Shown: one piece after another, positions 1-39,163 of the stretch
Position numbering within the stretch: position 1 is the stretch's first letter
Layout of the letters: each line of letters starts with the position of its first letter
Assembly (NCBI GenBank): GCA_947588785.1
Contig: CANPZN010000010.1
Coordinates: forward strand, 1 to 39,163
Source: Candidatus Gastranaerophilales bacterium
Lineage (GTDB): Bacteria; Cyanobacteriota; Vampirovibrionia; Gastranaerophilales; Gastranaerophilaceae
DNA: 39,163 nt
Direction: 5' to 3'
Notes under the pieces: model-generated
What the model was told of the DNA's origin: nothing
Database searches by the model: none
The model's input: the letters and a program-made list of their open reading frames with translations, nothing else
Program-made: the position numbers and the translations under genes

Positions 1-79
1 AAGTTCCTGCAATACCTGAACGATTATCATTTGTAAATGGCTGTATCCTTGATGTTATATATGCTATATCTTCTTCCAT
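1..79 (-). CDS. Start of an unidentified protein, cut by window edge
   Basis: Reading the minus strand from an ATG at 77-79 gives an open frame of 26 codons running off the left edge, beginning MEEDIAYITSRIQPF. No stop interrupts it. There is no clear Shine-Dalgarno sequence in the A/T-rich bases upstream. The fragment is too short to assign to a family. It would be divergent from the small hypothetical gene starting at 271. That it is a real gene is likely from position and open frame but not proven. Confidence 0.5.
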   Translation of the reverse strand, partial: MEEDIAYITSRIQPFTNDNRSGIAGT

Positions 80-270
80 TATATTTTTTTACTATTTTTG
101 TAGTATTGTTACGTATTTTTATAAAAACAATTTTCATTTTTTTCTTAATATTTCTTAATATATGTATAAAATATGTAAATTTATAAATTTGAATTTACTT
201 TTTTATAATATAACAATTCGGAAATCAATTAACAATAATAAATTAGGAATGTAAGTAAAGGAGAAAAGTA
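80..270. promoter_or_regulatory. Divergent intergenic region with probable promoter for the 271 gene
   Basis: This very AT-rich spacer holds a TATAAT hexamer at 204-209 on the plus strand, about 60 nt before the 271 start. I see no good -35 box at 16-18 nt spacing, so only the -10 is supported. A Shine-Dalgarno AAAGGAG lies at about 258-264. Nothing else is recognisable here. Confidence 0.4.
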
Positions 271-699
271 ATGACAATGGCTTTTTTAAGCAATAATTTA
301 TCTGTTAATACAAATAATAGAGCAATATCTGCAAATTGTACGTTTAAAGGCAATATCCTCAATGATTTTGATTTAACAAATACAAAATCTGAAAATGACG
401 TATTTGAATTGCAAACAACTCAAAAGAAAGAACCGCCAAAAATAAAATATATAAGATTATTCTTTAACAGATTGAGAAAAGATCAAATAAATGAAATTAA
501 TGAATCCGGACAATTACCTAAAAATGCTAAATTCGTTGATAATGGACGTGTAAGATTAACATGGAATTTAATAAATTTCACAGCCGGTACTCATAAATTA
601 CCTAAAGGCTATGAACTTAAAAATGATATATTAGGTTTTACTCACGTTGTTCGTGAAGAAACTAAAGCATGGTACTTAAAAGAAAACAATCCTGAATAA
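271..699 (+). CDS. Small hypothetical protein, 142 aa
   Basis: I do not recognise this protein. It has a clear ribosome binding site (AAAGGAG ending 7 nt before the ATG) and a rho-independent terminator 30 nt after its stop, so it is very probably a real monocistronic gene. There is no signal peptide and no membrane segment. The first 50 residues are Asn/Thr-rich and look disordered; the rest is mixed alpha/beta, with a basic stretch (KIKYIRLFFNRLRKDQ) near residues 57-72 and several aromatic residues towards the C-terminus. It may be a lineage-specific family. Confidence 0.75.
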   Translation: MTMAFLSNNLSVNTNNRAISANCTFKGNILNDFDLTNTKSENDVFELQTTQKKEPPKIKYIRLFFNRLRKDQINEINESGQLPKNAKFVDNGRVRLTWNLINFTAGTHKLPKGYELKNDILGFTHVVREETKAWYLKENNPE

Positions 700-731
700 T
701 ATATACAAAAAATTTATTTACTTTATTGAGT

Positions 732-756
732 GGAGAATATTTTCTCCCTTTTTTTT
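732..756 (+). terminator. Rho-independent terminator after the 271-699 gene
   Basis: A 6-bp stem GGAGAA / TTCTCC with a 4-nt loop is followed by a run of eight T at 749-756. It lies 30 nt downstream of the stop at 699. A TTG-initiated extension of the next frame would run through it, which argues for the later ATG start of that gene. Confidence 0.8.
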
Positions 757-757
757 G

Positions 758-763
758 TATAAT
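758..763 (+). promoter_or_regulatory. -10 box (TATAAT) for the YkgJ-type gene, leaderless geometry
   Basis: A perfect TATAAT sits directly after the upstream terminator and ends 7 nt before the ATG at 771. Transcription would therefore begin at or next to the start codon. There is no Shine-Dalgarno sequence. No convincing -35 box is visible at standard spacing. Confidence 0.55.
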
Positions 764-770
764 ATCTCGT

Positions 771-1370
771 ATGATTGAAAATTATAAAATTTATTTAGAC
801 TTTATAAGTAAAAAAATTTCAAATTTTTTTGAAAAACAAAAACCTTATATAAAATGTACAAAAGGTTGCGGCAGATGTTGTAAAAATGCTGAATTTCCAT
901 ATTCTAAAATGGAAATGAAATATCTCCTCTGCGGTTTTTTATCTTTAGATCCCAAAACACAAGAAAAAATCGAACATCAATTGCAAATTACCGCTGATAA
1001 TAAAAAAGCTTTTAAGGGTGACAAATTTTTGTATGATTGTCCGTTTTTAATTGATGAATCCTGTAGTGTATATGAATATAGAGGAATTGTTTGCAGAACG
1101 TTCGGTTTAATAGAAAATGTTACTAATGGAAAATCTAAAATTCCTTTTTGTGCTTATCAAGGACTCAATTATTCTAATGTATTAGATGAAAAAAATCATA
1201 TGCTTTCAACTGAAAAGTATGAAAATCTCGGAATAGATCAAGAACCCTTAGGTTTTAATATCAATTATAACCTATTAACAGATGAAGCATTTGAAAAAAA
1301 ATTTAATTTTAAATTTGAAGAAAAATTACCATTAATTGATTGGTTTATGGATCAAGACAAAAAAGAATGA
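771..1370 (+). CDS. YkgJ-family cysteine cluster protein
   Basis: This 199-residue protein matches the YkgJ / UPF0153 cysteine-cluster family, thought to bind zinc or an iron-sulfur cluster; its biochemical role is not established. The N-terminal motif is CTKGCGRCC (about residues 29-37), followed by a CPFL...CSVYEYRGIVCRTFG block and a final PFC, in the family order. The frame is open further upstream from a TTG at 726, but that part overlaps a terminator, so I place the start at ATG 771, which has a TATAAT 7 nt before it. Its TGA stop lies inside the terminator stem shared with fusA. No signal peptide or membrane segment is seen. Confidence 0.88.
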   Translation: MIENYKIYLDFISKKISNFFEKQKPYIKCTKGCGRCCKNAEFPYSKMEMKYLLCGFLSLDPKTQEKIEHQLQITADNKKAFKGDKFLYDCPFLIDESCSVYEYRGIVCRTFGLIENVTNGKSKIPFCAYQGLNYSNVLDEKNHMLSTEKYENLGIDQEPLGFNINYNLLTDEAFEKKFNFKFEEKLPLIDWFMDQDKKE

Positions 1371-1392
1371 GGTTAATACCTCATTCTTTTTT
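1359..1392. terminator. Bidirectional terminator between the YkgJ gene and fusA
   Basis: A perfect 15-bp stem (core AGAATGAGGT / ACCTCATTCT) with a TAAT loop has A-runs on the left and T-runs on the right, so it ends in U-tracts on both strands. It lies between two convergent genes and includes the stop codon of the plus-strand gene. Confidence 0.9.
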
Positions 1393-1440
1393 ATTAAATT
1401 TTTTGCTAAAAGCAATCAATTTTTCTTCAGATTTAATCTG

Positions 1441-3525
1441 CTATGCTCTAGCCCCGGATTTTGAAATAATTTCTTCTTGTACGTTTGTTGGTACTTGTTC
1501 ATATTTCAAAAATTCCATTGAGAATGTACCACGTCCTTGTGTGTTTGAACGTAAATCCGTTGCGTATCCGAACATATTTCCTAACGGAACCGTTGCCCTT
1601 ACAATTACATTTCCGGTATTACCTACAGGCTCTTGTCCTTCAACACGTCCTCTTCTTCTTGAAATATCACCGATTATTGTACCTGTATATTCATCAGGGA
1701 TTTCAATTTCAACTTTCATCATAGGCTCTAATATACATGGTCTTGCTTTTTTACATCCGTCTTTTATTGCCATGGAACCGGCAATTTTAAATGCCATTTC
1801 TGATGAATCGACTTCATGGTATGAACCGTCATAAAGTTCAACTTTAACGTCTATCATAGGATATCCAGCTAAGATACCGCCTTCAAGTGCTTCTTCCATA
1901 CCTTTTCTTGCAGGTTCAATGTATTCTTTCGGAATAGCTCCGCCAACAATCTTATTTTCAAATACAAAGCCTTCGTTTTCACCAGCAGGAGAAATTCTGA
2001 TTTTAACATGCCCGTATTGACCTTTACCGCCTGATTGACGAATAAATTTAGAATCTTGATCAGCATTTCCTAAAATTGTTTCACGATATGCAACTTGCGG
2101 CTTACCAACGTTAGCATCAACTTTAAATTCTCTCAATAAACGGTCAACAATAATATCTAAGTGAAGTTCGCCCATGCCTGATATAATTGTTTGTCCTGTT
2201 TCCGTATCTGATTTAACTCTGAATGAAGGATCTTCTTCAGCAAGTTTTTGAAGAGCAATGCCCATTTTATCTTGGTCTGCTTTTGTTTTAGGTTCAATGG
2301 CTACAGATATAACAGGATCCGGGAATTCCATTTTTTCTAAAATAATAGGTGCATTTTCATCACATAAAGTATCACCTGTTGTTGTATATTTTAAACCTAC
2401 TGCAGCACAAATATCACCTGCATATACTTCTGTAATTTCGTTTCTTTGGTCAGCATACATTTGAACCAAACGTGAAATTCTTTCTTTGTTTCCGTTTGTA
2501 GCATTTAATACGTATGAGCCTGCAGTTAATTTACCTGAATATACTCTCAAGAATGTTAAACGTCCTACATATGGGTCTGTCATAATTTTAAATGCCAATG
2601 CTGAAAATGGTTCTGCTTCTGATGAATGTCTTGCTACTTTTGTACCGTCTTCCAATTCACCTTCTATAGCTTTTACATCTACGGGTGATGGCATATAATC
2701 CATTACCGCATCAAGTAATAATTGAACACCTTTATTTTTAAATGCAGTACCGCAAGTTACTGGAACAATTTTATTTTCACAAACAGCTTTTCTTAATACT
2801 TTTTTTAGTTCTTCTATTGTTGGTTCAACACCATCCATAAACTTCATCATCAAATCATCATCAAATTCTGATATTGCTTCAACTAATGCAGCATGGTATT
2901 CTTGAGCCTTTTCCATCATATCTGACGGAATATCTTCTTCTCTGATATCTGTACCCAAGTCATTTGTATAAATTTCAGCCTTCATACGCATAAGGTCTAT
3001 TAAACCGGTAAATTTATCTTCAGCACCTATCGGTAATTGAATCGGAACCGCATTCGCATTTAATCTGTTTTTTATTTGATCAACAACTCTATAAAAATTT
3101 GCACCGGTTCTATCCATCTTATTTACAAATACCATTCTCGGTACTTCATATCTGTTTGCCTGTCTCCAAACTGTTTCAGATTGAGATTGAACACCGCCTA
3201 CTGCACAAAATACAGCAACAACACCATCTAATACACGAAGTGAACGTTCAACTTCAATTGTAAAATCAACGTGTCCGGGGGTATCGATGATATTAAATTG
3301 GTGATTCTTCCACATTGCAGTTACTGCTGCTGACTGGATTGTTATTCCTCTTTCTCTTTCCTGTTCCATAAAGTCGGTAACTGCAGCACCATCATGTACT
3401 TCACCGATTTTATGAGTTTTACCTGTGTAGAAAAGTATACGTTCTGTGGTAGTTGTTTTACCTGCATCTATATGAGCAGCAATACCAAAGTTTCTAACTC
3501 TTTCTAATGGAACTTGTCTTGCCAT
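1441..3525 (-). CDS. fusA: Translation elongation factor G
   Basis: EF-G is the GTPase that drives ribosomal translocation and, with RRF, ribosome recycling. The 694-residue protein has the usual length. It begins with the G1 loop [12 protein letters not shown] (about residues 17-28), then the RERGITI switch, DTPGHVDF and NKMD motifs, followed by the domain II-V sequence ending in KSGARA. A Shine-Dalgarno AAAGGAAA precedes the ATG. The gene stands alone, not next to rpsL, rpsG or tuf as in a classical str operon. It ends at the bidirectional terminator shared with the convergent YkgJ gene. Confidence 0.98.
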
Positions 3526-3578
3526 TTTCTTTTTCCTTTATTATCTCTACTATTTAAAATTCTTATTAGCATTCGCTA

Positions 3579-3584
3579 ATTATA
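3579..3584 (-). promoter_or_regulatory. Probable -10 box of fusA
   Basis: TATAAT on the minus strand, about 54 nt before the fusA start codon, in an AT-rich leader. No strong -35 box is visible. The spacing leaves room for a normal leader with the AAAGGAAA ribosome binding site. Confidence 0.45.
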
Positions 3585-3617
3585 ATCTTTACATAAAAAT
3601 AATTTTTTTAAAAGATA

Positions 3618-3669
3618 TCCGAAAAAATTTCACCGGTTCATTTAAGGTGTAAATGAAAATTTTCTCGGA
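3618..3669. repeat. Palindromic dispersed repeat between fusA and the SGNH pair
   Basis: The element begins TCCGAAAAAATTT and ends with the inverse, AAATTTTCTCGGA, giving an imperfect palindrome. The right arm AAAATTTTCTCGGACAT recurs at about 31236-31251, and related TCCGAGTAAATTTT-type ends are found at about 5800 and 10181. The right arm also supplies CGGACA at 3666-3671, which fits the -35 position of the next gene. Confidence 0.6.
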
Positions 3670-3694
3670 CATATATAAAAACTTATGATATATT
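3666..3694 (+). promoter_or_regulatory. Promoter of the SGNH gene pair, leaderless geometry
   Basis: CGGACA (3666-3671, four matches to TTGACA), a 17-nt spacer and TATATT (3689-3694) end 6 nt before the ATG at 3701. There is no Shine-Dalgarno sequence before the ATG, so the transcript is probably leaderless. The -35 lies in the end of the palindromic repeat. Confidence 0.5.
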
Positions 3695-3700
3695 AACTAT

Positions 3701-4717
3701 ATGAAAAAACTTTTAATTATTTTAATAAACTTAATTTTATTTATCTTATTATTTATTTGTGTTGATTATTTTTCTGCAAAGTATCAGTATTATATTTCAA
3801 ATAAGAATATATCGGAAATGATGAAAAATCATAAAGATTTTGACACATTGGGAGAAAAATTTAAATCAGAAAAATTCAGATATAATTTACAATTAATCCA
3901 TTTTAAAAGATTTTGGGATGAACAAAGAAAACATTTTGATAATGAAAGAAGAGTTGTTAAACCTAAAAACATTAATAAAAACGGACAAAAAGCAATTATA
4001 GTATTTGGTTGTTCCTTTGCTGAAGGTGCTTTTCTTGAAGATAACGAAACATTTGAGTATAAATTATCCAATTTAACAAATTACACTGTGTACAACAGAG
4101 GTTTTTCAGGATTCGGACTCGGGCAAATGGTCTGGCAGACTAAACAAAAAGAGTTTTATGAGGATATAAAAGAACCTGTTGATTATGTAATTTATATTTA
4201 TATTCTTGACCATTTAAGAAGAATTTATGAGCATAAATATGGTCATATTAATGTTTATTTAGGATACGAAGAAAACAATGGAAAATTAATCGAAAAGAAT
4301 CCTTTAACACTTCAGTTAAACAGATTTTATTTAATTTCTAATTTCTTTCAAAACATTATTTTTTCTAAAATTTATCTTAATAAAAAAAATGATGATAAAA
4401 ATTTTGATTTAATAAAATTACACTTTGAAGAAGCAAGAAAAGAACTGCAAAAAAGATATCCAAATGTAAAATTTATAATTATTAAACATCCGTTTGGAGT
4501 TATGACTTCTAATGATATGGACTCTTATTCATTATTAAATTCTTATACAACAAAGAGATGGCAAGAACTTGAAGATGAAGGTTTTTTAGTATACGATTTA
4601 AAAGATGTTCTTGATGTTGATATTACATCAGATGAATATACATTCCCTGATGGACATCCGAATGAAAAAGCCTGGAATATCGTTACAAAAAAATTAGTTA
4701 AAGATTTAAATTTATGA
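3701..4717 (+). CDS. Membrane-anchored SGNH-hydrolase-like protein, copy 1
   Basis: This 338-residue protein has one N-terminal hydrophobic segment (about residues 4-22) and then a probable extracytoplasmic domain. An SGNH/GDSL-like nucleophile block GCSFAEG (Ser105) follows a hydrophobic strand, with a YNRGFSGFG block after it and a DGHP (Asp317, His319) block near the end, which fits the catalytic acid/His position. Such enzymes remove or transfer acyl groups on envelope glycans, but the substrate cannot be read from sequence. The next gene is a tandem paralog overlapping by 4 bp (ATGA), so the two are translationally coupled. The last 22 residues are identical in both, while the rest is clearly diverged. 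Confidence 0.7.
   Translation: MKKLLIILINLILFILLFICVDYFSAKYQYYISNKNISEMMKNHKDFDTLGEKFKSEKFRYNLQLIHFKRFWDEQRKHFDNERRVVKPKNINKNGQKAIIVFGCSFAEGAFLEDNETFEYKLSNLTNYTVYNRGFSGFGLGQMVWQTKQKEFYEDIKEPVDYVIYIYILDHLRRIYEHKYGHINVYLGYEENNGKLIEKNPLTLQLNRFYLISNFFQNIIFSKIYLNKKNDDKNFDLIKLHFEEARKELQKRYPNVKFIIIKHPFGVMTSNDMDSYSLLNSYTTKRWQELEDEGFLVYDLKDVLDVDITSDEYTFPDGHPNEKAWNIVTKKLVKDLNL
4648..4715 (+). repeat. 68-bp exact direct repeat, copy A (3' end of SGNH copy 1)
   Basis: These 68 bases, from TGATGGACATCC to AAATTTAT, are identical to 5649-5716. They cover the last 22 codons of each paralog and the first base of the stop codon. The neighbouring upstream sequence of the two genes differs at many sites. Confidence 0.95.
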
Positions 4718-5718
4718 AAAAACTATTATTAAATTTAATAATAATTCTTTTAATAATATTAGCAACAGATTTTGCTATTACATATAAAAATTATTTAACT
4801 TCCGTTAATGTGGAAAAACAAAATTTTATTAACAGAAATCTTGATATACATTCAGAAGAATTTAAGCAAAGTATTCCAAAATTTAAATATTCACTAAGGT
4901 TGATTCCTTTTAAAAATTATTATAAAAATTTTTCAAAAAACTTTTTAACATCTTACAAGAGAATTGCCGTAGGAAATGATAAAAACAAATCATCAATTAT
5001 TATTTTCGGTTGTTCTGTTGCTGACGGATTAGCTTTAGAACATAATTTTGCCGGACAATTATCAGATTTAACCGGGAGAACTGTTTATAACAGAGCTTTT
5101 GGAAGCATGGGGCCGGCTACTCTTGTTTGGCAAACTAAAAATAAAGAATTTTATCAGACACTACTTCCTGATTATAAAAGTAATCCGCCTGAATATGCGA
5201 TTTGGGTATATATTCCTCTTCAATTTGACAGAATTTACTTTGATAAATATGCTATTTATACTCCTATAATGGTAGGATATAATGTAAAAAATAACCATCT
5301 TGTTGAAAATAAAAATATACTATTGCAATTTTGCAGACTTAATATAGTAAAATCATTAGTTGATAAATTTATCATTCAAAAACATTTTAAAGAAACAAAT
5401 GATGTTTATAATGAAAATTTTGACTTACTTAAAATCCACTTTTTAGAAGCAAAATATGAACTTCAAAAAAGATTTCCCAATATAAAATTTATTATTATAA
5501 AATTTCCCATAGTCGGTATTGATTCTTTCACAAGATTTAAAGAATTTGAACAAATCAACAGATGGAAAGAATTAGAAAAAGATTTTATTGTTTATGATTT
5601 AACAAAAGAATTAAATGTCAATTTACTTGATGAACAGTATTTAATTTATGATGGACATCCGAATGAAAAAGCCTGGAATATCGTTACAAAAAAATTAGTT
5701 AAAGATTTAAATTTATAA
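4714..5718 (+). CDS. Membrane-anchored SGNH-hydrolase-like protein, copy 2
   Basis: This 334-residue paralog of the preceding gene has the same layout: N-terminal membrane segment (about residues 4-20), GCSVADG block with Ser101, YNRAFGSMG block, a shared VWQTK motif and a C-terminal DGHP block (Asp313, His315). Its ATG overlaps the stop of copy 1, so it is probably made from the same message. Outside the last 22 codons the two proteins look only moderately similar; those last codons are identical at DNA level. Function is inferred as an acyl-esterase or acyltransferase acting outside the cytoplasmic membrane. The SGNH assignment rests on motifs only. Confidence 0.7.
   Translation: MKKLLLNLIIILLIILATDFAITYKNYLTSVNVEKQNFINRNLDIHSEEFKQSIPKFKYSLRLIPFKNYYKNFSKNFLTSYKRIAVGNDKNKSSIIIFGCSVADGLALEHNFAGQLSDLTGRTVYNRAFGSMGPATLVWQTKNKEFYQTLLPDYKSNPPEYAIWVYIPLQFDRIYFDKYAIYTPIMVGYNVKNNHLVENKNILLQFCRLNIVKSLVDKFIIQKHFKETNDVYNENFDLLKIHFLEAKYELQKRFPNIKFIIIKFPIVGIDSFTRFKEFEQINRWKELEKDFIVYDLTKELNVNLLDEQYLIYDGHPNEKAWNIVTKKLVKDLNL
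5649..5716 (+). repeat. 68-bp exact direct repeat, copy B (3' end of SGNH copy 2)
   Basis: Second copy of the 68-bp identical block; see 4648-4715. The copies lie 1001 bp apart in the same orientation. Confidence 0.95.
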
Positions 5719-5775
5719 TTTTGTTAAGAATTATCAACAATTAAGTATTTATTATTAAAGTTTAATTCCTTATCT

Positions 5776-5887
5776 TCCGATTTCTATATTATCAATATAT
5801 CGGAGTAAATTTTCATTAGCTTCAACTTTTCAATGCCACGCATAAAGGCTAAGTTTGCTTTGGTCAAATAAAATTTATGCCGAGTAA
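5776..5887. repeat. Palindromic repeats of the dispersed family
   Basis: A short palindrome at 5776-5804 has arms TCCGAT / ATCGGA and TATATT / AATATA. It overlaps a second imperfect inverted repeat that runs from CGGAGTAAATTTTC at 5801 to the inverse AAAATTTATGCCGAG ending near 5885. The middle part, CTTTTCAATGCCACGC, resembles the inverse of GCGAGTGGCGTATTGAAAAG near 10226-10245. No gene is seen between 5719 and 5936. Confidence 0.55.
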
Positions 5888-5936
5888 AAAAATAAATAGG
5901 AAGGCATTATATTTTTTTAATAAGGAGAATTTCATT

Positions 5937-6155
5937 ATGTTCCAATTCGTAAAAAAGGGTAAATATAAAAGTTTAATCGGTAATACAAAAGAATCTATTG
6001 AAGCAATTCAAAGATATTTAGATTCACATTCAAGCTCTAAAAAAATACAAGTTGAAAATACCGATGAACCGGCTTCTTCCATAAATAGAATTTTACAATC
6101 AACAGCTTGTGAAGAAACAAACTCTGAAATTCAAAAAATTATTGATAATTTATAG
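5937..6155 (+). CDS. Small hypothetical protein, 72 aa
   Basis: I do not recognise this protein. The frame is open from an ATG at 5877, but AAGGAG at 5922-5927 fits the ATG at 5937, and the upstream part overlaps a repeat; I therefore start it at 5937. It begins MFQFVKKGKYKSLIGNTKES and has an amphipathic, Ser-rich middle, no signal peptide and no membrane segment. A hairpin with a T-run follows it, just before asnS. It is probably a small cytoplasmic protein with its own message. Confidence 0.6.
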   Translation: MFQFVKKGKYKSLIGNTKESIEAIQRYLDSHSSSKKIQVENTDEPASSINRILQSTACEETNSEIQKIIDNL

Positions 6156-6177
6156 TTTTTATAATGAAAATATGATA

Positions 6178-6222
6178 AAATTAACCCACAAGTATTTTAA
6201 ATAACAAAAGGGTTAATTTTTT
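6178..6222 (+). terminator. Hairpin with T-run directly before asnS
   Basis: The arms AAATTAACCC (6178-6187) and GGGTTAATTT (6210-6219) form a 10-bp stem around a 22-nt loop, followed by more T up to the asnS ATG at 6223. It may be the terminator of the small upstream gene, or a leader structure of asnS, since TATGAT at 6171-6176 is a possible -10 upstream of it. asnS has no Shine-Dalgarno sequence. Confidence 0.6.
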
Positions 6223-7506
6223 ATGAAAAAAATTTGGATACGTGACATTAAAGACTATGAAGGAAAAGAAGTAACACTTCAAGGCTGGTTATATAATAAA
6301 CGTTCAAGCGGAAAACTTCATTTTCTGCAATTGCGTGATGGTACTGCAGAAATTCAAGCTGTTGTATTCAAAGGTAATGTTTCTGATGAAGTTTTTGAAT
6401 CGGCAGATAGAATTCCGCAGGAAAGTTCCGTAGAAATAACAGGAACCGTAAAAAAACATGATCGTTCAAAAATTGGATTCGAGCTTGATGCTAAGGATAT
6501 TAAAGTTATTTCGATTGCAAATGATTATCCAATTACCCCGAAAGAACACGGCACACACTTTTTAATGGAACACAGGCATTTATGGTTGCGTTCTTTAAAA
6601 CAAAAAGCTATTTTGAACATACGTCACAGAATTATAAAATCAGTACGTGACTTTTTTGATTCACACGGGTTTACCCTTGTAGATGCACCAATATTTACCC
6701 CTAATGCTTGTGAAGGTACAACAAATCTTTTTGAAACTGATTATTTTGATACAAAAGCATATCTGACACAATCAGGACAATTATATATGGAAGCAGCTGC
6801 AATGGCAGTAGGAAAAGCTTATTGTTTCGGCCCGACATTCAGAGCTGAAAAATCTAAGACCAGACGTCATCTTACGGAATTTTGGATGGTAGAACCGGAA
6901 ATAGCATTTGCTGATATCTATGATGACATGGATTTAGCTGAAGAATTTATTGAATACATTGTTCAACAAGTTTTGGAACATAATAGAGCTGATCTTGAAA
7001 CTCTTGAAAGAGATATTTCAAAATTAGAAAATATTAAACGCCCGTTTCCAAGAATTTCTTACGATGAAGCAATCGAAATACTTCATAAAAAAGGTAATAA
7101 TACGCCTTGGGGCGAAGATTTCGGCGGTGATGAAGAAACATTAATTTCAGAAGAATTTGATAAACCTGTTATGATTCATCATTATCCGATGGCAGTTAAA
7201 GCATTTTATATGAAACAAGACGGAAATAAAGCCGCTTGTGTTGATGTCATTGCACCTGAAGGTTATGGTGAAATGATTGGCGGAGGACAGCGTGAAGATG
7301 ATCTTGAAAAATTAAGAACAAAAATAAATGAACAGGGTCTATCTGAAGAAATATTTGATTGGTATTTAGACTTAAGAAAATATGGGTCTGTTCCGCATGC
7401 CGGGTTTGGACTCGGTATTGAAAGAACCGTTGCTTGGATTTGCGGACTTTCTCATGTACGTGAAACTATTCCGTTCCCAAGATTAATGGATAGGATTAGA
7501 CCGTAA
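6223..7506 (+). CDS. asnS: Asparaginyl-tRNA synthetase
   Basis: This class IIb synthetase charges tRNA-Asn with asparagine in the cytoplasm. The 427 residues comprise an N-terminal OB-fold anticodon-binding domain ([20 protein letters not shown], about 20-40) and a class II catalytic domain. Motif 2 is seen as [21 protein letters not shown]-like sequence near residue 205, and motif 3 as GFGLGIERT near the C-terminus. The NLFETDYFD and [12 protein letters not shown] segments favour AsnRS over AspRS. The gene starts directly after a hairpin and has no clear ribosome binding site. It leads a tight cluster with ruvC (3-nt gap), a membrane protein gene and mtnA. Confidence 0.96.
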
Positions 7507-7509
7507 TAA

Positions 7510-8007
7510 ATGAGAATTATAGGCATAGATCCGGGGCTGGCTATTGTTGGCTACAGTATTTTAGATACAAATGAAAATGAATGTATATTAACTACATCAG
7601 GTTCAATCCAAACAGATAAAACTAAATCTGATGCGTCAAGATTATTTGAAATCCAAACCGATTTACAAACAATAATTGATAAATACAAACCTCAAACAGC
7701 AGGTATAGAAAAACTTTTCTACTTTAAAAATCAAAAAACAATTATCCCTGTTGCTGAAGCAAGGGGAGTTATTTTATCAGTTCTTGAAAAAAATAATATT
7801 CCTATCTATGAATACACCCCAATTGAAGTTAAACAAATGATTACAGGTTATGGAAGAGCTTCAAAAAATGAAGTCGCAAAGTTAGTTGAAATGTCTGTTA
7901 AATATAAAAAACTTCCAAAACTTGATGATACTGTTGATTCAATTGCCATTGCCCTTTGTTGTTTAAGATCTGATTTTATATCTTGTAAAAATTATAATAA
8001 TACTTAA
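7510..8007 (+). CDS. ruvC: Holliday junction resolvase RuvC
   Basis: RuvC is the endonuclease that cuts Holliday junctions within the RuvABC complex. The 165-residue protein has the normal length and the four catalytic acids in place: Asp7 in GIDPGLAIVGYS, Glu67 in AGIEKLFYFKNQKT, and Asp140/Asp143 in DDTVDSIAIALC. The ATG follows two tandem stop codons of asnS (TAATAA), so translation is probably coupled. ruvA and ruvB are not in this window. Confidence 0.97.
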   Translation: MRIIGIDPGLAIVGYSILDTNENECILTTSGSIQTDKTKSDASRLFEIQTDLQTIIDKYKPQTAGIEKLFYFKNQKTIIPVAEARGVILSVLEKNNIPIYEYTPIEVKQMITGYGRASKNEVAKLVEMSVKYKKLPKLDDTVDSIAIALCCLRSDFISCKNYNNT

Positions 8008-8018
8008 TTGAGGTTATC

Positions 8019-8552
8019 ATGGTTGACAGATCTTTATTTAAAATAATTATAATTGTTTCAATGTTAACAAGTGCCATTGCCGGACTTTTAGCTATCATCC
8101 CATTATTTACAAATTTAATTATTTGTATTGTAATGTTTTTTTTAGCCCCATTTATTTTAATATATTTTAAAAATTTAAACTTGTTAAGATTACATCCGAG
8201 TAAATCTCAAAATAATGAACGTGAGCAAAAGGAAAGACAGCAAATTTCCAATCAATCAGATTCACAGTACGACAGCGAATTATACATAAATACAGATCAA
8301 GGCATAATGATCGGCGGAATTTCAGGTTTTTTTGGATTTATAGGATTTTCAGTAATTTTTCTACCTTGTGCCTTATTAATCGACACAATATTTAAAACAG
8401 CTTCACTGTTTTGGGTAAAAGTTTTATTTCAAAATTATATTTTTGTTATGGGCGGAATATTTTTAGGATCACTGTTAAGTGCCTTATTTAATGCTTTTTC
8501 AGGATTTTTAACAGGATATTTTTATCAATTTATATATACAAAAAAGAGGTAA
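8019..8552 (+). CDS. Hypothetical membrane protein, 177 aa
   Basis: I do not recognise the family. Four hydrophobic segments are visible (about residues 7-30, 32-50, 96-123 and 138-165), with a polar Gln/Ser/Glu-rich loop between the second and third (about 55-90). Gly-rich packing motifs (GIMIGGISGFFGFIGF and GGIFLGSL) mark the second half. The start has a GAGGT ribosome binding site. It lies in the asnS-ruvC-mtnA cluster, 11 nt after ruvC and 3 nt before mtnA, so it is probably co-transcribed, but the context does not suggest a specific job. Confidence 0.75.
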   Translation: MVDRSLFKIIIIVSMLTSAIAGLLAIIPLFTNLIICIVMFFLAPFILIYFKNLNLLRLHPSKSQNNEREQKERQQISNQSDSQYDSELYINTDQGIMIGGISGFFGFIGFSVIFLPCALLIDTIFKTASLFWVKVLFQNYIFVMGGIFLGSLLSALFNAFSGFLTGYFYQFIYTKKR

Positions 8553-8555
8553 TTT

Positions 8556-9608
8556 ATGTCATTTAAATCAAAAATTAAAACCATTGAATGGAAAGATAAT
8601 TGTTCTAAGATGATAGATCAAACATTACTGCCTTATGAATTTAAGACAGTTGATATCAAAACATCAGAAGAAATGTATAAAGCCATAAAAAATATGATAA
8701 TCAGAGGAGCCCCGGCAATAGGCATAGCAGGTGCTCATGGTGTGGCACTTGCTTCTATGGAACTTTCCAAAAATATAACAAATCGTGATGAATTTTTAAA
8801 AGAATTACAAAAAAAGTCTGATTACATTAAATCATCACGTCCTACAGCCGTAAATTTAATGTGGGCAGTCAATAAACAAATGGATTTAGCTAAAAAAACT
8901 CAAGGTTCGGTTTATGATATCGTTAATGCCGTTATTGAAAACGGAATACTACTTGAAAATGAGGATATTAAAATAAATAAAACAATGGGCGATTTTGGGG
9001 CGGAAGTAGTTCCTAAAGGTGCAACAATCTTAACTCACTGCAACGCCGGAGCTTTAGCCACCGTAGGTTATGGTACAGCTCTTGGAGTTATTAGAAGTGC
9101 TTACGCTAAAGATCCTACCATTAAAGTTTTTGCAGATGAAACACGGCCTCGCCAGCAAGGAGCAAGATTGACAACCTGGGAACTTACTCAAGACGGTATT
9201 CCTACTACTCTTATTACCGACGGAATGTGTTCTTATTTTATGTCTAAAGGCATGATTGATCTGGTTATCGTCGGAGCGGACAGAATTGCAGCAAATGGTG
9301 ATACTGCTAATAAAATAGGTACTTTTACAGTTGCTATTGCCGCAAAATACCACAATATTCCGTTTTATATTGCTGCACCTTTATCTACAATCGATACTTC
9401 CATAAATTCAGGAAATGAAATACCGATTGAAGAACGTTCTCATGAAGAAGTTACTCATATTAACGGTGATTGGATCTGTGCAAAAGATGTTAATATTATT
9501 AATCCGGGATTTGATGTCACTCCAAATGAACTTATTACGGGAATAATTACTGAAAAAGGTATTTTAAGACCTAATTTTAAAGATTCCATCAAGAATTTAA
9601 AAATATAA
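8556..9608 (+). CDS. mtnA: S-methyl-5-thioribose-1-phosphate isomerase
   Basis: MtnA converts 5-methylthioribose-1-phosphate to 5-methylthioribulose-1-phosphate in methionine salvage; it belongs to the aIF2B/MtnA/RBPI fold. The 350-residue protein has the family motifs IRGAPAIGIAGAHG (about 49-62), HCNAGALATVGYGT with the catalytic cysteine Cys162, FADETRPRQQGARLT and GADRIAANGDTANKIGT with the catalytic Asp242. The start has AGAGG upstream. It ends the asnS cluster. No other methionine-salvage gene is in the window, so the rest of the route, or a related isomerase role, cannot be judged here. Confidence 0.93.
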   Translation: MSFKSKIKTIEWKDNCSKMIDQTLLPYEFKTVDIKTSEEMYKAIKNMIIRGAPAIGIAGAHGVALASMELSKNITNRDEFLKELQKKSDYIKSSRPTAVNLMWAVNKQMDLAKKTQGSVYDIVNAVIENGILLENEDIKINKTMGDFGAEVVPKGATILTHCNAGALATVGYGTALGVIRSAYAKDPTIKVFADETRPRQQGARLTTWELTQDGIPTTLITDGMCSYFMSKGMIDLVIVGADRIAANGDTANKIGTFTVAIAAKYHNIPFYIAAPLSTIDTSINSGNEIPIEERSHEEVTHINGDWICAKDVNIINPGFDVTPNELITGIITEKGILRPNFKDSIKNLKI

Positions 9609-9622
9609 TTCATTAAGGTAAT

Positions 9623-9651
9623 TTGAAAAGATTTTAAATAAATGTTATAAT
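9623..9651 (+). promoter_or_regulatory. Strong promoter of the OmpH/Skp gene
   Basis: TTGAAA (9623-9628), a 17-nt spacer and TATAAT (9646-9651), with an extended -10 TG at 9643-9644. This is close to the sigma-70 consensus. It lies 24 nt before the ATG, with AAAGGAG in between. Confidence 0.8.
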
Positions 9652-9674
9652 TGTCATAAAAAAAGGAGTAAAAT

Positions 9675-10142
9675 ATGAAAAATTATTGGAAATTATTATC
9701 AATAGCAATATTTGCATTTATTATCGGTTTTTCTGCAAATAATTTTGCAGTTTCTGATGTACCTTCAAATTTTAAGGTAGCAGTTGTAAATATTCCAAAA
9801 GTAGTTGACGCTTCAAGTAAAGTTAAAGCACTTAAAGACGAAAATACCAGAAAGAATAATGAATTTATTAAATATGTAAGTACTGCTAATGCCGCTGTTG
9901 AAAAAGAAAAAGATGAAAAAAAGAAAGCAGCTCTTCAAGCAAAATATGATAAAGAAATAAAAGCTAAAATTGAAGCTAATACAAAAGCATACCAAGCAAG
10001 TTTAGCTGAAATAGATAAAAATATTTCTAATATTATTACCGCAGATGCAAAAGCAAAGGGTTATAATCTTGTTCTTGCTAAAAGTTCTGTTTTAATGGGC
10101 GGCGATGATATTACAGATGCAATTGTACTTAAAGTTAAATAA
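9675..10142 (+). CDS. OmpH/Skp-family periplasmic chaperone
   Basis: This 155-residue protein has an N-terminal signal peptide (hydrophobic stretch about residues 6-20, then a small-residue region) followed by a Lys/Glu/Ala-rich helical hairpin, the layout of Skp/OmpH chaperones that escort outer-membrane proteins across the periplasm. The mature start VAVVNIPKVVDAS and the C-terminal NLVLAKSSVLMGGDDITD fit the body strands of the family. The gene has a near-consensus promoter and its own ribosome binding site, so it is likely well expressed. A second, diverged OmpH-like gene lies at 28618-29070. It is not next to bamA or lpxD as in proteobacteria. Confidence 0.82.
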   Translation: MKNYWKLLSIAIFAFIIGFSANNFAVSDVPSNFKVAVVNIPKVVDASSKVKALKDENTRKNNEFIKYVSTANAAVEKEKDEKKKAALQAKYDKEIKAKIEANTKAYQASLAEIDKNISNIITADAKAKGYNLVLAKSSVLMGGDDITDAIVLKVK

Positions 10143-10180
10143 TTTTTCCTTTTAATTTTTAAAAGACTGTATATAAATTG

Positions 10181-10295
10181 TCCGAGTAAATTTTTACGAT
10201 AAGCCGAAGGTGTGAGTAAAAATTTGCGAGTGGCGTATTGAAAAGGTGAGCAACATTACGGTTGCGAGGAGCAAGCGTAATGTTGCGACACTAGA
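10181..10295 (+). repeat. Dispersed repeat with two hairpins
   Basis: Part of a 413-nt gene-free stretch (10143-10555). A first inverted repeat pairs AAATTTTTAC (10188-10197) with GTAAAAATTT (10216-10225). A second hairpin pairs GCAACATTACG (10250-10260) with CGTAATGTTGC (10276-10286), extended by TTGC/GCAA inside. It ends GACACTAGATTAAAT, the signature end found at several other places in this window. No open frame or RNA gene is apparent. Confidence 0.75.
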
Positions 10296-10348
10296 TTAAA
10301 TATATACAGTCTTTATTTTTTGCAAATAATCCGTAACTTTTGATAACC

Positions 10349-10440
10349 ATTTAATTTAGTGTCTCAACCTTGTACTTGCTCTCTTGGGGTTTGTCATTCG
10401 CTCGTTTTCGCTGCATTTCATTTTTTTTCCCCCCCTTCGA
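10349..10440 (-). repeat. Dispersed repeat, downstream side of aroF
   Basis: Begins TTTAGTGTCTCAACCTTGTACTT on the plus strand and continues with CTCTCTTGGGG and CATTCGCTCG. It matches 11611-11710 and 31137-31250 over most of its length in the same orientation. Orientation here is given relative to the copy at 10240-10295, which ends in the inverse sequence. Confidence 0.7.
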
Positions 10441-10463
10441 TACTCGGGTTCAGTACAGCGGCA

Positions 10464-10530
10464 CCTTTAAAGTTTGGTTTAACTTATTTAATATTTGTCT
10501 TGAAACTAATCCAACTTTAAAGCGGAATTA
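10464..10530. repeat. Inverted-repeat element downstream of aroF
   Basis: The arms CTTTAAAGTTTGGTTTA (10465-10481) and TAATCCAACTTTAAAG (10507-10522) are near-perfect inverses separated by 25 nt that include TATTTGTCTTGAAA. Both the arm type and the 14-base TATTTGTCTTGAAA recur, on the opposite strand, in 12567-12800. It could also act as the aroF terminator hairpin, although no T-run follows. Confidence 0.6.
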
Positions 10531-10555
10531 ACCGTAACAAATATGAGGCATAATA

Positions 10556-11569
10556 CTAAACCAAAGTTTTATGCAAAACTTTGGAAAGTTCAAGCAATTC
10601 TTTATGTAAATTTTCATATTCTTCAATATGAAGTGATTGTGCTCCATCACATAATGCTGTTTCAGGACTATTATGAACTTCAATGATCAAACCATCTGCA
10701 CCTGCTGCCAATGCGGCTTTTGACATAGGAGCAACCTTATCTCTTAATCCTGTTGCATGACTCGGATCTACTACTATTGGCAAATGGCTTATTTTTTGAA
10801 CAACAGGTATTGCTGACAAATCTAAAGTATTTCTTGTCATATGTTCAAATGTTCTTATTCCTCTTTCACAAAGAATTACTTCCCTATTACCACCTGCCAT
10901 TATATACTCTGCTGACATTAGCCATTCTTCTATTGTTGAACATAATCCTCTTTTTAACAAAACAGGTTTTCTTACTTCTCCAAGACCTTTTAACAAATTA
11001 AAATTTTGCATATTTCTTGCACCAACTTGAAGAATATCTACATATTTCTCAAACATCGGTATTTGTGAAACTTCCATCACTTCTGATGTAACAGCCATAT
11101 TATACTTATCTGCTACTTCTCTTATAATTTTAAGTCCTTCTTCTCCCAAACCCTGAAATGCATACGGAGAAGTTCTCGGCTTAAATGCTCCGCCTCTTAA
11201 TATTTTCACTCCGCATTCACTTAATTTTTTTGCTGTTGTTTCCATTTGATCGTATGTTTCAATTGTACATGGCCCTGCTATCATTGCAGTATATCCACCG
11301 CCTATTTTTACACCATTTACTTCTATTACTGTATCTGAATTCTTAAAAACACGGCTTACCAATTTATACGGTGATGATATTCTTATGACTTCTTTTACTC
11401 CGTCTAAAAGTTCTATATCTCTTTTATCTATTACTTTTCTTCCAACCGCTCCTATTACCGTATGATCTTCACCTTTTGATATATGAGCATCAAAACCTTT
11501 TTGTTTTATATAATCTACTACTTTTTCTATTTTTTCTTCACTTACTTGACTTTGCATAACTATTAACAT
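10556..11569 (-). CDS. aroF: 3-deoxy-7-phosphoheptulonate (DAHP) synthase, type I-beta
   Basis: DAHP synthase condenses phosphoenolpyruvate and erythrose-4-phosphate, the first step of the shikimate pathway. The 337-residue protein has an N-terminal ferredoxin-like regulatory domain (about residues 1-70, MLIVMQSQVSEEKIEKVVDY), as in the Thermotoga-type enzyme, then a TIM-barrel catalytic domain with AGPCTIE, KILRGGAFKPRTSPYAFQG and VDPSHATG. No chorismate mutase domain is fused. The ATG has AAGGGAG upstream. It is monocistronic in appearance and flanked on both sides by dispersed repeats. Feedback control by aromatic amino acids through the N-terminal domain is known for the type, not shown here. 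Confidence 0.95.
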   Translation of the reverse strand: MLIVMQSQVSEEKIEKVVDYIKQKGFDAHISKGEDHTVIGAVGRKVIDKRDIELLDGVKEVIRISSPYKLVSRVFKNSDTVIEVNGVKIGGGYTAMIAGPCTIETYDQMETTAKKLSECGVKILRGGAFKPRTSPYAFQGLGEEGLKIIREVADKYNMAVTSEVMEVSQIPMFEKYVDILQVGARNMQNFNLLKGLGEVRKPVLLKRGLCSTIEEWLMSAEYIMAGGNREVILCERGIRTFEHMTRNTLDLSAIPVVQKISHLPIVVDPSHATGLRDKVAPMSKAALAAGADGLIIEVHNSPETALCDGAQSLHIEEYENLHKELLELSKVLHKTLV

Positions 11570-11592
11570 GTTTACACTCCCTTAATAAAAAA

Positions 11593-11598
11593 ATTATA
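11593..11598 (-). promoter_or_regulatory. -10 box of aroF
   Basis: TATAAT on the minus strand, 23 nt before the aroF ATG, which leaves space for the AAGGGAG ribosome binding site. It lies just downstream of the repeat end TCTAGTGTTGCAAC. No clear -35 box is seen. Confidence 0.5.
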
Positions 11599-11610
11599 TA
11601 ACAGACAAAA

Positions 11611-11712
11611 ATTTAATCTAGTGTTGCAACATTGTGCTTGCTCTCTTGAAATTTGCTCTCTTGGGGCTTGTTATTCGTTCGCTTTCGCTGCCGCTCATTT
11701 CAGCCCCTTCGC
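11611..11712 (-). repeat. Dispersed repeat, upstream side of aroF
   Basis: Starts ATTTAATCTAGTGTTGCAAC and carries CTCTCTTGGGGCTTGTTATT and TTCGCTTTCGCTGC, closely matching 10349-10440 in the same orientation about 1.26 kb away. Together they bracket aroF. The spacer 11570-11821 holds no gene. Confidence 0.7.
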
Positions 11713-11717
11713 TATGC

Positions 11718-11752
11718 AGTAGGGTAGATTTTAGTCTACCCTACTACTTTTT
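11718..11752 (+). terminator. Perfect 11-bp hairpin with T-run
   Basis: AGTAGGGTAGA (11718-11728) and TCTACCCTACT (11735-11745) pair perfectly around TTTTAG, followed by ACTTTTT. It has the form of a plus-strand rho-independent terminator, yet the genes on both sides are on the minus strand. It is enclosed by repeat copies and may be part of a mobile element. Confidence 0.6.
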
Positions 11753-11753
11753 G

Positions 11754-11800
11754 TATTTAATCTGGTGTCTCAACAGTAAAGTTGCTCTCACCCTTTAAAA
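11754..11800 (-). repeat. Short dispersed repeat copy
   Basis: Plus-strand sequence TATTTAATCTGGTGTCTCAA continuing through CAGTAAAGTTGCTCTCACC and CTTTAAAA. Its inverse aligns over about 47 nt, with few differences, with the segment inside ispE at 32932-32979. Confidence 0.75.
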
Positions 11801-11821
11801 ATGCCACTCCAAAATTAGTAA

Positions 11822-12499
11822 TTAATACTCATATGCCAAATACTCAAATACATTTTTATTATTCTGCCATAATGATTCGTTTGTTTCATTCTCCGGTAAT
11901 TCTAATGTTATTGTTGGTATATTCCTCTCTACGCCTGCATAATTTCCGAAACTTCCGGGAGTCGGATACCCTATATCTGCTTCTACTTTATATCCTGTTA
12001 TTTCTGATATCTTTTCCGCAAGCTCTTTAGCTGGCCCATCATAGTTTACAATTCCAAATGGAGCATGAATCGTTAATATTGCATCTATTTTATTCTCTTT
12101 TAATATTTCTATTATGAATCTTGTTTCAATTTCACTCGCACTCTCTTTTCCTCCATAATATTCTTTGTTTTCTACTAATTTCCAATTTTCGGTGGGAAAA
12201 TTTCTGTTTAAATCTATTCCATTTTCATTTTGTCTTTGATTTCTCTTTCTCCCGGTAGGATTTAAACAAGGAACAACTAATAATCTATTTTTTAAATTTT
12301 TACATTCAGTTTGAAAAAATTTATTTATTAAATATTCTCCCTGCGGCTCTTCGCCATGAAAAACTCCTATTATTAATATTGTTTTTTCATCTGTTTCAGA
12401 TTTTATTTCATATAAAGAAATACTTTCAGTTTTATTAATATTTACTTTTTTTATCTCTTTATATATATCTTTTATTTTTTTATTTTTTTTCTTATCCAT
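11822..12499 (-). CDS. mpaA: MpaA-like M14 murein peptide amidase
   Basis: M14-family zinc peptidase most like MpaA, which cleaves the gamma-D-Glu to diaminopimelate bond of murein peptides during wall recycling. From the start I chose it has 225 residues. Zinc ligands are HGEE (His48, Glu51) and the His of TIHAPFG; NPTGRKRNQRQNENGIDLNRN and the later YPTPGSFGNYAG and TITLELPE (catalytic Glu) follow in MpaA order. The frame is open from a TTG at 12538 and an ATG at 12529, but AAAGGA 6 nt before ATG 12499 fits best. There is no signal peptide, so it acts in the cytoplasm. Symbol by similarity; a related carboxypeptidase is possible. Confidence 0.8.
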   Translation of the reverse strand: MDKKKNKKIKDIYKEIKKVNINKTESISLYEIKSETDEKTILIIGVFHGEEPQGEYLINKFFQTECKNLKNRLLVVPCLNPTGRKRNQRQNENGIDLNRNFPTENWKLVENKEYYGGKESASEIETRFIIEILKENKIDAILTIHAPFGIVNYDGPAKELAEKISEITGYKVEADIGYPTPGSFGNYAGVERNIPTITLELPENETNESLWQNNKNVFEYLAYEY

Positions 12500-12566
12500 T
12501 TTTTCCTTTTTCTTAATATTGTCAAACATATTTATCAACTTTTTTTGCTTCGCAGATTATTTATAA

Positions 12567-12850
12567 ATAAGTTAATCTAAACTTTAAAGAGGTCGCTATG
12601 CCAATTCCAAGAGAGCGAAATTTACGAAAGGGCAAAGCTCGAATAACAATGGCTCTAAAATGAGTGCCGCCAGATTCCGTTTTAAAGTCGGATTAACGGA
12701 ATTCCGTGTAGGCACAGTTAGCGAACGCCTAAGTTAGAACATCAAAAGGTGAACAAACAACAGGCTTAAGCAAATGAAATTTCAAGACAAATATAAACAA
12801 TTTAGACAAAAGTTAAAATTCCGCTATGCCAATTCCAAGAATGTCTGCGA
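12567..12850. repeat. Composite dispersed repeat between mpaA and pepA
   Basis: The gap 12539-12873 holds no gene. GTTAATCTAAACTTTAAAG (12571-12589) and its partial inverse TTTTAAAGTCGGATTAACGG (12680-12699) are arms like those at 10464-10522. The 19-base CGCTATGCCAATTCCAAGA occurs twice in direct order (12594-12612 and 12822-12840). AAGAGAGCGAAATTTACG and TTTCAAGACAAATA match, inverted, parts of 31200-31220 and 10494-10507. Confidence 0.65.
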
Positions 12851-12873
12851 TAAAGTACGGCACTTTTATTATC

Positions 12874-14346
12874 CTACTCTGTTATATATTTTATCAAACT
12901 TCTTATCCCAATACCTGTTGCACCTTTAATTCCTTCTTCATTTCTTTTTTCCAGAAATGCACTGCCTGCAATATCAATATGAATCCAAGGTGTGTTCTTT
13001 ATAAATTTAGATAAAAAGATTCCGGCTGCAGATGCACCGCCCATTCTTCCGCCTGTATTTTTTGTATCTGCTATATCACTTTTTAACGTTTCGCCATATT
13101 CTTCATACATTGGCAATTGCCAATATCTTTCACCTATTTCATCTGCCAGTGATATAAATCTCTTTATTTTTTTATCATCATTTCCCATTATTCCCGATGC
13201 AACTGTACCTAATGCAACCATACAAGCTCCTGTTAATGTCGCAATATCTATAATTTCATCAACATTTAACTCTTCGGCATATGCCAATGCATCTGCCAAT
13301 GTTACTCTTCCTTCCGCATCCGTATTATCTATTTCTATACTTCTTCCCGTCTTTGCTATTATTACATCTCCCGGCTTATATGCACTTCCTGACGGCATAT
13401 TTTCACATGCAGCTACTATTGCATGAACCTCTACATCTGATTTTAACTCGGATATTGCCTTAATTGCTGATATAACTGCCGCAGCACCTGACATATCATC
13501 TCTCATCGTTAACATTGATGCCGGCGGCTTTATATCCAGACCTCCCGCATCAAATGTTATTCCCTTCCCTACTATAGCTACTTTCTTGCGGGGGTTTTCC
13601 GGTTTATATTCCATATGTATTAATTTCGGCTCATGTATACTTCCCTGTCCCACAGCTAAAAATGCGTTCATTCCCATTTTCTTTATCTGTGATTTATCAT
13701 ATACTGTTGTCTTTACTCCTATTTCCCGTGCATACTTCGCTAATGTTTCGGGATACAAATATTGAGATGATTCATTAATTAAATCTCTTGCATTATTTAC
13801 AGCTTCCGCAGTTATTAATCCGATTTCAACTCCTTTTTTTGCTTCCTTATACTTTTGTGAATCAGTTTCAGCTATTATAAATTCTTTTATTGTTAATTCT
13901 TCTTTTTCCGTTTTGTATTTATCAAATTCATATGCCCCGGATATTGCCCCTTCTGTTATCATTTGAGCACATATTTTCGGATCTAATCCCGCAATTCCTG
14001 CTCCATGCAATATTGAAACTATTTTCTTTGCTGTTTTTGTAGTTTTCGCTTTCCTTATTGCTTTCGCAGTTATATTTCTAATCTTTCCGTATGTAAATTC
14101 TTTCTGTTTTCCAAGACCTGCTATATATATTTTCTTCCCCTCTTGTATCATTGGAAGTTCATATATTTCTCCGTATTTACCTTCAAATTTCTCTTGTTTT
14201 ATAACATATTCAGATATTATTTTTTTAAAAGCCTTATCTACTACTCCGGTAACACCGCCCGGATTTTTTATTCCTTCAAACAAATTTACTATAATTACAT
14301 CAGAATCAATATCTAAAATCGACTTTTTTTCTATCTTTACTTTCAT
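12874..14346 (-). CDS. pepA: Leucyl aminopeptidase (M17)
   Basis: Di-metal cytosolic aminopeptidase that releases N-terminal residues from peptides; some members also bind DNA. The 490 residues split into an N-terminal domain (about 1-160) and the M17 catalytic domain, with metal and active-site residues in KGITFDAGG (Lys261, Asp266), the DDMSGAAA stretch and NTDAEGR (Asp343, Glu345, Arg347). The length is normal. The ATG has AAAGGAGA upstream and lies 11 nt after the response regulator, making pepA the last gene of the efflux and two-component block. Whether it works with those genes or just shares a message is unknown. Confidence 0.95.
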   Translation of the reverse strand: MKVKIEKKSILDIDSDVIIVNLFEGIKNPGGVTGVVDKAFKKIISEYVIKQEKFEGKYGEIYELPMIQEGKKIYIAGLGKQKEFTYGKIRNITAKAIRKAKTTKTAKKIVSILHGAGIAGLDPKICAQMITEGAISGAYEFDKYKTEKEELTIKEFIIAETDSQKYKEAKKGVEIGLITAEAVNNARDLINESSQYLYPETLAKYAREIGVKTTVYDKSQIKKMGMNAFLAVGQGSIHEPKLIHMEYKPENPRKKVAIVGKGITFDAGGLDIKPPASMLTMRDDMSGAAAVISAIKAISELKSDVEVHAIVAACENMPSGSAYKPGDVIIAKTGRSIEIDNTDAEGRVTLADALAYAEELNVDEIIDIATLTGACMVALGTVASGIMGNDDKKIKRFISLADEIGERYWQLPMYEEYGETLKSDIADTKNTGGRMGGASAAGIFLSKFIKNTPWIHIDIAGSAFLEKRNEEGIKGATGIGIRSLIKYITE

Positions 14347-14357
14347 TACTATCTCCT

Positions 14358-15671
14358 TTACTTATTAAAATTTTCATTAAATTTTTTTATCCAGCCAAAC
14401 ATAACAGACAATTCATAGGGTTTGGGTAAATATAAATCCGCTCCCGCATTTAATACCATTTCTTTATTATGAAGGGTCGTTGTAAATATTATATTGATGT
14501 TTAAATTCACTGAATCATATTTTAGTTTTCTGCATATTTCAAGACCTTCCAATGTCTCAGTATTTCCTGCATCTAATATTACTATTGAAGGATTATACTC
14601 TTGTATTGCTGATATTATTTCATCATATTCATATACAGCTTTTACATTATATCCTTGAAGTCTTGCAGTTGCTTCCAATAAAATAGAAAGTGCTTCATCA
14701 GGTTCTGCTATTAATATTTTGTTATTAATTTCTTTTTTCTCTATCGCATTTTCAGCACTTATTTCAGGACGTTCTATTACATAATTTGAACCTGTTTTAT
14801 ATTTTGCCAGTTTATGAGTCGAAATTAATGAGCCTATTACCTGCCTTAAGTCATTATATTTTCTATATTTATTTGATATAACTCCAATACTCGTTGTAAC
14901 CAAATTAACTTTATCTTCCGCAAGATCATCTCCATGCATAAACATAAAACCTCTTTTGGCGTCAGATTCCGAATAAAATTTTGAAACAACAGTATCAAAT
15001 GCATATACAAGATAATTCGCTATCTTTTCCGCTTTTTCATTATCCGTTATTACTATAAAATCATCTTTTGATAATTGCCCTATATAATCATTTGTATCTA
15101 TCGCTGATTTTATTATTGCTGAATATGTTTGAAGTAATTTATCGGCTGCTAATTCTCCATATATTTCTTTGTAAAATTCCAGATTGTCTATATCTATAAG
15201 CATGATTGACCATTCTTGCTTATCATTCAATATCCGCTTTATAATTTTATATGAAATTTTTGAATCAAATAACATCGTTTTTTCGGAAAAATCACTTTCA
15301 AAACTTCTTCTTATATGGGCATTGATTCTTGCTTTAAATTCTTCATTATTTATCGGTTCACTTAAAAAATCATCTGCTCCGGAATCTAAAATATCTATTC
15401 TGTCTTGAATATGATCTGATTTCGATAATGCCACTATCGCCGGACGAATATTATAAGTTAAAACTCTTATTTGTCCTATTATTTTTTTTATATCAAAATC
15501 CATACTATCTGAAATTAGTATTAAATCAGGTTCATAGTCATTCATATATTTCAATGCACTTGAAAATTCCGATGCTACAAATACCGTAATATCTGTATTT
15601 TCTAATATCTTTTTGTATTTTGTTGATTGTTCTATCCTTTTATCTATTATTAATACAACTTTTAAATACAT
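14358..15671 (-). CDS. Response regulator: receiver, degenerate GGDEF, receiver
   Basis: The 437-residue protein has three domains. The first receiver (about 1-122) looks inactive: Ser54 replaces the phospho-acceptor Asp (with Asp55 next to it) and Glu105 replaces the conserved Lys. The middle (about 145-300) is GGDEF-like, retaining MLIDIDN, but its active loop reads SKDDF (201-205), so cyclic-di-GMP synthesis is unlikely. The second receiver (about 316-437) keeps Asp367, Thr398 and Lys417 and should be phosphorylated. The gene starts 3 nt after the histidine kinase, which is its likely partner. There is no DNA-binding domain, so output is probably through protein contact. Domain boundaries are estimates. 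Confidence 0.85.
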   Translation of the reverse strand: MYLKVVLIIDKRIEQSTKYKKILENTDITVFVASEFSSALKYMNDYEPDLILISDSMDFDIKKIIGQIRVLTYNIRPAIVALSKSDHIQDRIDILDSGADDFLSEPINNEEFKARINAHIRRSFESDFSEKTMLFDSKISYKIIKRILNDKQEWSIMLIDIDNLEFYKEIYGELAADKLLQTYSAIIKSAIDTNDYIGQLSKDDFIVITDNEKAEKIANYLVYAFDTVVSKFYSESDAKRGFMFMHGDDLAEDKVNLVTTSIGVISNKYRKYNDLRQVIGSLISTHKLAKYKTGSNYVIERPEISAENAIEKKEINNKILIAEPDEALSILLEATARLQGYNVKAVYEYDEIISAIQEYNPSIVILDAGNTETLEGLEICRKLKYDSVNLNINIIFTTTLHNKEMVLNAGADLYLPKPYELSVMFGWIKKFNENFNK

Positions 15672-15674
15672 AAC

Positions 15675-16427
15675 CTACTCTTTAATCTTTTTTATCCCAT
15701 TATCTTCTAATGTTGCAGCTTTAAACGTTATTATAAATTCACTCCCTAACGGTGAACTTTTTACATCTATTTTTCCTTGCATTTTTTCTACCAATGTTTT
15801 CGTTATAAATAGTCCTAACCCATTTCCTTGTATTTTTCTTGTTAATGGAGAATCTATTCTTGAAAATTTATTAAATATCTTTGTAATATCTTCCTCTTTT
15901 ATACCTGCTCCTTGATCTTTTACAGTTATAATTACTAAATCTTCATCATAATTTTGTTTTACTATTACCGTAACAATTGAATTCTCTGATGAATATTTTG
16001 ATGCATTATCAAGAAGATTTATCAATATCTGTTGTAATTTATCAGAATCCACCAGAATTTTGGGTATATTTTTTTCAAAATTACATTCATATTGATGTGT
16101 TTTATATTGATTTTTTATTATTTGAATACATGATTCTATTACAGGAATAACATCGACAGCTTTATAAACCATTAATTCTTTATCAGATTGCATTTTGGAT
16201 ACTGTTAAAAGATTTTCTACCAGATTTATTAATCTGTTTGATTGATCTTTTATTATCAGTAAAAATTTTTCTCTCTGCTCAGGAGTCAATTTATCATAAG
16301 AAGATAATAATGTTTCTGCAAAACCTCTTATGCTTGTTAGAGGAGTTCTCAATTCATGACTTACAGTTGATATAAAATCAATATGTGCCTGCTCTAATTT
16401 ATCTATTTCTTCTTTTTCTGTTTGCAT
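15675..16427 (-). CDS. Soluble histidine kinase without sensor domain
   Basis: This 250-residue kinase has only the transmitter core: a short coiled lead, HisKA with the phospho-accepting His24 in STVSHELRTPL, and a HATPase domain with Asn141 (N box), DQGAGI (Asp171) and GNGLGLFITK (G2 box). No membrane segment, PAS or HAMP domain is present, so it must receive its signal in the cytoplasm or from a partner protein. It lies 32 nt after tolC and 3 nt before the three-domain response regulator. There is no Shine-Dalgarno sequence; instead a promoter (AGACT-type -35, TATAAT) ends 6 nt before the ATG, so it may be leaderless and transcribed separately from the efflux genes. Confidence 0.92.
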   Translation of the reverse strand: MQTEKEEIDKLEQAHIDFISTVSHELRTPLTSIRGFAETLLSSYDKLTPEQREKFLLIIKDQSNRLINLVENLLTVSKMQSDKELMVYKAVDVIPVIESCIQIIKNQYKTHQYECNFEKNIPKILVDSDKLQQILINLLDNASKYSSENSIVTVIVKQNYDEDLVIITVKDQGAGIKEEDITKIFNKFSRIDSPLTRKIQGNGLGLFITKTLVEKMQGKIDVKSSPLGSEFIITFKAATLEDNGIKKIKE

Positions 16428-16433
16428 ATCATT

Positions 16434-16462
16434 ATTATATAATTCTTTTTATTGATAGTCTA
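16434..16462 (-). promoter_or_regulatory. Internal promoter before the histidine kinase, leaderless geometry
   Basis: On the minus strand TAGACT (16457-16462), 17-nt spacer, TATAAT (16434-16439), then 6 nt to the ATG at 16427. The -35 overlaps the tolC stop codon. No ribosome binding site lies before the ATG. Confidence 0.6.
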
Positions 16463-18169
16463 TAATAAATCTTTATCTGACATTTTTAACGGAACTCCCA
16501 TATATTTTTCAAGATTTGCAGCTGATACGTGGTAATTTAAGAGTGTATTAAAATAATCCAATTGAGAATTTCTGTATGTTGTTTCGGCATCTTTTAATTC
16601 TATTGCATCTCCAAGCCCTACTTTATACCGTCCTGACGCTTGTTCATATTGTTCTTTTGCCTGATCCATTGATAACTTTGCCACACCTATACTCTCTTGT
16701 GCCGTTGTTAAATTCAGATATGCCTGTTTTACTTCTAAATATATTGTCTGTTTTGTATTTTCATAATCTGCAAGATCTTTTTTGTATGTTGCTTTTGCTT
16801 CATCCGTCTGCTTTTTTAATTGCAACAAATTTACAGTCTGATAATTTAATTGAGCCCCGATTTGATATCCATAATCAGTATCAACTCGCTTTCCTCCTCT
16901 TGAATATGACGCAAAACCTGATATATTAGGAGTAAATGCTCTTTTTGAAGCTCTTATCAATAATTCTGAAGCATCTGCTTTTTTCTTTGCTGCCAATAAT
17001 TCAGGTGTTGTTTCAAATGCCGTCTTAACTGCTTCTTCTACAGTTATGTCATACACCTTCGTCGCTAATTTATCCGTTACATCATAGTCTGAATACTCCG
17101 GTGTTCCCATCGCATTGGATAATTGTACATATGCAATCTTCAAAGTATTTTGTGCCTGTATTAGCCCTAACTTTGCTTTCCCTAAATTTTGTTCTGCCGT
17201 TAAAACGTCTATTCTCGGTTTTGTACCTATATCATAATATGCCTTTGCTTGTTCTAAATGCATTTTATAATCTTTTACGGTATCTTCATAAACTTTTACC
17301 TGTTGTTGAGCAAATAAAAGATTATAATATGCCTGTTTTACCGCAAAAATAACTGAATTAATACTGGTTTGCAATCCGTACTTAGCAGCTTCATATGTCC
17401 TTTTTGCCATATCTGCCTGTGCTTTTGTTTTCCCAAAATCAAATAATAACATATTACCTGATACTGTTGGAGTATAAAACATATCATATACTTGTGTCGG
17501 AAATGCAAAATTAGACATTTGCATATCATTTCTTGAATAACTTAATCCCGCTGAAATCGTCGGAAAATAATTTGCCCACGCTTGAGCTATCTTACTTTTA
17601 TATATTTCTGCATTCCCCATTGCCGATAAAATTGCCGGATGTTTTTCTAATGCTATTTTTACACATTCATCAACTTCCATTATTTTTGTTGTATTTACAC
17701 TTCCTTGATATGCAGTATCTGTTAACACAGTCGTATCTTTATTCTCTGTATTTACGGCCGGTATTTCTGTTTGATCATTTGATACATAGTTAATATTATT
17801 TATATCAGATTGATTTTCAGTTTTTTTCGATTGTTTTTTTTGCTGTTTTTTTAATTTTTTATCTTTTTTTTTCTGTTCCTTTTGTTCTTTTTTTATAGAA
17901 TCCAACATTTTTTTATCAGGTTCTTCAACTTTTACATTTTGAGCCAAATCAGCTTTAGGTGAATTTGACTTTTTAAATTTATTTTTAATTTTTTGAGTAA
18001 AAGGAACTTTTACCTCATTATCAGGTTGAACTTGAACTATATCCGGAGGCAATTCATTTATTACCTCTTCTCGAAACGGGTTTTCATCTGCGAAAACAGG
18101 ATTTGAAATTATTAAAACAATCAATATAAATAATTTTTTATTCATTTTTTCCACTCTACTCTTTTTCAT
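16460..18169 (-). CDS. TolC-like outer-membrane efflux protein with Lys-rich N-terminal extension
   Basis: Outer-membrane channel of the adjacent RND pump. The 569-residue protein has a signal peptide (KLFILIVLIISNPVFA, about 12-27), then a low-complexity charged region (about 50-135) containing a run of KK, EQK and KKQ units, and a TolC/OEP domain from about 165 to the end, with two repeats of the long helical type (ALEKHPAILSAMGNAEIYKS and later QAYLNLTTAQESIGVA). The extension is not usual for TolC. The ATG overlaps the stop of the pump gene (TAATG), so I keep it; an alternative ATG lies 8 codons later, also giving a good signal peptide. Confidence 0.9.
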   Translation of the reverse strand: MKKSRVEKMNKKLFILIVLIISNPVFADENPFREEVINELPPDIVQVQPDNEVKVPFTQKIKNKFKKSNSPKADLAQNVKVEEPDKKMLDSIKKEQKEQKKKDKKLKKQQKKQSKKTENQSDINNINYVSNDQTEIPAVNTENKDTTVLTDTAYQGSVNTTKIMEVDECVKIALEKHPAILSAMGNAEIYKSKIAQAWANYFPTISAGLSYSRNDMQMSNFAFPTQVYDMFYTPTVSGNMLLFDFGKTKAQADMAKRTYEAAKYGLQTSINSVIFAVKQAYYNLLFAQQQVKVYEDTVKDYKMHLEQAKAYYDIGTKPRIDVLTAEQNLGKAKLGLIQAQNTLKIAYVQLSNAMGTPEYSDYDVTDKLATKVYDITVEEAVKTAFETTPELLAAKKKADASELLIRASKRAFTPNISGFASYSRGGKRVDTDYGYQIGAQLNYQTVNLLQLKKQTDEAKATYKKDLADYENTKQTIYLEVKQAYLNLTTAQESIGVAKLSMDQAKEQYEQASGRYKVGLGDAIELKDAETTYRNSQLDYFNTLLNYHVSAANLEKYMGVPLKMSDKDLL

Positions 18170-21100
18170 TAATTATTTTGCTTTGCCTTTTTTTTCTTTG
18201 CCATTGATTCAACAAAGGATTGAACCAACACATAGAAAACAGGAGTTAAAATAGTACCTATTGTTGCTGCCGCAGTCATACCTCCGAATACTGTAGAACC
18301 AACAGAAACTCGGCTTTGGGCACCTGCTCCGGTTGCAAATACCATCGGCAATACACCGAATACAAATGCTAATGCAGTCATCATAATAGCTCTGAATCTT
18401 ATTCTTGCAGCTTCTATTGCCGCTTCTTCTATGCTTAAACCTTTGTTTTCATGTAAATCTTTTGCGAATTCTACAATTAATATTGATTGTTTTGCTGCAA
18501 TACCTATTAATGCTATCATACCAACCTGTGAATACAAATCAAAAGATTGTCCTAACATCATTTGGAATATTAATGCTCCCAATGCTGCAACAGGTGCTAT
18601 TAAAAGTACCGCTACTGGTATTGACCAACTTTCATATAGTGCTACCAAGAACAAATATACAAATGTTAATGCTAATGCTATTACTATACCTGTTTGTCCT
18701 GATGATTCACGTTCTTGTAATGATGTACCTGACCAATCATATCCTACGTCTTTAGGCAATGTTTTTATAGCTACATTTTCCATTGATTTCATTGCTTCTC
18801 CTGAACTCTTTCCTGAAGCTGCCTGACCTGAAAATTGTACACTTCTATACTGATTAAATCTTGTAATGGAAGCCGCTCCTACTGTTTGCTCTATATTTAT
18901 CATTGTCATTAACGGCACCATTTGACCCTTCATATTTTTTACATATATTTTTTGAAGATCTGTTGCTTTATTTCTGAAATCGTCTTCTGCCTGCATTTGT
19001 ACCTTAAATACACGACCTAATTTATTAAAGTCATTTACGTAATATGAACCTAAAGTTGAAGCCATCGTTGAATATAATTCCTGTATATTAACATTTTGTG
19101 CTAAAACTTTTTCATAATCAATATTTAATCTGTATTGCGGTACATTTGCCTGATATGTTGTATATACACTGCTTAATCCCGGATCGGAATTTGCAGCTAC
19201 TGTTAATTGATTTGCGAATTTTTCTATATCTTGAAGTGAATGTTCACCTTTTGAAAGCATTTGAAACTCAAATCCGCCTAACATACTCATACCTGATATT
19301 GCAGGCGGTGAAAATGCTGCTATTGAGGCTTCATTTATTTTTGCTATTTTTGCTCTTACCTCTTTTAATATTCCGTTATGTGACAGATCTGTAGGTTTCC
19401 CCTGAATTTTTCTTATTACCCATGTCCAAGGATATACTTTTCTTTCATCCCAATCTTCCAATGGAATAATACAAAATGCTTGATTGGTTGGCCCCATACC
19501 TGCGAATGTAATAATTCTTTCTGGCACTACTCCATCTATTTGTTTTATTTCATCGGTTAGTTTTAATAATACTTCCTGAGTCTTATTTAAAGCTGAACCG
19601 GGAGGTAATACTACCTGTGCCATTACTACTGCCTGATCCTCATCCGGAATAAATCCCGTCGGAATTATATAGAATAAAAATCCCATTAATCCTAATAAAA
19701 TAGTATATAAAACCAGTGTTAACGTTCTATTATATACAAATTTCTTAACGACCGTTAAATACCATTCGGTTACTTTATCAAATTTTTCATCAAAAGCCAT
19801 AAATACTTTTTTTATAAATGCAGTAATAAAATTTGAAGGTTTTCTGTTGGGGTCTTCAGGTCTTAATATTATTGAACACATTGCAGGTGATAAAGTTAAT
19901 GCACATATCGCTGATAGTGCAATTGACACGGCAATACATACCGCAAATTGTCTGTACATTAAGCCTGATAAGCCTGATACAAATGAAACAGGAACAAATA
20001 CTGCCATTAATACCATTGCCATAGCTACCAATGCACCGCCTACTTCCTGCATTGTTATCTGTGTCGCTTCAACCGGAGTTTTACCATCCTCCAAATGCCT
20101 TTTTACGTTTTCTATAACAACAATAGCGTCATCTACTACAACCGCTACCGCCAGTACCATTGCAAACAATGTCAGTAAGTTTATTGACATTCCAAATACC
20201 GGTAATGCAGCAAAAGTACCTACCAACGATACAGGAATTGTTACACAAGGTACTAACGTTGCTCTCCAATCGCCTAAGAATATAAATATTACAAGTATTA
20301 CAATTAATGATGTCATTAAAATCGTGAATACAACTTCTTTCATGGATTCTCGTATAAACTTGGAATCATCATGCATCATTTTTATTTCTAATGAATTCGG
20401 AAGTGTTTTATTAATTTCTGCTGCCTTTTTGGTTACAAGATTTACAATACTTATAGTATTTGCTCCGGGTAATGGTACTACTTGTATTACGGCTACAGGC
20501 TTACCCCCGATTAACCCTAATTTATCATAACTGTATGCACCAAGTTCAACCCTTGCCACATCTTTTATACGTATACTTGAACCGTCTGTATTCGATCTTA
20601 TTATTATATTTTCAAATTCTTCAGGTTCTATTAATCTTCCCTTCGTCATCAATGTCATTCTTAAGGTTTGATTGGATTTACTTGGAAGTGATCCTAATGC
20701 ACCTGATGATACCTGTACATTTTGGGTTTGAATGGCAGCTTGAATTTCACTTACTGAAACATTTAAGTTAGCCATTTTTTGAGGATCCAGCCATATTCTC
20801 ATGCTATAATCACCGGCTCCGAATACGTTTACTTCTCCGACACCGTCTAATCTTTTTATTTCATCTTTTATATATATATTTGCGTAATTTGTTAAGTCTA
20901 ATTGACTCCAAGATCCGTCATTTGAAACTAAATCCAATATACAAGCACCGGCTCCGGCTACTCCGTTTGTAGCTGTTACTCCTAATCGTTTTACATCCTC
21001 CGGTAATAATGCCTCTACCTGCGATATTCTGTTTTGTACATTTACAAGGTTTATATCTTTATTCGTTCCTACCTTAAAATATATACTTAATTCATATGAT

Positions 21101-21378
21101 TCATCATAACATGTTGATGACATATATATCATATTTTCAACACCGTTTATTTGAGATTCCAGTATTGATGCAACAGATGATTCTATTACTGCCGCACTTG
21201 CACCGGGATATGAGGCGGATACTGTTACCTGCGGCGGCGTAATATTAGGATATTTTTCCAATTGCAAACCAAATATTGATACTATACCTATCAGCGTTAT
21301 AAATATCGATATAACCATTGCAAATCTCGGCTTGGTTATAAAGAAATATAAATTATTTTTCTTTTTATTATCTTCCAT
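18169..21378 (-). CDS. RND multidrug efflux pump, AcrB/MexB type (HAE1)
   Basis: Inner-membrane proton-driven drug exporter of 1069 residues, typical length. It has the AcrB layout: N-terminal membrane helix, porter domain opening with [18 protein letters not shown], helix 4 with the proton-relay pair in [13 protein letters not shown], the second porter half, and the conserved Lys in [14 protein letters not shown], close to the C-terminal [19 protein letters not shown] signature. It lies between the AcrA-like gene (18-nt gap) and the TolC-like gene (stop/start overlap), so the three components should be made together. The substrate range cannot be read from sequence; drug or bile export is an inference from the family. 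Confidence 0.96.
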
Positions 21379-21396
21379 AGCTCTACCGTTTTTCCG

Positions 21397-22560
21397 TTAT
21401 TTTGATTCTTCTTGTATTGTTGGTTCTTCATATGTTTCAGTTTTTACAACTTGTCCAGGCATACGTATACTCTGAACACCTTTTGCCACTATTTTATCAT
21501 CTTCTTTGATTCCGTCTTCTACTACCCAATTTTTATTTATTTCTTCCGTTACCGTTATATTCTTTCTTTGTGCTTTATTTTCTTCATCTATTACCCAAAC
21601 ATAATAACCTTGTGCGTCATTTAATGCAGCTGATTGCGGTACCATTATTACATCTCGGGGTTCTGTTGATTTTACTATTACTTTTACAAAATCTCCGGGA
21701 ACTAATAACTCATCTGCATTTTCAAATGTAGCTCTTAAACTTATTGTTCCGGTTGTAGGATCTACTTCATTATTTACAAATTCTATTTTCCCTATTTCAT
21801 TATATAAACTTCCATCCGCCAATTGAATTTGTACATTCATATTACTAAAATCAGCATTTGTATCTGCTTTCTTAAATTTCAAAAATTCACCGCTTTTTAA
21901 ATTAAAATATACATAAATAGGGCTTACACTTACTATCCTTGCTAATGGGCCTGATTGCGTATTTACAAGGTTTCCTTCGGTAATTATGATTTTTCCGATT
22001 TTTCCGTCTATAGGTGATGTAATTTTTGTATAGCCTAAATTTAATTTAGCATCTGCTAATTGTGCTTTTGCCGCATCTAATGCTGCTTTTGTCCTGTTTC
22101 TTGTTGCTAACGCTTCATCATAGTACGATTTACTTACATAATCTTGTTTTACTAGTTCACTTGCTCTTGACAATTCTTGTTCCGCATTAGTATATGATGC
22201 CTGGCTCTGTCTTACATTCGCTGCGGCATTATTAACAGCATTTTTATACTGATCTTGTTCAATCAAAAATAATGTTTGACCTTTTTTGATTTTTGCTCCT
22301 TCATCAAAAAATCTTTTTTGAAGCCATCCGTTTATTCTCGCTACTACATCTACACTATACTTCGCTTCTATTCTTCCGGCTGACTCTGATTCTGAATATA
22401 TTGCCTGTTTTATCGGATTCATTATTTGTACAACCTTGGGAGCACTCATTGCTTGTTGTTGTGCTATCCCGGCTACTACACCCTTTACTTTTTGATATAC
22501 CATTGGTACTACTATTATTACTGTTAAAAATATTATCCATTGATATTTCTTATAATTCAT
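21397..22560 (-). CDS. RND periplasmic adaptor protein, AcrA/MexA type
   Basis: Membrane-fusion protein linking the RND pump to the outer-membrane channel. The 387 residues begin with an N-terminal hydrophobic anchor (about 8-22) without a lipobox cysteine, so it is probably anchored by the helix rather than by lipid. The lipoyl half-motif VVARINGWLQKRFFDEGAKI (about 70-90), a helical hairpin rich in Ala, Gln and Lys, the second lipoyl half (LGYTKITSPIDGKIGK) and the beta-barrel and membrane-proximal domains follow. It comes 11 nt after marR. Confidence 0.94.
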   Translation of the reverse strand: MNYKKYQWIIFLTVIIVVPMVYQKVKGVVAGIAQQQAMSAPKVVQIMNPIKQAIYSESESAGRIEAKYSVDVVARINGWLQKRFFDEGAKIKKGQTLFLIEQDQYKNAVNNAAANVRQSQASYTNAEQELSRASELVKQDYVSKSYYDEALATRNRTKAALDAAKAQLADAKLNLGYTKITSPIDGKIGKIIITEGNLVNTQSGPLARIVSVSPIYVYFNLKSGEFLKFKKADTNADFSNMNVQIQLADGSLYNEIGKIEFVNNEVDPTTGTISLRATFENADELLVPGDFVKVIVKSTEPRDVIMVPQSAALNDAQGYYVWVIDEENKAQRKNITVTEEINKNWVVEDGIKEDDKIVAKGVQSIRMPGQVVKTETYEEPTIQEESK

Positions 22561-22571
22561 TTCTTTTCCTC

Positions 22572-23006
22572 TTATATTATTTTTAAATTATCTCTAAACA
22601 GACTCACTGCTTCTATTAACGCATTTCTTTTTTCTTCTCCTATACTGTCTAAAGCTCTATATTCAATCTCTTTTGCTTTTTCCACTATTTTTTGTGCGTA
22701 TTGATATCCTTCTTGCGTAAATTTTATTACTTTATTCCGCTTATCTTTATCTGATTCCTGCAATGATTCTAATATCCCTTTTTTTATCAAACTCTTTATT
22801 ATTGCATTTATTGTTTGTTTCGGTAAATAAGTATACTGGGCTATTGTTTTTTGGGTGCATTCAGGTATGTCAATTAATATTGATAATACCTTTAGTCCTG
22901 AATATGTTAATCCTTTTGATTTAGCATATTCATTATAAAATCCTGAAACTTCAACGTGAAATTTGAATAATTTTTCTGACTGTTCCTTTAATTTTTTTTT
23001 ATTCAT
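22572..23006 (-). CDS. MarR-family transcriptional regulator of the efflux operon
   Basis: Winged-helix repressor of the MarR family, 144 residues from the start I chose. The recognition helix region reads TYLPKQTINAIIKSLIKKG, followed by the wing with the conserved ESDKDKRNK motif. The frame is open from a TTG at 23036, but AAAGGA 3 nt before the ATG at 23006 and the position of the promoter favour the ATG. Its operon promoter carries a perfect 7+7 palindrome touching the -10 box, so it very likely represses its own operon and is released by a small ligand, as is known for the family. Which ligand cannot be told. Confidence 0.92.
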   Translation of the reverse strand: MNKKKLKEQSEKLFKFHVEVSGFYNEYAKSKGLTYSGLKVLSILIDIPECTQKTIAQYTYLPKQTINAIIKSLIKKGILESLQESDKDKRNKVIKFTQEGYQYAQKIVEKAKEIEYRALDSIGEEKRNALIEAVSLFRDNLKII

Positions 23007-23028
23007 TATTCCTTTATATCTAAAATTA

Positions 23029-23046
23029 TAGTCCAATTATGGACTA
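23029..23046. promoter_or_regulatory. Likely MarR operator
   Basis: Perfect inverted repeat TAGTCCA / TGGACTA separated by 4 nt. It starts directly at the downstream edge of the -10 box and covers the expected transcription start, between promoter and marR start codon. Confidence 0.75.
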
Positions 23047-23075
23047 ATTGTATATTCAAAAATTTTTCTTGTCAA
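23047..23075 (-). promoter_or_regulatory. Promoter of the marR-efflux operon
   Basis: Minus-strand TTGACA (23070-23075, perfect), 17-nt spacer, TACAAT (23047-23052). The -35 begins 14 nt after the stop of the upstream thioredoxin-like gene, and I see no terminator between, so read-through from lepA-glgC is possible. Confidence 0.85.
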
Positions 23076-23089
23076 CAAATTATATAAAT

Positions 23090-23563
23090 TTATTTTGTTA
23101 ATTTTTCTCTTAATTTTAGATGTTTTTCCAGCTCTTTTTCAAACGATTTTATACTTTGTATTGAAAAAATGCTTAGCTGATATTGAAAATCCAGATCTCT
23201 GTCTTCTATATATATCGAAGGGTATTGGGTTATATGAAATTCACCTACAATTTTTTGATTTTCAGGTTTTTCACAATTTACAATTACAAATTCAAATTTA
23301 TCCGCATATTTTTTTGCAATCTCGGCGAATAATGGCATTAAACCTCTGCAATAAGTACACCAATCAACATAGAACATTACCACTGCAGGCCTTTTAAAAT
23401 CTGCTTGTTGATATTCAACAAGACCAGCTTCAGGAATTTCTATTGGTGCTTCAAGTTGTGTTTCCTGCATTTCTGCTTGTATCTTATGCATTAATAAATG
23501 CGAAAATACTACAACTCCTGCTATAATAAATAAAAATACACCTATAATAATTTTTTTTATCAT
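23090..23563 (-). CDS. Membrane-anchored thioredoxin-like protein
   Basis: This 157-residue protein has an N-terminal membrane anchor (about residues 4-24) and a thioredoxin fold with the redox motif WCTYC (Cys69, Cys72) and the cis-proline in TQYPS. It should face the periplasm (assuming the usual topology), where it could exchange disulfides on envelope or cytochrome proteins. Its ATG overlaps the glgC stop by 4 bp (ATGA), so it is translationally coupled to a cytosolic glycogen enzyme, a pairing with no obvious functional link. It is followed by the marR promoter. Confidence 0.88.
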
Positions 23564-24795
23564 AATTTTGCCCCTTTTGGTACAACGGTTATTCCTCTTG
23601 CCGATACAATAAAGCCTCGGGCTTTATCTTCTTCCGTATTTATGCCTATCTTTGTATATGGAGGTATATCTACATTCTTATCTATTATTGCTTTTCGTAT
23701 CTCAGAATACCTTCCTACAGTCACATTTTCCATTAATATAGAATCAGTCACATTGGAAAAACTGTTTATCCTTACTTTTGGAGATAATACACATCTTGAT
23801 ATACTTCCGCCTGATATTATACAGCCCTCTGATACCAATGAATTAGTTGCCATGCCAACTCTTTCACCTTCTTCCCAAATAAACTTTGCAGGCGGAAAAT
23901 TATAATTATATGTTCTCAACGGCCAATCTGTTGAATACAAATTCAATTCTGTTTCGTATTCCAATAAATCCATGTTTGCTTGCCAATAACTGTCTATACT
24001 TCCTACATCTCGCCAATATCCTCTTTCTGATTCCGTCATTCCGAGATATTCATTCTGCGAAAAATCGTACACATATATTCTTTTTCCATCTTTTAACATC
24101 TTTGGAATTATGTCTTTCCCGAAATCATGGTGTGAAGCTATATTTTTTGCGTCTTCCGTAACTTCTTTTACTAATTCTTCCGCTTCAAATATATAATTTC
24201 CCATTGAGGCAAGACACATATCAGGTCTGTTCGGCATTGATTTCGGAGGATCTTTCGGTTTCTCCTGAAAACCTATCAATCGCCAATCTTCATCAACCTC
24301 TATTATTCCAAACTCACCTGCTTGTTTTATCGGTATCGGAATTGCTGATATCGTTAAAACTGAATGTTTCTTTTTATGATATTTCATCATCTGTGAAACA
24401 TCCATTCTATATATATGATCACCACCAAATACACATACCTGTCGGGGATTTTCGTCATGTATATGCGTTAAATTCTGATATACCGCATCTGCCGTTCCCT
24501 GATACCAACTTCCGTCTGTTCTCATTTGTGCCGGAACTAAATCTATATACTGACCCAATATAGATGACATTGGCCAACTTCTTGCTATATGCTGATTTAA
24601 TGAATCTGACTTATATTGTGTTAATATTTTTATTTTATAAAATCCTGAATTTATAAAATTATTTATTACAAAATCTATTATTCTATAACGACCGCCAAAA
24701 GGTACTGCCGGTTTCGCTCTATCTCTTGTTAGGGGATATAATCTCTTTCCCTCTCCGCCTGCTAAAATCATTACCAGTGCTTTATCAAGCGACAT
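23560..24795 (-). CDS. glgC: Glucose-1-phosphate adenylyltransferase
   Basis: GlgC makes ADP-glucose from glucose-1-phosphate and ATP, the committed step of bacterial glycogen synthesis. The 411-residue protein has the pyrophosphorylase loop [20 protein letters not shown] (about 12-31), [10 protein letters not shown], the GTADAVYQN motif and a C-terminal left-handed beta-helix domain. Length is normal. AGGAGG precedes the ATG. It lies 12 nt after lepA and overlaps the thioredoxin-like gene, forming a lepA-glgC-thioredoxin operon. Other glg genes are not in this window. Confidence 0.97.
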
Positions 24796-24807
24796 TTTGC
24801 CTCCTTA

Positions 24808-26610
24808 TTAATCTTCATTAAGACTTAATACTGCCATAAATGCTTCTTGCGGTACTTCTACCCGACCTACAGCTTTCATTCGCTTCTTTCCTCGTTTTTG
24901 TTTCTCAAGCAGTTTCCTTTTCCTTGTTATATCTCCGCCGTAGCATTTATCCAATACACTCTTTCTTAATGCTTTTATATTGGTTCTTGCTATTATTCTT
25001 CCCCCTATTGCAGCTTGTATTGCTACTTCAAACATCTGTCTGGGTATTATATCTTTTAATTTTGTTGTTAATTTTTGTCCCACATAAAATGCATTATCTT
25101 TATGTACTATAGCACTTAATGCGTCTACAACTTCCCCCGCAAGAAGAATATCCAATTTTACAAGATCTGATCGCTTATAATCACTATATTCATAATCCAT
25201 ACTTGCATACCCTTTTGATCTCGATTTTAATTGATCATAAAAATCGGTTATTATTTCGCTTAATGGTATTTCATAATGTAGTGATACCCTTACTTTATCT
25301 AAATATGTCATATTTTGGAATATACCACGTTTTGATTGTGCTAATTCCATTAATAATCCTACATATTCATTTGGTGTTATTATCGTCGTTTTTACATATG
25401 GTTCTTCTATATATTCTCGATATTGTGCATCAGGTAAATTTGCGGGATTGTCTATTTCTATTACTTCTCCATTTGTTTTATGTACTCTATATATTACGCT
25501 GGGAGCTGTTGTTACAAGCGTTAGATTATATTCTCTTTCCAACCTCTCTTGGGCTATTTCCATATGTAACATTCCCAGAAAACCGCACCTAAACCCAAAT
25601 CCTAATGCAGATGATGTTTCAGGTTCAAATGTAATACTTGAATCATTCAGTTTGAGTTTTTCCAATGCCTCTTTCAAATCTTGATATTGGTCATTATCTA
25701 CCGGATATAATCCTGAAAATACCATCGGTAACGCTTCTTTATACCCGGCTAAAGGTTCCTTTGCCCCATTTTCTACATGGGTTATTGTATCTCCAACAAA
25801 CCTTGTTATCTCTTTTATAGAACACCCCATATATCCTACATCACCTGTTTTAAGTTCTTTTACGGGTATTCTGTTCGGATTTAAATAGCCTAATTCCGTA
25901 ATCTCATACTCTTTGCCTGTTGCCATAAATCGGATTTTATCGCCAAGTTTTATATTCCCGTCTACCACTTTAAAAAAACACAGTGTACCCAAATATTGAT
26001 CATACGCACTATCAAAAACCAATGCTCTTAACGGTTTATCTGATGTATCCGGCGGAGGCGGTACAAATTCAACAATAGATTCTAATACTTCTTCTATTCC
26101 TATTCCTTCTTTTGCACTTACTGGTATTGCTATTGAAGCATCTATCCCTAATACTTCTTCTATTTCTTTTTTTACCCGTTCCACATCTGCTGAAGGCAAA
26201 TCTATTTTGTTAATTACGGGTATAATTTCTAAATTTTGTTCTATTGCCAAGTATACATTTGACAATGTTTGTGCTTCAACACCTTGTGTTGCGTCAACTA
26301 TCAATAATGCACCTTCACATGCCGCTAATGACCTTGATACTTCATATGAAAAATCCACATGACCGGGGGTATCTATTAAATTAAACTCATATTCCTTACC
26401 ATTTTTTGCCTTATAGCTCATTCTTGCGGCATTAAGTTTAATCGTAATTCCTCTTTCTCTTTCAATATCCATTGAATCAAGCAATTGATCCTGCATATCT
26501 CTTTCTGCTATTGTACCTGTTTTTTCTAAAAGTCTATCCGCAAGTGTAGATTTGCCATGATCAATATGAGCTATTATACAAAAATTTCTTACATTATCTA
26601 TATATTTCAT
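24808..26610 (-). CDS. lepA: Elongation factor 4 (LepA)
   Basis: Ribosomal back-translocase-type GTPase acting in stress or initiation. The 600-residue protein has G1 [15 protein letters not shown] (about 14-28), [16 protein letters not shown] and NKIDLPSAD, then the LepA-specific C-terminal region ending in AVLSLNED. The ATG has no Shine-Dalgarno sequence, but TTGGCA, 17 nt and TAAACT end 6 nt before it, suggesting a leaderless mRNA. It is the first gene of the lepA-glgC-thioredoxin run and is divergent from the C_GCAxxG_C_C gene, whose start lies only about 70 nt away. Confidence 0.98.
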
Positions 26611-26616
26611 ATTTCA

Positions 26617-26645
26617 AGTTTATTACAGAAAATAAAGTTTGCCAA
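26617..26645 (-). promoter_or_regulatory. Promoter of lepA, leaderless geometry
   Basis: On the minus strand TTGGCA (26640-26645), spacer of 17 nt, TAAACT (26617-26622), then 6 nt to the lepA ATG. There is no ribosome binding site. Confidence 0.6.
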
Positions 26646-26679
26646 TATTTTAGAGGAAAATTTTCTTAAAAAATGTATA

Positions 26680-27063
26680 ATGGACGGATATTCTTGTTCT
26701 GAATCAATAGTTCAAGCAGCTGTGGATAAAGGCTATATGTCAAGTGAAGCATTAAGTATTGCAACATCTTTTTCGGGAGGAATGGGTTCAAAATGCTTAT
26801 GCGGTGCTGTTGCTGCTTCTCAAATGGTGATAGGTGCAATGTTTGGTAAAACTAAAACTAAAGATGGAAAACTAGCCAGAGTTCTGGCAAAACAATTTTA
26901 TGATAATTTTACAAGCAAATATAAAGTTGCTTGTTGCAAAGTTCTTAGCAGCGGGTTCAATGATTTTCATTCTCCGGAAAGACGCCAGCATTGTTCCATT
27001 ATGGTTAAAGATTGTTGTGACATTCTGGAGAATATTCTTAAAGAAAATACTGTTAAGATCTAA
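26680..27063 (+). CDS. C_GCAxxG_C_C family redox protein
   Basis: Small cysteine-rich protein of the C_GCAxxG_C_C family (putative redox-active protein, function not established). The cysteines lie in MDGYSCSES, KCLCGAV, VACCKVL and HCSIMVKDCCDI, following the family spacing with GGMG and GAVAASQMVIG between. The frame is open back to 26557, inside the lepA 5' end. ATG 26680 gives 127 residues, but family members usually begin some 15-20 residues further upstream, so an alternative start before 26680 is possible. No ribosome binding site decides it. It is convergent with the phosphorylase gene 13 nt away, without a visible terminator. Confidence 0.72.
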   Translation: MDGYSCSESIVQAAVDKGYMSSEALSIATSFSGGMGSKCLCGAVAASQMVIGAMFGKTKTKDGKLARVLAKQFYDNFTSKYKVACCKVLSSGFNDFHSPERRQHCSIMVKDCCDILENILKENTVKI

Positions 27064-27076
27064 TTATTTATGACAT

Positions 27077-28381
27077 TTATTCAATTATTTTATAGATTAA
27101 CTGCCTTTTTTGAGGTGGTTCGTTTGTAATTTCATATGCGGAAACAATTAATTTTTCCGATTCTTTTATAGTTTCTGCTTTATTTGTATAAATTACAGCT
27201 ATTGTTTCTCCCTTTTTGACAGGATCTTTGAATTTTTGTGTTAAATAAATTCCTGCACTATAATCAATCATATCGGATTTTTTATTTCTGCCTGCTCCCA
27301 GATTTTTGCATGCCTTTGCGATTTTCAAAGCATCTATATCTGATACATATCCTGTTTTAGAAGATTTTACTTCATATTTAATTTTTGCCTGCGGAAATTT
27401 TAAATAATCATTTATTACTGTACTATCTCCATTTTGAGATTCGATTATTTCTTTAAATTTTTCAAGTGCCTTACCTGATTTAATCAAACCATCCAAATAT
27501 TTAAATGCTTCTTCTTTGTCAGTATATTTTTCTGCCTTTTTTAAAGCCTGAAAACACAGAGTATATGTTAATTCTTTTAAATCTTCTTCTATATTACCTT
27601 TTAAAAATTCTATTACTTCTTGGACTTCAATTGAATTTCCTATTGCTCTTCCTAACGGTTGTTCCATTGAACTAATTACGGCACATATATTTTTATTTAA
27701 ACGTTTTCCTATTTCAACCATAAATTCGGATAATTTTTTTGCTTCTTTTTTGGTTTTTATAAAAGCTCCTGATCCATATTTTACATCCAAAATTATATGG
27801 TTTGCTCCCGAGGCTATTTTCTTTGATACTACAGATGATGCAATTAACGGAATTATATCCACTGTCGACGTTACATCTCTAAGTGCATACAATTTTCCGT
27901 CCGCAGGTGCTAATGATAGTGTTTGTGAAGCTATTGCAGTTTTGTATTTTTTTACTTTTTCTTTAAATTCTTTTATTGATAAGTCAGTTTTAAAATTTGG
28001 TATCGATTCTAATTTATCAATTGTTCCTCCGGTATGTCCCAAACCTCTCCCCGACAATTTTGCCGTATATATTCCCGATGCCGCCATTAACGGTAAAAAT
28101 ATCAGAGTTATTTTATCGCCTACTCCGCCTGTTGAATGTTTATCTATTATATTTTTTGAAATTTTGCTTAAGTCCAAAATTTCTCCTGATTCAACCATAT
28201 ATTTTGTCAGGCTTGTTGTTTCTTCTATTGTCATTCCTTGAAAATATATTGCCATTAATAAGGCACTTGTTTGATAATCTTCTATATTACCACTCATTAT
28301 ACCGTCAATGAAAAATTTTATTTCTTCATCAGTCAGATTTTTTCCGTTTTTTTTCTTTTCAATAATTTCAACTATGTTCAT
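27077..28381 (-). CDS. pdp: Pyrimidine-nucleoside phosphorylase
   Basis: Cleaves thymidine/uridine-type nucleosides with phosphate, feeding pyrimidine salvage. The 434-residue protein has the family length and motifs: DKHSTGGVGDKITL (about 84-97), SGRGLGHTGGTIDKLESI, ALRDVTSTVDIIPLI and ILDVKYGSGAF. The catalytic Lys and phosphate-binding Ser/His of the family are in these blocks. AGGG lies 5 nt before the ATG. It could equally be annotated deoA (thymidine phosphorylase), which sequence reading cannot separate from pdp; the Firmicute-like pdp is slightly favoured by length. Confidence 0.92.
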   Translation of the reverse strand: MNIVEIIEKKKNGKNLTDEEIKFFIDGIMSGNIEDYQTSALLMAIYFQGMTIEETTSLTKYMVESGEILDLSKISKNIIDKHSTGGVGDKITLIFLPLMAASGIYTAKLSGRGLGHTGGTIDKLESIPNFKTDLSIKEFKEKVKKYKTAIASQTLSLAPADGKLYALRDVTSTVDIIPLIASSVVSKKIASGANHIILDVKYGSGAFIKTKKEAKKLSEFMVEIGKRLNKNICAVISSMEQPLGRAIGNSIEVQEVIEFLKGNIEEDLKELTYTLCFQALKKAEKYTDKEEAFKYLDGLIKSGKALEKFKEIIESQNGDSTVINDYLKFPQAKIKYEVKSSKTGYVSDIDALKIAKACKNLGAGRNKKSDMIDYSAGIYLTQKFKDPVKKGETIAVIYTNKAETIKESEKLIVSAYEITNEPPQKRQLIYKIIE

Positions 28382-28399
28382 ATAAACCCTAATTTTCTA

Positions 28400-28590
28400 A
28401 ATTATTCTGTGCCAAACTTCGGGGCAGCAGTACCTTACGGAAAATTCGCTCACATCTCTATCCCGCATTTTTTGTGGAAAGTTACTGTAATTAAATTTTA
28501 CAATAATGAATATGAGCGAAATATAACCCGGTGTCAAAATCTTCCGACTACTCGGTTTGTAACCTTTTCAACACGTGCAAATTTTCTTTT
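28400..28590. repeat. Decayed dispersed repeat between pdp and ompH
   Basis: In the 236-nt gap 28382-28617, CCTTACGGAAAATTCGCTCAC resembles CCTACGGAAATTTCGCTCTC at about 31198-31217, and ACCTTTTCAACACGTGCAAATTTTC resembles the inverse of 10220-10245. No gene or RNA is seen here. Confidence 0.5.
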
Positions 28591-28617
28591 GCAGATTCAT
28601 TAATATTTGTTCTACTG

Positions 28618-29070
28618 CTATTTTTTTGCTGAATTCAAATATTGAATTATATCATTTGTTACATCCACACCGCCTGCATATATAACACCATAATCAAGTA
28701 TTACATCAAGTTTTTTCGCTGCGGCTACTGATTTACAAGCAGTAATTATACTATCTCTTATTTCTTTTTCTTTCTGAACTTTCAAATTATATACTCGTTC
28801 TTCTTTTGTTTTAAATTCTCTTTGTATTTGTTCTTCAAATGTTTTCTTCTGAATCGGTGAATCTATCGTTTTATATTGTTTATCTTTATCTATAACATAT
28901 TGTTGTAATTCCGTTAATTTACTATCAATATCTTTGAATGAATTACGTGCATACGTATATTGAGAGAGAACCTTATCAAAATCAGCATAACCAATTGTTG
29001 CAGCATTCGCTGACAGATTCAACCCTAACAATATTAATAAAGTTGTGACAAATAATTTAATATTTTTCAT
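28618..29070 (-). CDS. OmpH/Skp-family periplasmic chaperone, second copy
   Basis: This 150-residue protein has a signal peptide (hydrophobic about residues 5-17, cleavage near ANA/ATI) and a charged helical middle of Skp type, then the body strands (KKLDVILDYGVIYAGGVDVTND). It is clearly related in layout to the OmpH-like protein at 9675-10142, though with little direct identity. AGGAGG precedes the ATG, and an extended -10 promoter lies close upstream. It is divergent from efp. Confidence 0.82.
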   Translation of the reverse strand: MKNIKLFVTTLLILLGLNLSANAATIGYADFDKVLSQYTYARNSFKDIDSKLTELQQYVIDKDKQYKTIDSPIQKKTFEEQIQREFKTKEERVYNLKVQKEKEIRDSIITACKSVAAAKKLDVILDYGVIYAGGVDVTNDIIQYLNSAKK

Positions 29071-29091
29071 ATTTTCCTCCTACTTACTTAA

Positions 29092-29120
29092 ATTTTAACA
29101 AAGCCAATTTATAAAAACAA
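29092..29120 (-). promoter_or_regulatory. Promoter of the second OmpH-like gene
   Basis: On the minus strand TTGTTT (29115-29120), 17-nt spacer, extended -10 TGTTAAAAT with TAAAAT at 29092-29097. It precedes AGGAGG and the ATG by about 20 nt. Confidence 0.5.
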
Positions 29121-29178
29121 GAAAATGAGTAACGTTTATAACACGTAGTTTACATTTTATTTTTATAATTTATGAAAT

Positions 29179-29207
29179 TTTAAACTTTTATGTTAAACTT
29201 GTATTAC
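29179..29207 (+). promoter_or_regulatory. Possible promoter of efp-accB
   Basis: TTTAAA (29179-29184), 17-nt spacer, TATTAC (29202-29207); both boxes match four of six consensus positions. The efp ATG follows 33 nt later with AAGGAAA before it. Confidence 0.4.
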
Positions 29208-29240
29208 GGAATTTATTTTATTATAAAAAAGGAAAATTAA

Positions 29241-29798
29241 ATGATATCAGTAAATGACTTAAAAACAGGATTAACTCTTGAAATTGACGGCAGTTTATGG
29301 AATGTTGTCGAATTTATGCACGTAAAACCGGGCAAAGGAGCTGCTTTCGTCAGAACAAAACTTAAAAATGCAGAAACCGGTAATGTTGTTGAACGAACTT
29401 TCAGAGCCGGTGAAAAAGTTGCTAAAGCTACTTTGGATAAACGTGATATGCAATTCCTTTACAAAGAAGCTAATGATTATGTCATGATGGATCTTGAATC
29501 TTATGAACAAATCAGTGTTAGTGCCGATAAAATCGGAGATGGGGTTAAATATCTTAAAGAAAATATGAATGTTGCCATTTTACTTCACGGTAATAATATT
29601 ATAGGTATTGATATCCCTAACTTCGTTGAACTTGAAGTTATTGATACACCTCCGGCTGAAAAAGGAAATACGGCTCAAGGCGGTACTAAACCTGCTACTC
29701 TTGAAACAGGGGCTGTTGTTAATGTTCCTTTCTTCGTTACTACAGGTACAATTATCAGAGTCGATACCAGAACTAATGAATATTTAGATAGGGTCTAA
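29241..29798 (+). CDS. efp: Translation elongation factor P
   Basis: EF-P helps the ribosome make peptide bonds at polyproline stretches. The 185-residue protein has three beta-barrel domains of normal size. The N-terminal loop [10 protein letters not shown] carries the modifiable Lys32 (the Lys34 position of E. coli), and the C-terminal [17 protein letters not shown] is the family signature. The accB gene follows 10 nt later, an arrangement well known from cyanobacteria. Which modification enzyme acts on Lys32 is not visible in this window. Confidence 0.98.
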
Positions 29799-29808
29799 GG
29801 TTATTATC

Positions 29809-30267
29809 ATGAATTTTGATCTCGATTATTTAGAAAAACTTGCTAATTTGGTTTATGAAAAAGATCTCTCTGAAATAACTTTAGAAGATGAAGAACATGC
29901 TGTTTGTTTAAAAAGAGAAAAAAATATAAATTCTGTTAATATACCTACAGTTTTACCTTCTACAATTACTTCTCAAGTAATTTCAACAAATAAACCTAAT
30001 TCAAATGAAGATTCTCAATTAAAATCACATAAAGGTAATCCTATTACTGCTCCTATGGTCGGTACATTTTATTCGGCACCTTCTCCTGATGATCCGCCTT
30101 TTGTTAAAGTCGGAGATAACATTGGGGCAGGACAGGTTATCTGTATTATTGAAGCTATGAAGTTAATGAATGAAATTGAAGCCGATATTTCCGGCAAAAT
30201 TACTGAAATTTGCGTTAATAATGGTGACAGCGTTGAGTTTGGGCAAGTTCTTATGTATGTTGAATAA
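29809..30267 (+). CDS. accB: Biotin carboxyl carrier protein of acetyl-CoA carboxylase
   Basis: BCCP carries biotin between the biotin carboxylase and carboxyltransferase of acetyl-CoA carboxylase, the first step of fatty-acid synthesis. The 152 residues hold an N-terminal helical region, a Ser/Asn/Pro-rich linker (about 40-75) and a C-terminal biotinyl domain with EAMKLMNE, where Lys118 is biotinylated; the PMVGTFY and SPDDPPFV thumb-type motifs precede it. AAGG precedes the ATG. It is co-transcribed with efp; accC is not next to it here. Confidence 0.97.
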
Positions 30268-30300
30268 TTATTTAATGCTACAATTTATGTCTGCTCAGGC

Positions 30301-30332
30301 TTCGGTGTCTCAACCGTAAAGTTGCTTTCATC
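30301..30332 (-). repeat. Short dispersed repeat copy
   Basis: TTCGGTGTCTCAACCGTAAA followed by GTTGCTTTCATC; close to 11761-11792 and, inverted, to the ispE-internal copy. It lies in the 221-nt gap after accB, which contains no gene. Confidence 0.7.
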
Positions 30333-30387
30333 TTTGTTGATTAAATATTTGTCTGGATTTTCAATATTAAATACACTATTATATTTA

Positions 30388-30424
30388 AAAATGCAGGGGT
30401 TGATTTTCGTAAGCCCTGCATTTT
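30388..30424. terminator. Bidirectional terminator after accB
   Basis: AAAATGCAGGG (30388-30398) and CCCTGCATTTT (30414-30424) pair perfectly over 11 bp around a 15-nt loop, with T-rich sequence on each strand. It lies between the convergent accB and the minus-strand hypothetical gene. Confidence 0.8.
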
Positions 30425-30462
30425 AATTTAATTCAGTGTCGCAACATTAAAGTTGATTACTC
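30425..30462 (-). repeat. Short dispersed repeat copy
   Basis: ATTTAATTCAGTGTCGCAAC followed by ATTAAAGTTGATTACTC; same family as 11754-11800, same orientation. Confidence 0.65.
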
Positions 30463-30488
30463 TTCGTTTCAGTTGTTTCACAATTTAA

Positions 30489-31103
30489 TTATTTTCTTTG
30501 CATTATTTTTTCTTGTAATTTTTTCAGCCCTTCTATTTGTTCTTCTGTCAGCTTTAAAGGACTTATATCTAATTTCCCCAATTCTTCTATTACACCCATT
30601 GGAGTATTTTGTTTCCCATTTATTGCACAAAATAAACCATCTTTAGATGATAATTCTATTTTTGCTCCGTTTTCTACATTCTTGAATGGTTTTATAGCGT
30701 AATCAATCATACCATTTAAATGATCTGTTACAATAAACACCTTCTTTTCTTCAGGAAATGCTGTAGATGTTACTGTTTTAACATGTTTTCCGTTTTCAAA
30801 GAATTTTGTAATATTATCACCATTTACTTTGGATTTTTGTCTGTATGTAACAACTTCTTTTGCAATATTTTCAGCTTCTTTTATTGTTTCGGCTGCTGTT
30901 TCTGCTACATTATTCGGCAGATTTATTTTCCTTTTTTTTGCTGCAATTGCTATTGCCGCTGTTGAAGTTATAGCTAATGCTCCAAGTGCAAGTGCAAGTT
31001 TCTTTTTACCGTTATCTATTTGTTGCGAAGGTTCTTTTTTTTGTTCCTTTGCATTTGAAACTTTTTTCATAAAATTTTGTACATTTATTTTTTGAATTTT
31101 CAT
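30489..31103 (-). CDS. Hypothetical protein with one membrane segment, 204 aa
   Basis: I do not recognise the family. An ATG at 31127 also opens this frame, but its first codons spell the AGGAGG that serves the ATG at 31103, so I start there. The protein begins MKIQKINVQNFMKKVSN, has a single hydrophobic segment (about residues 35-55) flanked by Lys-rich stretches, an Ala/Glu helical linker, and a C-terminal domain with KFFENGKHVKTVTSTAF and IVTDHLNGMIDYAIK. The C-terminal 30 residues are a charged helix. Similar Asn/Ile-type N-termini occur in other hypothetical proteins here. Location is likely the membrane, with unclear topology. Confidence 0.7.
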   Translation of the reverse strand: MKIQKINVQNFMKKVSNAKEQKKEPSQQIDNGKKKLALALGALAITSTAAIAIAAKKRKINLPNNVAETAAETIKEAENIAKEVVTYRQKSKVNGDNITKFFENGKHVKTVTSTAFPEEKKVFIVTDHLNGMIDYAIKPFKNVENGAKIELSSKDGLFCAINGKQNTPMGVIEELGKLDISPLKLTEEQIEGLKKLQEKIMQRK

Positions 31104-31132
31104 TCTTATTCCTCCTGTTATTTTCATTCAAA

Positions 31133-31250
31133 ATTCAATCTAGTGTCGCAACCTTGTGATTGCTGGCTTGTCATTCGCTCGCTTTCGCTTGACTCCACCC
31201 TACGGAAATTTCGCTCTCTTGATCTTTCCTTATCGCAAAATTTTCTCGGA
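31133..31250 (-). repeat. Dispersed repeat upstream of the 30489 gene
   Basis: Part of the 344-nt gap 31104-31447. It starts AAATTCAATCTAGTGTCGCA, carries CATTCGCTCGCTTTCGCTTG and CTACGGAAATTTCGCTCTCT, and ends in AAAATTTTCTCGGACAT, which recurs at 3656-3672. From 31251 to 31447 I see AT-rich sequence without gene or recognisable structure. Confidence 0.7.
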
Positions 31251-31447
31251 CATCTTAATAAAACCCTGTTACAGAGTTTTTCCTCTATTTATCAGCAAAA
31301 TTTATCAGGTGTTGAAATTCCTTAGCTGCTATCTTTTTAAACATGTCATCTAAAAATTACTACCTTAATACAATTTTTAACATGCCTCATACATTATATA
31401 AATTCAAACAAATTTTTTTTTGCTAATTATTTTTCAATAAATTTTTG

Positions 31448-31918
31448 TTAATATGACAATTTTCCGGCTATTTTCCACATTTTTTCTAAATCCAGCAGTT
31501 TTTGTTTCTTATCAAGTCCGCCGGCGTATCCTATAAGATCACCGTTTGCTCCGATAACTCTATGACAAGGTATTATTATTGCTATCGGGTTTTTATTATT
31601 TGCATTTCCGACTGCTCGTAATGCTTTGGGATTATTTATTGCAGTTGCTATATCTTTATATGTTCTTATTTGAGAATATGGAATTTTTAAAAGTTCGTTC
31701 CATACTTGTTTTTGAAATTCAGTTCCTTTCATACATAACGGAAGATCAAAAATTTGTCTTTTATAAGAAAAATATTCGTCCAATTGTTTTATTGTTTCAT
31801 CTATTATTGCATTTGTATTTGTTTCTTCCAAAGGAGAATATGATATTTTGTAAAGCCAATTTTCATCAGCCTGTATATAAATATCACCTATTTTTGATTG
31901 GTATTTATAACTATTCAT
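31448..31918 (-). CDS. ogt: Methylated-DNA-protein-cysteine methyltransferase
   Basis: Suicide repair enzyme that takes the methyl group from O6-methylguanine onto its own cysteine. The 156-residue protein has the N-terminal RNase-H-like part and the C-terminal DNA-binding part with the active site PCHRVIG (Cys118), the arginine finger region ALRAVGNA and the HTH RTYKDIATAI. The length fits Ogt rather than the larger Ada. No Shine-Dalgarno sequence precedes the ATG, and only 39 nt separate it from the divergent ksgA, so a leaderless or nearly leaderless transcript is likely. Confidence 0.95.
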   Translation of the reverse strand: MNSYKYQSKIGDIYIQADENWLYKISYSPLEETNTNAIIDETIKQLDEYFSYKRQIFDLPLCMKGTEFQKQVWNELLKIPYSQIRTYKDIATAINNPKALRAVGNANNKNPIAIIIPCHRVIGANGDLIGYAGGLDKKQKLLDLEKMWKIAGKLSY

Positions 31919-31957
31919 AATTTATAATTTATCATATTTTGTAGTATTATTTAAATT

Positions 31958-32794
31958 ATGAATTATTTTGAACGTGCAAAAAAATTTAGAGCAAAAAAAA
32001 GACTCGGACAAAATTTTTTAATCGACACTAATACTATTGAAACAATTATTAATATATCCGATATAAATCCAAATGATATTGTTGTTGAAATAGGTTCAGG
32101 TCTTGGTTTTGTTACGGAACAACTTGTTAAAATCGCAAAAAAAGTTTATGCTATTGAGCTTGATCAAGACATGGTAAATGAATTATCTAAGATTAATGCT
32201 GATAATCTGGAAATTGTTCATCAGGATATCTTAAAAACCGATTTATCTTCTTTCGGACAAAATATAAAAATTGTTGCAAATATCCCTTATTATATAACTT
32301 CTCCCATTCTCGCACATTTACTCGGGGAAATTGATGATCTTAATAATAAAAATCGTTCCAGTATATCTCAAATCGTCTTAATGGTTCAATATGAAGTGGC
32401 AAAAAGACTAATTGCAAATGAAAAATCTCCCTCTAAAGAATTTGGGCTTTTATCAATTTTAGCCCAATTTTGGGCTAATGTTGAATTTATTAAAAAAATT
32501 CCCGCTAAATCTTTTTTCCCCGCTCCTAAAGTAGATTCAGCAATAGTTAAATTAATTATTAACAAAACTCCTTTACTAGAACTTTCTAATTATACTTTTT
32601 TTAAAAAAGTTACAAAAAGTTGTTTCGCAACAAGAAGAAAAAACATAAAAAATTCACTTATTAATATGGGTTTTGACAAAAATGCTGTTCAAAAAACTTT
32701 GGCTGATCTTGATATTAATGAAAATATCAGAGGTGAAACTCTTTCTATTCACAAAATGGGACAAGTCGCAGAAATACTTAAGGCAAATTTATGA
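31958..32794 (+). CDS. ksgA: 16S rRNA dimethyladenosine transferase
   Basis: KsgA/RsmA dimethylates two adjacent adenines near the 3' end of 16S rRNA, a late step in 30S assembly. The 278-residue protein has the usual size and motifs: KKRLGQNFL (about 8-17), the SAM-binding loop VEIGSGLGFVTEQL, AIELDQDM, and the catalytic NIPYYITSPIL. A TATTAT at 31945-31950 ends 7 nt before the ATG and no ribosome binding site is seen, so it is probably leaderless. It overlaps ispE by 4 bp (ATGA). Confidence 0.97.
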   Translation: MNYFERAKKFRAKKRLGQNFLIDTNTIETIINISDINPNDIVVEIGSGLGFVTEQLVKIAKKVYAIELDQDMVNELSKINADNLEIVHQDILKTDLSSFGQNIKIVANIPYYITSPILAHLLGEIDDLNNKNRSSISQIVLMVQYEVAKRLIANEKSPSKEFGLLSILAQFWANVEFIKKIPAKSFFPAPKVDSAIVKLIINKTPLLELSNYTFFKKVTKSCFATRRKNIKNSLINMGFDKNAVQKTLADLDINENIRGETLSIHKMGQVAEILKANL

Positions 32795-33678
32795 AAACTT
32801 TAACTGTTAAAACACCGGCTAAAATTAATCTTACTCTCGAAGTATTAAATAAACGAAAAGATGGATTCCATAATATACAATCTATTATGCAAACAATTAA
32901 TTTATATGATTTTTTAACTTTTGAAGTGGAGTTTTTTAAAGGTGAACAACTTTACGGTTGCAACACTAGATTAAATAATATTTCTATTGAACTCAACGGA
33001 AATAATAAAGATATTCCTTACAATGAATCAAATCTTGTTTATAAAGCCGCAAGTTTGTTTTTCCAAAAATCTAAAATATCATCCGCAAAATTAAAAATTT
33101 ACATTGAGAAAAATATACCTGTTTCGGCAGGTCTTGCAGGCGGAAGTTCAAATGCTGCCGGAACTTTTTTTGCTTTAAACAAATTATATAATAATATTCT
33201 TACATCCTCTGAAATTGAAGAATTATGTGCTTCTTTAGGTTCCGATCTCAATTTCTGTTTATATGGCGGCTGTCAATTATGTACTTCGAGAGGTGAAATC
33301 CTTGAAAAATTGCCTTATTTTAAACAAAATGTTTCTCTTATAAAACCTAAAAACATCGGAATAAGTGCAAAAGATGCATATTCTAAATTTTCTTTATTAA
33401 AAGATAAATCAATACCTAATAATACACAAAAATTAAAAAACCTTTTATTAAACGGAAAATTTGACAAAACATTAATTTATAACAGTCTTGAAAATGCACT
33501 CTTTCCTTACTATGAGAGCTTAAGAGAAATAAAAGAAAATGTAAAAAATTCACTAATGTCGGGTTCTGGTTCTGCTTTTTTTGTACTTGAATCTGATGTT
33601 AATACAACTTTAGATCGGAGTAATTTTGAAATCATTGAAAATCTTGAAACCATTCAAAATGGAATTGTTGAAGTCTGA
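32791..33678 (+). CDS. ispE: 4-diphosphocytidyl-2-C-methyl-D-erythritol kinase, with an in-frame repeat insertion
   Basis: IspE phosphorylates CDP-methylerythritol in the non-mevalonate isoprenoid pathway. The 295-residue GHMP kinase has TPAKINLTLEV at the N-terminus, the ATP loop PVSAGLAGGSSNAAG (about 110-124), the catalytic Asp in LGSDLNFCL and the C-terminal MSGSGSAFFVL. Residues about 48-63 (FFKGEQLYGCNTRLNN) have no place in the usual alignment between the DFLTFEV strand and NLVYKAA; E. coli and Bacillus proteins have about 15 fewer residues there. The DNA of this stretch matches a dispersed intergenic repeat. All catalytic motifs are intact, so the enzyme is probably still active. It is coupled to ksgA, and murQ follows after 27 nt. 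Confidence 0.95.
   Translation: MKTLTVKTPAKINLTLEVLNKRKDGFHNIQSIMQTINLYDFLTFEVEFFKGEQLYGCNTRLNNISIELNGNNKDIPYNESNLVYKAASLFFQKSKISSAKLKIYIEKNIPVSAGLAGGSSNAAGTFFALNKLYNNILTSSEIEELCASLGSDLNFCLYGGCQLCTSRGEILEKLPYFKQNVSLIKPKNIGISAKDAYSKFSLLKDKSIPNNTQKLKNLLLNGKFDKTLIYNSLENALFPYYESLREIKENVKNSLMSGSGSAFFVLESDVNTTLDRSNFEIIENLETIQNGIVEV
32932..32979 (+). repeat. Dispersed repeat copy inside the ispE coding region
   Basis: The core GGTGAACAACTTTACGGTTG followed by CAACACTAGATTAAATA aligns with the inverse of 11754-11800, including the flanking TTTTAAAG; 24 of the last 28 bases agree, with a 3-nt difference in the first part. Matching cores are at 30301-30332 (inverted) and 10240-10295. The reading frame is kept. 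Confidence 0.8.
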
Positions 33679-33705
33679 TATATTTTTTTTGGTAAGGAGA
33701 AAATA

Positions 33706-34611
33706 ATGAACAACATAATTACCACTGAAAAAACAAATCCTAACACGGTAAATATCGATATTTCTTCTACTATTGATATCGTTAAAATGATTAACAATGA
33801 AGATTTAACTGTAGCTCAAGAAATTTCAAAAAATCTTAATGACATTGCTAAAGCAATTGATATAATCAGTGAAAATTTTAAAAATAACGGAAGACTTTTT
33901 TATTTCGGTGCCGGTACCAGCGGAAGATTAGGAGTATTAGATGCTTCTGAATGTCCGCCTACTTTTAATACTTCACCTGATATGGTTCAAGGTATTATTG
34001 CAGGTGGCGATAATGCTTTAAGATTCGCTATTGAAGGTGCTGAAGATTCTTGCGAATTAGCTTTGAATGATTTTAAAAAATTTAATATCAAAAAAAATGA
34101 TACAATAGTTTCTATCTCTGCAAGCGGAAATGCTAATTATGTTATACAAATTTTAAAACTGGCAAAAGAAAACAAAGCCAGTGCAATTGCTCTTACTTGT
34201 AATCCTGCGGCAAAAATAAAAGAATTTGCTGATTTAACTATTTGTATAAATACAGGTTCTGAAGTTATAACGGGTTCTACACGAATGAAAGCCGGTTCTG
34301 CTCAAAAAATGGTTTTAAATATGCTTTCAACTGGTGCTATGATTAAAACGGGTAAAGTCTATAAAAATTTTATGGTTGATGTAAGACCTACAAATATTAA
34401 ATTAAAAAACAGAGCTCAACGTATCGTTTCCCAAATCGCTGATTGCAGTATTGAAAAAGCAACACAATTCCTCGAATTAAACAATTATCTTGTTAAAGAA
34501 TCAATCCTCCAAATTAAATTTAATATTTCTTTACAAGAAGCAAAATCCTTATTACATAATACTAATGGCATTCTAAGACAAGCAATTGAACTTTACAAAA
34601 CTACAAACTAA
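33706..34611 (+). CDS. murQ: N-acetylmuramic acid 6-phosphate etherase
   Basis: MurQ removes the lactyl ether of N-acetylmuramic acid 6-phosphate to give GlcNAc-6-phosphate and lactate, in recycling or use of murein. The 301-residue protein has the SIS fold with FGAGTSGRLGVLDASECPPT (about 66-85, with catalytic Glu), IEGAEDS (second Glu), SISASGNANYV, and TGSTRMKAGSAQKMVLNMLS. Length is normal. AAGGAG precedes the ATG. It follows ispE in the same direction with a 27-nt gap, so it is probably in the same message. The window also holds an MpaA-like peptidase, but not the kinase or transporter that would feed MurQ. Confidence 0.97.
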   Translation: MNNIITTEKTNPNTVNIDISSTIDIVKMINNEDLTVAQEISKNLNDIAKAIDIISENFKNNGRLFYFGAGTSGRLGVLDASECPPTFNTSPDMVQGIIAGGDNALRFAIEGAEDSCELALNDFKKFNIKKNDTIVSISASGNANYVIQILKLAKENKASAIALTCNPAAKIKEFADLTICINTGSEVITGSTRMKAGSAQKMVLNMLSTGAMIKTGKVYKNFMVDVRPTNIKLKNRAQRIVSQIADCSIEKATQFLELNNYLVKESILQIKFNISLQEAKSLLHNTNGILRQAIELYKTTN

Positions 34612-34668
34612 GGCAATTTATTATATTCATTCAATTTTTGTATTTAACATTATAGAAATAGGTGTAAA

Positions 34669-37467
34669 ATGCAAATAAATGTCAATAATTTAAATAATTT
34701 AAATAATTTAAATTTCAAGAAACAATCACAGCAAGCAAATAAAAATTTCTCTTTATCAAATCAGTTACCTACTGATACATTTCAAAAAAATATAAATAAT
34801 AAAAATGTTTCTTTCGGCTCTTCAAATGATGATTTCTTATCCTTAATTCTTGATCATCTCTTGACCGGTTTGTCAGAAACAGTTTCTTATATTGAACAAG
34901 AATCTATTTGCGACATTTATATGAGTATAGTTTTAAAAAAAGATATAAAAAATTTGATATCAAAAAATAAAAATATCCCTATTCAAAAATTCCATAATCA
35001 TATAGGAAAAATAGATAATTATGACCTCCAATTTTTAACAAAAATTATGGAACAAGCCAATATCAAAACATTAATGAACCTTGATATATTTATAAAAACT
35101 TTTCAAAAAAACAAAGAAACTCCCATTGTTTTTCAAGGTCAAAATATAGAAGCAATAAAAATATTCGGTTTGTTAAGTTCAAAAGATGATCTCGCAAAAT
35201 TTCCATCTCTATTATTATATCTGTTTAATGAAGAATCTAATTCAGATAATCCTGATTATAATAAATTAAATACTTATTCGGCTTTTCTAAAACATATCGG
35301 TATTAAAAATATATACGATTTTGATCAAAAATATTCATATTTAAAACCTCAATTTAATAACTTTGAAAATATTTCCGACACTAAAGATGCCATTAATTAT
35401 TTAATGGAAACTTATGAACCTAAATTACAAATGGTTCAAAATGTTATCGATTCCAATAATTTAAAATCTTATTCTCCTGAATTAATTTATTCTAAATTAC
35501 CGGATGTCATTGATTATTTATATGATAAAAATAAAGGTAAAAATTTAGGTGATCTGCCTAAATTTATTGATAATGCCTTTAATTTTGACAAGTTAAAAAC
35601 ACAAACTTATAAAGATATCTCTAAAATATTTAATGATTTTAATTCCCCAAAAGATAAAATCGATTTATTAGAATTGCTGCAAGAATGTAATATATCTATT
35701 AATGAATTAAATACACTAAATTCACAAAGAAAACAAATCCCCGATTTGGAATTCTTTGATATCATTATAAATAAACAACCAATCATCGAAGTTATAAAAA
35801 ATAATGATCAGTTATCAGATTCTCAAAAAAATGAATTATATAAAAACTTCAATAAAATCTTTACTTCTGTTTATACAAGAGGTAATAACTCTGATGACGC
35901 CGATTCACTCAATAATTTAATAAATATCTTAATTAATTTTAATATCAATAATCCGGATAAATTCTTAAATTTTTATAATAAAGTAAATCTATCTAATAAT
36001 AAAAATTTCACTACTAATCAATTATGCGAATTCGTAGATCTATTTGATTATTATAATTACGATGATCTATTTGAACAATCCAAAAAATTAAATATTTCTC
36101 CAAGAAATTTTCTTGAAACAAAAAAAGAACACTTTGAAAAATATGAACCTGAAATTACTAATTTTATTGAAAATGGTTCTTCTGACAAATTTATAGGTAA
36201 AACTGCTCTCGATATCTACAAACAATATAATTATATGTTTGATGAAAATATAAATATCCATCAAATTTTACAAAATATTGTAACTCAAGATTCTGCAAAT
36301 CAAACTGAAGATAAAATAAGACAAAAAGAATTCATGTTATTTGAACAATTTTTTGATTCCAAACATGATACTGTTAAATTCTTATTAAATAACAAAATCA
36401 GTTTCGATAAATCTAGCAGATCTCAAAATCATAAATCAGCTTGTTTAACAATCTTAAATTCTTTAACTGAAAAAAATAACTTGCAACAATCAAAAGATAA
36501 AATTAAAAAATTATCTGATTCAGGTTTCCTTCTCAGATCTAAAAATGCTTTAAGTAAATTTGTTGATGACATGCAACAAAAAGGTCAATTAAAACAAATA
36601 CTCAATATTATTATTAATAAAAATGTTTCTTCCGTTAAAAAATTATACAACTTCTTTAAATCATATGAAGAAATACCTAATGAAAATCAAAATCTTATTC
36701 ATCATCTTTCTTTGATCCCCGATAATATGAAATTTAATGAATATATTGATATTTTAAATTTTCTTTCTTCTTCTCTTGTTAATGCCGAAATCCCGGTAGA
36801 AATTAATAACAGTAATATTTTAAATATTAATATAAATGATTATAGAACCAAAGATAGCTTTAATGCTCAAAAATTAAATAATTTAACCTGCAATTTACTT
36901 AATCAGCCTGAAAATACTAATTTCGTTAACTATCTTGAAAATACATTCACCAATACTACACCTTATTATTCTCCATTTCAAATAGCAAAAGAAATAGTTT
37001 CAAAAATTAATTCTTCAGAAGAATCATATAGAAATTTAGCTAGAGAATTACATTTATCTAAATCAGATCTGAAGCTTGATGATAATACTTCAGAATATAT
37101 TTACATCCAAGCTGTTCAAAACAAATTACCACAAGAATTTATAAACTTTATTAATTCAAATAATTGGTTGGATTATAATAATAACGGAAATGTCCCTAAC
37201 GCAGGGCTTCATGCCAGATTAAGAATTATCGACAGATTTGCTTTAAACGAAAACAATAGTATTAATAACTTATATTCACAAGAAACTGAAAATAAGTTAA
37301 AACAATTTTTCGATAATATTTATAATAAATTACCTTATAATATTGAAGGACGTAACAAAAGTCACCGTATTGCACTTAAATATAATATAGAAAATAAAAT
37401 TGTAGAAATTATATTTAATAATAAAGGTGAATTAATTACCGCATTTCCTCAATCTTCTTCAATATAA
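34669..37467 (+). CDS. Large Asn-rich hypothetical protein, possible C-terminal nuclease-like domain
   Basis: I do not recognise the 932-residue protein as a whole. It is very rich in Asn, Ile, Lys, Asp and Phe. The N-terminus MQINVNNLNNLNNLNF comes from a 9-bp repeat (AATAATTTA) copied about three times, followed by Gln/Asn-rich sequence and NVSFGSS. The long middle is predicted helical by eye, with repeated NNxxD turns. The last 95 residues differ: HARLRIIDRFALNE, RNKSHRIALKYN and GELITAFPQ resemble, by layout only, the BECR/DUF4258-type ribonuclease domains of toxins (His, Arg, then an ITAF strand). There is no signal peptide. The start has AGGTG upstream. It overlaps the convergent coiled-coil gene by 19 bp. 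Confidence 0.75.
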   Translation: MQINVNNLNNLNNLNFKKQSQQANKNFSLSNQLPTDTFQKNINNKNVSFGSSNDDFLSLILDHLLTGLSETVSYIEQESICDIYMSIVLKKDIKNLISKNKNIPIQKFHNHIGKIDNYDLQFLTKIMEQANIKTLMNLDIFIKTFQKNKETPIVFQGQNIEAIKIFGLLSSKDDLAKFPSLLLYLFNEESNSDNPDYNKLNTYSAFLKHIGIKNIYDFDQKYSYLKPQFNNFENISDTKDAINYLMETYEPKLQMVQNVIDSNNLKSYSPELIYSKLPDVIDYLYDKNKGKNLGDLPKFIDNAFNFDKLKTQTYKDISKIFNDFNSPKDKIDLLELLQECNISINELNTLNSQRKQIPDLEFFDIIINKQPIIEVIKNNDQLSDSQKNELYKNFNKIFTSVYTRGNNSDDADSLNNLINILINFNINNPDKFLNFYNKVNLSNNKNFTTNQLCEFVDLFDYYNYDDLFEQSKKLNISPRNFLETKKEHFEKYEPEITNFIENGSSDKFIGKTALDIYKQYNYMFDENINIHQILQNIVTQDSANQTEDKIRQKEFMLFEQFFDSKHDTVKFLLNNKISFDKSSRSQNHKSACLTILNSLTEKNNLQQSKDKIKKLSDSGFLLRSKNALSKFVDDMQQKGQLKQILNIIINKNVSSVKKLYNFFKSYEEIPNENQNLIHHLSLIPDNMKFNEYIDILNFLSSSLVNAEIPVEINNSNILNININDYRTKDSFNAQKLNNLTCNLLNQPENTNFVNYLENTFTNTTPYYSPFQIAKEIVSKINSSEESYRNLARELHLSKSDLKLDDNTSEYIYIQAVQNKLPQEFINFINSNNWLDYNNNGNVPNAGLHARLRIIDRFALNENNSINNLYSQETENKLKQFFDNIYNKLPYNIEGRNKSHRIALKYNIENKIVEIIFNNKGELITAFPQSSSI

Positions 37468-39163
37468 GATACAATTTTATTTACATTGCCATCAAAACTT
37501 TCTACTTTATTGTTTATTTCATTGAGTGAAAGTTTTGTATTATTAAAATCTTCTTTATAAGATAAAACCGTAGTATTTAATTCATCAAGTATTTTCTTAT
37601 TTTTTTGATTATCTTCTCTATAAGATGAAACTTTATCATTTAATTCATCAATAGCAAGTTTTGCATTTTGAAAATCAGTTTGATGAGAATTTACTTTTTC
37701 ATTTAATGTTGATATCTGTGAAGCAATATAACTCAATATATCTTTAAATTCAAAATTATCCTGTTCTTCGCCCATTACATCTATTAATTTATCAAATTTT
37801 GAACTTAATGTATCAAATTTCTTTTCCAAAATACTTATATGATTATCCTGTTGTTTAATTTTTTCTTGCAGAAGAATCTCAAGTTCGGAATATTTTGAAT
37901 TATTTTCTTCCGATAATTTATCAATTCTTTCATTTAAAGAATCAATATCAGGAGTCAATGCCGTATTTAATTGAACGATTACACCGGTTAACAGACTTTT
38001 TATTTCCGAAATATCATCTGTTCTAAAATTATTAAAAGCATTCTCTATTTCCGCTACCGTTTCAAAAGACTTAGTTAATGCATTTTTTATAAAAGTTAAA
38101 TCATTGATATTTAATTTTAATGATTCTACATCAGATTGAATAGTATTTAATGAATTACCTGCACCATCAACCCATTCTGCCAAATATGCGAATGCATTTT
38201 GCAAGTTTCTGGATGAATTAACGCTATTTTGCATTAGTTTTACCAGATCCGCTAATTTCTCTCCCAAAGCAGTAAATTTCATTTCGGGATTAAAATTTTT
38301 ACTCGTTATATCTAATTCTTTTATTGTTGTTCTAAATGATTCCAAATATGTCTTAAATTCTTTATTTGCATCATCCGCTGTTAATATTAATTTATTTGTT
38401 CTTTTACTAATACTTGAAATATCATCTGTTAATAATTCAAATTTCTCTTTTAAATTATTTATATCTTGAGTCGTTTGTTCTCTGTTTGAATTTAAAAATT
38501 CTTTTATTTTACTTGTATTATCATCTAAAAATTTATATAAATTTAAAAAATCAGATTCTATATCCAAAAGAGTATATATATATGATTCTGTTTCATTTTT
38601 AGTTTTTGTTGTAATTATATTCAGTTCATTTGAAACTTCTTCCAGTTTATCTTTTATATCAGGAACATCACTAATTATTTTTCCCGTATTTATTAAACTT
38701 TGCGTTATTTCTTCTATTTTTATATTTAAATTATCATTGGTACTTGCCAGTTTATTATCAAGTTCTTCACTTTTTAGTGAAATATTATCAATTTTACTTA
38801 CCCATTGATTCAATAATGTAATATTTTCAAATATTACGTCAATTTTAGAAAGAATGTCTTCATCTTCAAAAACAGAAGATAGATTGTCAACTTTTTCAGA
38901 AATAGTACTAATTTCTGATGACACATAACTAATTTCAGTTGAAATATTTTCATTATCAACTAAATCACTTATAGTATCAAGTTTTTTTGAGATTTCTTTT
39001 ATTTCATCAAGAACTATTTCCTGATCAGATTTTGTAATTAAAGAATCAACCCTTTGCGATATATCCTTTACTTCATTAAGAATTACTTCCTGATCAGATT
39101 TTGTAATTAAAGAATCAACCCTTTGCGATATATCCTTTACTTCATTAAGAATTACTTCCTGAT
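37449..39163 (-). CDS. Coiled-coil protein with tandem 23-residue repeats, N-terminus beyond the window
   Basis: The frame has no stop from the window edge to the TGA at 37449, at least 571 codons. A GTG at 38922-38924 could be taken as a start, but the frame continues upstream with the same repeated pattern, so the gene is cut by the right edge. The sequence is almost wholly coiled coil (heptads of I/L/V with E, K, D, S, N), with no cysteine. Near the edge, units of 23 residues (QEVILNEVKDISQRVDSLIT + KSD) repeat: two identical at DNA level, then degenerating copies. No membrane segment is seen. It may be structural or cytoskeletal; function unknown. Confidence 0.8.
   Translation of the reverse strand, partial: QEVILNEVKDISQRVDSLITKSDQEVILNEVKDISQRVDSLITKSDQEIVLDEIKEISKKLDTISDLVDNENISTEISYVSSEISTISEKVDNLSSVFEDEDILSKIDVIFENITLLNQWVSKIDNISLKSEELDNKLASTNDNLNIKIEEITQSLINTGKIISDVPDIKDKLEEVSNELNIITTKTKNETESYIYTLLDIESDFLNLYKFLDDNTSKIKEFLNSNREQTTQDINNLKEKFELLTDDISSISKRTNKLILTADDANKEFKTYLESFRTTIKELDITSKNFNPEMKFTALGEKLADLVKLMQNSVNSSRNLQNAFAYLAEWVDGAGNSLNTIQSDVESLKLNINDLTFIKNALTKSFETVAEIENAFNNFRTDDISEIKSLLTGVIVQLNTALTPDIDSLNERIDKLSEENNSKYSELEILLQEKIKQQDNHISILEKKFDTLSSKFDKLIDVMGEEQDNFEFKDILSYIASQISTLNEKVNSHQTDFQNAKLAIDELNDKVSSYREDNQKNKKILDELNTTVLSYKEDFNNTKLSLNEINNKVESFDGNVNKIVSYIEED
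39024..39161 (-). repeat. Two exact 69-bp tandem repeats in the coiled-coil gene
   Basis: 39024-39092 and 39093-39161 are identical base for base, each coding 23 residues. A third, degenerate unit (QEIVLDEIKEISKKLDTISD + LVD) lies at 38955-39023. The last two bases of the window begin another copy, so the array probably continues. Confidence 0.95.

Follow-up and report, generated by a model that had tools for sequence, protein, structure and literature searches.

Selfish palindromic repeats that lie in frame inside conserved genes are best known from Rickettsia, and protein-coding palindromic repeats have reportedly been found in Wolbachia as well. Rickettsia and the other hosts of open-frame repeats introduced below are proteobacteria. 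The sections of two published accounts that deal with the Rickettsia repeats (RPE) describe hairpin-forming sequences of 105–146 bp or ~150 bp, which occur both between genes and in frame within protein genes; 19 reading frames are given in one review, one tested enzyme was still active, and target duplication is listed as unknown (PMC2229807, PMC10969869). One account gives RPE a terminal inverted repeat of 12 bp (PMC2229807). Besides the repeats of Rickettsia, the same sections name the open-frame repeats ERIC and those of Yersinia, Neisseria, and Coxiella (PMC2229807, PMC10969869). ERIC/RU-1, YPAL/RU-2, and the 107-bp form of Correia/NEMIS are treated there as MITE-like repeats, which have an open frame fused to host genes and many intergenic copies, and terminal inverted repeats and target duplication are listed for ERIC/RU-1 and Correia/NEMIS (PMC2229807).

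Here, we describe a repeat of this kind from a different phylum, found in gut MAGs. The window, that is, the whole stretch of DNA that was analyzed (39,163 nt), is contig C10 of a 2.1-Mb Gastranaerophilales draft genome in 153 contigs. The repeat is very probably a small non-autonomous mobile element of one Gastranaerophilales genus, which inserts into AT-rich sequence and whose coding-competent versions are open throughout one frame. A literature search on Gastranaerophilales, Vampirovibrionia, and Melainabacteria, with subscription journals mostly outside its scope, gave no report of such an element among the papers listed.

A preliminary description of this DNA had proposed an RPE-like system in this lineage, which is apt for the behaviour of the element but not for its ends. 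Like RPE, the element forms short, dispersed, hairpin-forming repeats that lie in frame inside conserved protein genes. It differs from them, RPE being compared by description, in its phylum, in its mosaic copies of 63–293 nt, and in its ends (TGTCCGAG and GATTAAAT), whose inverted similarity does not exceed that of shuffled ends. With ERIC/RU-1, YPAL/RU-2, and Correia/NEMIS it shares an open frame in host genes and many intergenic copies; it departs from ERIC/RU-1 and Correia/NEMIS in that 54 end pairings gave no inverted ends and that adjacent direct repeats stay at the shuffled level. The terminal inverted repeats of MITEs are not found in this element. The element is therefore treated as a variant and not classed as an RPE, a MITE, or an IS200/IS605 derivative. 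The many species available for comparison, the unlike ends, and the covarying hairpin should permit direct tests of site choice, of the mover, and of the tolerance of enzymes toward sudden loops.

An insertion in a loop of IspE

The following features of the window bear on the ispE gene:

32791..33678, + strand: ispE, encoding 4-diphosphocytidyl-2-C-methyl-D-erythritol kinase (295 aa), the host of the insertion (TIGR00154, 180 bits; cut-off 138.7)
32916..32976, + strand: ispE stretch resembling the 3′ part of the element (pairwise alignment; nhmmer, 60.2 bits from 32917)
32941..32976, + strand: net insertion of 36 nt, or 12 codons (GEQLYGCNTRLN), in a beta-hairpin loop of IspE, absent from the ortholog alignment (0/29 positive)
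11755..11816, − strand: intergenic copy of the 3′ part, the one cited in the preliminary description (50.4 bits, left-out profile)

The preliminary description had matched ~47 nt of ispE, placed at 32932–32979, with the inverse of the repeat at 11754–11800, counting 24 of the last 28 positions as equal. Both the match and this count are borne out: the ispE stretch and the reverse complement of 11755–11816 give a 61-column alignment whose local score is 35, whereas randomly drawn pairs of window segments average 8.2 and never score above 15. The extent requires correction, the matching span being 32916–32976. An nhmmer profile of 27 element copies, from which both window copies (ispE and 11755) were excluded, gives 60.2 bits (E 5.6e-18) for the ispE stretch, whereas 50 Markov-simulated windows (1.96 Mb in total) yield no more than 11.5, which agrees with the earlier claim of a dispersed repeat in frame within ispE. 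The reading frame continues through the insert, and the whole protein fits the family model. The fragmentation of the draft into 153 contigs might invite the suspicion that the ispE similarity reflects chance or an assembly artefact; this is hardly credible in view of 60 bits against 11.5 in simulated sequence, of the unbroken ispE frame and the fit to the family model, and of the recurrence of like insertions in other genes and genomes.

Comparison with related proteins, in which presence and absence are contrasted between species that are ~60–76% identical in IspE, showed that the segment is not general, as had been expected from the preliminary description. The 12 residues are present in 0 of 29 aligned orthologs of the genus, and in eight further IspE proteins of the genus the match spans are 12–13 residues shorter than the query, so that 37 of the 38 other genus genomes with an IspE match have none of them (29 by alignment, eight by match length). 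An extra segment had been claimed at about 15 residues; it is real and measures 12 residues (36 nt). It is best placed at 32941–32976, with a left edge that we infer from sequence, and the first 12 nt of the longer similarity (32916–32976, up to TTTTGAAGT) are probably native sequence resembling the element. Among named genomes, the nearest IspE genes are those of Candidatus Gastranaerophilales MAGs.

The exception among the 38 genomes, G018, has an insertion of its own in the same IspE loop, in reverse orientation. Its IspE contains ~70 extra residues there, encoded in frame by an insert region of 225 nt, of which 24 nt, reverse to the gene, are identical to three other G018 element copies (BLAST, E 2e-8). 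The end of the insert resembles, by eye, the reverse complement of the element's 3′ end, and the link to the element thus consists of these 24 nt by BLAST and the 3′ end by eye, out of 225 nt. As this insert is separate and of opposite orientation in the same loop, the loop was probably hit twice, independently, in two species.

The structural context indicates how the enzyme may accommodate the added residues. An AlphaFold model of IspE has a mean pLDDT of 94.3 and a pTM of 0.91; residues 53–59, between strands 27–48 and 63–70, are its sole segment with pLDDT below 50, and an alignment to the solved IspE 3pyd has a gap at the place of insertion. Columns invariant across 15 IspE sequences include K11, H27, G114–S119, and D152, which belong to the catalytic and substrate sites, and the catalytic motifs are intact, as noted earlier. 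IspE has apparently been left intact despite the added floppy loop. From sequence alone, we suggest that a full element would have inserted in the hairpin loop after LTFEV and would then have lost its 5′ half through a deletion with the native TTTTGAAGT on one side and the element's TTTTGGAGT on the other. Such a deletion would leave the present net gain of 36 nt.

Copies, ends, and folding of the element

Further copies in the window are as follows:

10179..10301, + strand: complete 123-nt copy of the young subfamily, intergenic (ends paired; matches a 16-copy subfamily)
31133..31252, − strand: complete 120-nt copy, intergenic, with an open coding frame (end pairing)
30426..30462, − strand: partial copy, 3′ part (23.1 bits)
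30303..30332, − strand: partial copy (21.2 bits)
10349..10381, − strand: 3′ end of another variant (12.1 bits, near the simulated maximum of 11.5)
11611..11630, − strand: 3′ end of another variant (13.1 bits, near the simulated maximum of 11.5)

The element is dispersed and in clear excess throughout the 2.1-Mb genome, as the preliminary description would predict: BLAST with the ispE stretch gave at least 49 matches at E ≤ 10 (the best at 2e-15, besides the stretch itself), and the profile at least 180 matches at E ≤ 1 and at least 120 at E ≤ 0.001. Complete copies run from approximately TGTCCGAG to GATTAAAT, and in the young subfamily the unique flanks end there. This subfamily comprises 16 copies of 123 nt with an average identity of 98.7% (in 435,679 bases), and their near-identity suggests recent activity. 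A scan for paired ends over these 435,679 bases, picked mostly for containing matches, so that densities drawn from them are biased, allowed mismatches and was limited to lengths of 45–300. It yielded 54 pairings of a 5′ with a 3′ end, of 63–293 nt and with mosaic interiors; these include a few degenerate copies and represent 52 distinct starts, one on C1 and one on C90 being counted twice. Retroposition, a reading suggested by 5′ truncation, was rejected on account of copies that have both ends and different interiors.

The two ends of the element are fixed and unlike each other. Comparison of the first 20 nt with the reverse complement of the last 20 gave a mean of 4.26 over the 54 pairings and of 4.48 after shuffling. 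MITE-like inverted ends, considered because two 3′ ends face each other on C22, were discarded since the ends of complete copies are unlike. Direct repeats beside the ends in this genome average 0.72, against 0.78 in shuffled pairings (n = 54). The left flank is AT-rich, with A at position −4 in 85 of 93 copies (species pooled), and the right end is mostly constant, reading AAAT in 65 of 93. The last base of the right end equals the left flank in 62 of 93 copies overall (P 0.004 against shuffling), in 31 of 39 outside this genome (P 0.0006), and in 31 of 54 within it (P 0.47). In the shikimate kinase of G014, an AGAC/AGAC case would fit a 4-nt target duplication.

Several other sequences were observed close to element copies. 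The copy at 10179–10301 is flanked by a 10-nt inverted repeat, gactgtatat/atatacagtc (window 10169–10312, by eye), as if a terminator hairpin had received the insertion in its loop. At 11718–11745, next to one copy, there is a strong palindrome that resembles a terminator (AGTAGGGTAGATTTTAGTCTACCCTACT), and GTAGGGTA sequences follow some other copies elsewhere in the genome. At locus L113, a tRNA-like sequence (upstream of 1467) shares nine letters, by eye, with the 5′ end of the element that immediately follows it (TGTCCGAGT), which is probably a coincidence.

The 3′ part of the element forms a covarying hairpin. In most copies from other species, the 3′ module has a constant length of 64 nt and varies in both arms. 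The covariation alignment of 27 rows was drawn from 35 segments and the window copy, leaving out L052, L055, L089, L095, and L155, which are not the element, as well as two short forms of 43 nt and two 70-nt forms from G018; the R1 element model was built without base pairs. Across the 27 sequences, two-sided changes occur in 12 of the 20 pairs. Covariation scores 0.384, against 0.034–0.121 with partners slid by 1–3 columns. Paired cells, cells with a change in both partners, and this score all lie above the 500 column shuffles; the number of pairs with two-sided change (87/500) and that of further pair types (386/500) do not. Folding of 53 complete copies gave an average z-score of −2.9 (range −9.7 to 1.4), with several short or mosaic copies near zero, and the window copy at 10179–10301 forms two hairpins, one toward each end (z −8.3). 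RNAalifold on 29 mostly short copies returned only five pairs, one with two-sided change; the structure becomes clear only from 64-nt modules of several species. The term “palindromic” used in the preliminary description is accordingly apt for the 3′ hairpin of the complete element and less so for the short ispE copy, which retains a small hairpin only.

Reading frame and host genes

Coding-competent versions have one frame open from the first to the last base (TGT CCG AGA AAA TTT ... ACT AGA TTA AAT). Among 12 distinct 117-nt copies from other genomes, eight have frame 1 open and all have stops in frames 2 and 3; in part of the copies, one or another reverse frame is open as well. With frame 1 often open and stops in frames 2 and 3, copies inside genes mostly use one frame. 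Accordingly, the 150 hits at E ≤ 0.01 include 18 rows located in ORFs, of which 14, representing 13 copies, are in one frame; of the other four rows, two are antisense and two have the element ahead of a start region or overlapping it. These ORF-based counts are partly circular, because a frame-breaking insertion would leave no ORF. When flanks were joined across the element, six of the 54 pairings fell within frames of at least 150 aa, and all six frames are open with the element filled in, five in sense and one in antisense (C4:3637–3753). Joined-flank frames of 103 and 116 aa are both interrupted by the element. The antisense copy and the reverse insert in the ispE gene of G018 show that neither the frame nor the orientation is strictly kept.

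Ten of the 54 pairings are a multiple of three in length with frame 1 open, namely the five sense copies of the joined-flank test, a 180-nt copy in a TPR protein, and four copies outside long ORFs. These numbers bear on whether the inserts are removed before the protein acts, by intron-like splicing or ribosome bypassing. Elements that are bypassed or spliced can occupy genes of diverse function, as this one does. Removal is nevertheless very improbable, since a removed element would need no open frame, whereas these ten pairings are open multiples of three, six of them sense copies in long ORFs (a partly circular count, long ORFs being the criterion), and Rfam searches of five element-bearing loci gave tRNA only. 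Rfam searches of the window at the gathering score gave no known RNA family.

Protein genes carry insertions of the element in at least five species of the genus, namely this one, G014, G018, G022, and G054. In this genome, a complete 63-nt element lies between the radical-SAM part and the DUF2344 part of one protein, and the linker minus these 63 nt has the exact length of that in the nearest ortholog (G005), other orthologs being within ~2 residues. Another complete 63-nt element separates the receiver domain of a response regulator from its LuxR-type domain, and in an Fe-S protein a partial element separates the Fer4 part from the CCG part. The element is present in that Fe-S linker, which varies in length, in 0 of 11 aligned homologs (11 of the 12 searched genus genomes have one). 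The 180-nt copy occupies the N-terminal part of the TPR protein, and other in-gene copies lie beside a match to LPG_synthase_TM and in several proteins that match no Pfam family. In the shikimate kinase of G014, PDB 2pt5 aligns at 1–67 and 69–161 on either side of a 39-codon element. G022 has the element in LarE and in an MBL-fold protein, and G054 in the N-terminal part of a DEAD-helicase protein. Copies before RimP (G022) and before a G049 protein may lie upstream of the true start. Species-specific inserts in IspE, shikimate kinase, and LarE of this genus should thus be regarded as repeat-derived and not as functional domains.

Variable sites in the 12 distinct 117-nt copies number 16, 7, and 12 at the three codon positions; in this small sample, third positions show no excess, and protein-level selection on the element is thus not seen. 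That the peptide is retained for a useful function, as a domesticated loop, could be suspected from the same IspE loop being hit in two species and in opposite orientations. We consider this improbable, given the lack of a codon-position signature in this small sample, the low predicted order of the segment, and the missing insert in 37 of the 38 other genus genomes with an IspE match. As codon positions give no sign of selection, a tolerated selfish repeat is the simplest reading. An insertion within a gene would survive mainly if it is in an open frame and falls in a loop or linker, and the host protein would stay functional with an added segment, probably disordered, which measures 12–82 residues in the copies observed.

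Longer modules of the element encode a stretch resembling ERTRECEDELNDKRSxVKHSSDTKRIIEPIGEINEPxSxAKRSV, found in the N-terminal parts of several unrelated proteins (L008, L015, L198, and L228). Proteins with N-terminal copies (L252, L016, L015, L228, and L218) start, by eye, with approximately M-K-I or M-N-I followed by an N/Y-rich segment, which is possibly an N-terminal motif common to this lineage. At L238 (921–2099), a degenerate copy seemingly provides the start codon of a 393-aa open frame.

Distribution and mode of movement

Within the genus, at least 28 of 40 genomes have a profile match at E ≤ 0.001, the remaining 12 being without one among the matches scored. The genomes G040, G044, G008, and G022 have at least 47, 33, 29, and 20 such matches, respectively. 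BLAST with a 63-nt consensus (E ≤ 0.001) found the element in 15 of 23 genomes of the genus and, among 15 genomes that represent other genera of the order, in none. Two exact patterns had no match in IMG/VR, and the 123-nt copy, used as one query each against a phage and a plasmid collection, had none there; a phage or plasmid origin was dismissed on these results.

Overall, we favor the reading that the element is selfish, non-autonomous, and palindromic, with in-gene copies filtered by frame and by loop or linker position. An enzyme or process acting in trans would read the hairpin ends and move it. A reverse transcriptase was considered as the mover: RVT_1 occurs in 15 of the 40 genus genomes, with one match in this genome, and was rejected because its share is 7 of 21 among genomes that have at least six element copies and 8 of 19 among the others. 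DDE_Tnp_1 has no match in this genome and occurs in 4 of 40, and a TnpB-type zinc ribbon was found in 0 of 40.

IS200/IS605-type transposons typically have hairpins at their ends, no target duplication, a flank bias on one side, and a constant right end, and their targets are strict. The element resembles the palindromes derived from them, and REPs, in its hairpins toward the ends (two in the 123-nt window copy) and in that target duplication was not found in this genome by the shuffled-pairing test; the base bias confined to the left flank and the AAAT right end also fit. It could accordingly derive from such a transposon, moving as a hairpin-guided single strand in the manner of PATE or REP sequences, with the Y1 transposase lost or unassembled. 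We regard this origin as doubtful. Unlike what it would lead one to expect, Y1_Tnp has no match in this genome, and its presence in 11 of the 40 genus genomes (4 of the 21 that have at least six copies, 7 of the 19 others) shows no positive association with copy number; the left target tetranucleotide is loose, and the matching of the last base with the left flank outside this genome (31/39) and overall (62/93) is not predicted by this model.

A more far-reaching version of the selfish-element reading, which we put forward tentatively and consider rather unlikely, is that a lineage-specific palindromic element is mobilized in the form of a folded single strand, the agent being an enzyme or a replication process that belongs to none of the tested transposase families, and that it continually supplies in-frame loops to conserved enzymes. 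If so, the opposite-handed inserts in one IspE loop of two species would amount to a natural, ongoing loop-insertion experiment.

Elsewhere in the window, an exact 68-nt direct repeat (4648–4715 and 5649–5716) occupies the ends of neighbouring ORFs of 338 and 334 aa, which suggests recent gene conversion or duplication.
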